The notes beneath the pieces are model-generated. The model did no database searches, was not told where the DNA came from, and saw only the letters and a list, made by a program, of their open reading frames with translations. The position numbers and the translations under genes were made by a program. Positions 1-64,000 of a stretch of 64,000 nucleotides of DNA are shown here, piece after piece. The DNA comes from Streptomyces sp. GESEQ-4 (GTDB lineage: Bacteria > Actinomycetota > Actinomycetes > Streptomycetales > Streptomycetaceae), in NCBI RefSeq assembly GCF_017948455.1, contig NZ_JAFFSU010000019.1, positions 62,001-126,000 of the forward strand, read 5' to 3'. Position 1 is the stretch's first letter. Every line of letters starts with the position of its first letter.

Positions 1-780
1 CCGCTCGCCGGCACCGAGGACTTCCAGCTGACCGCCCGCTTCCCCGAGGGCACCGATCCCGACCTGTCCCTCGACGGCATCCGCGAACTCGTCGCCGCCC
101 GCTCGCACCTGGCCCCCGTCGATGTGACCGAAGTGCGCTGGGCCTCGGACTTCCGCCCGCGAGCGGCCCTCGCGGACCGCTTCCGCGACGGCCGGGTCTT
201 CCTCGCGGGAGACGCGGCGCACGTCCACTCGCCGGCCGGCGGACAGGGGCTCAACACCAGCGTGCAGGACGCGTACAACCTGGGGTGGAAGCTGGGTGCG
301 GTGCTACGGGACGGGGCGGCAGAGACGTTGCTCGACACCTACGAGGAGGAGCGGCGGGCCGTCGCCGCGGACATGCTGGGGCTGTCGACGAGCGTGCACC
401 GCGGGGAGGTACGGCGTGGCGCGGCGACCCAGCAACTCGGGCTCGGCTACCGGGACTCGACGCTGACGAGGGAGACCCGTGACGCCCCGGGCCCGGTGCG
501 GGCGGGCGACCGCGCACCCGACGGCACGCTGGACGGCGTACGGCTGTTTGACGCATTCCGAGGGCCGCACTGGACGCTGCTGGCCATCGGCACTCCGGCC
601 CCTCGGGTTCCGGAGCCGGTACGGGTCGTCGGCGGGGCGCGGCTGGGGACGTACGGGACCGGGCTGTTTCTCGTACGGCCGGACGGTTATGTGGGGTGGG
701 CTGGTGACGGGGCGGCCGGGCTCACGGACTACCTGGCCCGCGTCGGCCAGGCCGCTCAGAACGCGTCGCTCGGCACATAA
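1..780 (+). CDS. FAD-dependent aromatic-ring monooxygenase, C-terminal part (5' truncated)
   Basis: The frame is open from the first base, so the N-terminal Rossmann half lies outside the window. The visible part has the second FAD-binding motif of PheA/TfdB-type flavoprotein hydroxylases, [16 protein letters not shown], followed by [10 protein letters not shown], which contacts the FAD ribityl and pyrophosphate. After about codon 165 comes a thioredoxin-like tail (GDRAPDG then [14 protein letters not shown]), typical of the phenol hydroxylase C-terminal dimerisation domain. Enzymes of this family use NAD(P)H and oxygen to hydroxylate aromatic substrates, often in polyketide tailoring or aromatic catabolism. 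The substrate cannot be read here. The last 25 bp overlap the 3' end of the convergent mutase gene. Confidence 0.9.
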
Positions 781-2336
781 GCGCCCCAGACCTCCCGCAG
801 CGCGTTGCACACCTCCCCCACCGTCGCCCGGGCCCGCAGCGCCTCCTTCATCGGGTACAGGACGTTGTCCGGGCCCTCGGCGGCCTTCTTCAGAGCCGCG
901 AGGGCCGAGTCCACCGCCCGCTGGTCCCGCTCCGCCCGCAGCTTGGCGAGACGTTCCACCTGCTGGCGCTCGATCGCCGGATCCACCCGCAGCGGCTCGT
1001 ACGGCTCCTCCTCGTCGAGGCGGAAGCGGTTGACGCCTACGACGACCCGCTCGCCGGAGTCCGTCTCCTGGGCGATCCGGTACGCGTTGCGCTCGATCTC
1101 GCCCTTCTGGAAGCTCCGCTCGATGGCGTTGACGGCGCCGCCCAACTCCTCGACCTTCGTCATCAGTTCGACGGCCGCAACCTCGACCTCGTCCGTCATC
1201 TTCTCGATCACGTATGAGCCGGCGAAGGGGTCCACGGTCGCCGTCACGTCCGTCTCGTGGGCCAGCACCTGCTGGGTCCGCAGGGCCAGGCGCGCGCTCT
1301 TGTCCGTCGGCAGCGCGATCGCCTCGTCGAAGGAGTTGGTGTGCAGGGACTGGGTGCCGCCGAGCACCGCGGACAGGGCCTGGACGGCGACGCGGACCAG
1401 GTTCAGCTCGGGCTGCTGGGCGGTGAGTTGCACGCCCGCCGTCTGGGTGTGGAAGCGCAGCATCAGCGACTTGGGGTTCCGCGCGCCGAACTCGTCCCGC
1501 ATCACCCGGGCCCAGATCCTGCGTGCCGCGCGGAACTTGGCGACCTCCTCCAGGAGCGTCGTACGCGCCACGAAGAAGAAGGACAGACGGGGCGCGAAGT
1601 CGTCGACGTCCATGCCCGCCGCTACGGCCGTACGGACGTACTCGATACCGTCCGCCAGGGTGAAAGCGATCTCCTGCACGGGTGAGGCGCCCGCTTCGGC
1701 CATGTGGTAGCCGGAGATCGAGATGGTGTTCCACCTGGGGATCTCGGCGCGGCAGTACTTGAAGATGTCCGCGGTCAGCCGCAGGGAGGGCTTCGGCGGG
1801 AAGATGTACGTCCCGCGCGCGATGTACTCCTTCAGTACGTCGTTCTGGATCGTGCCAGTGAGCTTCTCGGCGCTCACCCCCTGCTCCTCCGCCACCAGCT
1901 GGTACAGGAGCAGCAGCAGGGCCGCGGGCGCGTTGATCGTCATGGACGTGGAGACCTGGTCCAGCGGGATCCCGCCGAACAGCACCCGCATGTCGTCGAC
2001 CGAGTCGATCGCCACGCCCACCTTGCCGACCTCGCCGTGCGCGATCGGAGCATCGGAGTCGTGGCCCATCTGGGTGGGCAGGTCGAAGGCGACCGAGAGT
2101 CCGGTCGTGCCGTGGGCGATCAGGTCCCGGTAGCGGGCGTTGGACTCGGCCGCCGTGCCGAAACCGGCGTACTGGCGCATGGTCCACGGGCGGCCCGTGT
2201 ACATGGACGGGTACACGCCCCGGGTGAAGGGGTACGACCCCGGCTCGCCCAGCTGGCGCGCCGGGTCCCAGCCGTCGAGCGCCGACGGCCCGTACACCGG
2301 CTCGATGGGCAGTCCGGACTCCGACTCGCGCGTCAT
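756..2336 (-). CDS. Acyl-CoA mutase large subunit (methylmalonyl-CoA mutase family, no B12 domain)
   Basis: 526 residues covering the whole substrate-binding TIM barrel of the methylmalonyl-CoA mutase family ([68 protein letters not shown]) but ending before any cobalamin-binding domain. It therefore needs a separate B12-binding partner, as isobutyryl-CoA mutase does; none is in the window. By alignment from memory, Tyr56 (in RQYAGF) and Arg174 (in EYIARGT) correspond to Tyr89 and Arg207 of the P. shermanii enzyme, which hold the substrate carboxylate. Isobutyryl-CoA mutases have Phe and Gln there. A methylmalonyl-CoA-like, carboxylated substrate is therefore inferred. GGGAGG lies upstream of the ATG. 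It diverges from the L,D-transpeptidase gene. Confidence 0.93.
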
Positions 2337-2455
2337 GCGTATGCCTCCCGCGTTGCTCGGCCCCGGTCACCACCATGCCGCCAAGTTCGCAACCCGTCAC
2401 CCGCGGGGAACATCTCAGGTGACATACAGCTCGGCAGTGAGACGACGGGGACTGG

Positions 2456-3292
2456 ATGCGTAACAGGAGCATGGAGAGATCGTGGGCAGGCGCGCTCGCC
2501 GGAGTGTGCGTGCTGACCGGGTGCACGGTGCAGGCCGCGGGCTCGGAGGGCGGACAGCCGCCGCCGGTGCGCATAGAGCTCTCCCGTACGCCGGCGGCCG
2601 ACGACGACAAGTCCGGCTCCACCCCCGGCGCCAAGCCGTCCACACCGTCCCCCACCCCGCCCAAGGTCCTGTGGAAGCCCGGCGACACCGGGCGGGACGT
2701 GCGTGAGCTGCAGGCCCGGCTGCGGCAGGTCGCCTGGCTGTTCGACGGGCCGACGGGGACGTACGACGACCTGACCGAGCAGGCGGTCAAGGGGTTCCAG
2801 GGCAAGCGCGGACTGCCGACGACCGGGAAGACCGACGCCGTCACCTGGCAGCGGCTGCTGGACATGACGCGGGAGCCGGGCCACTGGGACCTGTATCTGA
2901 TGGGCGGCCAGCCGCCCGACGCGCCCGACACGCGCTGCATGACCGGCCGGGTGCTGTGCATCAGCAAGACGAGCCGGACCCTGCGCTGGATGATCGACGG
3001 GCGGACCGTCCTGACGGTGCCGGTGCGGTTCGGCTCGCAGTACACGCCCACCCGGGAAGGTGTGTTCAGCGTCTACTGGAAGTCGCGGCATCACGTGTCG
3101 ACGCTCTATGACTCGCCGATGCCGTACGCGATGTTCTTCAGCGGCGGCCAGGCGGTGCACTACTCGTCGGACTTCGCGGCCACCGGTTACGCCGGGGCCT
3201 CGCACGGCTGCGTCAACGTACGGGACGAGGCGGCGATCGCGCAGCTGTTCACGCAGGTGAGGAACGGCGACAAGGTCGTCGTCCACTGGTGA
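2456..3292 (+). CDS. L,D-transpeptidase lipoprotein with peptidoglycan-binding domain
   Basis: 278 residues. A lipoprotein signal ends in a lipobox (VLTGC, Cys23), so the protein is probably tethered to the outer face of the membrane. A Ser/Pro/Thr-rich linker (about 30-70) leads to a PG_binding_1 domain (WKPGDTGRDVRELQARL through TDAVTWQRLL, about 75-140). A YkuD catalytic domain follows, with the signature SHGCVNVRD and catalytic Cys252. Enzymes of this class make 3-3 crosslinks between diaminopimelate residues in peptidoglycan, a major crosslink type in Streptomyces. The ATG at 2456 has a GGGGA-type ribosome site; a second in-frame ATG at 2471 has AGGAG only one base away, too close to be preferred. 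The gene is monocistronic with a strong hairpin 15 bp downstream. Confidence 0.93.
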   Translation: MRNRSMERSWAGALAGVCVLTGCTVQAAGSEGGQPPPVRIELSRTPAADDDKSGSTPGAKPSTPSPTPPKVLWKPGDTGRDVRELQARLRQVAWLFDGPTGTYDDLTEQAVKGFQGKRGLPTTGKTDAVTWQRLLDMTREPGHWDLYLMGGQPPDAPDTRCMTGRVLCISKTSRTLRWMIDGRTVLTVPVRFGSQYTPTREGVFSVYWKSRHHVSTLYDSPMPYAMFFSGGQAVHYSSDFAATGYAGASHGCVNVRDEAAIAQLFTQVRNGDKVVVHW

Positions 3293-3306
3293 GAAGCGGT
3301 GTGTGG

Positions 3307-3345
3307 GGCGCGGGCGGGACCGGGGGAACGTGTCCCGCCCGCGCC
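3307..3345 (+). terminator. Terminator hairpin after the L,D-transpeptidase gene
   Basis: A perfect 14-bp inverted repeat (GGCGCGGGCGGGAC at 3307-3320 and its complement at 3332-3345) with an 11-base loop starts 15 bp after the stop codon. There is no clear T-tract, as is usual in Streptomyces. Confidence 0.75.
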
Positions 3346-3486
3346 AGTGCACGAGCCGTAGGTACGGGGGGAACCCCGGCTCTGTGCGTCGGCCGATGAC
3401 CAGTCGGCTCATTCATTACTGCGCCAGGGCGGCCGAAAATGTCACGCTCGCCGCGCGAGAAGCTCTAGCGCGGGCAAAATCGCAGG

Positions 3487-4560
3487 TCAGAGGCTTGAAT
3501 CAGGCTCGGGGGAGCCGAGGGCGCTGTACGAGGGGCTGGGCGTCGGCGCGGGAGGGGACGGGGTCGGTTCCGTCTTCGGGGAGGTCGTCGCCCGCTTCGG
3601 CTGCACTGACGTGAGGCCGGGCTGCTGGGGGTCGTCGTCCCCGGTGTCGCCGGGCGCTATGCCACCGGCGTCGTCGTCACCGCCTCGGTCCTGCTCGTCG
3701 TCCCTGGTGTCGCCCCTGTCCCTGCCGGAGCGGTCGTCAAAGTCGCCGGCCCCGTCGTCGCCGTCGGACGCGTTCAGGACGGCCTTGCAGTACTTCGTCA
3801 CGCGCCCGGAGCCGCCCGCCATGCCCTCCAGCGCGCGTCGGCGGTCGGGGGGCAGTTCCTTGCCGGCGCGCACGTCGCGGCAGGCATCGGTGACGGAGCC
3901 CCACCAGTTGCGGAAGCCGTCGCCCTTGCGCTCGGTGCCGGGGGTCTCCTCGGGGGCCTCGCCGCCGGGGTGGGTGTTCTGCGGGGGTGCGCCGACGGCC
4001 GGGCCGCTCGGGGAGCCGCTCGGCTCGGGCATTCCGTTTCCGCCGTCCGGGGTGTCCTTCGGCGGGGTCGACGCCAGGGGGCGGTCGGGGCTCACGGAGG
4101 CCGAGACGGAGGCGCCGGGCACTGGTTCGTCGGCGTCGAACGGGGTGGGCAGGAGCCCGGTTCCGGCCGCGGCGGCGACGCCGCCGACCATGACGGCGGC
4201 CACCGAGGCGGCCAGGCCCAGGCGCAACGGGCGGGCCCAGCGGGGGCGCCCGTCGGGGCGAGCGGGGGCGCCGATCCGGACCAGGCCCGCGTCGGCGGCC
4301 CCGTGCCGGGCACCGCCGAAGACGACCGCCGGCTCGCCCTTCTCGGCGCGCACCTTGCGGAACGCGGCCAGCGCGGCGGCCTCACCGGGGAGTTCGGCGT
4401 CGTCGGTCTGCGGGGGTACGGCGGACAGCGCACTGAGGGTTTCGGCGAGCCGGACGGCCCGGTCCTGGTCGGCGGGGTCGACAGCTTCCAATGACTCACC
4501 GCGCAGGAGGAGTTCCGCCGTTTCGCGGTCCAGCCATCTGTACTGCTCGTCGGCCATCAC
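3487..4560 (-). CDS. One-TM protein co-transcribed with ECF sigma factor (possible anti-sigma)
   Basis: 357 residues. A cytoplasmic N-terminus of about 115 residues is followed by one membrane helix (LRLGLAASVAAVMVGGVAAAAGTG, which I split at LGLAASVAAV) and a long Pro/Ser/Asp-rich exported part. The exported part holds a short module with two cysteines, TDACRDVRAG then VTKYCKAVL, 31 residues apart. The second one-TM protein at 6146-6955 has the same topology and Cys pair. No zinc anti-sigma HxxxCxxC motif is present. The gene begins at GTG 4560, overlapping the sigma stop by four bases (GTGA), or at ATG 4557; either implies translational coupling. The anti-sigma role is inferred only from coupling and topology. 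Confidence 0.8.
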   Translation of the reverse strand: MMADEQYRWLDRETAELLLRGESLEAVDPADQDRAVRLAETLSALSAVPPQTDDAELPGEAAALAAFRKVRAEKGEPAVVFGGARHGAADAGLVRIGAPARPDGRPRWARPLRLGLAASVAAVMVGGVAAAAGTGLLPTPFDADEPVPGASVSASVSPDRPLASTPPKDTPDGGNGMPEPSGSPSGPAVGAPPQNTHPGGEAPEETPGTERKGDGFRNWWGSVTDACRDVRAGKELPPDRRRALEGMAGGSGRVTKYCKAVLNASDGDDGAGDFDDRSGRDRGDTRDDEQDRGGDDDAGGIAPGDTGDDDPQQPGLTSVQPKRATTSPKTEPTPSPPAPTPSPSYSALGSPEPDSSL

Positions 4561-5237
4561 ATGTCCTTCTGCGTCCGCGGACGCGTATGCGTCACACTCG
4601 CGGACGTCACCGCATGGTCGTGCGGTTCTCTCTGCGGCGGCAGCGCGTCGAGCCCGCCGATCGATTCCGGATCCGCCTCCGGAGGGGCGCCGAGCAGTTC
4701 GGCGAGCCGCTTCAGGCCCCGGTGCGCGGCCGTACGCACCGCCCCCGGACGCTTGCCGAGGGTCTCCGCGGCGGTCTTGGCGTCGAGGCCCACCACCACG
4801 CGCAGCACGACCGCCTCGGCCTGGTCCTGCGGCAGCCGGGCGATGAGCGAGAGCGTGCTGTCCGTGGCCAGCGCCTCGATCGCCTCGCCGGCCGTGTCGG
4901 ACTCGGCGGCCTTCCCGGTCAGCTCGGTCTCGTCGCCGCCGATCGCGGGGCGCCGACCGCGCATCCGTATGTGGTCCAGCGCGCGGTTGCGGGCGATCCG
5001 GGCGGCCCAGCCGCGGAAGCGGTCCGCGTCCCCGCTGAACCGCTCCAGGTCACGGGCTATCTGCAGCCAGGCCTCGGAGGCGACGTCCTCGGCGTCGTAC
5101 TCGCCGACGAGTGTCCGGACGTACCCGAGGAGCCGCGGGTGCACCGCGCGGTACACAGTCCGGAACGCGGTCTCGTCCCCGTCCTGTGCCGCAAGCACCG
5201 CGGCAGTCAGCTCCGCGTCGTCCCCCAGCACCCGCAT
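4557..5237 (-). CDS. ECF-family RNA polymerase sigma factor
   Basis: 226 residues. Region 2 spans about residues 20-85 (AFRTVYRAVHPRLLGYVRTLVG, quoted here only in part as PRLLGYVRTLVG; DAEDVASEAWLQIARDLERF; FRGWAARIARNRALDHIR). Region 4 is at about 130-180 (IARLPQDQAEAVVLRVVVGL then GKRPGAVRTAAHRGLKRL as the helix-turn-helix). A 40-residue tail rich in His, Pro and Thr follows. It would direct RNA polymerase to a small stress or envelope regulon. The downstream gene is translationally coupled. It is clearly paralogous to the sigma factor at 6959-7549, especially in region 4, which suggests similar promoter recognition. Confidence 0.93.
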   Translation of the reverse strand: MRVLGDDAELTAAVLAAQDGDETAFRTVYRAVHPRLLGYVRTLVGEYDAEDVASEAWLQIARDLERFSGDADRFRGWAARIARNRALDHIRMRGRRPAIGGDETELTGKAAESDTAGEAIEALATDSTLSLIARLPQDQAEAVVLRVVVGLDAKTAAETLGKRPGAVRTAAHRGLKRLAELLGAPPEADPESIGGLDALPPQREPHDHAVTSASVTHTRPRTQKDM

Positions 5238-5540
5238 TCCTCGGTCGATGGTCAGTAGCCGGCCGCGGCTTCTCGGCCGTCGCTCACGTGATCAGTCACC
5301 TTCCCCGTCCGGCGCGAAAGGCACGTTACGACCTGAAACCGCTGCTCGTCCATGACCGTACAAGATGCAACCACCGCGGGACGGCGCGAGGTGTGACAGA
5401 AAACGCACTCATGGCGCTGTAGGAGATACGGGCCGCCGCGCGGCCCGTGCCGCGCGACGGCCGGGGCCTCTCCTGTGGGGGGTGGCGGCCCCGGCCGTCT
5501 CCGCGACAGCTCCCCCTCTGACCTGCGGTGATGTGGGGTG
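5238..5540. other. Non-coding interval with a GC-rich hairpin
   Basis: About 300 bp between the sigma start and the end of the hypothetical gene at 5541. I see no credible gene. It presumably holds the sigma-factor promoter. It also contains a perfect 10-bp inverted repeat (GGCCGGGGCC at 5459-5468 and GGCCCCGGCC at 5487-5496). Confidence 0.5.
5459..5496 (-). terminator. Hairpin downstream of the 5541-6071 gene
   Basis: A perfect 10-bp stem with an 18-base loop sits 45 bp past the stop of the minus-strand gene, in the right place for a factor-independent terminator. Another short G/C palindrome (GGGCCG/CGGCCC) lies beside it at 5430-5446. Confidence 0.5.
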
Positions 5541-6071
5541 TTACCCGTCGCCGTGACCAGCGCGTCCGGCGCTTGCTGCTCCTGCCATATAAGTCGGCGG
5601 TTCAAACTCGGCGCGATGGTCCATCAGCCACGCCAGGTAGAGCAGGCCCTGGTTGATGACACCGGCATCGACACAACCGGCCCGGTGAGCCTGCGCATCC
5701 GCCTCGACCTCAGCAAGACGCGGCGTGACCTCAGTCACGACGACCACCGTGTACAGGAAGCCTGATCGACTGGGTTGACAGCCCTCCCGAATGGCATGCC
5801 GCGCGGCGCGTCCGGCGATCCCAGCAGACTCCGCGGCGGTGACGGCGACCGTGCCGGCCGCGGCGTCGAGCCCCGGCTCCGTCACCGTTCGCGCGGCGAC
5901 ATGGTCGAGCAGTTCGTCCGCCATGGCCCGGATCAGCGTCGGCGAGATGCTGCCGTACCGCAGCGAGTGCCACCGCGTGAAGGCCCGCCCCTCGATGTCG
6001 TCGAGCGCCTCGGCCAACCGCTGCTCGCCGACCTGATGGCATGTCACGTTATCAACGGGCACTGACAGCAC
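5541..6071 (-). CDS. Hypothetical protein, unrecognised
   Basis: 176 residues from GTG 6071; later in-frame GTGs are possible starts. I do not recognise a family. The sequence looks protein-like: an amphipathic N-terminal half (EQRLAEALDDIEGRAFTRWH, LIRAMADELLDHVAAR), an Ala-rich middle, then a hydrophobic strand (FLYTVVVVTEVTPRLAEVEA) and LLYLAWLMDHRAEFEPP. There is no signal peptide. It lies between two paralogous sigma/TM-protein pairs but is not obviously co-transcribed with either. Coding potential is moderate; antisense frames also stay open, as usual at this GC content. Confidence 0.5.
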   Translation of the reverse strand: MLSVPVDNVTCHQVGEQRLAEALDDIEGRAFTRWHSLRYGSISPTLIRAMADELLDHVAARTVTEPGLDAAAGTVAVTAAESAGIAGRAARHAIREGCQPSRSGFLYTVVVVTEVTPRLAEVEADAQAHRAGCVDAGVINQGLLYLAWLMDHRAEFEPPTYMAGAASAGRAGHGDG

Positions 6072-6145
6072 TAGAGGTCAAGGGTCCAGCACCTGTCCAG
6101 GACAGTAAAGATCAAGGCGCCTGACCCCGACCCCAGCTGTCCCGG

Positions 6146-6955
6146 TTACTCCTTCTTCCCCTTGGGGTTGCCGGCCCCGGCCTGAGCGCCGTTCTTACCG
6201 TTCTTGTCGGCCTTATCCGCCTTGTCTGTCTTATCGGCGTTGCCCTTCTTGCTGTCGGTCAGCTGCCGGGCGCAGTACGCGGCAACGTTCCGCTGACCGC
6301 CCGCCGCCGCGATCAGCCGCTGCCAGGCGGTCGACTCCAGGGCCTTGCCGTTGCCCTTGACGTGCTCGTAGGCGCGGCAGTGCGCCTCGGTGTCCTGGGC
6401 GGTGGCGGGACGGTCCGGACGTACGGACTCCGTCGACGAAGGCGCCGAAGGACCGGCGGCCGGTGCTTCGGTCGGGCCGGACGAGGCGGGCGGGCGCCGG
6501 TGGCCGTCGTCGGCGCCGTCGGAGGACGTACCGACCGTGCCGATCGCGGCGACCGCGACGCCGCCCAGGGTGAGGCTCGCGAGGAAGAGGGAGAGCGTGG
6601 CCTTCAGAGAGCGCTGCACGCCGCGCTGCTCCCGGGGCCGCCAGTCGTCGCGGCGACGGGTGCGGGCCCGGTGCTCACCGGCGTCCCGGGCGGCCCGGAA
6701 CGCGGCCACGGCTCGCTGCTCGCCCGCCGCGTCGACATCACCTTCGCGCATCGCGGCGGCCAGCAGCGCCTCCAGTCCGGCCCCGTCGCGTGCCCGCCCG
6801 GGTCCGGACGCCGCGTGCCCGGGTCCGGACACGGCGTCGCCCGGTCGCGCTCCCCGACGGCCGGATGCGGCCCGGTCTCCGCGCTGCCGTTCACCCATGT
6901 CCGATCCCGTTCCTCGTCCGGCCCTCCGGCCTGTCCGGCGGCCCGCCGGCGTCAT
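6146..6955 (-). CDS. One-TM protein paired with second ECF sigma factor (possible anti-sigma)
   Basis: 269 residues from ATG 6955, four bases after the sigma stop. An internal start at Met20 (MGERQRGD) is equally plausible because the first 19 residues are Arg/Gly-rich. There is an Arg-rich cytoplasmic part with a helical segment (LEALLAAAMREGDVDAAGEQ), one membrane helix at about 117-140 (TLSLFLASLTLGGVAVAAI), a Pro/Ser linker, and an exported module EAHCRAYEHV to VAAYCARQL with two Cys 35 residues apart. A Lys/Asp/Gly repeat tail (KADKADKNGKNG) ends it. The architecture matches the protein at 3487-4560. The anti-sigma role is inferred from position and topology only. Confidence 0.75.
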   Translation of the reverse strand: MTPAGRRTGRRAGRGTGSDMGERQRGDRAASGRRGARPGDAVSGPGHAASGPGRARDGAGLEALLAAAMREGDVDAAGEQRAVAAFRAARDAGEHRARTRRRDDWRPREQRGVQRSLKATLSLFLASLTLGGVAVAAIGTVGTSSDGADDGHRRPPASSGPTEAPAAGPSAPSSTESVRPDRPATAQDTEAHCRAYEHVKGNGKALESTAWQRLIAAAGGQRNVAAYCARQLTDSKKGNADKTDKADKADKNGKNGAQAGAGNPKGKKE

Positions 6956-6958
6956 CGC

Positions 6959-7549
6959 TCATGTCGACTCCCCCAGCGTCCGGGAGCCGTCATCCGTCAC
7001 ACCCTCGACTCCCAGCTGCTGCGCCAGGCGCTTCAGCCCCCGGTACGCGGCGGTGCGCACCGCGCCGGGCCGCTTGCCCAGGACGCGGGCGGCGGCGGGG
7101 CCGTCGAGGCCGACCACCACCCGCAGCAGTACGGCCTCGGCCTGCTCGCGCGGCAGTCCGCGGACCAGCTCCAAGGCGTGCTCGGTGGAGATGGCCTCCA
7201 GCGCCTGGTCGTGCGTGCTGTGCGCGGAGGGCAGATCCAGTACGTCCTGCTCCGTCGCCGTCGACCGGGGCCGCACCCTCTGCCGGCGCAGATGGTCCAG
7301 CGCCCGGTGCCGGGCGATGGTCGCCGTCCAGCCCCGGAACCCGGCCCCGTCGCCCTTGAACCGCCCGAGGTCCCGGGCGATCTCCAGCCACGCGTCCGAG
7401 GCCACGTCCTCCGCGTCGTCGCCGACGATCCCGCGCAGATAGCCGAGCAGTCCGGGCTGCACGATCCGGTACGCGACCGCGAAGGCGGCCTCGTCACCGT
7501 CCTGGGCCCGCGCGACGGCCGCGCCCAGTTCCCCGTCGTACGCCTGCAC
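6959..7549 (-). CDS. ECF-family RNA polymerase sigma factor (second copy)
   Basis: 196 residues from GTG 7549. This start aligns the N-terminus (VQAYDGELGAAVARAQDGDE) with the paralogue at 4557-5237; an upstream start at 7654 would add 35 Arg/Gly-rich residues with no counterpart there. Region 2 (LLGYLRGIVG, DAEDVASDAWLEIARDL, FRGWTATIARHRALDHLRR) and region 4 (VRGLPREQAEAVLLRVVVGL, GKRPGAVRTAAYRGLKRL) are complete. The two region 4 helices differ by only a few residues between the paralogues, so overlapping promoter specificity is likely. It is followed after four bases by the one-TM protein gene. Confidence 0.9.
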   Translation of the reverse strand: MQAYDGELGAAVARAQDGDEAAFAVAYRIVQPGLLGYLRGIVGDDAEDVASDAWLEIARDLGRFKGDGAGFRGWTATIARHRALDHLRRQRVRPRSTATEQDVLDLPSAHSTHDQALEAISTEHALELVRGLPREQAEAVLLRVVVGLDGPAAARVLGKRPGAVRTAAYRGLKRLAQQLGVEGVTDDGSRTLGEST

Positions 7550-7918
7550 GCGGCGGGGTTCCTTTCCCTGGCCCAAGAACTGTCCTCGTTCGCACCGAGT
7601 CCGCGGCGGACCGCGCGCGACGTCACCGCTTACGCGAACAGCCCCCACGGTCATCAGCGCCGGGCTTCACAGAAGTGTCACAGCACCCCCGGCGTCCCAC
7701 CGGTGACGGGAGTGACGCAGGGCCCATCCCCGTCCCGTGATGTTCACAGATCGCCAGGCGCTGTAAGGACGCCGAGCGCGGGCCTGGGCTACTCGTCGAC
7801 GGCCGGGGTCAGCAAGTCCGCGCTGGGCACGCCGACGGCCGGCCAGCCGGGCCAGACGCTGGCGCCGTAAGCAAGGCGGTCCGCCGGGATCCTGTGCGGT
7901 GGGCAGGGCCCCGGCCGG

Positions 7919-8422
7919 TCAGTGGCGTGCCGTTGTGCGGGTGGCGTCCCGGCACAGCAGCCGCAGCGAGCCGTCCCCGGCGAAGCAGCGCCGGGCCTCG
8001 TCGATCGGGTCCCACAGCCGGCCGTCGGGCGTGCGGACCCAGTGGTCGCCGCCGCCCGCCCACCACTCGGCGCCGGTCTGCCGGACGACCACCTCACCGG
8101 CGTACGCGCCGAAGCCGCGCAGCATGGTCTCCACGGCGGTGAACGGCGTTTCCTCGCGGCGCAGTTCCTCGATCATCCGGTCGACGCGCCACAGGCTCTG
8201 CGCCGAGTAGTCGAGCCGCAGCCGCGCGCCCTCGCGCATGGTCGCCACCGCGTCCGCCGCCCACCGCACCGGCTTCGCCGCGGCCTGGGGCCTGCTCTCC
8301 CGCTGTGTCGTCTGCTGTGTCGTCACATTCGGGAAAGCGAGGTCAGCGAGTATTTCGTCACGCGGATCGGGCCACTGCGCGAGACCGGCGCAGGACCGCC
8401 CCACCGCCTGCACTACCCGCAC
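7919..8422 (-). CDS. Conserved hypothetical protein
   Basis: 167 residues from GTG 8422. A later GTG at Val33 (VTTQQTTQ) would give a shorter protein without the variable N-terminus. The conserved-looking core begins at about residue 50: WAADAVATMREGARLRLDYS, LWRVDRMIEELRREE, then GFGAYAGEVVVRQTGAEWW and DGRLWDPIDEARRCF. The layout (helical LDYSAQSLWRVDRMIEEL followed by a G-AYxGEVVVR strand) recalls small DUF3806/DUF6278-like domains seen near immunity or housekeeping genes, but I cannot assign it. No signal peptide. Confidence 0.65.
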   Translation of the reverse strand: MRVVQAVGRSCAGLAQWPDPRDEILADLAFPNVTTQQTTQRESRPQAAAKPVRWAADAVATMREGARLRLDYSAQSLWRVDRMIEELRREETPFTAVETMLRGFGAYAGEVVVRQTGAEWWAGGGDHWVRTPDGRLWDPIDEARRCFAGDGSLRLLCRDATRTTARH

Positions 8423-8491
8423 AGGATTCGCTCAGCACGACGGGTTGACGCCCCAGTGACGATTCGGGGAGTCCGTGCGCTCTTGTCACCG

Positions 8492-8986
8492 ATGAGCATG
8501 TACTTCCACTTGCGCGCCGTACCACCCGCGGCCCTGCGCAACAGCGCCACCTGGCAGCAGAAGCTCTTCGAGGACGACTGGGACACCGTGCGCCGGCGCC
8601 TCGACCGGCACCGCGAGGAAATGCTGGACCAGCACTACCTCGACCACCAGCTCCTCTACGCCTGCACGCCCCCGCACCACGCCGAGGAGGGACCCTGGGC
8701 CCATGTGGTCCTGGGCGGCCGACCGGTGCTCCATCCCGAGCCGGACAGGCCGCCGTTCCTGGTGCTGACCGCGGCGCAGGTGGCCCGGGTCGCCGCGTTC
8801 CTCACGGGTGCCGACTTCGACGCTCTGTGGCGGCCGGTGCGCGACAAGCTGCTGCCGCGGTACGGCGGACCGGACACGGAGCCGGAGGTCCACGGCGTCT
8901 TCGCGGCGTCCCACCGCGATCTGACCGCGTTCTACGCCCGCACGGCGGAGTACGGCGACGCGGTGGTGAAGTGGCTGGTCACCTGA
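8492..8986 (+). CDS. DUF1877 family protein
   Basis: 164 residues from ATG 8492 (MSMYFHLRAVPP); a second ATG lies at 8498. The opening MSMYFHLRAV, the LFEDDWDTVRRRLDRHREEM helix and the C-terminal FYARTAEYGDAVVKWL are characteristic of DUF1877 (YfbM-like) proteins. Their biochemical role is unknown. It is soluble with no signal peptide. It converges with the gene at 8996, with nine bases between the stops. Confidence 0.85.
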   Translation: MSMYFHLRAVPPAALRNSATWQQKLFEDDWDTVRRRLDRHREEMLDQHYLDHQLLYACTPPHHAEEGPWAHVVLGGRPVLHPEPDRPPFLVLTAAQVARVAAFLTGADFDALWRPVRDKLLPRYGGPDTEPEVHGVFAASHRDLTAFYARTAEYGDAVVKWLVT

Positions 8987-8995
8987 GCCGAACGC

Positions 8996-9565
8996 TCAGC
9001 GCCGCCCCCGCGCCCGCCGCGACACGACCGCGCGCAGCACGCGCCGCCCCTCCGTCGACACCTCCAGGGCATGGCGCAGACCGCTCGCGCCATGCCCGGC
9101 GAGCAGCTCCAGGACGGCGACCTGGCGGCGCAGTTCGGCGGCGACGAGCGGCGGCATGCCCTCCGTACGGCCCTCGCGGCGGGCGTCGAGCGAGTCGGCG
9201 TCGTCGGCGACGTCGAGGAGCCGGTGGATCTGCAGCGCGGCGACGGAGCAGGCGTCGGCCCACATCCGCGCCTCGGCGGCGGACCGGACGGCCGGGGCGG
9301 CGGCCAGCATGCGCCGGACGAGCAGCGCGGCCTCGTCCTCGACCTCCGCGTCGTCCATGACGTCCGCGATGCCCAGCTTCCCGCGCGCCTGCTCCAGCAG
9401 TTCGCCCCACGCGGCGCTGTCCCCGCCGTCCGCGAGGTTCCCCCACAGCGGCCGCAGCACCTCGTCGTCACCGCCCAGCAGCGGTACGCAGCGATCCAAA
9501 CAGGCCAACCCGCTGGCGGCCAGGCCGCGTTCGTCGGCCTGCGCGATCAGTTCCACCAGGCTCAT
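8996..9565 (-). CDS. Conserved hypothetical, helical cytoplasmic protein
   Basis: 189 residues, ATG start, all-helical in appearance: MSLVELIAQADERGLAASGL, LGGDDEVLRPLWGNLADGG, a central VEDEAALLVRRMLAAAP, then AELRRQVAVLELLAGHGAS and an Arg-rich end. No motif that I recognise as catalytic, no signal peptide and no membrane helix. It may be co-transcribed with the protein at 9652-10155, which lies 86 bp upstream on the same strand. Confidence 0.7.
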   Translation of the reverse strand: MSLVELIAQADERGLAASGLACLDRCVPLLGGDDEVLRPLWGNLADGGDSAAWGELLEQARGKLGIADVMDDAEVEDEAALLVRRMLAAAPAVRSAAEARMWADACSVAALQIHRLLDVADDADSLDARREGRTEGMPPLVAAELRRQVAVLELLAGHGASGLRHALEVSTEGRRVLRAVVSRRARGRR

Positions 9566-9651
9566 CCACGCCTCCCTCTGCGGGGCTTCGCGGGGCTCCC
9601 ACCTTTACGGAGCCCGCACTTCCCCTTACTGCGTGCGACGGCCCGGGAGTG

Positions 9652-10155
9652 TCACAGCGGGACGACGCCGAGCCGGTCGAGCATACGGAAGAATAGATTT
9701 TCGGCCAACGGATCGGCATCGGAGGTGAGAACGTCCAGCAACGGCCCGTCGGACACCTCGTGCCCGGCCTCCGCGGCCCAGGCGACGGCCCGCTCGGCGG
9801 CGTCACGCGGCTCGAGGAAGTAGTCCTCCAGCATGAGCCCCTCTTCGTCGGCGCCGAGGTACCCGGCCATCGCGCCCCGCGCGAGGCAGGTCGACCACGC
9901 CCCGCTCTCCGGCCCCGCCGCCTCGATGACGACACACTCGCTGTCCATGACGTATCCGAACAGCGCGGGCGCCCCGCTCTCCTGGGCCAGCGCGTTCATG
10001 CTCCCGACGTCGCCGTCCCCGCTCGGGTACTCCCACACCTGCCAGCCCCCGGGCGCGGACGCCCGTAAGCTCATCCCCTTCGCGCTGGACAGCGCCGCCA
10101 GCTCCTCGAGCGGCCGCTCGCTGCGCCCCACGACGAAGTACCCCCAGAAACCCAT
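9652..10155 (-). CDS. Conserved hypothetical protein (MGFWGYFVVGR family)
   Basis: 167 residues from ATG 10155, chosen because AGGAGGGGG lies just upstream; the frame stays open further 5' but reads as low-complexity. The N-terminus MGFWGYFVVGRSERPL, GGWQVWEYP, GSMNALAQESGAPALFGYVM and the C-terminal LLDVLTSDADPLAENLFFRML look like a compact alpha/beta domain. I know of no assigned function. No export signal. Confidence 0.75.
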   Translation of the reverse strand: MGFWGYFVVGRSERPLEELAALSSAKGMSLRASAPGGWQVWEYPSGDGDVGSMNALAQESGAPALFGYVMDSECVVIEAAGPESGAWSTCLARGAMAGYLGADEEGLMLEDYFLEPRDAAERAVAWAAEAGHEVSDGPLLDVLTSDADPLAENLFFRMLDRLGVVPL

Positions 10156-10276
10156 CCCGGCCCCCTCCTGGCTTCGGCTCACGCCGAAAACATCACAGTC
10201 GGCCGAATACATCACAGTCGTACGGGAGTTCGCAGCAGCACCGGACAATTCGAGCGTGTCCGCACAACTCCAGGCG

Positions 10277-11935
10277 TCAGTCCAGCCGCTCGGCCAACGC
10301 CTTGAACTCCGCCCAGGACAGCTGCGGCCGGCCCGGGTTCCACAGCTTCTGCACGGTCGCCGCCAGCGGCATCCGGATCCCGGCCGCGACCTGGTCCTGG
10401 GTCTGCGAGTCAGCGAGATCGCACCACACGGCGAAGGAGCCGCCGAGGATCTGGTCCTCGTACCGCACCGGAACCGCCTGCGTACCGCGCACCACCCGCG
10501 GCGTCCACTGCTCGTAGATCCGCTGCCCCGTCGGATAGACGAAGGTCTGCGGCTGCCCGAGGACGTAGTACAGGAACTCGTCGTTGTAGTTGACGAGGTC
10601 GCGCCCGGCGCTCAGATACTCCACCGGCAGCCGCGCCCCGATCTCCTTGCCCGTCCAGTAGGCGACCTGGAGATCCTCGGCCGCCTCGACGGACGTACCG
10701 GCGTAGAAGCCGTCGTTCCACGCCCGCATCGTCCGGTCGTGCGTACGGATCGTGTCGGCGCGGTCGTTGAGCCAGCCGGTGGCGAGGTCGGCGACGGTGG
10801 CGCCGGAGCCGTACGCCTCGGTCGCGGCGGAAGCCAGCTGCGGATAGGCGGCCTCGGGGTTGTCCGACGTCAGCGCCGCGTATTCGTCGCCGCCGAGATG
10901 CCAGTAGCCGCCGGGAAAGAGATCCGCGTACTCGTTCAACAGATCGTCGACGATGGTGCCGGCCTCGTCCTTGGAGATGTCGATCGCACCCCGCGGCGCC
11001 GCTCCCTGCGCGCTGCGCAGCTGCAGCTCGGGATGGGCGGCGATCACGGCACCGAGATGCCCCGGAGAGTCGATCTCGGGCACGACCGTCACATGCAGCC
11101 GCTCCGCCAGCTCGACGATCTTCTTCACCTGCGCCTTGGTCAGATGCTCCTTGGACACGATCTCCGGATGGCTGTCGGACTCGATCCGGAACCCCTGGTC
11201 GTCCGAGAAGTGCAGCCCCAGCTGGTTGAACTTCAGGTCCGCCAGCTCACGCACCCGGTCCTCGATCCAGCCGGCCGTGAAGTGCTTGCGGGCGATGTCG
11301 AGCATCAGCCCCCGCTGCGGCTTCGCCGGCTCATCGCGTACGACGCCCTCCGGCGCCGTACCGCCGCCGCGCACCGCCTGCTTGAGCGTCCGGGTGCCGT
11401 AGAACACGCCCGAGTCGGCGGGCCCGCTGATGTTCACCCGCCCGCCACGCACGGTCATGGCGTACGACTCCGGATCCGCGCCCTCGTCGTCGTTCAGCGC
11501 CAGCCGTACGTCCCCGGCGCGCACGTCGTCCTTCTCCCCCGCGTACGACAGCCCCAGCTCACCCGCGAGCAGCCGCCCCTCGTCGACGAGCTCCGCGTCG
11601 TTCACGACCACCCGGTGACCGCGCGCCGGCTTCCAGCCGGGCCCACGGGCGGGAGTGTGCGCGCGGACGGCGGGGATGGTGCGGGGCGTCTTCGACAGCG
11701 GGTAGGTGCGGCTCGGGCTGGGACGGGGACTGGGAGTCTCCGACGGGGCCGCCGCCGATGTCGTAGTGGTACCGGCTGCGGGAAGCCTGGAGGCCGAACC
11801 CTCCCCCGGCCCGCCCTCGTCCCCCGCGGCCGCCCAGATCCCGAGAGCCAGCCCGACCGCCACCACGGTCGCCGCCGCGACCAGCATCCGCCGCCTGTCC
11901 GTCCATGCCGAGATCCTGCGCCTGTGCTGACTCAC
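10277..11935 (-). CDS. Secreted or membrane-anchored beta-N-acetylhexosaminidase (GH20)
   Basis: 552 residues from GTG 11935; an ATG 33 bases upstream is an alternative. An Arg-rich N-terminus and one hydrophobic segment (LVAAATVVAVGLALGIW) act as signal or anchor, followed by a Thr/Ser/Pro linker. A GH20b-type domain precedes the GH20 barrel. The barrel shows LMLDIARKHFTAGWIEDRV, KFNQLGLHFSDDQGFRIES, VVPEIDSPGHLGAV and the catalytic pair in HLGGDEY (Asp350-Glu351). GH20 enzymes use substrate-assisted catalysis to remove terminal N-acetylglucosamine or GalNAc from chitin fragments or cell-wall glycans. The gene diverges from the UraD-like gene. Confidence 0.93.
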   Translation of the reverse strand: MSQHRRRISAWTDRRRMLVAAATVVAVGLALGIWAAAGDEGGPGEGSASRLPAAGTTTTSAAAPSETPSPRPSPSRTYPLSKTPRTIPAVRAHTPARGPGWKPARGHRVVVNDAELVDEGRLLAGELGLSYAGEKDDVRAGDVRLALNDDEGADPESYAMTVRGGRVNISGPADSGVFYGTRTLKQAVRGGGTAPEGVVRDEPAKPQRGLMLDIARKHFTAGWIEDRVRELADLKFNQLGLHFSDDQGFRIESDSHPEIVSKEHLTKAQVKKIVELAERLHVTVVPEIDSPGHLGAVIAAHPELQLRSAQGAAPRGAIDISKDEAGTIVDDLLNEYADLFPGGYWHLGGDEYAALTSDNPEAAYPQLASAATEAYGSGATVADLATGWLNDRADTIRTHDRTMRAWNDGFYAGTSVEAAEDLQVAYWTGKEIGARLPVEYLSAGRDLVNYNDEFLYYVLGQPQTFVYPTGQRIYEQWTPRVVRGTQAVPVRYEDQILGGSFAVWCDLADSQTQDQVAAGIRMPLAATVQKLWNPGRPQLSWAEFKALAERLD

Positions 11936-12032
11936 GGGCGCCAACCTAGGCCCTGAGCCGTGCGACATCCGTCCACCACGCGTTCCGAAACTCTCCCGTG
12001 CGGGTGAAATTCGGGCATCCGTCGGACACGTC

Positions 12033-12650
12033 ATGTCCGATCTCGATAACGTGGTGGCACATCTCTCACACCATCCCCTGCCGAATCACGTGACGCCCAC
12101 ACACCTCACTGGCCAAGTCGCCATACCCGAGCAGACCCGGGACACGTCTTCCCCACTGGACCACTTCAACACGGCCCCCCTGGAAGACGTCCTCCACACC
12201 CTTCTCACCTGCCTCCACAGCCCCCGCTGGGCCCACCGGGTAGCCGACCACCGCCCCTACCCGGACCTCGAGTCCCTCCTCGCCGCCGCCGACGAAGCGG
12301 CGTACGACCTGACAGCGGCGGACCTGGCAGCGGCCCTGGCAGCAGAAACGCTTCCTGAACTCCCCGACGGAACGTACTCGGCCGCTCACACCGCACTGCG
12401 TGCCGCACATGCCGCATACGAGGCACGATTCGGACACGCGTTCGTCATCTGTGTCGACCACCTGCCACCCAGCGAAGTCCTCGACCAGATCCTGGAGGGA
12501 ATCCGGTCACGATTGACAAACGATCCGGAAGAGGAACGAGTAGTGGCAGCAGAGGAACTCCGGAGACTGGCCAGGGGACGGTTGAGGGACGCCGTCAGGG
12601 GCGCGGGGAACTGCGCGACCAGCCCCCACACACCCGCACCCGGCACATAA
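12033..12650 (+). CDS. UraD-like (OHCU decarboxylase fold) protein lacking catalytic residues
   Basis: 205 residues from ATG 12033. From about residue 42 it follows the OHCU decarboxylase (UraD) pattern: PLDHFNTAPLEDVLHTLLTC, SPRWAHRVADHRPYPDLESL, YEARFGHAFVICVD, IRSRLTNDPEEERVVAAEEL. Active UraD has a conserved His-Pro in the segment after the first helices and a Glu-Gln in SxxEQ. Here these positions read AALAAETLPEL and YSAAHTAL, so both catalytic residues appear missing. It is probably not a uric-acid pathway enzyme. No other purine-catabolism gene is nearby. The last 16 residues are encoded by an intergenic-type repeat (12597-12624). Confidence 0.75.
   Translation: MSDLDNVVAHLSHHPLPNHVTPTHLTGQVAIPEQTRDTSSPLDHFNTAPLEDVLHTLLTCLHSPRWAHRVADHRPYPDLESLLAAADEAAYDLTAADLAAALAAETLPELPDGTYSAAHTALRAAHAAYEARFGHAFVICVDHLPPSEVLDQILEGIRSRLTNDPEEERVVAAEELRRLARGRLRDAVRGAGNCATSPHTPAPGT
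12597..12624 (+). repeat. 28-bp dispersed repeat, copy 1
   Basis: Identical over 28 bp to 44149-44176; it starts AGGGGCGCGGGG and ends GACCAGCC. It lies inside the 3' end of the UraD-like gene. Similarity seems to continue more loosely beyond it (CACCCGCA, CCCGGCACA) in both copies. Confidence 0.9.
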
Positions 12651-12689
12651 CCGCACACACCACCCCCAATAGCCCGTTCGCCTGCCACA

Positions 12690-12742
12690 TTGATCACATC
12701 AACGGGCCCGGCGTAAGCACCGCAGGCAACCGTCGCTACGAT
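12690..12742 (+). promoter_or_regulatory. Possible sdh promoter/operator region
   Basis: Upstream of sdhC there is a TTGAT-CAC-ATCAA dyad (12690-12702) and a TACGAT hexamer (12737-12742) that could serve as a -10 box. No convincing -35 hexamer is spaced correctly. Confidence 0.3.
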
Positions 12743-12829
12743 GCTGGGGGCCGGTGGACCGTACCCGGCCGGGCCCGACCGACCACACAAGCCGGCGCGG
12801 CCCCAATCCCCGCTCCCGGAGGAACTTCC

Positions 12830-13210
12830 GTGCCGGCTGGAACGCTGTACCGCGGCCGGGAAGGAATGTGGTCCTGGGTGGCTCATCGAGTCACCGGCGT
12901 CCTCATTTTCTTCTTCCTGTTCGTTCACGTGCTGGACACCGCTCTCGTCCGTGTCTCTCCCGAGGCCTACGACGACGTCGTGGCCACGTACAAGACGCCG
13001 CTCGTCGCGCTGCTGGAGTACGGCCTCGTCGCCGCCATCCTCTTCCACGCGCTCAACGGCCTGCGTGTCATCGCCGTCGACTTCTGGTCCAAGGGTCCGC
13101 GCTACCAGAAGCAGATGCTCTGGTCCGTCGTCGGCCTGTGGCTCGTACTGATGGTCGGGGCGATCTACCCCGTCCTCGGTCACGCCGCTCGTGAACTGTT
13201 CGGGAGCTGA
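12830..13210 (+). CDS. sdhC: Succinate dehydrogenase cytochrome b556 subunit
   Basis: 126 residues, GTG start with GGAGG 7 bases upstream. Three membrane helices: WVAHRVTGVLIFFFLFVHVL, LVALLEYGLVAAILFHALNG and MLWSVVGLWLVLMVGAIYPV. The first carries H-R-V-TG and a His (FVHVLD), and the second FHALNGLR, with candidate haem and quinone ligands. It anchors complex II in the cytoplasmic membrane together with SdhD. First gene of sdhCDAB; sdhD starts 5 bp after the stop. Confidence 0.95.
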   Translation: MPAGTLYRGREGMWSWVAHRVTGVLIFFFLFVHVLDTALVRVSPEAYDDVVATYKTPLVALLEYGLVAAILFHALNGLRVIAVDFWSKGPRYQKQMLWSVVGLWLVLMVGAIYPVLGHAARELFGS

Positions 13211-13215
13211 CGCGC

Positions 13216-13698
13216 ATGTCCACCACCGAAAAGACCGCCGCCGGTATCGGCCCCGTAGAGGGCGAGTCCCTCTACAGCGTCGACAACCCGGCGCCGCTGA
13301 TCGAAGCCCCGCGCAAGCGGACCAAGAAGACCCCGAAGTCCACGCGGGGCAACTTCGAGATGGCCGCCTGGCTGTTCATGCGCCTGTCCGGCGTGGTGCT
13401 GGTCGTCCTGGTCCTCGGCCACCTGCTGATCCAGCTCGTGCTGGACGGCGGCGTGTCGAAGATCGGCTTCGCCTTCGTGGCCGGCCGCTGGGCCAGCCCC
13501 TTCTGGCAGGTCTGGGACCTGCTGATGCTGTGGCTGGCGATGCTGCACGGCGCCAATGGCCTGCGCACGGTCATCAACGACTACGCGGAGCGCGCGAACA
13601 CCCGGCTGTGGCTGAAGGGCCTGCTCTACACCGCCACGGTGTTCACCATCCTGCTGGGCACGCTGGTGATCTTCACCTTCGACCCGAACATCCGCTAG
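13216..13698 (+). CDS. sdhD: Succinate dehydrogenase hydrophobic membrane anchor subunit
   Basis: 160 residues. A charged cytoplasmic N-terminus of about 45 residues ([13 protein letters not shown]) is followed by three membrane helices ([60 protein letters not shown]). GHLLIQ and [14 protein letters not shown] carry the His residues expected near haem b and quinone. It starts 5 bp after sdhC and is followed by sdhA after 19 bp. Confidence 0.95.
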
Positions 13699-13717
13699 AT
13701 CCGGGGCTACGAGACCA

Positions 13718-15472
13718 ATGAAGATCCACAAGTACGACACAGTCATCGTCGGCGCGGGTGGCGCCGGCATGCGCGCCGCCATCGAGTCGACGAAGCGCAG
13801 CCGGACCGCGGTGCTGACCAAGCTCTACCCGACCCGCTCCCACACGGGCGCCGCGCAGGGCGGCATGGCCGCCGCGCTGGCCAACGTGGAGGAGGACAAC
13901 TGGGAGTGGCACACCTTCGACACGGTCAAGGGCGGTGACTACCTGGTCGACCAGGACGCCGCCGAGATCCTGGCGAAGGAGGCCATCGACTCGGTCCTCG
14001 ACCTGGAGAAGATGGGCCTGCCGTTCAACCGCACGCCGAACGGCACGATCGACCAGCGCCGCTTCGGCGGTCACAGCCGGAACCACGGCGAGGCCCCGGT
14101 CCGCCGCTCCTGCTACGCGGCCGACCGCACCGGCCACATGATCCTCCAGACGCTCTACCAGAACTGCGTGAAGGAGGGCGTGGAGTTCTACAACGAGTTC
14201 TACGTCCTCGACCAGCTGATCACCGAGGTCGACGGCGTGAAGCGGTCGGCCGGCGTCGTGGCGTACGAGCTGGCGACCGGCGAGATCCACGTCTTCCAGG
14301 CGAAGGCCGTGATCTACGCGTCCGGCGGCTGCGGCAAGTTCTTCAAGGTGACGTCGAACGCGCACACGCTGACGGGTGACGGCCAGGCGGCGGTCTACCG
14401 TCGCGGGCTGCCGCTGGAGGACATGGAGTTCTTCCAGTTCCACCCGACCGGCATCTGGCGCATGGGCATCCTGCTGACGGAGGGCGCCCGCGGTGAGGGC
14501 GGCATCCTCCGCAACAAGGACGGCGAGCGCTTCATGGAGAAGTACGCGCCGGTGATGAAGGACCTGGCGTCGCGTGACGTCGTATCGCGGTCGATCTACA
14601 CCGAGATCCGCGAGGGCCGCGGCTGCGGTCCCGAGGGCGACCACGTCTACCTGGACCTCACCCACCTCCCGCCGGAGCAGCTGGACGCCAAGCTGCCCGA
14701 CATCACCGAGTTCGCCCGCACCTACCTGGGCATCGAGCCGTACACGGACCCGATCCCGATCCAGCCCACCGCGCACTACGCGATGGGCGGCATCCCGACG
14801 AACGTCGAGGGTGAGGTGCTGGCCGACAACACGACGGTCGTCCCCGGCCTGTACGCCGCGGGCGAGGTCGCCTGCGTCTCCGTCCACGGCGCGAACCGCC
14901 TCGGCACCAACTCGCTGCTGGACATCAACGTGTTCGGCAAGCGGGCCGGCATCGCCGCCGCCGACTACTCGCAGACGGTCGGCCACGTCGAGCTGCCCGA
15001 GGACCCGGCTTCGCTGGTCGTCGAGCAGGTCGAGCATCTGCGCTCCTCCACCGGCACGGAGCGGGTGTCGACCCTGCGGCGCGAGCTGCAGGAGACCATG
15101 GACGCGAACGTCATGGTGTTCCGCACCGAGCAGACGATCAAGACGGCGGTCGAGAAGATCGCGGAGCTGCGCGAGCGCTACAAGAACGTCTCGATCCAGG
15201 ACAAGGGCAAGCGGTTCAACACGGACCTGCTGGAAGCCATCGAACTCGGCAACCTCCTGGACCTGGCCGAGGTCATGGCGGTCTCCGCCCTGGCCCGCAA
15301 GGAGTCCCGCGGCGGTCACTACCGCGAGGACTACCCGAACCGCGACGACGTCAACTTCATGCGCCACACCATGGCGTACCGCGAGGTGGGCGACGACGGC
15401 ACGGAGTCCATTCGTCTCGACTACAAGCCGGTCGTCCAGACCCGCTACCAGCCGATGGAGCGTAAGTACTGA
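13718..15472 (+). CDS. sdhA: Succinate dehydrogenase flavoprotein subunit
   Basis: 584 residues, the normal length for SdhA. The Rossmann motif is [13 protein letters not shown] (9-21), and SHTGAAQGG contains His42, the residue that takes covalent FAD. The substrate-site signature [12 protein letters not shown], then HPTGIW, and the capping residues in [10 protein letters not shown] are present. [19 protein letters not shown]-type FAD-binding sequence lies near residue 390. It oxidises succinate to fumarate on the cytoplasmic face and passes electrons to SdhB. Its TGA overlaps the ATG of sdhB by one base, giving coupled translation. Confidence 0.97.
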
Positions 15473-16251
15473 TGGCAACCCCGACCCTGGACAAGGCGGA
15501 CGCGGCCGGCACGCCTGAGCCCGGCTTCGCCGACTCCCCGTACATCACGGCCACCTTCCGCATCCGCCGCTTCAACTCCGAGGTCTCGGCGGAAGCGGCC
15601 TGGGAAGACTTCCAGGTGGAGATCGACCCGAAGGAGCGCGTCCTCGACGCCCTCCACAAGATCAAGTGGGAACTGGACGGCACGCTCACCTTCCGCCGCT
15701 CCTGCGCCCACGGCATCTGCGGCTCCGACGCGATGCGGATCAACGGCAAGAACCGGCTGGCCTGCAAGACCCTGATCAAGGACCTCAGCCCCGAGAAGCC
15801 GATCACGGTCGAGCCCATCAAGGGCCTGACGGTCCTCAAGGACCTGGTCGTCGACATGGAGCCGTTCTTCCAGGCCTACCGCGACGTCATGCCCTTCCTC
15901 ATCACGAAGGACACGAACGAGCCGACGCGCGAGCGCCTGCAGACCGCCGAGGACCGCGAACGCTTCGACGACACCACGAAGTGCATCCTCTGCGCCGCCT
16001 GCACCTCCTCCTGCCCGGTCTTCTGGAACGACGGCCAGTACTTCGGCCCGGCGGCGATCGTGAACGCCCACCGCTTCATCTTCGACTCGCGCGACGAAGC
16101 GGGCGAGCAACGCCTGGAGATCCTCAACGACAAGGACGGCGTCTGGCGCTGCCGCACGACCTTCAACTGCACGGACGCCTGCCCGCGCGGCATCGAGGTC
16201 ACGAAGGCGATCGCGGAGGTCAAGAAGGCGCTGATCACGCGCCGCTTCTGA
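15472..16251 (+). CDS. sdhB: Succinate dehydrogenase iron-sulfur subunit
   Basis: 259 residues. The ferredoxin-like N-terminal domain carries the [2Fe-2S] cysteines in SCAHGICGSDAM followed by LACKTL. The C-terminal domain carries two further clusters in CILCAACTSSCPV and CTDACPRGIEV. It links FAD in SdhA to haem and quinone in SdhC/D. Its start overlaps the sdhA stop (TGATG). It ends the operon and is followed by a strong hairpin. Confidence 0.97.
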   Translation: MATPTLDKADAAGTPEPGFADSPYITATFRIRRFNSEVSAEAAWEDFQVEIDPKERVLDALHKIKWELDGTLTFRRSCAHGICGSDAMRINGKNRLACKTLIKDLSPEKPITVEPIKGLTVLKDLVVDMEPFFQAYRDVMPFLITKDTNEPTRERLQTAEDRERFDDTTKCILCAACTSSCPVFWNDGQYFGPAAIVNAHRFIFDSRDEAGEQRLEILNDKDGVWRCRTTFNCTDACPRGIEVTKAIAEVKKALITRRF

Positions 16252-16270
16252 CCTTCTCCGCCTGACTTGA

Positions 16271-16304
16271 GGGCCCGGTTTCCGTCGCTTCGGGAACGGG
16301 GCCC
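16271..16304 (+). terminator. sdhCDAB terminator hairpin
   Basis: 14-base arms at 16271-16284 and 16291-16304 (12 of 14 pairs match, outer six GGGCCC perfect) with a six-base loop, 19 bp after the sdhB stop. Confidence 0.75.
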
Positions 16305-16384
16305 TCTGGCGTTGGGCGGTCAGTAGTGGCCGATTTCCGGATCCTCGTGCCGGGCATGTACGACAGAGGCGGCCGGGAGGACGC

Positions 16385-16867
16385 TCACGCGGCGACCCGC
16401 ACGCCGCTCCCGGCCGACGGCCCGACCTCACACCAGAGCAGCTTCCCACCCACGCCGAAGAGGCCGTCCCCGAGCAAACAGCCACCCCATGCGTCCGCGT
16501 AATGGCATACGAGGAACAGCCCGCGCCCGCCGACAGCCTCTGCCGGGACAGCAGCCAGAGTGCCCGGCCCCTTGTCGAACGGGGGAGGGATGTGAGGGTT
16601 GGTGTCCCAGACGCTCACCCGCAGACGGTTTCGGCCCACGCCGCGCAGACGGAGAGTCGCGGGACCGGCGGAGTGACGGTAGGCATTGGTGACGAGCTCC
16701 GAGGTCAACAGCTCGGCAGAGTCCAGTAGTTGAGTCATGCCGTGACCGGAGAGAACGGCATGGAGAGTGACACGGGCGATGCGCACGGCACGTGCGTCGT
16801 GGGGCAGTTGGAGGGCGTACGCCCAAGGTGGCGATGCTTCGCACGGCGACGGGGATACGGTGACCAT
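16385..16867 (-). CDS. ATP-binding protein, anti-sigma-regulator/HATPase_c type
   Basis: 160 residues. HATPase_c fold of the SpoIIAB/RsbW class: LPHDARAVRIARVTLHAVL, N-box ELVTNAYRHS, RVSVWDTNP and the G-box GGRGLFLVCHYADAWG. Such short ATPases in Streptomyces are often found beside XRE/DUF397 pairs, where they are thought to act as regulatory kinases or partner-switch proteins. Here it diverges from the XRE gene with about 230 bp between the starts, making the usual triad. Partner and substrate are unknown. Confidence 0.88.
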   Translation of the reverse strand: MVTVSPSPCEASPPWAYALQLPHDARAVRIARVTLHAVLSGHGMTQLLDSAELLTSELVTNAYRHSAGPATLRLRGVGRNRLRVSVWDTNPHIPPPFDKGPGTLAAVPAEAVGGRGLFLVCHYADAWGGCLLGDGLFGVGGKLLWCEVGPSAGSGVRVAA

Positions 16868-16971
16868 GAACGTCTCCTGCGGTGGGGGGGACTTGGTTCG
16901 CTCGACTCAGTTCGGCGGTGGCAATGCCGCGCGAGTGGTGCGGTGCGCTTCCGGCTTATGGGCTGGGCCAG

Positions 16972-16999
16972 TTGAGCGGTTCGGGACTCACCGTAGACT
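16972..16999 (+). promoter_or_regulatory. Candidate promoter of the XRE regulator gene
   Basis: TTGAGC (16972-16977) and TAGACT (16994-16999) are separated by 16 bases, a plausible sigma-70-type promoter. It would start transcription at about 17006, exactly where the inverted repeat begins. Confidence 0.45.
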
Positions 17000-17005
17000 G
17001 GCGAA

Positions 17006-17041
17006 GCTGAAGGTTTTGCAAGATCTAGCAAAGCCTTCAGC
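17006..17041 (+). promoter_or_regulatory. Operator-like inverted repeat before the XRE gene
   Basis: GCTGAAGGTTTTGC (17006-17019) and GCAAAGCCTTCAGC (17028-17041) form a 14-bp dyad with one mismatch around an eight-base centre. It lies in an AT-rich stretch 55 bp before the XRE start, at the predicted transcription start. Autorepression by the XRE protein is inferred; an mRNA leader hairpin is the alternative. Confidence 0.65.
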
Positions 17042-17095
17042 TATTTACTCCGTGTGGGTTACTGCCCGCGTCGGTGTACGGAACGGAGCGAGGGC

Positions 17096-17947
17096 ATGGC
17101 ACCAAGGAGCGCACCGTCGGCGCGCCGCCTCCGCATCGGCGTCGAATTGCGCCGAATGCGAGAGCGCGCCGGCATGACCGCCGCCGAGGCGGCCCGCGCC
17201 CTGGGCACCACGCAGGGACAGATGAGCAACATCGAGGCCAACCGCTTCGGCGTGAGCGCCGACCGCGTCCGCACCCTCGCCCACATCTACGGCTGCACCG
17301 ACCAGCCCCTGGTCGACGCCCTCGCCGACATGGCGGCCGACCGCACCCGCGGCTGGTGGGAGGAGTACCGCGACACCCTCCCGCCCCGGCTCCTCGACCT
17401 CGCCGAGATGGAGCACCACGCCGCTGCCCTGCGCGTGACCCAGGTCATCAACATCCCCGGCCTGCTCCAGACACCGGAACACGCCCGCGCGCTCTTCCGA
17501 GAGGCCGTCCCGGCCCTGCATCCGCACGAGATCGAGTACCGCATCTCCCACCGCATCAAGCGCCAGGCCATCCTCCACCGCGAACAGCCCACGCCGTACA
17601 CCGCGATCGTCCACGAGGCCGCCCTGCGCATGCAGTTCGGCGGCCGGGACGTGGCCAGGTCTCAGCTGAAGCATCTCGCCGAGGCGAGCGAGCAGTCCAA
17701 CATCACCCTCCGAGTGATCCCGTTCGACGGCACATCGTTCCCGACGACCGGCCATGGCGTGGACTACTTCCAGGGACCGGTACCGGCCCTCGACACCGTC
17801 GAGGTCGACGGCGCTCATGGCAGCCAACTCATCGATGCCGTAGGACAATTGGAGAAGTACCGAGTCGTCCTCGATCGGATGGAGGCGGTGACGCTGAAGC
17901 CCGCCGCTTCCCGGGACCTCATCCGCCGCATCGCCCAAGACATCTGA
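17096..17947 (+). CDS. XRE-family regulator with DUF5753 (Scr1 family)
   Basis: 283 residues from ATG 17096. N-terminal helix-turn-helix (about 10-65): LRRMRERAGMTAAEAARALG, TQGQMSNIEANRFGVS, RVRTLAHIYG. The rest is the DUF5753 ligand or partner domain, starting WWEEYRDTLPPRLLDLAEME and including VINIPGLLQTPEHARALFR and a FPTTGHGVDYFQGP strand. These regulators come with a downstream DUF397 gene (here 10 bp on) and an ATP-binding protein, as in the WhiJ/AbaA-like loci of Streptomyces that affect development and antibiotic production. It may also act on the adjacent toxin island, because a similar palindrome occurs there. Confidence 0.92.
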   Translation: MAPRSAPSARRLRIGVELRRMRERAGMTAAEAARALGTTQGQMSNIEANRFGVSADRVRTLAHIYGCTDQPLVDALADMAADRTRGWWEEYRDTLPPRLLDLAEMEHHAAALRVTQVINIPGLLQTPEHARALFREAVPALHPHEIEYRISHRIKRQAILHREQPTPYTAIVHEAALRMQFGGRDVARSQLKHLAEASEQSNITLRVIPFDGTSFPTTGHGVDYFQGPVPALDTVEVDGAHGSQLIDAVGQLEKYRVVLDRMEAVTLKPAASRDLIRRIAQDI

Positions 17948-17957
17948 AAGACGAGCC

Positions 17958-18179
17958 GTGACCGAACTGAACTGGCAGAAGTCCACCTACAGCGAGGAAG
18001 GCTCTGCCTGCGTGTACGTCGCCACCGCCCCCACGGGAACGATCCTCCTCCGCGAAAGCGATGCCCCCGAAACGATCCTCACCATCGGCGCCCGCCAACT
18101 CGGCGCGCTGATATCCGCTCTCAAGCCCCACCGGCCAGCCACGACGGGCGCGCGCCGGGCTGCTTCCCGACGCCAGTAG
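17958..18179 (+). CDS. DUF397 protein, partner of the XRE regulator
   Basis: 73 residues from GTG 17958, ten bases after the XRE stop. The opening LNWQKSTYSEEGSACVYVA, then ILLRESD and LGALISALK, is the DUF397 signature. The family is small and acidic-core, and is thought to bind or antagonise the neighbouring XRE protein in a toxin-antitoxin-like pair. The C-terminal 15 residues are Arg/Ala-rich. Confidence 0.9.
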   Translation: MTELNWQKSTYSEEGSACVYVATAPTGTILLRESDAPETILTIGARQLGALISALKPHRPATTGARRAASRRQ

Positions 18180-18252
18180 GCATGATCAAGGATCCGCCTC
18201 TCTCGGTTTCGCGCTGGTGGCAGGGTTCTTCGCAGTGCCGGACTCCGGTCGT

Positions 18253-19197
18253 TCAGTCCGGCAAGACGACCATGTGGGTCGGTGGCAGGCCGGGCGGCAT
18301 GGAGGCCGTGCTACGGAACTCACCGCTGATCAGCACGTCCCGCACCACACGATGGACGTTCGCCACGGCCGCGCCATGGTACTCCCGGAACGACGGGGTG
18401 GCCTGGAGCAGCACCGCCCCGTTGGGCAGGACAGCAACGGAATGGAAGGCGCCCGAGGACCGCAGGGCGTCAGCCCCGCCCAGCACATCGGCAATCTCAG
18501 CGGGGATGACCATGAGCCAGGAGTAGCCACGCAAGTGCGAGCGCCAGCGAGGCGTGTTGGTCGTCGGGTCGCCGTCGTAGCCCCTGAGGAAGCGCTCCAG
18601 CTCAGTCTCCCCGACGGCATGCCGATAGGAGACATGCCCGAAGACCACGTCGTATCGGTCGCAGGCCCACCGGACGGAGCGCAAGAGGCCGTCCTGCACA
18701 GCCGGTGCGCTCTCGGGGTCGAGCAGTTCTCGCTCGTCCAGGTGCACAACCAACTTCACATACTCTGGAAGCTCCTCGTCGAACACGGCCGAGACCGAGA
18801 CATCCGGGTTGCCGATCTCCCCGTCCTGCGTGAACACTCCGCTCGTCACGGAGACCGACTCGGCCCGGTCGTCGACAACTTGCCTCAGCCACGGCAGGAC
18901 GTCCTGGGTGTAGGGGTTGTAGCGCACCTCGAACGAGTCCTGCGGCGCCGCTGTAACGCACCCCCACCGGTTGGACCCGCTGCGCGGGCTCATGGCGGGG
19001 AAACGCGCAAAGCCCTTGCTGGAGATCCGGTACGGTCCTACCGCTCCCAGGACGTCGCTGCCCGTAAGCTCCCGCACGCCTTCCGTGAGCCACTGGACCG
19101 CGCACTCGGACAGCTGGGCCTGATCGGCGTCGAACACGGTCAGTTCGATCACCAGTCCGTGCGAGATGTTGGCGTTGATGGAATGAAGCATATCCAC
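18253..19197 (-). CDS. Predicted immunity protein for the adjacent Rhs toxin
   Basis: 314 residues from GTG 19197 with GGTGAG just upstream, only nine bases after the toxin stop and so co-transcribed. There is no signal peptide, so it stays in the cytoplasm, as expected of an immunity protein against a nuclease. N-terminal part: VIELTVFDADQAQLSECAVQ. C-terminal part: WLMVIPAEIADVLGGADALR and VAVLPNGAVLLQATPSFREY, reminiscent of DUF3396-like type VI immunity proteins. Homology is uncertain. The immunity role is inferred mainly from position after an Rhs C-terminal toxin domain. Confidence 0.65.
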   Translation of the reverse strand: MDMLHSINANISHGLVIELTVFDADQAQLSECAVQWLTEGVRELTGSDVLGAVGPYRISSKGFARFPAMSPRSGSNRWGCVTAAPQDSFEVRYNPYTQDVLPWLRQVVDDRAESVSVTSGVFTQDGEIGNPDVSVSAVFDEELPEYVKLVVHLDERELLDPESAPAVQDGLLRSVRWACDRYDVVFGHVSYRHAVGETELERFLRGYDGDPTTNTPRWRSHLRGYSWLMVIPAEIADVLGGADALRSSGAFHSVAVLPNGAVLLQATPSFREYHGAAVANVHRVVRDVLISGEFRSTASMPPGLPPTHMVVLPD

Positions 19198-19206
19198 GCG
19201 CTCACC

Positions 19207-22200
19207 CTACTCAAGGCCGAACGGGCTGGTCATCATCTTGCCGAGCACATAGAGGCCGCCCGCGGCCAGGGCTGACCATGCGATTTGCTTCTGCTGCTCG
19301 GGGGTGGGCTGCCAGACCTGGATACTGACCGGGGCGTGGACAGTCGCCGGTTCATGCCCCCTGGGAGTCTTGTTGGACTGCTTGCGTGTCCACCAGCCAA
19401 CGACTCCTTGGTACTGCTCCCCAGTGCGTGGGGAACCAAGTCGCGACCGTGTCGATTGTGCGACCAGTTGCTGCCTCGGATTCAACGGATCCATGGTCGC
19501 GATCTGAGGGAGTTCATGGCCACGCCGCACGGTTCTGCCGAACTGGCGTTGCTCCTTCTGAAGCCCTCTGATGTAGCGGTCGAGCGTGGCCGGCCCGTCC
19601 AGCTCGGCCGTTTTGGCCGATTTCACTTCCCAGATGAATACGTAGTCGTCCCAGATGACGACGATGTCCGCGCGACCGTCGGTGCCCTTCTTCTTTCCTG
19701 CCCCCTTGATCGTGTACTCGGTAAGCACCTGCACCTGCGGGGTCATCCAGTACAGGGCCCTCAGGTAGGCCGCAACGGCCTTCACCGCCGCGTTGTGACG
19801 GATGGTGTCCTCGCGCATCTCGGCGGGGTCCCGGCCCTTTTTGTCCTCCGACGTCGTGCCCCCACCGGTGGCCTTGGTGTCGGACGGCGTGTCGGTGTTC
19901 TGGCCGTATCCGTCGCAGATGTCCTTCGGGCACAGACCGGTGGGGTCACTCTTGCTTACCGGGCTGTTGTTGCTGTAGGCATACCCGTTCATCTGCAACG
20001 GCTCGGCGATGTCGATGATCGGGTCCGCCGACAGAAAGCGGCCCGTCGCCTGGTCGTACTCACGCGCCCCGATATGCGTCAGGCCAGTGGCCGCGTCGTC
20101 GATGCCGACGCCCAGGTAGCTGCGCTTGTTCGGCCACGCCGTCGGCTTGCTCCCACGGATCTCGCCGTACGGCTTGAAGGAGCGCCGGGTGACAGCCTGG
20201 CCAGCGGCGATGTCCACGGACGTGTTGGCAGTGCCGAGGTGGTCGGCGAGCAGGACGCCGAGCTTGTGGCCCGTCGTCGCCCCGTTGGTTGTGGTGCGGA
20301 CCACCGTGGGCGCACCGGGCTGTGCGTAGGACCGCGATGCCCGGGTGATCGTGCCCGTCGCGTCCGTCGTTAGTTCCGTCTCACCCAGGTACAGGGTGGA
20401 GCCGGTGGACGACTTCTCCAGGATGCGGTTGCCAGCGGCGTCGTAGACGTACGTCGTCTTCTTGCCGTCGTCGGTGATCGAGTCGAGCTTGTTCTCCGGT
20501 GTCCAGACCAGGTTCTGGGTCGTGTTGTACAGATCCCGGACCTCGGTGTTGCCCGTCGCGTCGTACGTGTACACGCTGCCCTTGCCCGACGGCGAGGAGG
20601 CGATCGACGTCATCGTGTGCGGCTGGGTCTTGTACGACGGGGTCGTGCCGTTGCCCGTGACCGTCTTGCCGTAGCCGTACGTGAACGTGAGGTTCTTCGT
20701 CGCATCCACCGGGTCGTGCTCGGTCAGCGTGGCACGGTTGCCGATCCAGTCGTAGGTGTGCGACTGGCGGTAGGCAGTGCCACCCGTGGACACCGTGGCA
20801 GTGTCCGGAGCCGCAGCCGCGAGCGTCGACGTCAGCGTGGAGTCGGGGCTGCTGGCGTCAGTGGACTCGTCGGGAGCTTCGGCGACCGGGCCGGAGGAGA
20901 CCGCGTAGTTGGTGCGAGGGCCCCAGGTGGTGCCATCGGCCGCCTTGCAGCCTGTACCGCTGCCGTTCGGCGTGATGTTCGATGTCCAGGCGTGCACCAG
21001 CTCGCCCATGACGTCGTAGGTGAAGCACTGGGTGTCCCAAGTGCTGCCCGAAGTCCCGGCCAGGCTACGGGCGTTGGAGGTGATCGTGCCCGACGCGTCG
21101 TAGGAGTAGTAGCCGTCCGTGATCCTGTGCGGGCCCGCAGTCTCGCGGTCGGTTACCGTGCGCTGGAGGCGGCCGGTGTGCGGGTCGACGAAGTTCGTCG
21201 TCCACACCCGGTAGGGCTGGGCGCCGGAGACCGTGCGCAGCACCTCGCCGTAGGGCGAGTAAGTGGCGTCGGATGTGTACCAGGTCAGACCAGAGGTGGA
21301 TTCCACCAGGCCGTCGCCGTTGTAGCGGGTGACGACCTTCTCGCTTGCCAGGCCGCCCTTCGCGGGCAATGTCACGGACAGGGGCTTGCCTGTGGGCGTG
21401 TAGGTGTAGCTGTAGGCGTATGTGCCGGACAGGCCGGTGGTCATCGAGTTCGGCGGGATGACCGTTTCGCTGCCGGTGACGTGGTACTCGGCGTCGTATC
21501 CGGTGACGCGGTTGATGTAGTCGCCGTCCGCGGTGTGCCGTTTCGACTCGGTCGGCATACCGATTCCGCCGGGAAGGTCGTCGTACGTGAACTCCTTGAC
21601 CGGGGTCGAAGTGGCGGACCCCTCCCGCACGTACCGCACCCGCCCCAGCACGTCGTACTCGGTGAACTGCTCCTGCTGGCGGGCGTTCTTCACACGGTTC
21701 GGGCGGTCGGCCTCGTCGTACCAGGTGTCGGTTGTGCCGGTGTCGGGGTCCGTGGACGAGGTGACCCGGCCGCGGGCGTCATAGACGTAGGACCAGGCAT
21801 TACCGGCGGGGTCGGTGACCTTGGTGCGGTAGCCCCTGGCGTCGTACCCGTACGTCGTCGTGCGTCCGGTTTCCCCGCTCGTCTTGCTGAGGTGCTTGAC
21901 GGAGGTGACACGGCCGAGGGCGTCGTAGATGGTCCGCGTGCGGGGGGCCGTGGAGCCCGCCGGGTCCACGAGCGTGCTGGTGTCGCCGTAGTAGGTGAAC
22001 GCGGCGTACTTGTAGGTGGCGGAGTGGTACGTCGAGGCGCGGACTTCGCGCTCCAGGCCGTCGTAGCGGTACTTGGTCCAGCTGGGGATCAGCGACTCGG
22101 ACCGGGGCGCGAACAGTTCGGTGCTCGGCTCGCCCTTCGCCAGGTAGCTCCCGGTCTTCTTGTCGACCAGGCCGTGGTCGTTGTAGAAGGTGTCCACGAT

Positions 22201-25200
22201 GATCCGGCCCGGGCCGTGGGCCTCGGTCTGCTGCTGAACCTCGCGCTGGAGACCGTCGTACAGGGTCACTGATCGGCCGTACGAACCATCGTCTTTGAGC
22301 GTCTGGACCGTGACCGCGGCCGGCCGGTTCTCGCTGGGTGTGGCCACGGGCATCTGGTACGAGATCTGCACGGTCGGCGACTGGCCGGCGGACGAGCGCG
22401 ACGGTGACCAGCCCTTCACCAGACGGCCGAGGGCGTCGTACTCGCTACGCGTGACGCGGCCGTTGGGATCGGTGGTCGTCAGGGCCAGACCGCGACCCGG
22501 GTCGTAGGCAGTCGTTGTGGTGTGGCCCTTGGAGTTGATGGACTTCGTCTCGGTGACCGGGCCGCCCGCGTCACCGGGCGTGTATTTCGTCTCGGTGGTG
22601 CCGGTTCCCGGCGCCGTGACGGTGCGGACGCGGCCCAGCGGGTCGTACGTCGTCTTCGCGATATAAGAGTGCGCCGTGCCGGTGCCGTCGAGCTGCGCCG
22701 CCGATGTGACCAGGCCTTTGGTGGGCGCGGCGCCGTGGGTCAGATTGTCGTAGGTGATCTGTATGGACGACTTGAGCTTGGTGGCCGGATCGGCTGTGGC
22801 CTGGGCGGCGCAGGTTGTGCCCGTTCCGCGCTGCTCCTTTGGAAGGCCGATCAGCCAGGCCGAGGTGTTGTGTACGTACGACGTAGTAGTGCAGGTCTGG
22901 TCTGAGAGGGTCTCGGAGGTGCCGCTGGGCTTCACGACGGCCGTTTCCACCTGGAGGGGTAGGCCGTAGGTGTCGTCGACCGTGGTGCGGGTCCGGACCG
23001 ACGAGATCCAGGTGGAGTCATTCTGACTCCTCTTGATCACGTCCGTCCGTGTGACGCCGACGCGATGGGCTAGGAGGGGATCAGCGGTGGTGCCGTCCTC
23101 GTTCTCGCGGGCTCGCGAGGCGGTTTGCTTGGAGTAGGGGAAGGTCAGGTTCTGCTCTTTGACCTTGCCGTCGGAGTCCAGGTGAGTGATGGTTTCCGCG
23201 ATCATGCCCGCGAACTGCGGTGCGTCGTCGGCGAGGAGCGTGTATTTCTTGGTGGAGTCCTGCACGGCGCCACCGGTGCCCTGGAAATAGCGGGTCACTG
23301 TGTACGACTGGCCGTTGACCTCGCCTGTCTGGGAGGTGCTTTTGCCGCCCTTGCGGACCGAGACCTGCCGGTATCCCTTCCAGTCGCTGTACGTGCGCAG
23401 CGCGGGGCGGGTGAACTCGTCGTCGCTCTTTGCCCACGCCGAGCCCGAGTACTCGTAGAGCGTGACGATCGACTGGCCGTGCGAGGCGACCTTGTCGGTC
23501 TCGATCACGGAGTCGACGACGTACTTGTTGAACCAGGCCTTCGCCGGTGTTCTCTCATCGCCGTCGGGCGACCAACGCACCGGGTAGCAGGTGCCGTTGC
23601 TCTTGCCCTTGTCCTCGGCCGGCTCACTCGCGCAGCCGCCCTTGTACTCGACCTCGATGTCGCCGCCGTACTCGGTGGAGACCGTGCCGATACGGGGACG
23701 GGTGAAGCCGGGGCGCTGGTCGGTCTTGCCGGTGAGGACCAGGTTGGGCAGCTGACGGTCCCTGAGGCGATTCTTCAGCGGCGATTCGGAGCCCACCGTG
23801 TACGCCGAGAAGCTGATGCCGTCCTTGGACTGGAGGGTGCCGGTGGTGTCATCGGGTGCATAGCCGGTGCGGGTGATGGAGTTCAGCCACAGGCCGGGCG
23901 CGGTGTCGTACCAGTCCTCGGGGAAGGACTGGTGGAGCGTGTACTTGTCGACCGGGCCCAGGCCGGTCTGTCCAGCGCGCGCGGCCTTCGTGGTCACCGT
24001 GTCCAGACGCACCTGCGTCCAGAAAGAGGGGAACGGCGGGCAGAGCTTGGACGTGGACTTGCAGTTGAGGTTGCCGGGCGTGTCCCACCAGGGGCGGTAC
24101 GCGCCCGGGTCGTCGGTCTTGGCGAAGTTGGCGGCGTCGCAGGCGGTGGCGGACTTCAGGCAGCGCTGCTTGACGCCGAACTCGACGGTCGCGGACGGCT
24201 TGGTCAGGTCGCTGCGCATGCCGTACTCGATCGACGCCGGGTAGGCGTAACGGTCGTACTGCTCAGGTGACTTGAATTTCTTGCGGACGGCGTAGTGGTT
24301 CGTCTCCTGCTTCCAGTTGGCGATCACCGTGTTGCCGTGGACGTCAACGACCTTGTCCAGGCCCCAGCGCCAGGCCTGCTGCTTGCTGGCACCACAGCGC
24401 GAGTCGGCGAAGGCCGCGGCGTGACAGGGTTCGTCCGGGTGGTTGCCGAAGACCGGAACGGTGGAGACGGAGTTGGTGTCGGCGTGGCCGCCGCCGACCC
24501 GGTTCAGGCCGAAGTAGTACTTCGCACCGTCCCGGGTCGTGACGATCCAGTACTCACCGTTGTTGTCGCCGTTGGTACCGCCCACCTTGTGCTCGACGCG
24601 CGTGCCGTCGTCCTGCTGCGGACGGTAGATCTCCGTGTCGGTCTCGGGGTCGCTGCCGGAGCCGGCGGCTCGGACCAGTTCGGTGGTCTTGCCGTTCAGG
24701 GACATCACCGCGTTGTACGACACCCAGCACAGGTCGGACGTCTTGTCCTTCTTCGCGGTGTTGTTGGGCGTGCCGGAGGTGAGCGTCTTACGGTCGTCCT
24801 TGCAGGAGCGATAGCGGCGCTCGATCGAGCCAGGGTCGTAGGACCAGCCCTCGCCGATCCAGGACGCCTGCGGCGAGGAGACAGCCGTACGGCCGTCCAC
24901 GGTCTGCGAGTTGTACTCGAAGGAAACCGAGGGGGCGGGCCCTGCGGGCGCGGACGGCACGTTCAGCGGATACGACCAGGTGAAGGCGCCTGACGCGTCT
25001 CCCGACTCCCACTTGCCGTCGGAGGCGAGGGGGGTCGCCTTGAAGGTGCCCCCGTTGCCGGCGCCGGAGTCGACTGCGCCAACGACCGCGGTGCTGCCGG
25101 AGGCGGCTGCGGGCGTAGCCGAGGTGGACGTCCGGTAAGCCGCCTGGATCACACCGGAGTTCGTGGGTGCCGACGACGTCGTCAAGGCGGGGGTCACCGC

Positions 25201-25956
25201 GTCGTCGGCTGCCGGGTCGACGGTTGCGGTGATGGACTTCGTGGCCGTGTCGTTGCTGGTCTCCAGCTCCTCGTACGTCTGGCATGCCTCGTCGTCCGGC
25301 GTGTCCAGATAGCAGTCGGGGAACTGTACGAAGCGCAGCCGGGAGGCCCAGTCGGCGCCGTACAGGCTCTCGAACTTGGCGTAGTCCAGCTTCACGGAGA
25401 TCGGGACCGTGCCGGTTGCGGGTGCCTGGACCTTCACCACGGCACCGTCCACACCCTGGCTGACCGAGGACGCACGGTCCGGGATGGTGACCTGCCACGT
25501 GCCGCTCGGCGCCGGCTGGCCGGGGGCCTGCCCCAGGCTGACAGGCAGTGACCCCACCGGTTTGAGTGCGGCCTGCGCGGCCGAGTTAGAGGAGCGCAGC
25601 GACGCCGGTGTCGCGGTCGCGGCACCGAAGCTCACCGAACCCGTCAGGTTGGACGGCGGCGTCACGGTGCCCGTCGGCGCCTGGAGCAGATCCTTGGGTA
25701 TGGCGCCCTTCAGGGTCTCCAAGTCTGGGGAGAACTCATCGCCCTCGACGGGCACTTCGTTCTCCAGCTGCTCCAACTCCACCGTCTCGCGCCCGGTCTC
25801 GTCGGAGGACGGGTTGGGGTCGGGCGGCAGCGCGAACGACTGGGCGGGCAGCAGCCCCACCATCAGCGCGGCTGCCAAGGTCGGTATCGCGGTGCGCGCG
25901 ATGCGGCGGCGGGCATGCGGAAGTCTGCCGAACACGACGGGGTCCCCCCGGACCAC
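19207..25956 (-). CDS. Secreted Rhs/YD-repeat polymorphic toxin with PD-(D/E)XK-like C-terminal nuclease
   Basis: 2249 residues. GTG 25956 is the first start; a GTG at codon 8 (25935) has a better-placed purine-rich site. A signal peptide (RTAIPTLAAALMVGLLPAQS) points to Sec export. An N-terminal region of about 330 residues precedes the SpvB/TcdB-like WSYPLNVPSAPAGPAPSVSF and GRTAVSSPQASWIGEGWSY segment. Many YD repeats follow (for example YDALGRVTSVKHLS, YDARGRVTSSTDPDTG) and would form an Rhs shell. The Rhs core signature RSYLGVGIDDAATGLTHIGA, REYDQATGRFLSADPI ends in SDPTG near residue 2007. The last 242 residues are the variable toxin: GRADIVVIWDDYVFIWEVKS gives Asp2097, Glu2110 and Lys2112, a D-x12-E-x-K nuclease-like site. 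A hydrophobic stretch lies near the end. Confidence 0.9.
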   Translation of the reverse strand: MVRGDPVVFGRLPHARRRIARTAIPTLAAALMVGLLPAQSFALPPDPNPSSDETGRETVELEQLENEVPVEGDEFSPDLETLKGAIPKDLLQAPTGTVTPPSNLTGSVSFGAATATPASLRSSNSAAQAALKPVGSLPVSLGQAPGQPAPSGTWQVTIPDRASSVSQGVDGAVVKVQAPATGTVPISVKLDYAKFESLYGADWASRLRFVQFPDCYLDTPDDEACQTYEELETSNDTATKSITATVDPAADDAVTPALTTSSAPTNSGVIQAAYRTSTSATPAAASGSTAVVGAVDSGAGNGGTFKATPLASDGKWESGDASGAFTWSYPLNVPSAPAGPAPSVSFEYNSQTVDGRTAVSSPQASWIGEGWSYDPGSIERRYRSCKDDRKTLTSGTPNNTAKKDKTSDLCWVSYNAVMSLNGKTTELVRAAGSGSDPETDTEIYRPQQDDGTRVEHKVGGTNGDNNGEYWIVTTRDGAKYYFGLNRVGGGHADTNSVSTVPVFGNHPDEPCHAAAFADSRCGASKQQAWRWGLDKVVDVHGNTVIANWKQETNHYAVRKKFKSPEQYDRYAYPASIEYGMRSDLTKPSATVEFGVKQRCLKSATACDAANFAKTDDPGAYRPWWDTPGNLNCKSTSKLCPPFPSFWTQVRLDTVTTKAARAGQTGLGPVDKYTLHQSFPEDWYDTAPGLWLNSITRTGYAPDDTTGTLQSKDGISFSAYTVGSESPLKNRLRDRQLPNLVLTGKTDQRPGFTRPRIGTVSTEYGGDIEVEYKGGCASEPAEDKGKSNGTCYPVRWSPDGDERTPAKAWFNKYVVDSVIETDKVASHGQSIVTLYEYSGSAWAKSDDEFTRPALRTYSDWKGYRQVSVRKGGKSTSQTGEVNGQSYTVTRYFQGTGGAVQDSTKKYTLLADDAPQFAGMIAETITHLDSDGKVKEQNLTFPYSKQTASRARENEDGTTADPLLAHRVGVTRTDVIKRSQNDSTWISSVRTRTTVDDTYGLPLQVETAVVKPSGTSETLSDQTCTTTSYVHNTSAWLIGLPKEQRGTGTTCAAQATADPATKLKSSIQITYDNLTHGAAPTKGLVTSAAQLDGTGTAHSYIAKTTYDPLGRVRTVTAPGTGTTETKYTPGDAGGPVTETKSINSKGHTTTTAYDPGRGLALTTTDPNGRVTRSEYDALGRLVKGWSPSRSSAGQSPTVQISYQMPVATPSENRPAAVTVQTLKDDGSYGRSVTLYDGLQREVQQQTEAHGPGRIIVDTFYNDHGLVDKKTGSYLAKGEPSTELFAPRSESLIPSWTKYRYDGLEREVRASTYHSATYKYAAFTYYGDTSTLVDPAGSTAPRTRTIYDALGRVTSVKHLSKTSGETGRTTTYGYDARGYRTKVTDPAGNAWSYVYDARGRVTSSTDPDTGTTDTWYDEADRPNRVKNARQQEQFTEYDVLGRVRYVREGSATSTPVKEFTYDDLPGGIGMPTESKRHTADGDYINRVTGYDAEYHVTGSETVIPPNSMTTGLSGTYAYSYTYTPTGKPLSVTLPAKGGLASEKVVTRYNGDGLVESTSGLTWYTSDATYSPYGEVLRTVSGAQPYRVWTTNFVDPHTGRLQRTVTDRETAGPHRITDGYYSYDASGTITSNARSLAGTSGSTWDTQCFTYDVMGELVHAWTSNITPNGSGTGCKAADGTTWGPRTNYAVSSGPVAEAPDESTDASSPDSTLTSTLAAAAPDTATVSTGGTAYRQSHTYDWIGNRATLTEHDPVDATKNLTFTYGYGKTVTGNGTTPSYKTQPHTMTSIASSPSGKGSVYTYDATGNTEVRDLYNTTQNLVWTPENKLDSITDDGKKTTYVYDAAGNRILEKSSTGSTLYLGETELTTDATGTITRASRSYAQPGAPTVVRTTTNGATTGHKLGVLLADHLGTANTSVDIAAGQAVTRRSFKPYGEIRGSKPTAWPNKRSYLGVGIDDAATGLTHIGAREYDQATGRFLSADPIIDIAEPLQMNGYAYSNNSPVSKSDPTGLCPKDICDGYGQNTDTPSDTKATGGGTTSEDKKGRDPAEMREDTIRHNAAVKAVAAYLRALYWMTPQVQVLTEYTIKGAGKKKGTDGRADIVVIWDDYVFIWEVKSAKTAELDGPATLDRYIRGLQKEQRQFGRTVRRGHELPQIATMDPLNPRQQLVAQSTRSRLGSPRTGEQYQGVVGWWTRKQSNKTPRGHEPATVHAPVSIQVWQPTPEQQKQIAWSALAAGGLYVLGKMMTSPFGLE

Positions 25957-26434
25957 TTGAAGCGGGACCGGTGACGGACCACGCGCGGTGACTATCAGAT
26001 AGCGGAGATTCTGTGGTCGCCCTGTGAAGGAACGCCAGACAGGACGCGATCATGTGACCATGGTCACGGTACGTAATGACCTGTAACGCTATGAAGTGAA
26101 GGTAAGGCGCTCATAAGCGCAAGATCTTGCACAGCGGCCCACTCTTTACGCTTCTCTTAGCGAAGCTACTCGCCAGTGCTCAAATCCATCGCCAACTTGC
26201 CCCGCTCTAGCGGCAATTCGCGTATTTCTGACATGGGGCGCCCGTCGGCAGACGCGGCCCGATCCGCCACATCAGCTTCCAGGTGATTCCGCCCTCGAAG
26301 GGAGTCACACCACATGCACTCATTCCCCACAGGGTGACTACATCCCCTTCATGAGTCATCATCGGCTGCCGTGCGGGGGCGCTCTGCCCAGTCCGCCTGC
26401 ATTCCGGGGAATCTGGGGAAGGGGAACTGGGCCG
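25957..26434. other. Divergent intergenic region with three dyads
   Basis: 478 bp of lower GC content between the Rhs gene and the DNRLRE gene. It contains a perfect 14-bp palindrome GTGACCATGGTCAC (26054-26067), GCGCT-CATA-AGCGC (26107-26120) and a perfect 12-bp palindrome GCAAGATCTTGC (26119-26130). No small gene is convincing. It must hold both promoters. Confidence 0.75.
26119..26130. promoter_or_regulatory. Palindrome GCAAGATCTTGC
   Basis: Perfect 12-bp palindrome about 160 bp upstream of the Rhs start. The centre of the XRE-gene dyad (17018-17029, GCAAGATCTAGC) matches it at 11 of 12 positions, so one regulator may bind both. This is inference. Confidence 0.45.
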
Positions 26435-29400
26435 ATGACGCGCAACTGGCGCCGTACGCCCGGCCGTCGGGCCATCGCGACGCTGCTCGCCACCGCGATC
26501 GCCACGACCGGCATCGTGTACGCCGGATTCCGGCTGGACGGCGACGGGTCGCACGACGCTTCCAACCGGGACGGGCAGGCGCAGACCGTCAGCGAGTCCG
26601 CCGCGATCACCACCGCCGCCCGGAAAGGGAAGAAGGTCGAGGTGACGGCGGCGCGAACCGCGTCCTCCACCACGTGGGCCCGCCCCGACGGCCTGATGGA
26701 GAAGCGGCTGCACTCCTCCCCGATCCGCGCCAAGGTCGGCGGCGAGTGGAAGAAGATCGACCCCAACCTCCATCGCACAAAGGAGGGTTGGGAGCCGAAA
26801 GCCACCAACACCCGGATGGTGTTCTCGGCCGGGTCCGAAGGCCGGGGCGAGCAGCGCGCCGACCGCTCGGCTGTGCGGCGCGTCTCCCTTGTGAAGACCG
26901 CCACCGCCGACACCGGAACCCCGCTCGTCACGCTGTACGTGGGCGGCGGTGGCTACTCGATCCAGCTGACCTGGCCGGGCGCGGTGCCCACGCCCATCGT
27001 CGACGGCAACCGAATCCTGTACCCGGAGATCTTCCCGGGCGGCGACCTGGTGCTGACCGCCGACGACGACGGCTTCGGCCAGGTTGTCGTCGTGAAAACC
27101 CGTGAGGCCGCCGCGGACCCGCATGCGCAACAGCTCGCCTACGGTCTGAACTCGGCCGAACTGACCTTTCGGCTCAACCCGATCACCGGCATGGTCAGTG
27201 CCGTGAACGGCTACAGCGAAGAGGTGGCGGTCTCCCCCACCCCCTTCATGTGGGACAGCAGCGGCACCCCGGCCGTCACCGACGGCACGGTCGGCGCCAC
27301 CGCTCAGCCCACCGCACCCGAGTCCCCGGACCCTACGGGCTCGGCGAGCGCGTCCCCCTCGGACACCCCGAGCCCCTCGGAGGAGGCCGTCGAGTCGGAT
27401 GAGCAGGGTGACACCGACGTCGAGATCCTGCCCTCAGCCAGCGACGGGCCCGCCCCGACGGTCTCGGAGTCCCCTCTCCCGACCGCACCGGCGGAGCCGA
27501 CCCCGGCGCCCTCGCAGACCGGTTCCGCCGCGACGCTGAGCCTGCCGTCCCTGGACGGCCCGTCCCCCGACTCGCGCGGCGAACTCGTCGAGGCCGACAT
27601 CACCGCGGGTCAGTGGACGCTCACCCCCGACCAGGAGTTCCTGAACGACCCGGCGACCACCTACCCGGTCTTCATCGACCCCTCGGTCAAGAAGCACACC
27701 CAGAACTGGACCACTGCCTACAACAGGCACCCCAACGCCACCTTCTACAACGGCAAGGGCTTCAACAAGGGCGGCACCCACGAGGCCCGCGTCGGCTTCG
27801 AGTCCGACACCTGGGGCACCTCTCGGTCGTTCTTCAACATCTCCTTCGACAAGGGCCTCAAAGGCACCAAGATCACCAGTGCCAAGCTGCGAATGCTGGA
27901 GACATACTCCTGGTCATGCCAGTCCCGCTCGATGAGCGTCCACCTCACCGGCAAGATCAACTCGCACACCAACTGGAGGAACGCGCCCGGACTGCACGAC
28001 GGCAACAAACTGGCCACCAAGAGCTTCGCGCATGGCTACAAGTCCGGCTGCCGGGACGCTTTCGAGACCTTCGACGTGAAGAGCGGCGCCCAGAAGAGCG
28101 CCGACAAGGGCGCGGACATGATCACCTTCGGCCTGCGCGCCCGTGACGAGAACGCCCAGTACGCCTGGAAGAAGTTCCAAGCGAACGGCGACTTCGCCCC
28201 TGTGCTCGAACTCGTCTACAACCGTAAGCCGTCGATCGTCGCCAACTCCCTCGACCTCGGCCCGGACGGCAAGTGCACGACCACCAAGCCGTACGTCCGC
28301 ATGGGCTCCGGTGACCTGACCTTCACTGCCAAGGCCACCGACAAGGACAAGAACCTCGACTACTTCGACTTCGACCTGTGGGAGCTGGGCAAGTGGGACA
28401 CCACCGGTGACCTGCTGAAGTCGACCGGCAAGGTCTCCGCGGGCGGCGACACCGACACCGCGCTGCGCACCACGCCGAGGTTCTCCACCAGCGGCCTCAA
28501 GTCCGGTGCCACGTACTCCTGGCGAGTGCGGGCGGTCGACGACACGGGCATCACCTCCGGCTGGTACCCGAAGACACCCTGCCGGTTCGTCCTCGACACC
28601 ACCGCGCCCCGCCCGCCCAAGGTGTCATCCACCGACTTCCCCAATGCAGACGGCAGCGAGAACGGCTTCGGCAACAGCGCCGAGGACGCCAACTGGTCCA
28701 CCATCAAGTTCGGCACAGCCGGCTCCTTCACCGTCCGAGCTCTGAACACCGATGTCGTGCGCTACGAGTACGGCTACAACTCCACGACCTACACCGGCAG
28801 AGTGCCCCGCACCAACGGCACGGCGACCAGTGTCAGCGGCACCATCACCAATGCCAAGCCGCCCACGGCCGGCCCCAACGTGCTCTTCGTCCGCGCCGTC
28901 GACAGCGCCGACAACGTCTCCGAACCGACCAAGTACCTCTTCTACGTCACTCCGCGCGACCAGGCAGACAAGCCCGGCGACTTCACCGGCGACCAGATGC
29001 CCGACGTCATGACCGTCACCGAGTCCGGCAACCTTGCCCTCTACCCCTCCCAGGCGGATGCCCAGGACATCACCAAGGGGACCGGCGACCTGGACTACTC
29101 CATGCCGGGCGCCTATCGGGCCAATCCCGAGAAGGACCCCAACGGCGACGACGAGCAACCGCCGTATGTGGCCGCTCCGAACGGCCACTTCAAAGGCTCC
29201 CTGATCACCCACAACGGCGACATCTACGGCGGCGACGGCCTCCAGGACCTCGTCGTCCGCGTCGGCGGCAGGCTCTGGGTCTACCCCGGCGACGGCTACG
29301 GTGCTGTCAACATCGACCGACGCCAGGAGATTCTGCTGCCCTCGGGCTCACCCAGCCCGGCCGCCTTCACACAGATCGTGGCCGCGGGGGATGCCACCGG

Positions 29401-29914
29401 CGACGGCCGCACCGACTTCTTCGCCACCGTCAAGAACGCCGCTGGAACAGACGATGAGTTGTGGGCCTTCACCGGCTACCACGGCGCAACCGTCGACCAG
29501 GCCGTACGCCTGATCGCCTCCTCTTGGGCGGACCGCGACATCGTCCTCGCCCAGGACGTCTCCAGCGACGGCGTCACCGACATCGTGTACCGCAGCGCCG
29601 CCTCCGGCAGACTCATCCTCCGCAAGGGCATCGCCGCGAGCGGCGGCGGAGTCGAACTCAACTCCCTGTCCACCGCCGCCAACTCCTCCGGCGGCACCGA
29701 CACGGAGTACAGCGCCTCCGGCTGGGCCGTCAGCCATGTGCCCTTCCTGCTAGGCACACCCGACGCCAACAACGACAACATCCCCGACATCTGGGCCGTA
29801 CGGTCCGACGGATCCGTCCGCTTCCACCCCGGCGGCAGAGCCACCACCTCGAGCACGGGGACCGCGGTCGTCGGCCCCACCACGTGGTGGCAGGCGCGCA
29901 TCGCGGTCGGCTGA
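26435..29914 (+). CDS. Secreted DNRLRE-domain and FG-GAP-repeat surface protein
   Basis: 1159 residues from ATG 26435, preceded by GGGGAAGGGGAA. The signal sequence is ATLLATAIATTGIVYAGF after an Arg-rich start. Next comes a globular part (VTAARTASSTTWARPDGLME; KVGGEWKKIDPNLH), then a long Pro/Ser/Glu-rich spacer at about 290-400. A DNRLRE-type beta domain follows (ITSAKLRMLETYSWSC, VHLTGKINSHTNW, FGLRARDENAQYAWKKF), then a fibronectin-like segment (SGATYSWRVRAVDDTG). At the C-terminus are Asp-rich FG-GAP/VCBS-like repeats (DFTGDQMPDVMTV, DATGDGRTDFFATV, DVSSDGVTDIVYR, DANNDNIPDIWAV) that probably bind calcium. Proteins of this kind commonly accompany Rhs proteins in Streptomyces; the pair may work together outside the cell. 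Confidence 0.88.
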   Translation: MTRNWRRTPGRRAIATLLATAIATTGIVYAGFRLDGDGSHDASNRDGQAQTVSESAAITTAARKGKKVEVTAARTASSTTWARPDGLMEKRLHSSPIRAKVGGEWKKIDPNLHRTKEGWEPKATNTRMVFSAGSEGRGEQRADRSAVRRVSLVKTATADTGTPLVTLYVGGGGYSIQLTWPGAVPTPIVDGNRILYPEIFPGGDLVLTADDDGFGQVVVVKTREAAADPHAQQLAYGLNSAELTFRLNPITGMVSAVNGYSEEVAVSPTPFMWDSSGTPAVTDGTVGATAQPTAPESPDPTGSASASPSDTPSPSEEAVESDEQGDTDVEILPSASDGPAPTVSESPLPTAPAEPTPAPSQTGSAATLSLPSLDGPSPDSRGELVEADITAGQWTLTPDQEFLNDPATTYPVFIDPSVKKHTQNWTTAYNRHPNATFYNGKGFNKGGTHEARVGFESDTWGTSRSFFNISFDKGLKGTKITSAKLRMLETYSWSCQSRSMSVHLTGKINSHTNWRNAPGLHDGNKLATKSFAHGYKSGCRDAFETFDVKSGAQKSADKGADMITFGLRARDENAQYAWKKFQANGDFAPVLELVYNRKPSIVANSLDLGPDGKCTTTKPYVRMGSGDLTFTAKATDKDKNLDYFDFDLWELGKWDTTGDLLKSTGKVSAGGDTDTALRTTPRFSTSGLKSGATYSWRVRAVDDTGITSGWYPKTPCRFVLDTTAPRPPKVSSTDFPNADGSENGFGNSAEDANWSTIKFGTAGSFTVRALNTDVVRYEYGYNSTTYTGRVPRTNGTATSVSGTITNAKPPTAGPNVLFVRAVDSADNVSEPTKYLFYVTPRDQADKPGDFTGDQMPDVMTVTESGNLALYPSQADAQDITKGTGDLDYSMPGAYRANPEKDPNGDDEQPPYVAAPNGHFKGSLITHNGDIYGGDGLQDLVVRVGGRLWVYPGDGYGAVNIDRRQEILLPSGSPSPAAFTQIVAAGDATGDGRTDFFATVKNAAGTDDELWAFTGYHGATVDQAVRLIASSWADRDIVLAQDVSSDGVTDIVYRSAASGRLILRKGIAASGGGVELNSLSTAANSSGGTDTEYSASGWAVSHVPFLLGTPDANNDNIPDIWAVRSDGSVRFHPGGRATTSSTGTAVVGPTTWWQARIAVG

Positions 29915-30228
29915 GGAGGAGACCCGCCCCGGCCACCGCGCCGTTCCTACGCCGGGTGCGGGTTCCCGCCGTCAGGACCTTGAGCAGTCGTGGAAGCCGC
30001 TTCACCTGATCCTTGCGAGGATGCCCCGGCGTTCACGCCGGGGAGGACTCGCATCTCGAACCGGTGACGCGGAGCGTCACCGCGTCCGATGGCCGGGCGC
30101 GGAGTGCCCGCATTGCTGTCCGGCGGCGGAGCCGGGGAATTCGTACGCGTGTGCTGGATGGTCGCGCGGATGGGTGAGGATGTGCGAAGTTCGCCCGGGT
30201 GTGCGATGTGCTGCCAAGGTTTGGGGCT
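29915..30228. other. Intergenic region with two perfect hairpins upstream of tnpB
   Basis: 314 bp without a gene. CCCCGGCG-TTCA-CGCCGGGG at 30024-30043 and GGTGACGC-GGA-GCGTCACC at 30063-30081 are perfect 8-bp hairpins. The first has the same stem length and TTCA loop as a hairpin after tnpB (31517-31536). They look like IS200/IS605-type end structures or a remnant right end of a neighbouring copy. Confidence 0.6.
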
Positions 30229-31423
30229 GTGAAGCTGGTGGTGCAGGTGAAGCTGTTGCCGTCGCCGGAGCAGGCGGCGGCGCTGGAGGCGACCTTGCGC
30301 GCCTGCAACCGAGCCGCCGACCACGTCTCCCGGACCACCTTCCAATCGGGCATCAAGGACCGCAACGGGCTGCAGAAACTGGTCTACGCGGACATCAAGG
30401 CCACGTTCGGGCTGTCGGCACAGCCCGCGGTGCGGGTGGTGAAGAAGGTCGTGGACGCCTACGGCGCGCTCGCAGCGAGCCTCAAAGCCGGGCGGCTGGG
30501 CGGCCCCGAGTCGAAGCGGTACCGCAAGGCGGTCGGCTCGCCGGTCACTTTCCGGCCCGAGGCGGCGCAGCCGTTCGACGACCGGTGCCTGTCCTGGCAG
30601 ACGGACGCGCGGACGGTGTCGATCTGGACGGTGGACGGGCGGATGCGCGGCATCCGCTACACCGGCTCGTCGGACCAGCTCAAGACGCTGGCCGAGTACC
30701 GTAAGGGCGAGTCCGATCTGGTCCAGCGGGGCGGGAAGTGGTTTTTGATCGCGACCTGCGACATTCCCGATCCCGAGGTGTATGAGCCGGCCGACTGGTT
30801 CGGTGTGGACCGCGGCATCGTCAATCTCGCCAGCACCAGCGACGGCACCAACTACCAGGGCCGTCGGCTGAACCGCTACCGGCGCTGGCAGGCCCGCAAA
30901 CGCGCCGAACTCCAGACCAAGCGCACCCGTTCGGCCACCCGCCGCCTGGCCCGTCGGGCGAAGCAGGAGCAGCGCCATGCCACCCATGTGAACCACCGGA
31001 TCTCGAAGGAGATCGTGTCCGTCGCGATGGGGGCACCTCCCGCGCGAGCGAAGCCGAGCGTGGGGGAGCACCGGTCGCGGGATTGCCGTCGAGCAGCTCG
31101 ACGGGATCCGGGACCGGGCACGGCTTCGCCGCGACCAGCGGGGCACCTTGTCTTCCTGGCCGTTCCACCAGCTCGGGCAGCACCTGGCCTACAAGGCCCG
31201 CCGGGCCGGGGTGCCGTTTGTGGAGGTGGATGCGGCCTATACCTCGCAGCGCTGCCCGCGCTGCGGGCACACCGAGCGGGCCAACCGGCCCGACCGGGAC
31301 CGTTTCTCCTGTCGTCGGTGCGGCCTCGCTGGGCCTGCCGATCACGTCGCCGGGGTCAACGTGCGCGACCGCGCGCGCTCGGCGTGGGTGTTCGTCACCG
31401 CACCCGTCCTCGCATCGGCCTGA
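30229..31423 (+). pseudogene. TnpB (IS200/IS605 OrfB family) interrupted by a hairpin repeat
   Basis: The frame from GTG 30229 reads as TnpB: KLLPSPEQAAALEATLRACN, then the RuvC-I motif WFGVDRGIVNLAST (Asp194) and HATHVNHRISKEIVSVA. At 31026-31068 a 43-bp hairpin repeat follows and the frame shifts. In another frame the protein resumes as TGRGIAVEQLDGIRDRARL (RuvC-II Glu), SSWPFHQLGQHLAYKARRAG, the zinc finger CPRCG...CRRCG, and ADHVAGVNVRDRA (RuvC-III Asp), ending at 31423. All catalytic motifs survive on both sides, so the disruption looks recent. Intact TnpB is an RNA-guided DNA nuclease. No tnpA is present. Confidence 0.88.
31026..31068 (+). repeat. 43-bp hairpin repeat, copy A, inside tnpB
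   Basis: It starts GATGGGGGCACCTCCC and ends CGAGCGTGGGGGAG. The C-rich and G-rich arms and inner CTC/GAG-like pairs form a hairpin. It is nearly identical to 62216-62257, and both copies are in the same orientation on the plus strand. It causes the tnpB frameshift. Confidence 0.88.
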
Positions 31424-31495
31424 ACAGGCCGGATTGTGGGGAGATGCGACCCGTGACCGTCCTGTCGTAGGGGGCAGTCGGGAGCGCGACAAGGT

Positions 31496-31550
31496 GTGAA
31501 CGACCGAGTACACAAGCTCGGCCGTTCACGGCCGAGAAGGTGACCTCAAC
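31496..31550 (+). ncRNA. Possible TnpB omega-RNA 3' end / element right end
   Basis: 73 bp after tnpB, two mutually exclusive stems share bases: GTGAACGACCGAG (31496-31508) with CTCGGCCGTTCAC (31517-31529), 12 of 13 pairs, and CTCGGCCG-TTCA-CGGCCGAG (31517-31536), perfect. After it comes AAGGTGACCTCAAC (to 31550). In IS605-type elements the omega-RNA overlaps the tnpB 3' end, and a short conserved end directly precedes the guide. The boundary is inferred. Confidence 0.4.
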
Positions 31551-31619
31551 GGGTGATCACACCGTCGGCCCGGGCTCTGCTGCCGCCGGGAATGGTGCGC
31601 CACTCCTTACTCTGACGTC

Positions 31620-32030
31620 ATGTCAGATGACGAGTCGTACGAGCTGCTCGGTTTCGACAATGTGCTGCTGCCCGTCGGGGACCTCGGTGAGGCCGTCGAC
31701 TTCTATGAGCGGGCCGGGTTCGCGGTGGCGTTCCGGTTCGACGAGGCCGGGATCGCGCTGCTGAAGGTCGGGGGCGAGACGCCGGGGATTCTGTTGCGGG
31801 CCGAGGAGGAGTTCGGGCACCGGCCGCCGACGTGGCCCTCGCCCAAGGTGTGGCTGGAGGTACCGAACGCCAAGATCGCCGCCCAAGTACTGCTCGGTGC
31901 CGGTATCGCCCTGCACGACGAGCCGTTCTCCGGGGCCACCGGCTGGACCGTCGAGGTCGCCGACCCGTGGGGGAACGTCATCGGGCTCACCGACTACACG
32001 AAACGGCCCGAGCTCGCACGGAGGGCCTGA
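31620..32030 (+). CDS. VOC-family (glyoxalase-like) protein
   Basis: 136 residues from ATG 31620. The vicinal-oxygen-chelate fold is visible as two beta-alpha-beta-beta-beta units: LLGFDNVLLPVGDLGEAVDF, YERAGFAVAFRFDEAGIALL, then KVWLEVPNAKIAAQVLLGAG and WTVEVADPWGNVIGLTDY. The typical metal Glu/His set is not complete enough to name a reaction. It could be a bleomycin-resistance-like binding protein or a small dioxygenase. The gene stands alone, upstream of the TetR-controlled operon. Confidence 0.88.
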   Translation: MSDDESYELLGFDNVLLPVGDLGEAVDFYERAGFAVAFRFDEAGIALLKVGGETPGILLRAEEEFGHRPPTWPSPKVWLEVPNAKIAAQVLLGAGIALHDEPFSGATGWTVEVADPWGNVIGLTDYTKRPELARRA

Positions 32031-32070
32031 GGTGACGCGGAAGGTGTGACGCAGCTCCCTCGCCAGCAGA

Positions 32071-32129
32071 TTGAACACGTTCAAAAGCAGGTCTACAGTC
32101 TCTCCTGTCAGCGTTTTGAACGCGTTCAA
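32071..32129 (+). promoter_or_regulatory. Promoter with two TTGAAC-N2-GTTCAA operators
   Basis: TTGAAC (32071-32076), 17 bases, TACAGT (32094-32099) form a good promoter. Operator 1 (TTGAACACGTTCAA, 32071-32084) contains the -35 box; operator 2 (TTGAACGCGTTCAA, 32116-32129, a perfect palindrome) lies just after the predicted start site and before the ribosome site GGGGGAGG. The TetR protein at 33057 is the likely ligand. Confidence 0.8.
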
Positions 32130-32143
32130 GAAGGGGGAGGCGC

Positions 32144-32539
32144 ATGGACCGCACGGTCGTCGCCTACGTCATCTACCTGCTCGTCAGCATCGCGCTCACC
32201 GTCTGGGTGGCCCGCACGCTCAGCCGGAACGGGCGGATCTTCCTCGCCGACGTGCTGAAGGGCAACGAGAAGCTCGCCGACGCCGTCAACCACCTCCTGG
32301 TGGTCGGCTTCTACCTCGTCAACCTCGGGTTCGTCGCGCTCTACCTCAGCGGCGACGGGACGATCGCGGACACCCGCGGGATCTTCGAGGCTCTGTCGAC
32401 CAAGGTCGGCGTGGTGCTGCTGGTGCTCGGGGTCATGCACCTGGGCAACGTGTACGTGCTCAACCGGATACGGCGGCGGGGCGTCATGGAACGGGAGCAG
32501 GTGCCGCCGGTCGCGCCGCAGGACTGGGTCCAGGCATGA
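32144..32539 (+). CDS. Small integral membrane protein, TetR-controlled operon
   Basis: 131 residues, ATG with GGGGGAGG upstream. Three membrane helices: VVAYVIYLLVSIALTVWVAR, HLLVVGFYLVNLGFVALYLS and VGVVLLVLGVMHLGNVYVLN. Between the first two is a short cytoplasmic loop (SRNGRIFLADVLKGNEKLAD). No known transporter motif. Its stop overlaps the next start by four bases (ATGA), so it works with the DCC-family thiol protein downstream. It may be a membrane partner in envelope redox or stress response; this is inference. Confidence 0.85.
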   Translation: MDRTVVAYVIYLLVSIALTVWVARTLSRNGRIFLADVLKGNEKLADAVNHLLVVGFYLVNLGFVALYLSGDGTIADTRGIFEALSTKVGVVLLVLGVMHLGNVYVLNRIRRRGVMEREQVPPVAPQDWVQA

Positions 32540-33045
32540 CGGTGGATACGGCGGACCGGATCCCGGTCCGCCGGCTCACCGTCCTGTACGACGCCGAGTG
32601 CTCCCTGTGCACCTTCCTGCGCGACTGGCTCATACGGCAGCCGCAGCTGGTGGCGCTGGACATGGTGCCGGCGGGATCGCGGGAGGCCCGGGGGCGGTTT
32701 CCCGGGCTCGATCACCGCGCGACTCTCGAGGAGATCACCGTCGTCGGCGACTCCGGACAGGTCTACCGCGACACCGCCGCCTGGATCGTCGTCCTGTGGG
32801 CGCTGCGCGAGCACCGGCCGCTCGCTCATCGGCTGAGCACCCCGACCGGGTCGAGGCTGGCGAGGGGCGCGGTGCTGGCCGCCGCCAAATGGCGCGGGAG
32901 CCAGTGGGGCGGTGGTCAGACGGGCGGGGGCGGCCAGTGGGGCGGCAGCGTGTACCGCCGCGCGGACGGATGGACCTACGAGCCGAAGCTCGGGTGGTTC
33001 TACGATCCGCCGGGGTGCGACAGCGGTGCCTGCGCCGCTGATTAG
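32536..33045 (+). CDS. DCC-family thiol-disulfide oxidoreductase-like protein (DUF393)
   Basis: 169 residues. The DUF393/DCC signature LTVLYDAECSLCTFLRDWL has a CxxC pair (Cys-Ser-Leu-Cys) near the N-terminus in a thioredoxin-like fold. It continues with LVALDMVPAGSREARGRFPG and AAWIVVLWALREHRPLAHRL. The C-terminal 50 residues are Gly/Gln/Trp-rich (SQWGGGQTGGGGQWGGS) and end with two more cysteines (CDSGAC). Predicted redox role, substrate unknown. Translation is coupled to the membrane protein upstream; the TetR gene follows after 11 bp. Confidence 0.85.
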   Translation: MTVDTADRIPVRRLTVLYDAECSLCTFLRDWLIRQPQLVALDMVPAGSREARGRFPGLDHRATLEEITVVGDSGQVYRDTAAWIVVLWALREHRPLAHRLSTPTGSRLARGAVLAAAKWRGSQWGGGQTGGGGQWGGSVYRRADGWTYEPKLGWFYDPPGCDSGACAAD

Positions 33046-33056
33046 GCTCTTGTTCC

Positions 33057-33806
33057 GTGCCTGCGAACAACGACGGCCCCGATGAGGGCAGTACCCCGAG
33101 CAAGTCCGAGCAGACCCGCGCGGTGATCCTGGAGACGGCGATGCGGCTCTTCCAGGAGCGGGGGTACGACAAGACCACCATGCGGGCCATCGCCCAGGAG
33201 GCCGGAGTCTCCGTCGGCAACGCGTACTACTACTTCGCCGGCAAGGAACACCTGATCCAGGGCTTCTACGACCGGATCGCCGCCGAGCACCAGGCGGCGG
33301 TCCGGGAGGTCCTGGACCGGGAGACGGGCCTGGAGGCGCGGCTCGCGGGCGTCCTGAAGGCGTGGCTCGACGTCGCACAGCCGTACCACGAGTTCGCTGT
33401 GCAGTTCTTCAAGAACGCCGCCGATCCCGACAGCCCGCTCAGCCCCTTCTCCCCGGAGTCGGAGCACGCGCGCGTGGAGGCCATCTCCGTCCACCGCGAG
33501 GTACTCTCCGGCGCTACGAAGACCAAGGTCCCGGAGGAACTGCGGGACATCCTCCCCGAGTTGATGTGGCTCTCCCAGATGGGGCTCATCCTGTACTGGA
33601 TCTTCGACCGGACCGAGGGACGCGAGCGGAGCTATCGCCTGGCCGAGCGGGGGGCACGGCTCACCGCGCGCGGCGTGTCGCTGGCCCGGTTCCGGGTGCT
33701 GCGGCCCCTGGTGCGGGACGTGCATGAGCTGTTCACGGACTTCTTGCCGGGGATGACGAAGGTGCTGCCGGATCCGGGGGACGGCAAGGGGCAGCAGGGC
33801 GAGTGA
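33057..33806 (+). CDS. TetR-family transcriptional regulator
   Basis: 249 residues from GTG 33057. N-terminal helix-turn-helix at about 18-65: TRAVILETAMRLFQERGYDK, TTMRAIAQEAGVSVGNAYYY. The ligand domain includes FYDRIAAEHQAAVREVL, a YHEFAVQFFKNAADPDSPLS segment and DILPELMWLSQMGLILYWIF. It is the last gene of a three-gene operon with a membrane protein and a DCC protein. The two TTGAAC-N2-GTTCAA operators in front of the operon fit autoregulation. The inducing ligand is unknown. Confidence 0.92.
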   Translation: MPANNDGPDEGSTPSKSEQTRAVILETAMRLFQERGYDKTTMRAIAQEAGVSVGNAYYYFAGKEHLIQGFYDRIAAEHQAAVREVLDRETGLEARLAGVLKAWLDVAQPYHEFAVQFFKNAADPDSPLSPFSPESEHARVEAISVHREVLSGATKTKVPEELRDILPELMWLSQMGLILYWIFDRTEGRERSYRLAERGARLTARGVSLARFRVLRPLVRDVHELFTDFLPGMTKVLPDPGDGKGQQGE

Positions 33807-33896
33807 TCACTTTCGGGTGAACGGGTTCGAAGGGGACATCGGGCGCCCGGCCTGCCTACGATGATGCTCTCGACACCAGCCCACGGGAGGCACGTG

Positions 33897-34505
33897 ATGT
33901 CAGCAGCATCCGTCGAGCGGCCCCATGGAGACCGTCCGCTGATCGCGGAAGCAAACCGTCTCATGGACCGCAATCCGGGCTACCGCGTCGAGATCATCGA
34001 AGGCCAGATCCTCGTGTCCCCGCCCCCTGACGCCGCCCACGCCCGAGCCCTGAGCAGGCTCATGCGCCCCTTCGTGACCGCCGGTCTCGGCGATGGCGAA
34101 ACGGAGGTACTCCAAGGCGTAGGCCTCTGGCTCCCCGATGGCCCTGAGGACTACGCCGTCCCCGACCTTGTCATCGCCGATGCCGACATCGAAGAACACC
34201 TCGTCGAGAACAACTGCTACGCCCCGATCGCCTTTCGTCTCGTTCTGGAGGTCACCTCCAGCAATTGGAAGACTGACCTGCGCACCAAGGTCAAGGCCTA
34301 CGCCGGTGCCAAGATCCCGGTCTACTTGATCGTCGACCGCAAGCACCAGCGCCTCCACGTACTGACCGATCCCACCGGGGACGGATACGAAAACCACCGC
34401 CCGCACTCCCCCGGCGAGATCGTCACCCTCCCGAACTCCGTCGGCGCCGAGGTCACCCTGAACGTCGACGAAATCCTCAAGGCAGGTCAGCCGAGGGCTA
34501 ATTGA
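33897..34505 (+). CDS. Uma2-family putative restriction-endonuclease-like protein
   Basis: 202 residues from ATG 33897 (GTG 33894 directly precedes it), with GGGAGG upstream. The Uma2/DUF820 fold of the PD-(D/E)XK superfamily is clear: YRVEIIEGQILVSPPPDAAH, YAVPDLVIADADIEEH (Asp), FRLVLEVTSSNWKTDLRTK (Glu...Lys), KVKAYAGAKIPVYLIVDRKH. These genes are abundant in Streptomyces and cyanobacteria; the nuclease function is predicted, not proven. It overlaps the convergent MMPL gene by eight bases. Confidence 0.9.
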   Translation: MSAASVERPHGDRPLIAEANRLMDRNPGYRVEIIEGQILVSPPPDAAHARALSRLMRPFVTAGLGDGETEVLQGVGLWLPDGPEDYAVPDLVIADADIEEHLVENNCYAPIAFRLVLEVTSSNWKTDLRTKVKAYAGAKIPVYLIVDRKHQRLHVLTDPTGDGYENHRPHSPGEIVTLPNSVGAEVTLNVDEILKAGQPRAN

Positions 34506-36909
34506 CCGCGTCCACCTCCCCCTCCGCCAACTCCACGTCGTACACCAACGGCCCGTCCTCCACCACCACATGCCGTGCCCGCGACCCGTACGAAGCCGCG
34601 GTCGTCGCCAGGAGATACGCCCCCGGCGCCGGGACCGACAGGATGTATGAACCGTCGGCCAGAGAGGTCACCCGGTCCAGCTGACGGCCGCCCTTCGAGA
34701 GCAGCGTCACCGCCGCGCCCGGGATCGGTTCGCCGTCGGGCGTGCGGATGAAGCCGTGGACGACTGAGGCAGCACTCTCCATGGCAGGCTCCGTTTCTTC
34801 CTCACGCGGTTCCACCGCCAGATGCGGCAGCCGCTTCTCCAGGCCGGCCGGCAACCACCAGTTGGAGTTGCCGAGCAGATGCATCGCGGCCGGTACCAGG
34901 GCGGTGCGGAGGATGAAGGCGTCGAGGGCGACCGCCCCGGCGAGGCCGATGCCCGCCATCGCGGCCTCCAGCTCACCGCTGAGGATGAAGGCGCTGAAGA
35001 CACACATCATGATCAGGGCCGCGCAGTTGATGACGCGGCTCGTCTCCGCCAGGCCCACGCGGACCGCACGCGCGTTGTCCTTGGTGTGCACCCACTCCTC
35101 GTGCATCCGGCTCACCAGGAACACCTGGTAGTCCATCGAGAGGCCGAAGAGCAGGGACAGCATGATCACCGGCAGGAAGGCGGCGATCGGGCCCTCCTTG
35201 CCGAGGCCGAGGATCTCGGTGCCCCAGCCCCATTGGAAGATCGCCACGAGTACGCCGAAGGACGCGGCCGCCGCGACGAGGTTCATCACCGCCGCCGTCA
35301 GGGGCACCACCAAGGATCGGAAGGCCACCATCAGCAGCAGGAAACCGAGGGTGATGATCGCCGCGATGAAGTACGGGAGGCGGTCGGCGGTCACCGACGC
35401 GAAGTCCTTGGACACCGCCGTCACCCCGCCCACGTGCGCCTCGACATCGGCCGCTGGGATGACGTCGTCGCGCAGGCGGTCGATCAGCCGGTCGGTCTCC
35501 ACATCCTGCGGTGACGTGGTCGGAACCACCTGGATCACCGAGACGCCGTTCGCGGGCGGCAGTGCGGCGACCGCCGCCACACCCTCCGTCGACTCGATGC
35601 TCGAGACGAGCCCCGTCGTGGCTTCGCCGTCCACCACCACCTGCAGCGGTCCGTTGAAGCCGGGCCCGAAGCCCTCGGCGAGCAGGTCGTACGCCTGCCG
35701 GGTCGTCGTCGACTCCTTGTGGTTGCCCTGGTCCGAGGTGCCGAGCCGGATCGACAGGACGGGGATCGAGAGGCCGACCATGACGAGGAGGGCCACGGCG
35801 GCGGTGGAGCGGGGGCGGCGTTCGACGTACGCCGACCAGCGCGCCGCCGGCCCGCTCGCGTGCTCCGGCTCCGGTCCCGCCGCGGCGAGCCGGCGCCGCT
35901 GTCGGCGGCTGAGGACCCGCATGCCGAGCAGTCCGAGGAGCGCAGGCAGCAGGGTGACCGCGGCCAGCACGCCCAGCACGACGGTCAGGGACGTCGCGAT
36001 GACCACGCCGTCGAGGAAGCGCAGATTCATCACCAGCATGCCGGCGAGGGCGATGACCACGGTGCCGCCCGCGAACAGCACGGCACGTCCCGAGGTGTTG
36101 AGGGCCTTCACCGCCGCCTCCTCCGGCTTCATCCCGCGCAGGATGCCGCGCCGGTGCCGGGTGACGATGAACAGCGCGTAGTCGATGCCCACGCCCAGGC
36201 CGATCAACGAGCCGAGCAGCGGGGCGACATCGGGGACGTTCGTTACATGGCTGATCAGTCCCGTCCCCATCAGGCCGATGCCCAGCGCGACGACCGCCAC
36301 GACGATCGGCAGCAGCATCGCGAAGAACGCGCCGAAGGCGAGGAAGAGGACGATGGCCGCCGCCAGGATGCCGACCAGCTCGGACGTACCCTGGGCCGCC
36401 TCCTGGACCCGGGTGATCGCCTGGCCGCCCAACTCCACCTGCAGGCCGTCGCGTTCGGCGTTCTGCGCCGTGTCGACGACGTCCTCCACCAGCTCCTTGG
36501 GTACGGCGTTCGCCTGCTCGGTGAAGGTGACCTGGGCGTAGGCGATCCGCCCGTTCTCACTGATCTGCGCGGCTCCGCCCTCAGCCGCGTACGGGCTGGT
36601 GACCTCGCCGACCCCCTCCGTGCCCGCGATCTCGTTCAGCGCGGGCTCGATCCGGGACTGCACGGACGCGTCCCGCACCGAGCCCTCGTCGACCTTCCAC
36701 ACGATCGTGTCGGTGTCGCCGGAACTCTCCGGGAACGCCTTCTCCATCAGGTCGTACGCCTTTTTGGAGTCCGTGTTGGGCAGGGAGAAGACGTTCGCGT
36801 AGTCCGTGCCCGCGGCCGATCCCGCGAAGCTCACGCCGAACAGTGCCCCCACCCACAGCAACAGGACCACCAGCCGGTGCCGATAGCACCAGCGTGCCAA
36901 TGCCGCCAC
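34498..36909 (-). CDS. MMPL-family (RND superfamily) transporter with C-terminal carboxypeptidase-regulatory-like domain
   Basis: 803 residues from GTG 36909, with GAAGGAG upstream. Twelve membrane helices are arranged as two repeats, each opening with one helix, a large exported loop, then five helices. Motifs: LLGSLIGLGVGIDYALFIVT, VLFAGGTVVIALAGM, FGLSMDYQVFLVSRMHEEWV. Streptomyces relatives export lipids, siderophores or antibiotics. After the last helix a 75-residue tail (HGFIRTPDGEPIPGAAVTLL, ADGSYILSVPAPGAYLLATT) resembles a carboxypeptidase regulatory/Cna-B-like beta domain, unusual for MMPL. It diverges from an OmpR-type two-component system. Confidence 0.9.
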   Translation of the reverse strand: MAALARWCYRHRLVVLLLWVGALFGVSFAGSAAGTDYANVFSLPNTDSKKAYDLMEKAFPESSGDTDTIVWKVDEGSVRDASVQSRIEPALNEIAGTEGVGEVTSPYAAEGGAAQISENGRIAYAQVTFTEQANAVPKELVEDVVDTAQNAERDGLQVELGGQAITRVQEAAQGTSELVGILAAAIVLFLAFGAFFAMLLPIVVAVVALGIGLMGTGLISHVTNVPDVAPLLGSLIGLGVGIDYALFIVTRHRRGILRGMKPEEAAVKALNTSGRAVLFAGGTVVIALAGMLVMNLRFLDGVVIATSLTVVLGVLAAVTLLPALLGLLGMRVLSRRQRRRLAAAGPEPEHASGPAARWSAYVERRPRSTAAVALLVMVGLSIPVLSIRLGTSDQGNHKESTTTRQAYDLLAEGFGPGFNGPLQVVVDGEATTGLVSSIESTEGVAAVAALPPANGVSVIQVVPTTSPQDVETDRLIDRLRDDVIPAADVEAHVGGVTAVSKDFASVTADRLPYFIAAIITLGFLLLMVAFRSLVVPLTAAVMNLVAAAASFGVLVAIFQWGWGTEILGLGKEGPIAAFLPVIMLSLLFGLSMDYQVFLVSRMHEEWVHTKDNARAVRVGLAETSRVINCAALIMMCVFSAFILSGELEAAMAGIGLAGAVALDAFILRTALVPAAMHLLGNSNWWLPAGLEKRLPHLAVEPREEETEPAMESAASVVHGFIRTPDGEPIPGAAVTLLSKGGRQLDRVTSLADGSYILSVPAPGAYLLATTAASYGSRARHVVVEDGPLVYDVELAEGEVDAVN

Positions 36910-37069
36910 GCTCAAGCTCCTTCGTCGCTCGGTTCGGTTGGTCCCCCAGGTCCTGGGCAACAGGATTGGCGGCGGCACGCGTGCGTGGACATGACCCGCC
37001 CATGACTCTCAAGGAACTCCAAAGACCGGAACGGGCCCCGTTGTCAGTGCCCGCGCCGATACTGGGGAC

Positions 37070-37759
37070 ATGTCGAAGGCTCCAGGCACTGTGCTGGTCG
37101 TCGAGGACGAGGAGAGCATCGCGGACGTCCTCGCCATAGCGCTGCGCTACCACCGGTTCGAGGTGATGATCGCGGGCACCGTCCGTGAGGCACTCACGCT
37201 CGCCGAGCGGACGCGGCCGGACGCCGCCCTGCTCGACGTCATGCTGCCGGACGGCGACGGCCGGGCCCTGGGCCACCAACTGCGGGCCGCGCGGCCGGAT
37301 TTGGCGCTGGTCTTCCTCACGGCGCGCGACTCGCCCGCCGAGATAGTCGGCGCCCTCGGCTTCGGCGACGACTACATCACCAAGCCGTTCAACATCGACG
37401 AGGTCGTCGCACGGATCACGGCGGTCCTGCGGCGCACCCGGTCGTCGGACGTCCTCCCGCAGCGCCCACCACTGCGGTACGGCGATCTGGAGCTGGACGA
37501 GACGACGTACTGCGTGCACCGCGCGGGCCGGACGGTCGAGCTCACCCCCACCGAGTACGCCCTGCTGCGCTTCCTGGTGCGCAACGGCGGCCGGATCGTC
37601 CCCAAGGAGCAACTCCTGCGCCACGTCTGGCAGTACGAGCACACCCCGCCCGAGTCGACCGTCGTGGAGACCTACATCAGCTATCTGCGGCGCAAGCTGG
37701 ACGCCCTGGGCGCGCCGGTGATCACCACCCGGCGGGGCGTCGGATACGGACTGGCATGA
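37070..37759 (+). CDS. OmpR-family response regulator
   Basis: 229 residues. The receiver domain (5-120) has the acidic pocket VVEDEES, phosphoacceptor Asp56 in ALLDVMLPDG, a Thr in LVFLTARD and the conserved Lys in YITKPF. The winged helix DNA-binding domain (about 135-228) includes ELTPTEYALLRFLVRNGGRI, KEQLLRHVW and TVVETYISYLRRKLD, ending GVGYGLA. The histidine kinase starts inside its stop codon (ATGA). Divergence from the MMPL gene suggests it controls that transporter. Confidence 0.95.
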   Translation: MSKAPGTVLVVEDEESIADVLAIALRYHRFEVMIAGTVREALTLAERTRPDAALLDVMLPDGDGRALGHQLRAARPDLALVFLTARDSPAEIVGALGFGDDYITKPFNIDEVVARITAVLRRTRSSDVLPQRPPLRYGDLELDETTYCVHRAGRTVELTPTEYALLRFLVRNGGRIVPKEQLLRHVWQYEHTPPESTVVETYISYLRRKLDALGAPVITTRRGVGYGLA

Positions 37760-39216
37760 TGCTCGGGCGGTTTCGGTGCAAGCGCGGCGGGATCCACTCG
37801 CTGCGCGCCAAGCTGACGCTGGCGAACGTGGCGCTGCTGGCGCTCGGCATCGTCATGGCGACCGCGGTGAGCCTGATGACCGCCCGGCACTATCTGCTCG
37901 ACAAGGTGGACTCCGAGCTGGTCGGCGAGCGTGCCTCGCTGCAGAACGCCGGGTTCAACATGGAGCAGATCAAGTCGCTGGGCGAATTGGCCGTCGCCCT
38001 CGACAACTTCACCGCCGACGACACCGACGCGCTGCCCAACACGGCGGCCTCCGTGTTCGTCGCTGTCGACGGCAAGGGCAACCCCGTGGCGCTCGGGCCG
38101 CTCGCGCCCACGGAGCGGCAGCGGGAGCTCGCCGAGGCCACGGACGACCCGGCCGCGCTCGCCGCCGAGACGGAGCCGCAGGACGTGCGGGTCGAGGACG
38201 AGTCGTACCGGATGGTCGGGGCGAAGCTGTCCGACGGCACGATCGTGCTGATCGCCACCTCCACCGAAGCCCTGCACGAAGGCATGGCCAAGGCGCTCAA
38301 GCTCGACTTCGCCTTCGGCACGATGCTGCTGGCGCTGCTCGCCTGTCTGACCATGTTCAGTGTGAGCCGCCGGATGCGGCCGCTGGAGGACATGGTGGAG
38401 ACGTCGTCGGCGATCGCCGAGGGCGACCTGACCCGGCGTGTGCCGTCCAGCCGGGAGGCCACGCTGGAGGTGGAGCAGCTGCGGCTCGCCCTCAACTCCA
38501 TGCTCCACCAGGTGGAGTCGGCGTATCTCACACGGGAACGCAGCGCGGCCCAGCTGCGCCGCTTCGTCGCCGACGCGTCGCACGAGCTGCGCACCCCGCT
38601 GTCCGCGATACGCGGCTATCTCCAGCTGTTCGACAGGGGGATGCTGACCGATCCCGCCGAGCGGAAGCGTGCCGGGGAGCGCGTGATGACGGAGTCCGAC
38701 CGGATGGGGCGGCTCGTCGACGAAATGCTCACCCTCGCCCGTCTCGACCAGCAGCCCGAACTGCGGTTCCGGAACGTCGACTTGAGCCGCCTGGTGCGCG
38801 ACGCGGCCGAGGATCTGCGGGTGCAGCAGCCGGACCGGCCGATCGGGGTCGACGCCGACGGCTCCCTGCTTGTGCGCGCCGACGAGTCGGGGCTGCGGCA
38901 GGTGCTGGGCAACCTGGTGGGCAACGTACGCACGCACACGGCGGCCGATGTGCCGGTCCGGCTGGGCGTGGAGCGGAGCGACGGCGTCGTACGGCTGCGC
39001 GTCGAGGACAAGGGGCCGGGGCTCGCGGAAGAGGACGCGGCCCGGATCTTCGACCGGTTCTTCCGGGCCGGGGGCGGCGCGGGCAGCGGGCTGGGGATGG
39101 CGATCGTGCAGGGTGTCGTACGGGCGCACGGGGGCGAGGTGGCGGTGCTGACGGCGCCGGGCGAGGGGCTTGCGGTGACGGTCACCCTGCCGGTGCGGGC
39201 GCCCATACCGTCGTAG
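37756..39216 (+). CDS. Sensor histidine kinase (HAMP, HisKA, HATPase)
   Basis: 486 residues, ATG 37756 overlapping the regulator stop by four bases; ATG 37759 is an alternative. First membrane helix at about 20-43 (ANVALLALGIVMATAVSLMT), an extracytoplasmic sensor of about 130 residues, second helix at about 188-206 (FGTMLLALLACLTMFSV), HAMP (RRMRPLEDMVETSSAIAEGD), HisKA with His276 in ASHELRTPLS, and a HATPase with LVRDAAED, N-box QVLGNLVGNVRTHT, VEDKGPGL and GSGLGMAIV. Its stimulus is not evident. Confidence 0.95.
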   Translation: MMLGRFRCKRGGIHSLRAKLTLANVALLALGIVMATAVSLMTARHYLLDKVDSELVGERASLQNAGFNMEQIKSLGELAVALDNFTADDTDALPNTAASVFVAVDGKGNPVALGPLAPTERQRELAEATDDPAALAAETEPQDVRVEDESYRMVGAKLSDGTIVLIATSTEALHEGMAKALKLDFAFGTMLLALLACLTMFSVSRRMRPLEDMVETSSAIAEGDLTRRVPSSREATLEVEQLRLALNSMLHQVESAYLTRERSAAQLRRFVADASHELRTPLSAIRGYLQLFDRGMLTDPAERKRAGERVMTESDRMGRLVDEMLTLARLDQQPELRFRNVDLSRLVRDAAEDLRVQQPDRPIGVDADGSLLVRADESGLRQVLGNLVGNVRTHTAADVPVRLGVERSDGVVRLRVEDKGPGLAEEDAARIFDRFFRAGGGAGSGLGMAIVQGVVRAHGGEVAVLTAPGEGLAVTVTLPVRAPIPS

Positions 39217-39247
39217 CGCCCAGGGTGATCCGGATGGGGAGTTCATC

Positions 39248-39279
39248 GGGCCGTACCTGCCGATCGGCGAGTACGGCCC
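39248..39279. terminator. Bidirectional terminator-like hairpin
   Basis: GGGCCGTAC (39248-39256) and GTACGGCCC (39271-39279) are perfect 9-bp arms around a 14-base loop that itself contains GCCGATCGGC. It lies between the convergent kinase and MMPL genes. Confidence 0.6.
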
Positions 39280-39328
39280 GTACCCCGAAGTTCGAGGGCG
39301 TGATCGCCAAGGGTGGGCAGGAGTCGGG

Positions 39329-41590
39329 TCAACGGTCGACCAGCCGTGGACGCGGGGCCTCAGCCGTGGATTCCGCGTCGGTGCCGACCGGGCCGCGGGG
39401 AAGTATCCGGTCCAGCCACTTCGGCAGCCACCAGTTGGTCCGGCCGAGGAGTGTCATGGTCGCCGGTACCAGCACCATGCGTACGACCGTGGCGTCGATG
39501 AAGATCGCGGTGGCCAGGCCGAGCCCGAACATTTTGGTGGAGGGGTCCTCGGCGACGGCGAAGGACAGGAAGACCGCCACCATGATGAGGGCGGCCGAGG
39601 TGATGATCCGGGCGGTGCCCGAGACGCCCTCGACGATCGCCGTGGCGTTGTCGCCGGTGCGCAGGTACTCCTCGCGTACGCGGGAGAGGAGGAACACCTC
39701 GTAGTCCATCGACAGGCCGAACAGGATGGCGAAGAGGAACGCCGGGATGAACGACACGATCGGAACCGTCGCTTCCAGACCGATGAGTGCGCCTCCCCAG
39801 CCCCATTGGAAGACCGCGACCATGATGCCGTAGGCCGCGCCGATGCTCAGCAGATTCAGCAGGACCGCCTTCAGCGGTACGAGTATCGAGCGGAAGACCA
39901 GCATCAGCAGCAGGAACGACATCGCCAGCACGGCGGCGACGATCACCGGCAGGCGTTGGCTGGTGCGTTGGCCCACATCGGACAGGCTCGCGGCGGCGCC
40001 GCCGACGTGGGCCCTGGCCGGGCCGTGCCCGATCGCCGTGGGCAGCACGTCGGTGCGCAGCCGGGCGATGGTGTCGGCCGTGGCCTTGTCCTGAGGGCTG
40101 GTGGTCGGGAACACCACGAGGGTCGCGATGCCGGTGGCCGGATCGATGTGCGTCGGCGCGACGGATGCGATGCCCGGATCCGCCGCGACCGCCCCGACGA
40201 GTCGGTCCAGCACTCCCGGATCACCGGTGGGGTCCGCGGCGATGACGAGGGGACCGTTGATGCCCGGGCCGAATCCCTCGGCGACGAGGTCGTAGGCCCG
40301 GCGCTCGGTACGGCTGTGGGGCAGTGAGCCGTCGTCGGGCAGGCCGACGCGCAGGCCGAGCACGGGCAGCGTCGCCGTCAGCAGCAGCGCCGCGGCGCCG
40401 ACCGCGTACGGCACCGGGTGCCGGCTGACGTGCCCGATCCAGCGACGCCACCCGGCGGCGTGGGCGGCGCCTGCCGCCGGGTCCCGCCGCCGTGCGAGTC
40501 GGCCCGGCTTCCTGGTCTGCAGAGCCCGGCTGATCCGGCCGGCCCTGGCCAGGCGCGGGCCCGCCGCGCCGAAGAAGGCCGGCAGCAGCGTCACCGACGC
40601 GAGCACCATCGTCAGGACGACCATCGAGACGGCAATCCCGCCCACCGTCATGAACGGCACGTTCGCGACCGCCAGGCCGAGGATCGACACGACGACGGTG
40701 CCGCCGGCGAAGACCACCGGCCGCCCCGCCGTTGCCACCGCTCGTCCGGCCGCCGCCTGCGGATCGAGCCCGCACGCGAGGTACTCCCGGTGCCTGGCGA
40801 GCACGAACAGCGCGTAGTCGATGCCCACTCCGAGCCCGACCATGCTGCCCAGGACCGGTGCGAAGGTGGGGACCTCCGTCACCCCCGCCAGTACCGTCAT
40901 CGTGGCGACCCCGACGGTCAGCCCGAAGACCGCCATGCCGATCGGCAGCGCGGCGGCGACGAGCGAACCGAACGCCAGGAACAGGATCGCGGCCGCGGCG
41001 AGGAGGCCGATCAGCTCGCTCGCTCCGCCGTCGGAGCCGGAGAAGGCGTAGAAGAGGTTCCCGCCCATCTCGATGCGCAGCGGCAGCTCGGCGCGCAGCC
41101 GGTCGCCGAGATCGACGAGGGCGTCGAGGTCTTCGGCCGACAGCCGGCTCTGGTCGGGGTACTGCACCCGGACGACCGCGATCCGCCCGTCGGCCGAAAC
41201 GAGGCCGCCGCGCACGGCGGTGTCCCCGCCCGCGTCGAGCGCCCCCGCCGGGTCGCTCGTGCCGAGCACGTGCGGCAGCCGCTTCACCTCGGCCCGCAGC
41301 CGCGTGAGAGCGGTGCGCGCGCCGTCGTCGTCGAAGAACGTCGCACCGTCGTCGAGGGGGGTGACGACCACTTGGGCGGTCATCCCCTCCTGGCCGGTGC
41401 CTGCCCGCTCGATCAGCTCCGCGGCCCGCCGGGAGTCCAGTCCCGGAGCGGTCAACGAGTCCGCGGTCCGCCCGCCGAACGCGACGGCGGCGAGGACGGC
41501 GAGCGTGGCGGCGATCAGCCATGCCGCGATCACCCGCCAGGGATGGCGGGCGGCGCTTGCGCCCAGACGCAACAGGGCTTTCGAGAGCAT
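39329..41590 (-). CDS. MMPL-family (RND superfamily) transporter
   Basis: 753 residues from ATG 41590, preceded by GGAGGACCCG. Twelve helices in the MMPL arrangement: RHPWRVIAAWLIAATLAVLA, then an exported loop, LGSMVGLGVGIDYALFVLAR, VFAGGTVVVSILGLAVAN, a second loop with DVGQRTSQRLPVIVAAVLAM and FGLSMDYEVFLLSRVREEYL. It is similar in length and motifs to the MMPL core at 34498-36909 but has no extra C-terminal domain. Substrate unknown. It diverges from a NarL-type two-component system with 175 bp between the starts, the likely regulator. Confidence 0.92.
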   Translation of the reverse strand: MLSKALLRLGASAARHPWRVIAAWLIAATLAVLAAVAFGGRTADSLTAPGLDSRRAAELIERAGTGQEGMTAQVVVTPLDDGATFFDDDGARTALTRLRAEVKRLPHVLGTSDPAGALDAGGDTAVRGGLVSADGRIAVVRVQYPDQSRLSAEDLDALVDLGDRLRAELPLRIEMGGNLFYAFSGSDGGASELIGLLAAAAILFLAFGSLVAAALPIGMAVFGLTVGVATMTVLAGVTEVPTFAPVLGSMVGLGVGIDYALFVLARHREYLACGLDPQAAAGRAVATAGRPVVFAGGTVVVSILGLAVANVPFMTVGGIAVSMVVLTMVLASVTLLPAFFGAAGPRLARAGRISRALQTRKPGRLARRRDPAAGAAHAAGWRRWIGHVSRHPVPYAVGAAALLLTATLPVLGLRVGLPDDGSLPHSRTERRAYDLVAEGFGPGINGPLVIAADPTGDPGVLDRLVGAVAADPGIASVAPTHIDPATGIATLVVFPTTSPQDKATADTIARLRTDVLPTAIGHGPARAHVGGAAASLSDVGQRTSQRLPVIVAAVLAMSFLLLMLVFRSILVPLKAVLLNLLSIGAAYGIMVAVFQWGWGGALIGLEATVPIVSFIPAFLFAILFGLSMDYEVFLLSRVREEYLRTGDNATAIVEGVSGTARIITSAALIMVAVFLSFAVAEDPSTKMFGLGLATAIFIDATVVRMVLVPATMTLLGRTNWWLPKWLDRILPRGPVGTDAESTAEAPRPRLVDR

Positions 41591-41765
41591 CGGGTCCTCC
41601 AACCACCTCGTCGGCCGTCCGTGTACGGCCGCCGATGCCGAGGCTCGTCGCCACGGCGCTCCGCGGCATCGGCCCGCGGGCCGCGGATCCGTCGGCCCCG
41701 GGGTGGAGTGACGACCCGTCCTTTCGGCCGATGCGCTGCGCGCCGCGGTCCCTAGGCTGAGAACC

Positions 41766-42938
41766 GTGCTCCGAGACGACCTGCGAACCCTGTGGACCGA
41801 ACCCCGGCCGCCCGACGCGCCCGCCCGGGTGCGGCGGGACTGGGCGCTGCTCGCCGCGGGCCTTGCCGGTGTGGCGCTGGAGGCCACCCTGCGCGAGAAC
41901 GTCGTGTGGCGGCCGGTGGCGGTGGTGTTCGCCGTATGGCTGTGCCTGCTGCTCCTGTGGCGCCGGACCCGCCCGCTGGCGATGGTGACGCTGGCGTTCG
42001 GCTCGATAGTCCTGCTTCCGGTTGCCTCGCTCGTCGCCGCACCGCGCGAGCCCGTCGGCCTGGACACCGGCGCGGTCGTGCTCGTGCTGGTGTACGCGCT
42101 GCTCCGGTGGGGATCGGGACGCGAGATCGTGCTGGGCGGCGCGGTGATCCTCGCGGTCGGCGCGCTGTGTGTCGTCACGTACGAGAGCCCGGTCGTCGAA
42201 AAGGTCGTGGGCTACGTCTTCCTGCTGCTGCCCGGCGTGGTCGGGGCTGCCGTGCGGTTCTGGGGGACGGCTCGCGAGCGGCAGTTGGAGCAGGTGCGCT
42301 CCCGCGAGCGCGAGCAGCTCGCCCGGGAACTGCACGACACGGTGGCCCACCACGTGTCGGCCATGGTGATCATCGCCCAGGCGGGCCGGGTGCTCGCGGG
42401 CCCCGACCGGTCCGCCGCCGTCGATGCGCTGGAGGGGGTCGAGGAGGAAGGGGCGCGCACGCTGGAGGAAATGCGCGCCATGGTCGCCGCGCTGCGCGAC
42501 CGCGGGGTCGGCGCCGAGCTGGCGCCCCCTGCCGGAGTCGCGGATCTGGAGCGCCTGGTGCGCACCCCGGGTGGTCGCCTCAGGGTCGACCTGGGGCTCG
42601 ACGGCGAGCTGGACGCGCTGCCCCCGGCCGTGGACGCGGCCGTCTACCGGATCGTGCAGGAGTCGGTGACCAACGCGCTGCGCCATGCGGTCGACGCGAC
42701 CGAGGTCGTCGTCCGGGTCGCCGCGGAACGGCACATGGTGCGGGTGAGCGTGCGCGACAACGGCCGGCGCACCGGCCGGGGTCGCGACGGATACGGACTT
42801 ACCGGATTGCGCGAGCGCGCGACGCTGCTCGGCGGCACACTACGAGCCGGCCCGGGTACCGACCGGGGCTGGCATGTCGACGCCGAACTGCCGAGCGCGA
42901 GGAGCGAGAACGGTGTCCATTCGCGTTCTCGTCGCTGA
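41766..42938 (+). CDS. NarL-type sensor histidine kinase (HisKA_3)
   Basis: 390 residues from GTG 41766. Four or five N-terminal membrane helices (LLAAGLAGVALEATL, VAVVFAVWLCLLLLW, AMVTLAFGSIVLLPVASLV, VVLVLVYALLRW, VGYVFLLLPGVVGAAV), so signal sensing is probably within the membrane. The dimerisation/phosphoacceptor motif RELHDTVAHHVSAM contains His190. The HATPase has YRIVQESVTNALRHA, VRDNGR and GYGLTGLRERATLLGG. The response regulator gene starts 26 bp before its end. Confidence 0.93.
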   Translation: MLRDDLRTLWTEPRPPDAPARVRRDWALLAAGLAGVALEATLRENVVWRPVAVVFAVWLCLLLLWRRTRPLAMVTLAFGSIVLLPVASLVAAPREPVGLDTGAVVLVLVYALLRWGSGREIVLGGAVILAVGALCVVTYESPVVEKVVGYVFLLLPGVVGAAVRFWGTARERQLEQVRSREREQLARELHDTVAHHVSAMVIIAQAGRVLAGPDRSAAVDALEGVEEEGARTLEEMRAMVAALRDRGVGAELAPPAGVADLERLVRTPGGRLRVDLGLDGELDALPPAVDAAVYRIVQESVTNALRHAVDATEVVVRVAAERHMVRVSVRDNGRRTGRGRDGYGLTGLRERATLLGGTLRAGPGTDRGWHVDAELPSARSENGVHSRSRR

Positions 42939-43575
42939 CGACCAGACCATCATCCGCACCGGGCTGCGGATCATGCTGAACGCCCAGCCCGGCATCGAGG
43001 TGGTCGGCGAGGCCGCCGACGGACAGGAAGCGGTACGTCTGGCCCGCGAACTACGCCCCGACGTCTGCCTGTTCGACATCCGCATGCCCGTACTCGACGG
43101 GCTCGAGGCCACCCGGCTGGTCGCCGGCCCGGGCGTCGCCGACCCGCTGGCCGTGGTCGTCATCACCACGTTCGACCTCGACGAGTACGTCTACGGCGCG
43201 CTGCGTGCCGGCGCCCGCGGATTCCTCCTCAAGGACACGGGACCGGACCTTCTGGCCCAGGCCGTACGGTCGGCGTCCGGCGGTGAGGCGCTCATCGCGC
43301 CCAGCGTCACCGTCCGTCTGCTCCAGGCGTTCGCGGACCTGCCCGCCGGCCGGCCCGTGGCCCAGCCGGTCTCCCCCGTCACCGCCCGCGAGGAGCAGGT
43401 GCTCCTCGCCGTCGCCCGCGGGCTGACCAACACCGAGATCGCCGACGCACTGCACATCAGCCTCAGCACGGTGAAGACGCATCTGGCCAGCCTGATGGCC
43501 AAACTCGGCGCCCGCAACCGGGTCGAGATCGCGATGTGGGCCTACGAAACGCGCCGTATCCTCCCCGGAACCTGA
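42913..43575 (+). CDS. NarL/LuxR-family response regulator
   Basis: 220 residues from GTG 42913, the start that puts SIRVLVADDQT at the N-terminus; it overlaps the kinase gene by 26 bp. Receiver domain with the acidic pair ADDQ, Asp55 in CLFDIRMP, Thr in VITTFD and Lys in FLLKDT. The C-terminal LuxR helix-turn-helix is VTAREEQVLLAVARGLTNTE, IADALHISLSTVKTHLASLM. It probably controls the divergent MMPL gene, as inferred from layout. Confidence 0.95.
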   Translation: MSIRVLVADDQTIIRTGLRIMLNAQPGIEVVGEAADGQEAVRLARELRPDVCLFDIRMPVLDGLEATRLVAGPGVADPLAVVVITTFDLDEYVYGALRAGARGFLLKDTGPDLLAQAVRSASGGEALIAPSVTVRLLQAFADLPAGRPVAQPVSPVTAREEQVLLAVARGLTNTEIADALHISLSTVKTHLASLMAKLGARNRVEIAMWAYETRRILPGT

Positions 43576-43617
43576 GCCGGGTGCCGACCGGAACCGGGAC
43601 GGCAGTCGATACTCGCC

Positions 43618-44019
43618 CTAGGAGGCGGCCGGCACCAGCGCCCAGACGGTCTTGCCATGTCGGCCGCGGCTCCACACGCCCCACGCCGCCGCGATGCTCT
43701 CCACGAGATGGAGTCCGCGGCCGGTCTCCTCCCACTCGCCCACCACGCGCGGCCGGGGCTCCGCCTGGTCCTCGTCCGACACCTCGATCAGACAGGAGCC
43801 GTCCGCGAGAGCGGTCACCGCCACCTCGAACTCCCGTTCCAGCAAAGGACCATGGCGTACGACGTTGGTGGCCAGCTCGGACACCAGCAGGACCGCGTCG
43901 GCCAGCGCCGGGTCCTGCGGGCCGTGTCCCCAGTCGGTCAGATGGTCCCGCACCCTCCGCCGGGCGAGACCGACGGAAGCCGGATGCCGGGGCAGCCGGA
44001 AGGAGTTGCGTCTCACCAC
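43618..44019 (-). CDS. ATP-binding protein, anti-sigma-regulator/HATPase_c type
   Basis: 133 residues from ATG (MVRRNSFRLP). HATPase_c_2 fold: RLPRHPASVGLARRRVRDHL, N-box SELATNVVRHG, LIEVSDEDQAEPRPR, and G-box TGRGLHLVESIAAAWGV. These RsbW/SpoIIAB-like kinases act on anti-sigma antagonists or other partners in Streptomyces. Unlike the one at 16385 it has no XRE/DUF397 neighbours. Confidence 0.88.
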   Translation of the reverse strand: MVRRNSFRLPRHPASVGLARRRVRDHLTDWGHGPQDPALADAVLLVSELATNVVRHGPLLEREFEVAVTALADGSCLIEVSDEDQAEPRPRVVGEWEETGRGLHLVESIAAAWGVWSRGRHGKTVWALVPAAS

Positions 44020-44148
44020 GTCTGCTCCTCATCCCACACACCTCCGTCACATGGTGCTGTGTAGAGAAGCTGCCCGGAGACACTCCCGCACAAGACAAGG
44101 CAACGAGATCGCGTCAGATCCAGCCATGTCCGGTTCAGCAGCGCCGCA

Positions 44149-44176
44149 AGGGGCGCGGGGAACTGCGCGACCAGCC
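44149..44176 (+). repeat. 28-bp dispersed repeat, copy 2
   Basis: Identical to 12597-12624. It is in the roughly 215-bp gap between the ATP-binding protein gene and the metallophosphoesterase gene. Nothing else of note was seen in that gap. Confidence 0.9.
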
Positions 44177-44235
44177 ACGACGCACCCGCAGGCGACTCAC
44201 GACCCAACCCGGCACAATCCGCGAAGCGCCCGCCG

Positions 44236-45495
44236 TCATGCCTGGCGTGACGCCAGCTGCACCACCGTGATGTCCGACGGCGCGCCCACCCGCGTCGGCG
44301 GCCCCCACGCGCCCGCGCCGCGGGAGACGTAGAGCTGGGTGTCGCCGTAGCGCTCCAGGCCCGCGAGGGTCGGGTTGGCGGCGGCGGCGATGAGGTTGCC
44401 GGGCCAGAGCTGGCCGCCGTGGGTGTGGCCGGAGAGCTGGAGGTCGACGCCGTGGTCGACGGCGTCGTGGATCTGGACGGGCTGGTGGGCGAGGAGCACG
44501 CACGCGCGTGCCGTGTCCCGGTCGCCGAGGGCCTTCGCGAAGTCGGGGCCCTGGCCCTCGTCCTCGCCCGAGACGTCGTTGACGCCCGCGAGGTCGAAGT
44601 GGGTCAGTTCCGTACGGGCGTTCTCCAGTGGGCGCAGGCCGAGCCGGCGCACCTCCTCGATCCACTGCTCGGCGCCGGAGAAGTATTCGTGGTTGCCGGT
44701 GACGAAGTACGCGCCGTGCCGTGCCCTCAGCTGCGCCAGGGGTGCCGCCGCCGGGCCCAGGTCCTTGACGCTGCCGTCCACCAGGTCGCCGACCACCGCG
44801 ATCAGATCGGGCTGGGTCGCGTTGATCGTGTCGACGACCTTCTGCGCGAAGCCCCGGCCGAGGACCGGGCCCAGGTGGATGTCACTGACGACGGCGATCC
44901 GGAAACCGTGCGCCGCGCGCGGGAGTTTCGCCAGCGGGACGGTGACCCGCTTCACACCCGGGCCGTTCAGGACGCCGTACGTACCGACCCCGACCGTGCC
45001 GACGGCGGCCGCGGCCGCGGCGCCGCCGATGACTCGGGAGACGAAGAGGCGGCGGGAGGGGGCGGGCGGGGCCTCGGGGGATACGGGCTCCGGTGCGGGC
45101 GGGTCGGCCGGCGCACCCACAGGTACGGGTTCCTCCTGCGGTACGGCCTGCGGTACGGCGACTTCCGCGGACGCCCGCCGCTCCAGCCACCGCCGCAGCA
45201 GGGGTCGTACGACCTCACCCGCCAGCACGGCCAGAAGGAGATATATCGACAGGGCCAGCCACAGGAAGCCCGGCCAGGCCAGAACCTGCTGGAGCCAGAA
45301 CGGGGCGCCGGAGCGTTCGGCCACGAAGGCCGTGATCGTCAGGGTCCAGCCGCCCGCGATCACCACCGCGCCCGTACGCCGCACCAGGCCAGGACCGCGC
45401 GTCGTGTCGCGGAACAGGCGGCGCCAGACGAACCAGTTGCCCGCCGCCAACGCGCCCAGCACGAGCAGCGCCACGAGCGCGAAGACGATGACCAC
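44236..45495 (-). CDS. Membrane-anchored metallophosphoesterase
   Basis: 419 residues. Several N-terminal membrane helices (IVFALVALLVLGALAAGNWF; GAVVIAGGWTLTITAFVAE; FLWLALSIYLLLAVLAGEVV), a Pro/Glu-rich linker, another hydrophobic segment preceded by SRRLFVSR, then the catalytic domain at about 190-415. All metal motifs are there: VVSDIHLGP, VVGDLVDG, TGNHEYF, LAHQP and SGHTHGGQLWPG. The family (YkuE/YaeI-like) includes phosphatases acting on UDP-diacylglucosamine-type lipids or phosphodiesters; the substrate here is unknown. Confidence 0.92.
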   Translation of the reverse strand: MVIVFALVALLVLGALAAGNWFVWRRLFRDTTRGPGLVRRTGAVVIAGGWTLTITAFVAERSGAPFWLQQVLAWPGFLWLALSIYLLLAVLAGEVVRPLLRRWLERRASAEVAVPQAVPQEEPVPVGAPADPPAPEPVSPEAPPAPSRRLFVSRVIGGAAAAAAVGTVGVGTYGVLNGPGVKRVTVPLAKLPRAAHGFRIAVVSDIHLGPVLGRGFAQKVVDTINATQPDLIAVVGDLVDGSVKDLGPAAAPLAQLRARHGAYFVTGNHEYFSGAEQWIEEVRRLGLRPLENARTELTHFDLAGVNDVSGEDEGQGPDFAKALGDRDTARACVLLAHQPVQIHDAVDHGVDLQLSGHTHGGQLWPGNLIAAAANPTLAGLERYGDTQLYVSRGAGAWGPPTRVGAPSDITVVQLASRQA

Positions 45496-45540
45496 GGTGT
45501 CGTATCCCTCAGTTGTCGACGGTCCAGTACGGCTTGTCAG

Positions 45541-45783
45541 TTATGACGTTCGGCGCAGTGCGCGAATTCCGCGCAACCCGATGCCGCCGACGACCGTCCC
45601 CAATACGAAGGAAACGACGGCGAGCAGCAGGTGCACCCAGAAGTACGCGGTCGGGTCGCCCGCGTCGTCGAACGCGAGCCCGCTGCCGTCCTTGACGAGG
45701 TTCTTGACGAAAGTGATCCAGATGATCCAGCTCCACACCCCGAAGGCGAGCAGGAACCAGGAGACGGGGCGGCTGAGCTTCAT
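45541..45783 (-). CDS. SCO4848-family membrane protein
   Basis: 80 residues from ATG 45783 (MKLSRPVSWFLLAFGVWSWI). Two membrane helices, the first at 7-28 and the second WVHLLLAVVSFVLGTVVGGI, separated by NLVKDGSGLAFDDAGDPTAY. This small family lies next to the D-alanyl-D-alanine carboxypeptidase in Streptomyces. Function is unknown. A longer upstream frame exists but would lie antisense to the carboxypeptidase gene, so the short start is preferred. Confidence 0.9.
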   Translation of the reverse strand: MKLSRPVSWFLLAFGVWSWIIWITFVKNLVKDGSGLAFDDAGDPTAYFWVHLLLAVVSFVLGTVVGGIGLRGIRALRRTS

Positions 45784-45886
45784 GCCTTCAGTATCGCCGC
45801 CGCCTGTCCGGATCCGCCGCCGGGGTGGGGCGGGCGGTGGGACTTCCCGGCCCGCGACAGGTACGTTCTCGACCGTGTCCGCACCC

Positions 45887-47161
45887 ATGAAGACCGCCAG
45901 GCGATCCCTGCTGGTCACTTCCGCCACGTTGTTGTCCCTTTCGCTGACCGCCGCGCCGGTTCTCGCGGCTCCCAAGCCGACGCCGAAGCCGACGCCCTCG
46001 GTCACTCCCCCGGCGAACATGTCGGCCGTGGGCGGCGCCCGGCTCGGGAAGGCGGGGGCGCAGGTCAATCTCGCGAGCGGGGTGCCGGTGCTCCCCAAGG
46101 ATCTGTCCGCGCGGTCGTGGATCGTCTCCGACGCCGAGTCGGGTGATGTGCTGGCCGCGAACAACGCGCACTGGCGGCTGCCCCCGGCGAGCACCCTGAA
46201 GATGCTGTTCGCGGACACCGTGCTGCCGAAGTTCCCGAAGACCATGAAGCACACCGTGGTGCCCGGCGACCTGGCCGACATCGGTTCCGGGTCCAGCCTG
46301 GTCGGGATCAAGGAGGGCGAGACGTACACGGTCCACGACCTGTGGCTCGGCGTCTTCCTGCGCTCCGGCAACGACGCGGTGCATGTGCTGTCCGCGATGA
46401 ACGACGGTGTCGCGGACACCGTCAAGGAGATGAACGAGCACGCCGAGGAGCTCCAGGCCCTCGACACGAACGTGGTCAGCCCCGACGGCTACGACGCCCC
46501 CGAGCAGGTCTCCTCCGCGTACGACCTGACGCTGATCGCCCGCTCCGGGCTGCAGAAGAAGGACTTCCGCGAGTACTGCTCCACGGTGTCCGCGAAGTTC
46601 CCGGGCAAGACGACGAAGAACAAGAAGGGCAAGAAGGTCCGCGAGACCTTCGAGATCCAGAACACCAACCGGCTGCTGACCGGCGACAGCGGCCTCGCCC
46701 AGTACCAGGGCATCGCGGGCGTCAAGAACGGCAACACCACCAACGCCGGCTCCACCTTCACCGGCGTCGCCGAGCGCAACGGCAAGGTGCTGCTGGTCAC
46801 CGTCATGAACCCGGAGAAGGACGCGGCCAACGAGGTCTACAAGGAGACCGCCGCGCTCTTCGACTGGGGGTTCAAGGCGGCCGGGAAGGTGGACCCGGTG
46901 GGCGAGTTGGTGCCCCCGAAGAGCGCGGCGCAGGCCGGCGGCGCCCAGCCGGGGGAGAACGGCGGCGAGGCCGGTGGCGCCGGGGACAGCGCGGCGTCCG
47001 CGAAGCCGGTGACGGGGGCGGCGGCCCAGAGCGGTTCCGGCGGGGTCGGGGTCGCGTTGGCGATCACCGGCGGGGTGCTGGTGCTGCTCGCGGCGGGCGC
47101 GTTCCTGGTCAACCGCCGGTGGCCGCTGCCTGATCTGGTACGTCGCCGGACACGTCCCTGA
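45887..47161 (+). CDS. D-alanyl-D-alanine carboxypeptidase (peptidase S11) with C-terminal anchor
   Basis: 424 residues from ATG 45887; GTG 45875 in frame is possible. Signal peptide MKTARRSLLVTSATLLSLSL to about ALA-30. The penicillin-binding fold has the SxxK motif Ser102-Thr-Leu-Lys105 and SGN at 160-162. The third motif, normally KTG, reads Lys280-Asn-Gly282 in GVKNGNT. A Gly/Ala/Ser-rich linker and a C-terminal helix (VALAITGGVLVLLAAGAFLV) then Arg-rich tail anchor it outside the membrane. It trims the terminal D-Ala of peptidoglycan stem peptides. Its 3' end overlaps the convergent YihY gene by 53 bp. Confidence 0.92.
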   Translation: MKTARRSLLVTSATLLSLSLTAAPVLAAPKPTPKPTPSVTPPANMSAVGGARLGKAGAQVNLASGVPVLPKDLSARSWIVSDAESGDVLAANNAHWRLPPASTLKMLFADTVLPKFPKTMKHTVVPGDLADIGSGSSLVGIKEGETYTVHDLWLGVFLRSGNDAVHVLSAMNDGVADTVKEMNEHAEELQALDTNVVSPDGYDAPEQVSSAYDLTLIARSGLQKKDFREYCSTVSAKFPGKTTKNKKGKKVRETFEIQNTNRLLTGDSGLAQYQGIAGVKNGNTTNAGSTFTGVAERNGKVLLVTVMNPEKDAANEVYKETAALFDWGFKAAGKVDPVGELVPPKSAAQAGGAQPGENGGEAGGAGDSAASAKPVTGAAAQSGSGGVGVALAITGGVLVLLAAGAFLVNRRWPLPDLVRRRTRP

Positions 47162-48017
47162 GCTCTTCCTCCTTGCTCCCCGTCGCCGTCCACGCGGCAC
47201 AGAACAGGACCAGTTTCGAGGTGAAGTTGATCCACAGCAGCAGGGCGACGGGGACGCCGAACGCGCCGTACATGCTCTTCGCGGCCACGCCCTGCATATA
47301 GCCGCTGAGCAGCAGCTTGAGCAGCTCGAACCCGATCGCGCCGATCAACGCGGCCACCATCAGCCGGCGGCGGGACGGTTCGACGCCGGGCAGCAGGGTG
47401 AGGACGTACAGGAGCACGAGGAAGTTCGCGAGGACGGCGACGGCGAACGCGGCGACGTACAGCAGGACCCCGCCCCAGCCGCCCTCCTTGATGCCGATCC
47501 GCTCGGTGATCCAGCCGACCATCGCGGAGGCGACGGTGGAGGCGGCCAGCGTCACGAGGAGCGCGCCGCCGAGGCCTACGAGGATGCCCGCGTCCTTGGC
47601 CTTGCTCAGGACCGGGTTCTCCTCGCTGTCGGGCAGCTCCCACACCGCGCGCAGACAGTCGCGCATCGAGCCGACCCAGCCGATGCCGGTGAACAGCAGC
47701 ACGGCGCCGGCGATGAGGCCGACGGTGCCGGCGTTGGCGACCAGGCCGTCGATGTTGAGCTGCTCGGAGATGCCGGGCACCTGCTCGGCGATCTTGTCCT
47801 CCAGCTCGTTCTGCCGGGATTCGCTGAGGGTCGCCGCCGCGACGGCGGCGGCCACCGTCAGCAGCGGGAAGAGCGCCACGAAGCTGATGAACGTCATCGC
47901 GGCGGCGAGCCGCGTCCACTTCACCCGGTCCAGCCGCTCGTACGAGCGCCACGCGTGCGTGACCATCAATCGGGCCATCAGCGACCCGACGACAGGGAGC
48001 TTTTTCAGCCAGTCCAT
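47109..48017 (-). CDS. YihY/BrkB-family inner membrane protein
   Basis: 302 residues from ATG 48017 (MDWLKKLPVVGSLMARLM). Six membrane helices in the YihY/BrkB pattern: LAAAMTFISFVALFPLLTVA, a loop ending IDGLVANAGTVGLIAGAVLL, MRDCLRAVWELPDSEENP, ILVGLGGALLVTLAAS, LLYVAAFAVAVLANFLVLLY, RRLMVAALIGAIGFELLKL and YGAFGVPVALLLWINFTSKL. It was once named ribonuclease BN by mistake. Role unclear, possibly envelope transport. It overlaps the end of the GtrA gene by 13 bp, ending the DPA-type operon. Confidence 0.9.
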   Translation of the reverse strand: MDWLKKLPVVGSLMARLMVTHAWRSYERLDRVKWTRLAAAMTFISFVALFPLLTVAAAVAAATLSESRQNELEDKIAEQVPGISEQLNIDGLVANAGTVGLIAGAVLLFTGIGWVGSMRDCLRAVWELPDSEENPVLSKAKDAGILVGLGGALLVTLAASTVASAMVGWITERIGIKEGGWGGVLLYVAAFAVAVLANFLVLLYVLTLLPGVEPSRRRLMVAALIGAIGFELLKLLLSGYMQGVAAKSMYGAFGVPVALLLWINFTSKLVLFCAAWTATGSKEEELRDVSGDVPDQAAATGG

Positions 48018-48433
48018 GATCCGACTCTGCCCTTGTTGTGGAAGACCAATGTCCGAGTGCCCCAAAACCGCAGGACAGTGGCGATCGCCATGCCGATTCC
48101 CGCGCCGGACACGGTGTCCGCGCGCTGCGAGGTGAAGCCGAGGCCGTAGTGGCTGACGGCGAGGCACAGGAGCTGGACGAGCGCCCCCGCGGCGTTCACC
48201 GCGAAGAACACGGCGTACGGGCGCAGTCCGCGCGGTCTGGTGGCCCGGTAGGTGCCGAACGCGTTGCCCATGTACGCCACTGAGCAGCCGGCCACGAAGG
48301 AGATCACCTTGGCGGTGAGCGGTTCGATGCCGGCGGGGCCGCGCAGCCAGGTGAAGAGGGCGAGGTCGGCGGCGTAGGCGAGGAGGCCCACTGAGCCGAA
48401 TCCCAGCAGTTCACGGCCGCGCGGGAGGTTCAC
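48005..48433 (-). CDS. GtrA-family membrane protein
   Basis: 142 residues from GTG 48433, overlapping the prenyltransferase stop by four bases (GTGA). Four membrane helices, as in GtrA: LLGFGSVGLLAYAADLALFT, VISFVAGCSVAYMGNAFGTY, YAVFFAVNAAGALVQLLCLA and VSGAGIGMAIATVLRFWGTR, ending TLVFHNKG. GtrA proteins are proposed to move polyprenyl-phosphate-linked sugars across the membrane. In mycobacteria Rv3789 (GtrA) sits in the DPA locus, matching this context. Confidence 0.92.
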   Translation of the reverse strand: MNLPRGRELLGFGSVGLLAYAADLALFTWLRGPAGIEPLTAKVISFVAGCSVAYMGNAFGTYRATRPRGLRPYAVFFAVNAAGALVQLLCLAVSHYGLGFTSQRADTVSGAGIGMAIATVLRFWGTRTLVFHNKGRVGSWTG

Positions 48434-49434
48434 CAGTTGGCCACCGCCAAGCCGTACATCGCCAGCCAGGCCAGCGCGATGAGTGCGAGGGCGCGGTCGT
48501 GGAGGACGACGTCCTCGGGTTCGCCCGCGGTGCCGCGGTCGGCGAAGACGGCGTAGCGGAGGATCGCCACGATGAAGGCGACCATGGACAGCTGCCGCCA
48601 CGGCAGGACACTGGTGTCGGGGACGCCGCCCTCCTCGAGGGCCCACAGGCAGTAGCCGAGGACGGCGACGCCGGCCGCCAGCTGCCATACGAAACGCAGG
48701 TAGCCGGTGGTGTATTCGGTGAGCAACGCGCGCGTGGCGCCCGCTGTGCCGGCCAGCTGGACGGCTTCGGAGTAGCGCTTGGCGGACACCATGAACAGCG
48801 CGCCGAAGCCGGTGGTGATCAGGAACCAGCGCGACAGGGGGATGTCGAGCGCGAGCCCGCCGGCCATCGCGCGCATCAGGAACCCGGTGGTGACGACGAC
48901 GAGGTCGACGACCAGGACGTGCTTGAGGCTGACGCAGTACGCCAGTTGCATGCCGATGTACGCGGTCAGCAGCGCCGCGACGGCGGGCGTGGTGAGCCAG
49001 GCCGCCGCGAGGGGCGCGAGGACGGCGAGGACACCGCCGACGGCGTAGGCGACCGGTACGGGGACCTGGCCGGCGGCGACGGGGCGGTGGCACTTGGTGG
49101 GGTGGGCGCGGTCGGCGTCGGCGTCGCGGGCGTCGTTGATCAGGTAGACGGCGGCGGCGCAGGCCGTGAACAGCGCGAAGACCAGAGCGATGCGGGTGAG
49201 TGCGCCGGGCACGAGCAACTGCCCCGCGGCGGCGGGGGCGGCGACGACCAGGACGTTCTTGACCCACTGCTTGGGGCGTGCGGTCGTGAGGAGGCCGCGG
49301 AGGAGGGTGCGTCTGGGGGGCGCGTTGGAGGTGGGGGGTGCGTTGGGGGTGGGGCGCGCGCCGTCCGGGTAGTGCGCGGCTTTGGTGGGACGGGTGCCGT
49401 CGGCGGAGGTCCTGAGAGGTGCCGTCTCAGTCAT
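48430..49434 (-). CDS. Decaprenyl-phosphate phosphoribosyltransferase-like UbiA prenyltransferase
   Basis: 334 residues. After a 45-residue Pro/Thr-rich start come about eight membrane helices. The Asp-rich motif NDARDADADRAHPTKCHRP is the NDxxDxxxDxxHPxKxxRP site of the Rv3806c family, which transfers 5-phosphoribose from PRPP to a polyprenyl phosphate. A second Asp/Lys region reads MVSAKRYSEAVQL. Translation overlaps the PAP2 gene upstream by eight bases and the GtrA gene downstream by four. Together with PAP2 phosphatase, DprE1 and DprE2 it gives a full route to polyprenyl-phosphoryl-arabinose. Confidence 0.9.
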   Translation of the reverse strand: MTETAPLRTSADGTRPTKAAHYPDGARPTPNAPPTSNAPPRRTLLRGLLTTARPKQWVKNVLVVAAPAAAGQLLVPGALTRIALVFALFTACAAAVYLINDARDADADRAHPTKCHRPVAAGQVPVPVAYAVGGVLAVLAPLAAAWLTTPAVAALLTAYIGMQLAYCVSLKHVLVVDLVVVTTGFLMRAMAGGLALDIPLSRWFLITTGFGALFMVSAKRYSEAVQLAGTAGATRALLTEYTTGYLRFVWQLAAGVAVLGYCLWALEEGGVPDTSVLPWRQLSMVAFIVAILRYAVFADRGTAGEPEDVVLHDRALALIALAWLAMYGLAVANW

Positions 49435-49945
49435 GTCTGCTCCCTCGCATCCAGCGCGCCCCGAGCCGCGCCGTCAGCGCCCCGAGGGCGGCCCCCGCCG
49501 CGACGTCGGACGGGTAGTGCACGCCGACGACCAGGCGGGAGAGGCACATGGCGACGGCGAGCGGGGGGACGAGGGGGGCACCGAGTGCGCCGTAGGCGAT
49601 AGCGGCCGCGGCTGCCGAGGTGGCGTGCGAGCTCGGGAAGGAGTGGCGGCCGGCGGTGCGCACGCGGGGCGCGAGATGCGTGGGACGCGCACGGCGTACG
49701 ACGCGCTTCACGCCCATGCTGGCGACGTGCGCGCCCGCGGTGAGCGCTGTGCCTCGCAACCAGGCGCCGCGCCGCGCTCCGTCCACGGCCGCACCGGCGA
49801 GACCCGCCGCGATCCACAGCGCACCGTGCTCACCGGCCCACGACAGGGCGCGCGCGGCGCCCGCGACGCGCGGATCCGCACCGCAGGCATGGAAGGCGGA
49901 AAGGATTCGGTCGTCCATGGTGTCGAAGTCGTCCACTGGACTCAC
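49427..49945 (-). CDS. PAP2-superfamily phosphatase, DPA pathway type
   Basis: 172 residues from GTG 49945; ATG at codon 10 is possible. The phosphatidic acid phosphatase signature is KRVVRRARP (KxxxxxxRP), then FPSSHATSAAAAA (PSGH-type, here PSSH) and SRLVVGVHYPSDVAAG (SRxxxxxHxxxD). Three or four membrane helices. By analogy with Rv3807c it would remove the 5-phosphate from decaprenyl-phosphoryl-5-phosphoribose. It is the first gene of the minus-strand operon. Confidence 0.9.
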   Translation of the reverse strand: MSPVDDFDTMDDRILSAFHACGADPRVAGAARALSWAGEHGALWIAAGLAGAAVDGARRGAWLRGTALTAGAHVASMGVKRVVRRARPTHLAPRVRTAGRHSFPSSHATSAAAAAIAYGALGAPLVPPLAVAMCLSRLVVGVHYPSDVAAGAALGALTARLGARWMRGSRHD

Positions 49946-50066
49946 TGTTCACGCCACCCCTGCCGGAATTACGGCAATATTGATCGACATCCCATTAATC
50001 ACCCATTTCGGCGAGTGACGGAATGTTACGAAACAGGGCGATAAGCCGCGGCTATACGGTCACCGC

Positions 50067-51416
50067 ATGTCTGCCGACACCGTTTCCGTCACGGGATGGG
50101 GCCGCACCGCTCCCACCGCCGCCCGGCTGATCCGCCCACGGACGTACGAGGAAGCCGCGGCGGCCGTCCGGGGCTGCGGGGTCCGCGGCGGCATCCCCAG
50201 GGGGCTGGGACGGGCGTACGGGGACGCGGCGCAGAACGCCGGCGGGACCGTGCTCGACATGACGGGCCTGGACCGGATCCACGCCATCGACGCCGACGGC
50301 GGCACCGTCCTGTGCGACGCGGGTGTCTCGCTGCACCGCCTGATGGAAGTCCTGCTGCCGCTCGGCTGGTTCGTCCCCGTCACGCCCGGCACCCGCCAGG
50401 TGACCGTCGGCGGCGCGATCGGCGCCGACATCCACGGCAAGAACCACCATGTGTCCGGCTCCTTCACCCGGCACGTCCTGTCGCTGGAACTCCTCACCGC
50501 CGACGGCGAGATCCGCACCGTCGGCCGCGACACCCCACTCTTCGACGCGACGGCCGGCGGCATGGGCCTGACCGGCGTCATCCTGACCGCGACGGTCCAG
50601 CTCCAGCCGGTCCAGACCTCCCTCATGTCCGTCGACACCGAACGCGCCACGGACCTCGACGACCTGATGGCCCGTCTGACCGCGACCGACCACCTCTACC
50701 GCTACTCGGTCGCCTGGATCGACCTCCTGGCACGCGGCGCCGCGACGGGCCGCGCGGTGCTGACCCGCGGCGACCACGCACCACTCGACTCGCTGCCCGC
50801 ACGCGCGCGTAGAGCCCCGCTTTCCTTCCGCCCCGCCCAGTTGCCGCCCGCGCCAGCCTGCCTCCCGGAGGGGCTGCTCAACCGCACCACCGTGGGCCTG
50901 TTCAACGAGCTCTGGTACCGGAAGGCGCCACGCGCGCGTATCGGTCAACTGCAGAAGCTCTCCACCTTCTTCCACCCCCTCGACGGCGTCCCCCACTGGA
51001 ACCGCGTCTACGGCCGCGGCGGCTTCGTGCAGTACCAGTTCGTCGTCGGATACGGCCAGGAGGACGCCCTGCGCCGGATCGTGCGGCGTATCCGCGAGCA
51101 CCGCTGCCCGTCGTTCCTCGCCGTCCTCAAGCGGTTCGGGGACGCCGACCCGGGCTGGCTCTCCTTCTCCGTGCCCGGCTGGACGCTGGCCCTGGACATC
51201 CCGGCCGGGCTGCCCGGCCTCGGCGCCTTCCTCGACGCACTGGACGAGGAGGTGGCCGCGGCGGGCGGGCGCGTCTACCTGGCCAAGGACTCCCGGCTGC
51301 GTCCGGAACTGCTCACCTCGATGTACCCCAGGCTCGACGAGTTCCGCGCCCTGCGTGCGCAGTTGGATCCGCGCGGGGTGTTCGTGTCGGACCTGTCGCG
51401 CCGCCTCACCCTCTAG
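50067..51416 (+). CDS. dprE1: Decaprenylphosphoryl-beta-D-ribose oxidase homologue
   Basis: 449 residues. FAD-binding PCMH domain (YEEAAAAVRGC; GIPRGLGRAYGDAA; PVTPGTRQVTVGGAIGADIH; GKNHHVSGSF) and C-terminal substrate domain (WNRVYGRGGFVQYQFVV; PSFLAVLKRFGDADPG; YLAKDSRLRPELLTSMYPRL; VFVSDLSRRL). It would oxidise the 2'-OH of polyprenyl-phosphoryl-ribose; DprE2, next in the operon, reduces the keto product to arabinose. In mycobacteria the motif GWNICVDFP holds Cys387, the benzothiazinone target. Here GWTLALDIP has Ala375 instead. It diverges from the PAP2/UbiA operon. Confidence 0.92.
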   Translation: MSADTVSVTGWGRTAPTAARLIRPRTYEEAAAAVRGCGVRGGIPRGLGRAYGDAAQNAGGTVLDMTGLDRIHAIDADGGTVLCDAGVSLHRLMEVLLPLGWFVPVTPGTRQVTVGGAIGADIHGKNHHVSGSFTRHVLSLELLTADGEIRTVGRDTPLFDATAGGMGLTGVILTATVQLQPVQTSLMSVDTERATDLDDLMARLTATDHLYRYSVAWIDLLARGAATGRAVLTRGDHAPLDSLPARARRAPLSFRPAQLPPAPACLPEGLLNRTTVGLFNELWYRKAPRARIGQLQKLSTFFHPLDGVPHWNRVYGRGGFVQYQFVVGYGQEDALRRIVRRIREHRCPSFLAVLKRFGDADPGWLSFSVPGWTLALDIPAGLPGLGAFLDALDEEVAAAGGRVYLAKDSRLRPELLTSMYPRLDEFRALRAQLDPRGVFVSDLSRRLTL

Positions 51417-51435
51417 GCAACCTCTAGGAGCTGTC

Positions 51436-52191
51436 GTGAAGGACGCCTTCGGCCTCCCTCAGTCCCTGCTCGTCCTCGGCGGTACGTCCGAGATCGCGCT
51501 GGCCACCGCGCGCCGCCTGATCGCCCGCCGCACCCGCACGGTGTGGCTGGCGGGCCGCCCGACGCCCGCACTCGACGGGGCCGCCGCCGAACTGCGCGCC
51601 CTGGGGGCCGAGGCGCACACCGTCCCCTTCGACGCGCTCGACCCCGGCTCCCACGAGACGGTGCTCGACAAGGTCTTCGCCGAGGGCGACATCGACATGG
51701 TGCTGCTCGCCTTCGGCATCCTCGGCGACCAGGCGCACGACGAACGCGACCCGGCCGCCGCGGTACGGGTCGCGCAGACCAACTACACGGGCGCGGTGTC
51801 CTCGGCACTCGTCGCCGCGCGCGCGTTGCAGACCCAGGGCCACGGCTCCCTGGTCGTGCTCTCCTCCGTCGCCGGCGAACGCGCCCGCCGCGCCAACTTC
51901 ATCTACGGCTCCAGCAAGGCCGGCCTCGACACCTTCACCCAGGGCCTGGGCGACGCGCTCCACGGCACCGGCGTGCACGTCATGGTCGTACGCCCCGGGT
52001 TCGTACGGTCGAAGATGACCGCCGGCCGGGAAGAGGCACCGCTCGCCACGACTCCGGAGGCGGTCGCGACGGCCATCGAGCTGGGCCTGAGGCGGCGCTC
52101 GGAGACGGTGTGGGTGCCGGGCGCGCTGCGGCTGGTGATGTCGGCGCTGCGGCATGTGCCGCGTGCGGTGTTCCGGCGGCTGCCGATCTAG
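51436..52191 (+). CDS. dprE2: Decaprenylphospho-erythro-pentofuranosid-2-ulose 2-reductase homologue
   Basis: 251 residues from GTG 51436, with AGGAG six bases upstream and 19 bp after dprE1. Short-chain dehydrogenase: cofactor motif VLGGTSEIALATARRL, then a NAD(P)H pocket LLAFGILGDQ, catalytic Ser in VVLSSVAGERARRANF and YGSSKAG (Tyr and Lys). The tail RLVMSALRHVPRAVFRRLPI is the membrane-facing end typical of DprE2. It completes epimerisation of polyprenyl-phosphoryl-ribose to arabinose. Confidence 0.92.
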   Translation: MKDAFGLPQSLLVLGGTSEIALATARRLIARRTRTVWLAGRPTPALDGAAAELRALGAEAHTVPFDALDPGSHETVLDKVFAEGDIDMVLLAFGILGDQAHDERDPAAAVRVAQTNYTGAVSSALVAARALQTQGHGSLVVLSSVAGERARRANFIYGSSKAGLDTFTQGLGDALHGTGVHVMVVRPGFVRSKMTAGREEAPLATTPEAVATAIELGLRRRSETVWVPGALRLVMSALRHVPRAVFRRLPI

Positions 52192-52200
52192 GGCCGAGCC

Positions 52201-52779
52201 CTAGCGAGCCGGCAGGGAGCCGCGCTCCGCGCGGCCCGGCTGCGGTGGTACGACCGCGCTGCCGAAGGAGTACTCGCGCAGCTTGCGCCATACGCCGTCG
52301 GCGCCCTGTTCGTAGAGCGCGAAGCCGGTGCAGGGCCAGGCGGCGGTGTAGTCGGCGAGTGCCTCGAAGGCGCGGTCCATCGCCTCGTCGTCGATGCCGT
52401 GCGCCACGGTGACATGCGGGTGGTACGGGAACTGCAGTTCGCGCGCGACCGGGCCGGACGCGTCGCGGATCTGCTTCTGCAGCCAGGTACAGGCCGCGGC
52501 GCCCTCGACGACCTGGACGAACACGACCGGGGACAGGGGGCGGAAGGTGCCCGTGCCGGACAGCCGCATCGGGAAGGGGCGCGCGGCTGCCGCGACCTCG
52601 ACGAGGTGGGTCTCGATCGCGGGCAGCTCGCCGTCGTCGACCTCTGTCGGCGGCAGCAGCGTGACGTGCGTGGGGATGCCGTGCGCCGCGGCGTCGCCGA
52701 AGCCCGCGCGCCGCTCCTGGAGCAGGCTGCCGTGAGGCTCCGGGACCGCGATCGACACACCGATCGTTACGGTCCCCAC
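52201..52779 (-). CDS. 2H phosphoesterase (LigT/2'-5' RNA ligase-like) protein
   Basis: 192 residues from GTG 52779, chosen for AGGAG eight bases upstream; earlier in-frame starts at 52797 and 52869 are weaker. Two HxT motifs about 90 residues apart, THVTLLPP and HPHVTVAHG, are the catalytic pair of the 2H phosphoesterase superfamily. Such enzymes act on 2'-5' or cyclic phosphodiester bonds of RNA or nucleotides; the true substrate is unknown. It lies downstream of trpS on the same strand and may be co-transcribed. Confidence 0.88.
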   Translation of the reverse strand: MGTVTIGVSIAVPEPHGSLLQERRAGFGDAAAHGIPTHVTLLPPTEVDDGELPAIETHLVEVAAAARPFPMRLSGTGTFRPLSPVVFVQVVEGAAACTWLQKQIRDASGPVARELQFPYHPHVTVAHGIDDEAMDRAFEALADYTAAWPCTGFALYEQGADGVWRKLREYSFGSAVVPPQPGRAERGSLPAR

Positions 52780-52928
52780 GTCGTCTCCTGTCGTCATGTT
52801 CGGGTGCGTGCCCAGCCGTCCGGCTATCGACTGTACGGCCACGGGTGTGTTGTGGGCAGGCGCAACCATAGTGATGTGCAGCGCTCTGCCCAGTGGTACG
52901 TCTGTGCGGTGGTACGCCTGAGCGCCTG

Positions 52929-53942
52929 TCAGTGCTTCGCGGGCAGGAAGCCCACTCTGTCGTACGCCTGGGAAAGGGTCTCCGCGGCGACGGCACGCGC
53001 CTTCTCCGCGCCCTTGGCGAGGATCGAGTCCAGCGTCTCCGGGTCGTCCAGATACTGCTGGGTGCGCTCGCGGAACGGCGTCACGAACTCGACCATGATC
53101 TCGGCGAGGTCGGTCTTGAGCGCGCCGTAGCCCTTGCCGTCGTACTTCTGCTCCAGGTCCGCGATCCCCTCGCCCGTGAGGGTCGCGTAGATGGTGAGCA
53201 GGTTGCTGACGCCCGGCTTGTTCTCCGCGTCGAAGCGGATCACGGTGTCCGTGTCGGTGACCGCGCTCTTGACCTTCTTGGCGGTGGCCTTGGGATCGTC
53301 GAGCAGGTTGATCAGCCCTTTCGGGGTCGATGCCGACTTGCTCATCTTGATCGACGGTTCCTGGAGGTCGTAGATCTTCGCCGTCTCCCTGAGGATGTAC
53401 GGCTTCGGGATCGTGAAGGTCTCGCCGAAGCGGCCGTTGAAGCGCTCGGCGAGGTCACGGGTGAGCTCGATGTGCTGGCGCTGGTCCTCGCCGACCGGGA
53501 CCTCGTTCGCCTGGTAGAGCAGGATGTCCGCGACCTGGAGGATCGGGTACGTGAAGAGGCCGACGCTGGCACGGTCGGCGCCCTGCTTGGCGGACTTGTC
53601 CTTGAACTGGGTCATGCGGGACGCCTCGCCGAAGCCGGTGAGGCAGTTCATGATCCAGGCGAGCTGGGCGTGCTCGGGGACATGGCTCTGTACGAAGAGC
53701 GTGCAGCGCTCCGCGTCGAGTCCCGCGGCCAGCAGCTGCGCCGCGGCGAGGCGGGTGTTGGCCCGCAGCTCCTTCGGGTCCTGCGGAACCGTGAGCGCGT
53801 GCAGGTCGACGACCATGTAGAACGCGTCGTGGGTCTCCTGCAGGGCCACCCACTGACGGACGGCGCCGAGGTAGTTGCCGAGGTGGAACGAGCCTGCGGT
53901 GGGCTGGATTCCGGAGAGCACGCGAGGACGATCAAGGGCCAT
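52929..53942 (-). CDS. trpS: Tryptophanyl-tRNA synthetase
   Basis: 337 residues from ATG 53942, the normal TrpRS length. Class I synthetase: HIGH-like [11 protein letters not shown] near residue 20, tryptophan pocket [15 protein letters not shown], and [19 protein letters not shown], then [19 protein letters not shown] and KMSKS in [21 protein letters not shown]-terminal anticodon-binding helices end [11 protein letters not shown]. It charges tRNA-Trp. From memory Streptomyces often carry two TrpRS; this looks like the constitutive housekeeping one. Confidence 0.96.
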
Positions 53943-54042
53943 GTCCACCATTCTCTCAGGTCTCGGGGGGCGATCCGGAACGGGCTGAGAACTGGCCGGG
54001 AACAGGTGGGAACCGATCCGGCCCCGGCGGTGTAACAAGACT

Positions 54043-54645
54043 GTGAGGACGCGGGAGGGGGGCCGCATCGTCGATGAGGCCGCGGTGATCGCACGCGTAC
54101 GCGCCGGAGAGCCGGAGGCGTATGCGGAGCTGGTGCGGGCCCATACGGGCATCGCGCTGCGTGCGGCCGCGGCGCTCGGGGCGGGTGCGGACGCGGAAGA
54201 CGTGGTGCAGCAGGCCTTCGTGAAGGCGTACTGCGCGCTGGGCCGGTTCCAGGACGGCGCGGCGTTCAAGCCCTGGCTGCTGTCGATCGTCGCCAATGAG
54301 ACGAGGAACACAGTGCGCACGGCGGCCCGCCAGCGCACGCTCGCCGGCCGTGAGGCGGCGTTCGTGGAGGCGCAGCCGCGGATACCGGACGCGGCGGACC
54401 CGGCGGTCGCGGCCCTGGAGATAGAGCGCCGGGTCGCGCTGCAGGCCGCCCTGGAGAAGCTGAGCGAGGAGCACCGTCTGGTCGTCACCTACCGCTATCT
54501 GCTGGAGATGGACGAGTCCGAGACGGCCCAGGCCCTGGGCTGGCCCAGGGGCACGGTGAAGTCCCGGCTCAACCGGGCCCTGCGGAAGCTGGGCAGGCTG
54601 CTGCCGGATTTCCAGCCTCGGGAAGGGGGTGATGAGCATGAGTGA
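54043..54645 (+). CDS. ECF-family RNA polymerase sigma factor (third)
   Basis: 200 residues from GTG 54043, with no clear ribosome site. Region 2: [60 protein letters not shown]. Region 4: [20 protein letters not shown], then [20 protein letters not shown]. It differs from the two paralogues near 5-7.5 kb and belongs to a different ECF group. Its stop overlaps the next gene, and a third, secreted-protein gene follows, so it heads a three-gene operon. Confidence 0.92.
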
Positions 54646-55543
54646 CGGCCAGGAGTCGTACGACGACCAGGACGGCGGCCGGCGTCGCGGCGAGGCCTCG
54701 CGGCTGCCGGAGGAGCTGAGGGCGCTGGGTCGGTCGCTGGACCGGCCCGGGGACGACGGTTCCGAGGCCGCCGGTTCCGAGACGATGGTCGAGCGGGTGC
54801 TGCAGCAGATACTCGCCGAGCAGGTGCCGGTGCCGGTGGCCGAGCCGTCGGGCACCGGTGAGCGGCTGCGGGCGGTCCGGCGGTGGACGCGGATGCGATG
54901 GCGTTCCCTGACCGCGGCCCTGTGCGGTCTGCTGACGGTGCTGGTGCTCACGCCTCCGGTGCGGGCCACGGTCTTCGACTGGTTCGGCTTCGGCGGGGTC
55001 GAGGTGCGGTACGACCCGTCGGCGGAGCCTTCTCCGGGTGCCGAGGTGCCCGGATGCGGGAAGCCGGTGTCGCCGGCGCAGGCAGAGCGGCGGGCCGGGT
55101 TCGCGCCGCTGGTGCCGGAGGCGTTCGGCACGCCGGACGCCGTGTCGGTGACGGCCGAGCCGCAGGGGCGGTTCCTGGTGACGTTGTGCCGTCAGGAGGA
55201 CGGGCGCACGATCCGGCTGGACGAATACCCGGCCCGCCTGGACGTCTCCTTCGCCAAGACGGTGCGCGAACAGCCGGAGTGGCTGCAACTGGGCGGTGGC
55301 GGCACATCGGGTTCGGACATGGCCCTGTGGTTCCCCCGTCCACACCTGCTCAGCTTCTGGCTGGTCGACGAGAACGGGGACCGCTACACCCGCAAGGAGC
55401 GGACAGCGGGTCCGACGCTGCTGTGGATGCACCGGACGGACGGCGAGGACGTGACGCTGCGGCTGGAGGGAGTGGCGTCGAGGGAGCGGGCGGTGGAGAT
55501 CGCGAAGTCGCTCGAGAAATCCTCTGAATCCGGATCCGAATAG
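54632..55543 (+). CDS. One-TM protein coupled to the ECF sigma factor (possible anti-sigma)
   Basis: 303 residues from ATG 54632; GTG 54629 and ATG 54638 are alternatives near GGAAGGGGG. It overlaps the end of the sigma gene. Cytoplasmic N-terminus of about 85 residues (ETMVERVLQQILAEQVPVPV), one membrane helix WRSLTAALCGLLTVLVLTP, then an exported domain of about 190 residues starting VFDWFGFGGVEVRYDPSAEP and ending with MHRTDGEDVTLRLEGVASRE. No zinc anti-sigma motif. The regulatory role is inferred from gene order and topology only. Confidence 0.78.
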   Translation: MSMSDGQESYDDQDGGRRRGEASRLPEELRALGRSLDRPGDDGSEAAGSETMVERVLQQILAEQVPVPVAEPSGTGERLRAVRRWTRMRWRSLTAALCGLLTVLVLTPPVRATVFDWFGFGGVEVRYDPSAEPSPGAEVPGCGKPVSPAQAERRAGFAPLVPEAFGTPDAVSVTAEPQGRFLVTLCRQEDGRTIRLDEYPARLDVSFAKTVREQPEWLQLGGGGTSGSDMALWFPRPHLLSFWLVDENGDRYTRKERTAGPTLLWMHRTDGEDVTLRLEGVASRERAVEIAKSLEKSSESGSE

Positions 55544-55636
55544 TGCGGGAAAGGTGGGAACCCCGGCGGGTCGGGCGGTGTACCAGAAGTGACACGCGGC
55601 CCACGGACGGGCCGCACCGGACCGGTGGGGGACTTC

Positions 55637-56344
55637 ATGGTGAGAATGCGTCAACTGATCGCTAGTGCAGGGACATTGGCCGCGATGCTGACCCTGGCCG
55701 TCCTGGGCGCGCCTCCCGCGTCCGCCGGCGGGCCGACGAGCGTGCTCCTGGCTTCGCCGACGACCCAGGAGGCCACGGGGCTCTACTCCTCGGCCTCGGA
55801 GTACGCCCAGTTGCAGACATTGCTCGATCAGACGGACCGGGCTCCCGACACGGACAAGCGGGCCCGCGAGCGTGCCGCCGCCTCGGGCGAGTACGTCAAC
55901 ATCACGTGGATGATCCACGATGCGACGCCCTGGCGGCAGGACTCCGTGATCGTGAGCTACGCCGAGGACATATGGATCAACACGGCCATGGGCACACCGC
56001 CCAAGGGAAACGACCAGTGGAGGAAGGCTCAGCAGCCGGCTCAACTGCACACCCTGTTCGCAAAGCTCGGCGTGATCGACAAGGTCTCGAACCCGGGATC
56101 CGCCGGTGCTGCGGACGAGGGCGGTTCGGCGGACCAGGGCGGCACGGCGGACAACGCTGCCACCACGACTCGGGCAGCCGCCACGGCCGCCTCCGATGAC
56201 ACCGACTGGTGGTGGGCGCTGCCGGGGCTGGCCGTCGGGTTCGGTGCCGGTGTCGGCGGCACGCTGCTGATACGCCGCGCGGCGGCCGGGCACGAGGCCG
56301 GGCCGCCGCGGGAGGAGCCACGACAGGAGCTGATCGATCTTTGA
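55637..56344 (+). CDS. Secreted, C-terminally anchored protein in the ECF operon
   Basis: 235 residues from ATG 55637 (GGGGGAC upstream). Signal peptide MVRMRQLIASAGTLAAMLTL to about SAG-31. An exported domain (TSVLLASPTTQEATGLYSSA, YVNITWMIHDATPWRQDSVI) is followed by an Ala/Gly/Thr-rich stalk and a C-terminal helix (WWWALPGLAVGFGAGVGGTL) with a positive tail. This fits a cell-surface protein whose expression or state is linked to the sigma factor. Function unknown. Confidence 0.8.
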   Translation: MVRMRQLIASAGTLAAMLTLAVLGAPPASAGGPTSVLLASPTTQEATGLYSSASEYAQLQTLLDQTDRAPDTDKRARERAAASGEYVNITWMIHDATPWRQDSVIVSYAEDIWINTAMGTPPKGNDQWRKAQQPAQLHTLFAKLGVIDKVSNPGSAGAADEGGSADQGGTADNAATTTRAAATAASDDTDWWWALPGLAVGFGAGVGGTLLIRRAAAGHEAGPPREEPRQELIDL

Positions 56345-56361
56345 GCGTCGATCCTTGAGCT

Positions 56362-57813
56362 TCAGCCGAGGTCGATCTCCGGGTACAGCGGGAAGCCGGC
56401 GACCAGGTCGGTCGCGCGGTGGGAGATCTCGTCGGCGACCTTGGGGTCGAGGATGTGGGCGGCCTTGGAGGGGGCCCCCGACTTGGTGGTGCCGGGTTCC
56501 GTGGTGGTGAGGACGCGGTCGATGAGGGCGGCGACCTCGTCCATCTCGGCGGTGCCCAGGCCGCGGGTGGTCAGGGCGGGGGTGCCGATGCGGATACCGG
56601 AGGTGTACCAGGCGCCGTTGGGGTCGGCGGGGATGGAGTTGCGGTTGGTGACGATGCCGGATTCGAGCAGGGCGGCCTCGGCCTGGCGGCCGGTGAGGCC
56701 GTAGGAGGAGGCGACGTCGATCAGGTTGAGGTGGTTGTCGGTGCCGCCGGTGACGAGGGTGGCGCCGCGGCGCATCAGGCCGTCGGCGAGGGCGCGGGAG
56801 TTGTCGACGATGCGCTGGGCGTAGTCCTGGAAGGAGGGCTGACGGGCCTCGGCGAGGGCGACGGCCTTGGCGGCCATGACGTGCGGGAGCGGGCCGCCGA
56901 GGACCATCGGGCAGCCGCGGTCGACCTGGTCCTTGAGGGAGTCGTCGCACAGGACCATGCCGCCGCGGGGGCCGCGGAGGGACTTGTGGGTGGTCGTGGT
57001 GACGATCTGGGCGTGCGGGACGGGGTCGAAGTCGCCGGTGAGGACCTTGCCGGCCACCAGGCCCGCGAAGTGCGCCATGTCCACCATCAGGGTCGCCCCG
57101 ACCTCGTCGGCGATCTCCCGCATGATCCGGAAGTTCACGAGACGGGGGTAGGCGGAGTAGCCGGCGACGATGATCAGCGGCTTGAACTCGCGGGCGGAGG
57201 CGCGCAGGGCCTCGTAGTCCACCAGTCCGGTCTGCGGGTCGGTGCCGTAGGAGCGCTGGTCGAACATCTTGCCGGAGATGTTCGGGCGGAAGCCGTGGGT
57301 GAGGTGGCCGCCGGCGTCCAGGGACATGCCGAGCATGCGCTGGTTGCCGAAGGCCTGGCGGAGCTCGGCCCAGTCGGCCTCGGAGAGGTCGTTGACCTGG
57401 CGGACGCCGGCCTTCTCCAGGGCGGGGGCCTCGACGCGGGCGGCGAGGACGGACCAGAAGGCGACGAGGTTGGCGTCGATGCCGGAGTGCGGCTGGACGT
57501 AGGCGTGGCGGGCGCCGAAGAGTTCGCGGGCGTGCTCGGCGGCGAGGGACTCGACGGTGTCGACGTTGCGGCAGCCGGCGTAGAAGCGGCGGCCGATGGT
57601 GCCCTCGGCGTACTTGTCGCTGAACCAGTTGCCCATGGCGAGCAGGGTGGCCGGGGAGGCGTAGTTCTCGGAGGCGATCAGCTTGAGCATCTCGCGCTGA
57701 TCGTGGACCTCCTGGCCGATGGCGTCGGCGACGCGCGGCTCGACGGCGCGGATCACGTCGAGGGCGGCGCGGAAGGCGGTGGACTCGGTGGAGAGGGGCT
57801 GCTGGTCTGACAT
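56362..57813 (-). CDS. glyA: Serine hydroxymethyltransferase
   Basis: 483 residues from ATG 57813, with GGAGG eight bases upstream. PLP enzyme: [60 protein letters not shown] and the PLP lysine in [15 protein letters not shown]. It is longer than the E. coli enzyme (about 417) because of internal extensions, for example [20 protein letters not shown]. It converts serine plus tetrahydrofolate to glycine plus 5,10-methylene-THF. A ZTP riboswitch in its leader ties it to purine and folate status. It converges with the ECF operon. Confidence 0.96.
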
Positions 57814-57865
57814 GTGGTCGGCCTCCGGGCGGCGTGGCTTGAAGCGGTCACGGTTCACGGTTCGG

Positions 57866-57957
57866 CCCAGGCGCACGGCACTCGCTCGTCAGGCCCGAGG
57901 TGCAGCCCGTCGAGGGCCGCTCCCCGATGGTCGGTCCCATCCCAGCGCGCCAGTCAC
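57866..57957 (-). promoter_or_regulatory. ZTP (pfl) riboswitch upstream of glyA
   Basis: On the minus strand the leader contains GACTGGCG (57948-57955), then GGGACCGACCATCGGGGAGC, a variable hairpin, and CGTGCGCCTGGGCC (to about 57866). These are the conserved blocks of the pfl motif, which senses ZTP/ZMP and controls folate and one-carbon genes such as glyA. It lies 50-145 bases before the glyA start. Confidence 0.85.
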
Positions 57958-58058
57958 GGCCCGCGATCAGCCTACCGGGCGCATGAGTCGGCTTGGCTCC
58001 CGCGTCCGGCATCCGAGCGACGATAGGAAGGGGATCCGCCTCATGTTCGGGAGTTGCC

Positions 58059-59264
58059 GTGACTGCTACGGAAAGCCTCATCGAAGCCGCCGACGCCCAC
58101 AGCGCGCACAACTACCACCCGCTGCCGGTCGTCGTGGCGACGGCGGACGGGGCCTGGATGACGGATGTCGAAGGGCGGCGGTATCTGGATCTGCTGGCCG
58201 GGTATTCGGCGCTCAATTTCGGTCACCGCAACCGGCGGCTGATCGATGCGGCGAAGGCTCAGCTGGAGCGGGTGACGCTGACGTCCCGGGCGTTTCATCA
58301 CGACCGGTTCGCCGCGTTCTGCGCGGAGCTGGCGGAGCTGTGCGGCATGGAGATGGTGCTGCCGATGAACACCGGCGCGGAGGCGGTGGAGACGGCCGTG
58401 AAGACGGCCCGGAAGTGGGGGTACCGGGTCAAGGGCGTGCCGGCGGAGATGGCGAAGATCGTGGTCGCGGGCGGCAATTTCCACGGCCGTACGACGACGG
58501 TCATCAGCTTCTCCACGGACCCGGAGGCGCGCGCGGACTTCGGGCCGTACACGCCGGGCTTCGCGATCGTGCCGTACGGGGATCTGACGGCGATGCGGGA
58601 GGCGATGACCGAGAACACCGTGGCGGTGCTGCTGGAGCCGATCCAGGGCGAGTCGGGGGTGATCGTGCCGCCGCGCGGTTATCTGCCGGCGGTGCGGGAG
58701 CTGGCGCGGGAGCGGAATGTTCTCTTCGTCGCCGACGAGATCCAGTCGGGGCTGGGGCGGACGGGACGTACCTTCGCGTGCGAGCACGAGGGGGTGGTGC
58801 CCGACATGTATGTGCTGGGCAAGGCCCTCGGCGGTGGCGTCGTGCCCGTGTCGGCCGTGGTGTCGAGTGCCGAGGTGCTGGGGGTGTTCCGGCCCGGGGA
58901 GCACGGGTCGACGTTCGGCGGGAATCCGCTGGCCTGTGCGGTGGCGCTGGAGGTGCTGGCGATGCTGCGTACGGGCGAGTTCCAGGCGCGGGCCACGGAG
59001 CTGGGCGAGCATCTGCAGCGGGAGCTGGCGGGGCTGGTCGGCACGGGTCATGTGACGGAGGTGCGGGGACGCGGGCTGTGGGCGGGCATCGACATCGCCC
59101 GGGCGTACGGGACGGGGCGGGAGGTGTCCGAGAAGCTGATGGACCGGGGCGTGCTGGTGAAGGACACCCAGGGGGCGACGATCCGCATCGCGCCGCCCCT
59201 GGTGATCGGAAAGGAGGACCTGGACTGGGGGCTGGCGCAGTTGCGGGGCGTATTGGGGGTCTAG
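58059..59264 (+). CDS. rocD: Ornithine-oxo-acid transaminase
   Basis: 401 residues from GTG 58059 with GGGAG upstream. Class III aminotransferase: HNYHPLPVVVATADGAWMTD, YLDLLAGYSALNFGHRNRRL, MNTGAEAVETAVKTARKWGY, GNFHGRTTTVISFSTDPEA, LLEPIQGESGVIVPPRGYLP and VADEIQSGLGRTG; the PLP lysine is in YVLGKALGGG. The MNTGAEAVETA, HNYHPLP and FGPYTPGF patterns are typical of RocD. It interconverts ornithine and glutamate-semialdehyde. It diverges from glyA with about 245 bp between starts. Confidence 0.95.
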   Translation: MTATESLIEAADAHSAHNYHPLPVVVATADGAWMTDVEGRRYLDLLAGYSALNFGHRNRRLIDAAKAQLERVTLTSRAFHHDRFAAFCAELAELCGMEMVLPMNTGAEAVETAVKTARKWGYRVKGVPAEMAKIVVAGGNFHGRTTTVISFSTDPEARADFGPYTPGFAIVPYGDLTAMREAMTENTVAVLLEPIQGESGVIVPPRGYLPAVRELARERNVLFVADEIQSGLGRTGRTFACEHEGVVPDMYVLGKALGGGVVPVSAVVSSAEVLGVFRPGEHGSTFGGNPLACAVALEVLAMLRTGEFQARATELGEHLQRELAGLVGTGHVTEVRGRGLWAGIDIARAYGTGREVSEKLMDRGVLVKDTQGATIRIAPPLVIGKEDLDWGLAQLRGVLGV

Positions 59265-59281
59265 AGGTGGTCTTTGGTGGT

Positions 59282-60481
59282 CTAGAGGATCACGTGCGGC
59301 AGAAAGCGCGCGTACTCGTCTGTGATCAGGCCCGACGACTCCCGGATGCCGAGGCCCGCCGACTCGTTCCCGACGACCCAGGCGCCGAGGACGACGCGGT
59401 TGCCGTCGAAGTCGGGGAGGGGGGCCAACTCCTGGTAGCAGCAGGGCTCTTCGCGTGCGGCTGGATCGGCGTCGGTGTCTCTGGGGCGGGGCTCGTGGAT
59501 CGTCACGCCCGCGCCCTCCCGGCCCAGCAGGGGCTTGGCGACGTAGCCCGTGGTGGTGGCCAGGTCGCGGGGGCCGTCGAGGTAGGCGGGGAGCAGGTTG
59601 GGGTGGTCCGGATACAGCTCCCAGAGGATGGCCAGCAGGGCCTTGTTGCTGAGCAGCATCTTCCAGGCCGGTTCGATCCACAGGGTGCTGCCGGTGCCGC
59701 CGCCGTTGTCGAGGGTGCCGAGGACATGGCCGGCGAAGCGGTCGGTGGTGAGCCATTCCCAGGGATAGAGCTTGAAACAGCTGCGGATGAAGCGGAGTTG
59801 GTTGTCGACGAAGCGGCCGGAGAGGCGGTCCCAGCCGATCTCCTCCATGGAGATCCAGGCGGTGTCCAGACCCGCCTGTTCCGCCGTCTCCTTCAGATAG
59901 GCGACCGTCATCAGGTCCTCGCCGAGTTCGTCGGCCGAGGAGTGCGCGAAGTAGAGCGGGCTGCCGGGCGGGAGCAGCGCGGACTGCTGTTTCCAGGCGT
60001 CGATGAGGCGTTCGTGGAGGGAGTTCCACTGGTCGGCGCCCGGGAAGCGTTCCTCCATCCAGAACCACTGGGGCGAGGCCGCCTCCACGAGGGAGGTGGG
60101 GGTGTCGGCGTTGTACTCGAGGAGCTTCGCCGGGCCCGTGCCGTCGTAGCGGAGGTCGAAACGGCCGTAGACGGAAGGGAGTTCGGTGCGGCGGTGCCAG
60201 GCCTCGGTGACCGCCTCGACGATGCGCGGGTCGCTGATGCCGAGGTCGGCGAAGCGGTCCTCGCGCACGATGTGCTCGGCCGCTGCCAGGCACATGCCGT
60301 GCAGTTCCTCGACGACCTCCTCCAGCGCCTCCACTTCCGGGAGGGAGAAGACGTAGTAGGCGCTCTCGTCCCAGTAGGGGCGCAGGGAGTTGTCGGGGTG
60401 GCGGGTGAGGGGATAGATGAGGCCCTGTTCCTCGACGGTCTGCTGCCAGTCGGGGCGGGGCTTGATGGTGCGGCGTTCCAT
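59282..60481 (-). CDS. Glutathionylspermidine synthase-like ATP-grasp ligase (YgiC/YjfC type)
   Basis: 399 residues. Domain signature of the GSP_synth ATP-grasp family: WDESAYYVFSLPEVEALEEV, YGRFDLRYDGTGPAKLLEYN, ADTPTSLVEAASPQWFWMEE, FKLYPWEWLTTDRFAGHVL, EPAWKMLLSNKALLAILWEL and KPLLGREGAGVTI. It lacks the amidase domain of true glutathionylspermidine synthase. Bacterial YgiC-like enzymes are assumed to form peptide-like C-N bonds with unknown substrates. A small lipoprotein gene lies 20 bp upstream, as with ygiB-ygiC in E. coli. Confidence 0.9.
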   Translation of the reverse strand: MERRTIKPRPDWQQTVEEQGLIYPLTRHPDNSLRPYWDESAYYVFSLPEVEALEEVVEELHGMCLAAAEHIVREDRFADLGISDPRIVEAVTEAWHRRTELPSVYGRFDLRYDGTGPAKLLEYNADTPTSLVEAASPQWFWMEERFPGADQWNSLHERLIDAWKQQSALLPPGSPLYFAHSSADELGEDLMTVAYLKETAEQAGLDTAWISMEEIGWDRLSGRFVDNQLRFIRSCFKLYPWEWLTTDRFAGHVLGTLDNGGGTGSTLWIEPAWKMLLSNKALLAILWELYPDHPNLLPAYLDGPRDLATTTGYVAKPLLGREGAGVTIHEPRPRDTDADPAAREEPCCYQELAPLPDFDGNRVVLGAWVVGNESAGLGIRESSGLITDEYARFLPHVIL

Positions 60482-60501
60482 GAGTGTCGGTACGTTCCCG
60501 T

Positions 60502-60861
60502 TCAGCCGCCGGAGCTGCCCTTGTCGCTGCCGAAGCCGCCCCGGTCGACTCCGCTGCCGCTGCTCCCGCCACTGCCCGACGAACTGCCGGACCCCTTGCC
60601 GGACTTCGTGAAGGAGCCGCCCTTGACCCAGGCGCCCTTCTTCTTGCCGCCGTAGTAGTAGGCGCCGTCGACGGACGTGGCCGACTTGCAGTTCTTGTCG
60701 GAGACGACGTTGTAGCCCTTGCCGAGGCGGTAGCTGTCGCGGTCCACGCAGCGCTTGTCGGGGTCGGAGGAGCAGGAGGTCAAGGCTGCGGCGAGCAGTC
60801 CCATGCCGCCCAGTACGACCGTGCCCGAGCGCAGTTGCCGGCGTGTGTCCGCCATGTTCAT
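60502..60861 (-). CDS. Small lipoprotein, YgiB-like partner of the ligase
   Basis: 119 residues from ATG 60861 (ATG 60855 also possible). Lipobox LTSC with Cys30, so it is membrane-linked. The mature part has DPDKRCVDRDSYRLG, NVVSDKNCKSATSVDGAYYY, GGKKKGAWVKGGSFTKSGKG and a long Gly/Ser tail. The two Cys and YYYGG pattern recall DUF1190/YgiB proteins that accompany YgiC. Co-transcription with the ligase gene is likely (20-bp gap). Confidence 0.85.
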   Translation of the reverse strand: MNMADTRRQLRSGTVVLGGMGLLAAALTSCSSDPDKRCVDRDSYRLGKGYNVVSDKNCKSATSVDGAYYYGGKKKGAWVKGGSFTKSGKGSGSSSGSGGSSGSGVDRGGFGSDKGSSGG

Positions 60862-61024
60862 GTCTCCCCGTTGGTGGTGCGATCCGTTGATGCGTGATCT
60901 TCGGCGGTCAGCTTAGAGATCGGTAAGAGAGGCCCCGCAGTCGGGCCGCCCTTCACCCCCTCCCCTACAGTCACTTTGTGCTCTTTGGAATGGTGTGCGC
61001 CCTAGAGCCTGAGCCGGGCCCGCC

Positions 61025-62445
61025 CTACGGCAGCACCCGGCACAACGCGTCCAGCGCCCCCGTCCACGCATGGTCCGGTGGTGTGCCGTACCCCACGACC
61101 AGCGCGTCCAAGGGCTCGGCCACGGCCTCCCGGTGGCGGAAGTAGGTCAGTCCGTGCAGGGCGAGGCCCTGCCAGGTGGCGGCCTGGAGCACGGACTTCT
61201 CGGTGCCGGGCGGGAGGCGCAGGACGGCGTGCAGGCCGGCCGCGATGCCGGTGACCCGGACCTCCGGCGCCCGCGACGCCAGGGCCGCGACCAGGGCGTC
61301 ACGGCGGCGCCGGTAGCGCAGCCGGGCGGCGCGTACATGGCGGTCGTAGGCCCCGGACGTGATGAACTCGGCCAGCGTCAGCTGGTCCAGCACCCCGCAG
61401 GTGTCGTGGCCGCCCTTCGCCGCCACCGCCTCCTCCGTCAGCCCGGGCGGCAGGACCATCCACGCCAGGCGCAGCGCGGGGGCGAGGGACTTGCTGGCCG
61501 TGCCGAGGTGGACCACGCGGTCCGGGTCGAGATCCTGGAGGGCGCCTATGGGCTGGCGGTCGTAGCGGAACTCGCCGTCGTAGTCGTCCTCCAGCACCAG
61601 CCCGCCGGTGCGCCGCGCCCAGTCCACGAGGGCCGTCCGTCGGTCGCGGTGCAGGGGCACGCCCATGGGGAACTGATGGGCGGGGGTGAGGAGTACGGCG
61701 CCGACGCCGCTCAACTCGCCGATGTCCGTGCCGAGTTCATCGAAGGGGAGGGGGCGGGTGCGCAGGCCGGCGGCCGTGAGCAGGTCCCGGTGCGGGGGAA
61801 GGCCGTACGCCTCCACGGCGGCCGTCCGTGTGCCGCGCGACCGCAGGACCGTGGCGAGGAGCCCCAGGGCGTGGGCGAAGCCGGAGCAAATCAGGATCCG
61901 GTCGGGGTCGGTGCGCACGCCGCGGGCTCGGGCGAGGTAGCCGGCGAGTGCGGTGCGCAGTTCGACGCGGCCGCGGGGGTCGCCGTAGCCGAGGGCGTCG
62001 CTCGGGGCGGCGGTGAAAGCGCGGCGGGCGGCCTTGAGCCATGCGGCGCGGGGGAAGGAGGCGAGGTCGGGGGTGCCGGGGCGCAGGTCGTACTCCGGAC
62101 GGTGCTGCTCCCGGCGGGAGCGGGACGGGTCGGCCGGCGGGACGACCGTACGGTCTCCGACGCGGGTGCCCGAGCCCTGGCGGGCGGTGAGCCAGCCCTC
62201 GGCGACGAGGTCGGCGATGGGGGTCCCCCCGCGCGAGCGAATTCGAGCGTGGGGGAGTCGGCGACCGTGTTGCGGGCGATGCCCAGGTCGGCGGCGAGGG
62301 TGCGAGAGGAGGGCAGCCGGGTGCCGGGGGCGAGGCGGCCGGTGCGGACCGCCTCGCGCAGGGCGTCGGTCAGGCCCCGGCGCAGGCCGGTACCGGTCGG
62401 TTCCAGATGCAGGTCGACGCCCAGAGTGGCCCAGGATTCCGCCAT
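61025..62445 (-). pseudogene. MocR-family (GntR wHTH plus aminotransferase-like) regulator, frameshifted by a hairpin repeat
   Basis: From ATG 62445 the frame encodes a GntR winged helix: GTGLRRGLTDALREAVRTGR, LAPGTRLPSSRTLAADLGIA, RNTVAD. A 42-bp hairpin repeat then follows (62216-62257) and the frame is lost. The rest continues in another frame: IADLVAEGWLTARQGSGTRV, then the fold-type-I aminotransferase domain with ILICSGFAHALGLLATVL, DYDGEFRYDRQPIGALQDLD and the PLP-lysine motif HLGTASKSLAP, ending at 61025. It would regulate the divergent AhpD-like gene. As the two halves are no longer in one frame, function should be lost unless frameshifting occurs. Confidence 0.85.
62216..62257 (+). 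repeat. 42-bp hairpin repeat, copy B, inside the MocR gene
   Basis: Starts GATGGGGGTCCCCCC and ends CGAGCGTGGGGGAG. It is the same element as 31026-31068, one base shorter with a few substitutions, and replaces a short piece of the winged-helix coding sequence. Confidence 0.88.
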
Positions 62446-62492
62446 GGAAATGGACCATACTCCTGGGCTGCTTCGCTCCTAGGATCGAGGCC

Positions 62493-62990
62493 ATGACCGC
62501 ACACGAACCCGTTCCGTACGCCCCCGAGCACACCCCACGGCTGGCCTGGGCCGAGCACGCGCCCGAGGTCTACAAGGCGATGGTCCGCCTCGACGCGGCC
62601 TCCCGGAAGGGCCTCGACCCCAAGCTCCTTGAGCTGGTGAAGGTCCGCGCCTCGCAGCTCAACCGCTGCGCGTTCTGCATCGACATGCACAGCAAGGACG
62701 CGCTGGCCGCGGGCGAGAGCGTCGAGCGGATCATCCAGCTGGGCGCCTGGGAGGAGTCCCGGCACTTCTACACGGAGAAGGAACTGGCCGCGCTGGAGCT
62801 GACGGACGCCGTGACCGTCCTGACCGACGGCTTCGTGCCGGACGAGGTCTACGAGAGCGCCGCGAAGCAGTTCGAGGAGGCCGAGCTGGCCCAGCTGATC
62901 GCCGCGATCACGGTGATCAACGCCTGGAACCGCTTCGGCGTGACCTGCCGGATGACGCCGGGGCACTACACGCCGGGGGATCACGGGTGA
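62493..62990 (+). CDS. AhpD/carboxymuconolactone decarboxylase-family protein
   Basis: 165 residues from ATG 62493. The AhpD-like core contains LLELVKVRASQLNRCAFCID, MHSKDALAAG (CxxC-x3-H, the thiol redox site), and RIIQLGAWEESRHFYTEKEL. The C-terminal helix AQLIAAITVINAWNRFGVTC is standard for this family. Predicted alkylhydroperoxidase or antioxidant. It diverges from the MocR gene with only 47 bp between starts, so the two are probably a regulator-target pair. Confidence 0.92.
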   Translation: MTAHEPVPYAPEHTPRLAWAEHAPEVYKAMVRLDAASRKGLDPKLLELVKVRASQLNRCAFCIDMHSKDALAAGESVERIIQLGAWEESRHFYTEKELAALELTDAVTVLTDGFVPDEVYESAAKQFEEAELAQLIAAITVINAWNRFGVTCRMTPGHYTPGDHG

Positions 62991-63015
62991 GGACACCGGG
63001 AGACCACGGGTGACG

Positions 63016-63048
63016 ACACCGGGCGCCTCCCACAGGGGCGCCCGGTGT
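63016..63048. terminator. Bidirectional terminator hairpin
   Basis: ACACCGGGCGCC (63016-63027) and GGCGCCCGGTGT (63037-63048) form a perfect 12-bp stem with a nine-base loop between the convergent AhpD-like gene and the substrate-binding protein gene. Confidence 0.85.
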
Positions 63049-63068
63049 ACTGCTACCGAGCTACCGAG

Positions 63069-64000
63069 CTACCGGGACAGCCACGCCCGCCACGTCGACT
63101 CGTGGCGGTCCACCCACTTCTTCGCCGCCTCCTCCGGGCTGAGCTTCTGGTCGGCGATCATCAGGGAGACCTCGTTCTGGTCCTCGGTGGTCCACTTGAA
63201 GTTCTTCAGGAACCGGGCCGCCTCGCCGCCGTTCTTCGCGAAGTCGGCGTTGAGGTACTTCTGCAGCGGGGTGTGCGGATAGGCGCAGGCGACCTTCTCC
63301 GGGTCGGCGTCGCAGCCCTCCTTGTACGCCGGGAGCTTCACCTCGGTCATGGGGACCTTCTTGAAGAGCCACTGGGGGGCGTACCAGTAGGTGAGGAAGG
63401 GCTTCTTCTCCTTGGCGAACTGTTTGATCTGGGTGATCTGCGCGGCCTCCGAACCGGCGAAGACCACCTGGTAGTTCAGCTTCAGGTTCTTGACCAGCGC
63501 CTTGTCGTTGGTGACGTAGGACGGCGAGCCGTCCATCAGCTGGCCCTTGCCGCCGCTCTCGGCGGTGCGCAACTGGGAGGCGTACTTGTTCAGGTTCTTC
63601 CAGTCGGTGACGTCGGGGTGCTGCTTGGCGAAGTACGTCGGGACGTACCAGCCGATGTGCCCGGTGACGCCGAGTCCGCCGCCGTTCACGATCGTCTTCT
63701 TGTCGGCGACGTAGCGCTGCTCCTCCTCCGGGTGGCCCCAGTCCTCCAGGAGCGCGTCGACGCGGCCCTGGCTGAGGGCGTCCCAGGCGGGCACCTCGTC
63801 GATCTGGACGGTGTCGACGCGGTAGCCCAGCTCGTGTTCGAGCAGGTACTGGGCGACGGCGACGTTGGCCTGCGCGCCGACCCAGGACTGCACGGACAGG
63901 GTGACGGTCTTGGCGCCCTGCGCGTTGGCGAAGGGCGAGGCCTGCTTGGTCATGTCGGCGGCGCCGCAGCCGGTGAGCAGCAGCAGCGAAGACGCTCCGG
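63069..64000 (-). CDS. Glycine betaine/proline-type ABC transporter substrate-binding lipoprotein (5' truncated)
   Basis: The gene runs off the window end. The last bases read in frame SLLLLTGCGAAD, a lipobox with Cys, so the signal peptide is cut. The mature protein is an OpuAC/ProX-type binding protein: TVTLSVQSWVGAQANVAVAQ, YRVDTVQIDEVPAWDALSQG, DALLEDWGHPEEEQRYV, GLGVTGHIGWYVPTYFAKQH and TYWYAPQWLFKKVPMTEVKL. Trp and Tyr residues (DWGHP, GHIGWYVP, YWYAPQW) are candidates for the aromatic box that binds quaternary amines. It would feed an osmoprotectant importer whose other genes are outside the window. Confidence 0.92.
   Translation of the reverse strand, partial: GASSLLLLTGCGAADMTKQASPFANAQGAKTVTLSVQSWVGAQANVAVAQYLLEHELGYRVDTVQIDEVPAWDALSQGRVDALLEDWGHPEEEQRYVADKKTIVNGGGLGVTGHIGWYVPTYFAKQHPDVTDWKNLNKYASQLRTAESGGKGQLMDGSPSYVTNDKALVKNLKLNYQVVFAGSEAAQITQIKQFAKEKKPFLTYWYAPQWLFKKVPMTEVKLPAYKEGCDADPEKVACAYPHTPLQKYLNADFAKNGGEAARFLKNFKWTTEDQNEVSLMIADQKLSPEEAAKKWVDRHESTWRAWLSR

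What the first reader, a model, noticed from the sequence alone, without database searches (positions are those of the whole stretch)
31026..31068. A hairpin repeat splits tnpB and shifts its frame
TnpB reads normally to EIVSVA, then 43 bp of hairpin repeat follow and the rest (TGRGIAVEQL onward, all RuvC and zinc-finger motifs intact) is in another frame. The same element is found in an unrelated gene at 62216. This suggests a mobile, MITE-like or REP-like Streptomyces element that inserts into genes, and that has inactivated an RNA-guided nuclease.
Basis: partly seen in the sequence, partly recalled or inferred. Interest (0 to 1): 0.75.

Follow-up and report, generated by a model that had tools for sequence, protein, structure and literature searches.

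The report
Mobile hairpin that inserts into genes
A 41-42 base mobile hairpin, seen here only in Streptomyces, breaks an RNA-guided nuclease gene in this window, but in most other genes examined it sits so that the protein simply gains about twelve amino acids.

Summary
A 42-nt hairpin element (31027-31068) interrupts tnpB and shifts its frame; a 41-nt copy (62217-62257) frameshifts a GntR/MocR-type regulator. Two intact tnpB paralogues in this genome show the empty site (net +37 nt), and a fourth tnpB copy carries the same insert, so it is not a sequencing error.

The element is widespread in the genus (29-nt core: 16 of 40 genus genomes, 0 of 354 others of the class). Inside genes it is nearly always in frame: 26 of 28 copies with coding flanks on one strand, and 13 of 14 in a second sample (one third expected). 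Two of the three exceptions lie at gene ends. Own-genome counterparts without it show a net gain of exactly 36 nt in 15 of 17 pairs; the others are +42 and +72 (two nested copies). Hosts include hemC, pgi, glnE and cobQ.

It works like Rickettsia palindromic elements: a mobile hairpin tolerated as a short peptide, with frameshifts surviving in dispensable genes such as tnpB. Its mover is unknown; this genome has no Y1 transposase. Ten paper searches found no description.

The parts
31027..31068 (+). hairpin element, 42-nt type, in tnpB (frameshift, net +37 nt)
   Evidence: empty sites in paralogues C44 and C55
62217..62257 (+). hairpin element, 41-nt type, in a GntR/MocR-type gene (frameshift, net +35 nt)
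   Evidence: three relatives lack it
30229..31026 (+). tnpB, N-terminal part up to EIVSVA
31070..31423 (+). tnpB, C-terminal part (TGRGIAVEQL...; TNB domain), shifted frame
30001..31544 (+). whole 1.54-kb tnpB insertion element (TTCAC ... AAGGTGAC), four copies in this genome with unrelated flanks
62260..62445 (-). regulator gene, N-terminal GntR part before the element
61025..62212 (-). regulator gene, aminotransferase-like part after the element, other frame
   Evidence: as L014:292-1479

Best explanation
The 41-42 nt sequence is one copy of a non-autonomous mobile hairpin family of Streptomyces. It enters G-rich sites (often GGCGAC-like), where it stands in place of about 5-6 nt and adds about 35-37 nt. 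Most copies score as non-coding on their flanks. In genes, selection keeps those whose net gain is a multiple of three; in 15 of 17 compared pairs this is exactly 36 nt, so the host protein gains 12 residues (peptides such as GGTSRSSEAESGG) and presumably still works. The copies in tnpB (+37) and in the MocR-type gene (+35) missed the frame and made pseudogenes. tnpB can afford it because the gene is dispensable and intact paralogues remain. Shown: copies, empty sites, frame statistics, hairpin covariation, copies inside copies. Inferred: that selection and not the insertion chemistry fixes the frame, that the decorated proteins work, that the tnpB copy is dead. Unknown: the enzyme or process that moves it.
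For: Distribution: 26 places in this genome with 0-1 mismatch to the core; 29-nt core in 16 of 40 genus genomes and 0 of 354 other genomes of the class, reversed-pattern control 0; exact 42-type in 80 of 295 genus genomes, control 0 in the rows. Frame: 17 of 18 at LLR>15, 26 of 28 at LLR>8, 27 of 30 at LLR>5; second sample 10 of 10, 13 of 14 and 15 of 17. Empty sites: 15 of 17 pairs +36, one +42, one +72 which is two nested copies; own pgi (four counterparts) and GGDEF/EAL gene (three) +36 each. Copies inside two other repeats, outside genes: filled spacers of 40-42 nt against commonest empty spacers of 6 and 5 nt, so 5 of 19 net gains are multiples of three. Hairpin: a stem pair that is T-A, G-C or C-G in 52 of 53 distinct sequences; 0 of 20000 permutations reach this. 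Mobility: 10 copies flagged as next to or inside other copies, seven of them with element arms on both sides; relatives with and without the element at the same place.
Against: No transposase or other mover was identified; Y1_Tnp is absent from this genome. Being stop-free in six frames is weakly special: 71 of 74 distinct copies, but also 3129 of 9137 window 42-mers, and 302 and 2671 of 5000 shuffles of the two types. Of 29 alignments to relatives, four are unclear (net 34, 33, 29, 19) and two (hmgA) show +39 including a separate 3-nt gap. Related copies share ancestral insertions (three hemC copies, for example), and copies inside the two repeats may have multiplied with them, so the counts are not all independent. 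No expression or activity data.
Confidence: 0.85

Rival explanations
1. The in-frame bias comes from the insertion chemistry and not from selection: the process always adds 36 nt (12 codons) by replacing a fixed patch of target, and the tnpB and MocR-type copies are later one-base slips.
For: Net +36 is almost constant in genes for both strands and both length types; a copy with non-coding flanks is +36 in two of two relatives (L012).
Against: Copies inside repeats R1 and R2 give +35, +36 and +37; the MocR-type copy is +35 against three of three relatives and tnpB +37 against two paralogues, so the process itself does not look exact.
Confidence: 0.12
2. The ribosome skips or shifts over the hairpin in tnpB, so that full-length TnpB is still made (a translational bypass, as recalled for some yeast mitochondrial genes).
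For: The two interrupted copies are 474/477 identical after the insert, and a hairpin is present.
Against: Most genic copies are simply in frame, so no bypass is needed; in the C16 copy the N-terminal frame stops inside the element; the MocR-type frame meets stops further on. The high identity can be recent recombination or conversion.
Confidence: 0.03
3. Sequencing or assembly error.
For: The genome is a draft of 75 contigs.
Against: The same insert and frame are on another contig (C16) with different flanks and base differences; the element is a repeat of many other genomes.
Confidence: 0.01
4. The hairpin is a working part of the tnpB element itself, such as a regulatory or guide-RNA piece.
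For: Two of four tnpB elements carry it at the same site.
Against: The other two lack it, nine near full-length genus matches lack it by length, and the same sequence sits in many unrelated genes.
Confidence: 0.02

Closest known systems
Rickettsia palindromic elements (RPE); the Wolbachia counterparts are known to me only by a reference title seen
   Same: Mobile palindromes found between genes and, in frame, inside unrelated protein genes, adding a peptide to conserved proteins (passages of PMC2229807 and PMC10969869)
   Different: RPEs are given as 105-146 bp or about 150 bp in those passages, in an obligate intracellular genus; this one is 41-42 nt, GC-rich, in Streptomyces, and stands in place of 5-6 nt of target
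REP elements (GTAG and CGTC families) with tyrosine transposases
   Same: Short hairpin repeats, mostly between genes, sometimes inside genes (passages of PMC3733652)
   Different: No conserved GTAG or CGTC tag at the ends; no Y1 transposase in this genome; the held text of that paper has no mention of Streptomyces
MITEs
   Same: Small non-autonomous mobile repeat with an inverted-repeat core
   Different: No target duplication seen; no longer transposon with the same ends found in this genome

Membership tests
Rickettsia palindromic element (RPE) | repeated hairpin found both outside genes and in frame inside unrelated genes | tested here: met
   26 of 28 and 13 of 14 genic copies in frame; 68 of 103 copies non-coding on both flanks at LLR 15
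Rickettsia palindromic element (RPE) | counterparts without the element show an empty site | tested here: met
   17 pairs for 16 insertions; 26 of 29 pairs with relatives lack the element, 3 carry it, 4 of the 26 unclear in length
Rickettsia palindromic element (RPE) | length of about 105-150 bp | tested here: not met
   41-42 nt, so it is not claimed as a member
Rickettsia palindromic element (RPE) | sequence relationship to known RPE families | not tested
   no comparison with RPE sequences was run
Rickettsia palindromic element (RPE) | decorated protein is made and active | not testable with these tools
   no expression or enzyme data
REP (GTAG/CGTC) | GTAG or CGTC tag next to the hairpin | tested here: not met
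   by reading the copies, ends are ATGGGGG...TGGGGGAG without a conserved tag
REP (GTAG/CGTC) | Y1/RAYT transposase in the genome | tested here: not met
   PF01797: no match in this 99.98% complete genome; found in 5 of 14 control genomes
MITE | target-site duplication | tested here: not met
   empty sites show about 5-6 nt replaced and no duplication
MITE | longer autonomous element with the same ends | tested here: inconclusive
   none seen in this genome; other genomes not searched for it
TnpB (OrfB_IS605 / Cas12f1-like) | both Pfam domains, here split over two frames | tested here: met

The most novel reading that the evidence does not exclude
Streptomyces has an active, genus-specific mobile hairpin with its own unidentified mover that replaces a GGCGAC-like hexanucleotide with a 41-42 nt hairpin, so that it tends to write a 12-residue glycine/serine-rich loop into proteins without breaking them: a mobile peptide-loop cassette tuned to coding DNA.
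Probability: 0.15. Interest if true: 0.88.

Novelty: new variant of a known kind. Interest (0 to 1): 0.67.

Why it matters
In-frame mobile palindromes are described for Rickettsia and for some REP-rich genomes. Finding an abundant, very short family in Streptomyces, which can be grown and manipulated, makes an old question testable: do such inserts harm, spare or help the proteins they enter, and what moves them? Hosts include enzymes of primary metabolism (pgi, hemC, glnE, cobQ). It also warns annotators: GGTSRSSEAESGG-like stretches in Streptomyces proteins are probably insertions. For TnpB, it gives a naturally broken copy next to intact paralogues.

Tried and rejected
Target duplication at 62217 (TCGGCGA on both sides) looked convincing at first. 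Three relatives show net +35 and about 6-7 nt at the empty site, and in two of them TCGGCG already stands twice, so it is coincidence. Transposon ends: half-element patterns gave no larger element; the left-half search with one mismatch is at control level (76 places against 72) and says little beyond its exact matches. One own copy (L019) has an aberrant left arm. Y1 transposase: none. Rfam on 29900-31700: two matches far below their gathering scores, taken as chance. Structure: AlphaFold of an acyl-CoA dehydrogenase carrying the insert, with three aligned sequences, failed (mean pLDDT 39.1); not used. Of papers I saw search listings, and passages of PMC10969869, PMC2229807 and PMC3733652; none was read whole. 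Six-frame openness as proof of adaptation to coding DNA: rejected, too common by chance. L154 and L352, counted as out of frame, lie at gene ends; I left them in the counts as exceptions.

Rows dropped before counts: copies with identical 40-nt flanks on both sides were counted once, 5 of 108 rows had short flanks, and one of 26 own copies (L019) did not match the fuller pattern. In one search, 106 of 108 rows fitted the pattern. Of 18 insertions searched, 16 gave the 17 pairs (one against two own genes); L111 and L173 gave none. One search gave loci for 30 copies only, and its pattern holds only the 42-type.

Full report
What is there. The window is part of a 9.24-Mb draft genome of 75 contigs. 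Its name is not given; that the genus is Streptomyces is inferred from the named genomes that carry the element. tnpB starts at 30229 and reads normally to EIVSVA at 31026. A 42-nt sequence follows at 31027-31068, and the rest of TnpB continues from 31070 in another frame. Pfam sees OrfB_IS605 before it and Cas12f1-like_TNB after it. The second copy, 62217-62257, cuts a gene that begins as a GntR regulator and continues, in another frame, with an aminotransferase-like domain; the label MocR-type is mine.

Empty sites for tnpB. This genome has four copies of a 1.54-kb tnpB element, window 30001-31544, with the same ends and unrelated flanks, plus one distant relative at 65% identity. C44 and C55 are uninterrupted and have open frames of 385 codons. 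Where they have 5 nt, the window has the 42-nt element: net +37. The copy on C16 has the same insert at the same place, and its N-terminal frame stops inside the element. C11 and C16 are 474/477 identical after the insert but 94-97% before it, so the insert was spread with its element or by recombination. In 199 genus genomes the nine near full-length tnpB matches outside this genome lack it by length.

The family. The core pattern has 26 places in this genome with 0-1 mismatch; the reversed control has 4 at up to 3 mismatches. A 29-nt core occurs in 16 of 40 genus genomes and 0 of 354 other genomes of the class, reversed-pattern control 0. The exact 42-type occurs in 80 of 295 genus genomes. 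There are two main length types, 41 (GGGGGTCCCCCC) and 42 (GGGGGTACCTCCC and similar).

Hairpin. One stem pair is T-A, G-C or C-G in 52 of 53 distinct sequences; 0 of 20000 permutations reach this. Copies come in subfamilies, so the changes are not all independent. The loop reads GNA with all four bases at N (33 A, 9 G, 9 C, 2 T). That GCGAAGC forms an unusually stable small DNA hairpin is recalled, not tested. Related hairpins with the same outer arms and other inner stems occur in this genome. Against this, single-strand DNA folding is not better than shuffles for the tnpB copy (z 0.36) though it is for the other (z -2.95).

Frame in genes. I trained a codon model on 170 long frames and scored 180-nt flanks on each side separately, so the test does not favour any frame. 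Of copies with both flanks coding on one strand, 17 of 18 (LLR>15), 26 of 28 (LLR>8) and 27 of 30 (LLR>5) keep the frame (binomial 9.6e-8 and 6.9e-11 for the first two against one third, if all were independent). The two exceptions at LLR>8 are the regulator copy of this window and L154; in L154 the frame through the element continues seven codons to a stop and the other scored frame is probably the next gene. The two tnpB copies fell below the threshold on the right flank and are out of frame by direct comparison. A second sample of 30 copies from other genus genomes, all of the 42-type, gave 10 of 10, 13 of 14 and 15 of 17; the exception at LLR>8 (L352) lies just behind a stop codon. Some genes recur within and between the samples by the look of their sequence, so the number of independent events is smaller.

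Net gain. Joined flanks of 18 insertions from other species were searched in this genome; 16 gave counterparts, which I did not prove to be orthologues. Of 17 pairs aligned, 15 show net +36, one +42 (L154) and one +72, which is two nested copies (L114). For own copies, relatives gave +36 for pgi (four, one of them a second pgi of this genome), +36 for the GGDEF/EAL gene (three), +36 for L016 (three) and +35 for the regulator (three). Of 29 pairs, three relatives carry the element themselves, four are unclear (34, 33, 29, 19) and two for hmgA show +39 including a separate 3-nt gap. In two other repeats that host the element outside genes, empty spacers are mostly 6 and 5 nt and filled ones 40-42, so net gains are 35, 36 or 37 and 5 of 19 are multiples of three; these copies may have multiplied with the repeats. 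This contrast is the main reason to think selection sets the frame.

Hosts. NCBIfam, above its cut-offs, names L102 as glnE, L109 as squalene synthase HpnC, L114 as pepN, L131 as hemC, L132 as cobyric acid synthase and L154 as acetaldehyde dehydrogenase; L134 is closest to trehalose-phosphate synthase and L158 to acyl-CoA dehydrogenases but below cut-off; L112 and L173 had no match at 1e-20, so the names tricorn-like and rho-like that I use for them are recalled. Pfam names PGI for L024, homogentisate dioxygenase for L029, CopC and CopD for L007, GGDEF and EAL for L009, acyl-CoA dehydrogenase for two genes in L141 and PNKP ligase for L149. Against solved structures, the pgi insert is a 14-residue gap relative to 2wu8, and the L158 insert a 12-residue gap relative to an acyl-CoA dehydrogenase, 5lnx. 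Several genes that look like acyl-CoA dehydrogenases are hit at the same loop, where the sequence reads about RD-x-YV (L141, L158; L341, L347, L361, named by eye). This suggests a target preference for GGCGAC (Gly-Asp) together with a tolerant loop, on few cases.

How it probably moves. Copies inside copies and presence or absence between species show mobility. No target duplication was found. No Y1 transposase is in this genome, and the 26 right-half matches are core copies (24) or degenerate copies (2), so it is not obviously a REP with its transposase or a trimmed transposon. The replacement of 5-6 nt and the likeness of some targets to the element's G-rich end could fit template switching or a recombinase; this is speculation.

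Known relatives. Passages of PMC2229807, PMC10969869 and PMC3733652 describe in-frame Rickettsia palindromic elements and REPs inside genes. This family works like them but is shorter than RPEs, GC-rich, without the REP tags and in another genus. None of the ten paper searches listed a description of it that I could see.

Verdict. The finding is real; the broken tnpB is an exception within a family whose usual genic outcome is an in-frame insertion of 12 residues.

Noticed in passing
L326, L327, L329, L330, L331 (own genome): Related hairpins with the same outer arms TGGGGGTCCCCCC...TGGGGGAG but different inner stems that look self-complementary; probably sister families.
   Followed up: partly
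L335 (G000:C34:198500-198850): A rho-like gene of this genome (name recalled) has a decayed copy of the element at what looks like the site where L173 and L338 carry a fresh-looking one, so some insertions are old and fade.
   Followed up: partly
L097, L098, L114, L116, L135, L167, L170: The element sits inside another copy of itself, with element arms on both sides.
   Followed up: partly
repeat R2 in the fetched loci: One R2 copy holds only ATGGGGGAG, as expected from loss of the element between its direct repeats TGGGGG.
   Followed up: no
window 30001-31544: tnpB element without its own transposase gene, four copies with sharp common ends in a genome without Y1 transposase; what moved it is unclear.
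   Followed up: partly
window 26351-29914: Long gene upstream of tnpB whose listed start (MSHHRLPCGG...) looks too early; a start at MTRNW seems more likely.
   Followed up: no
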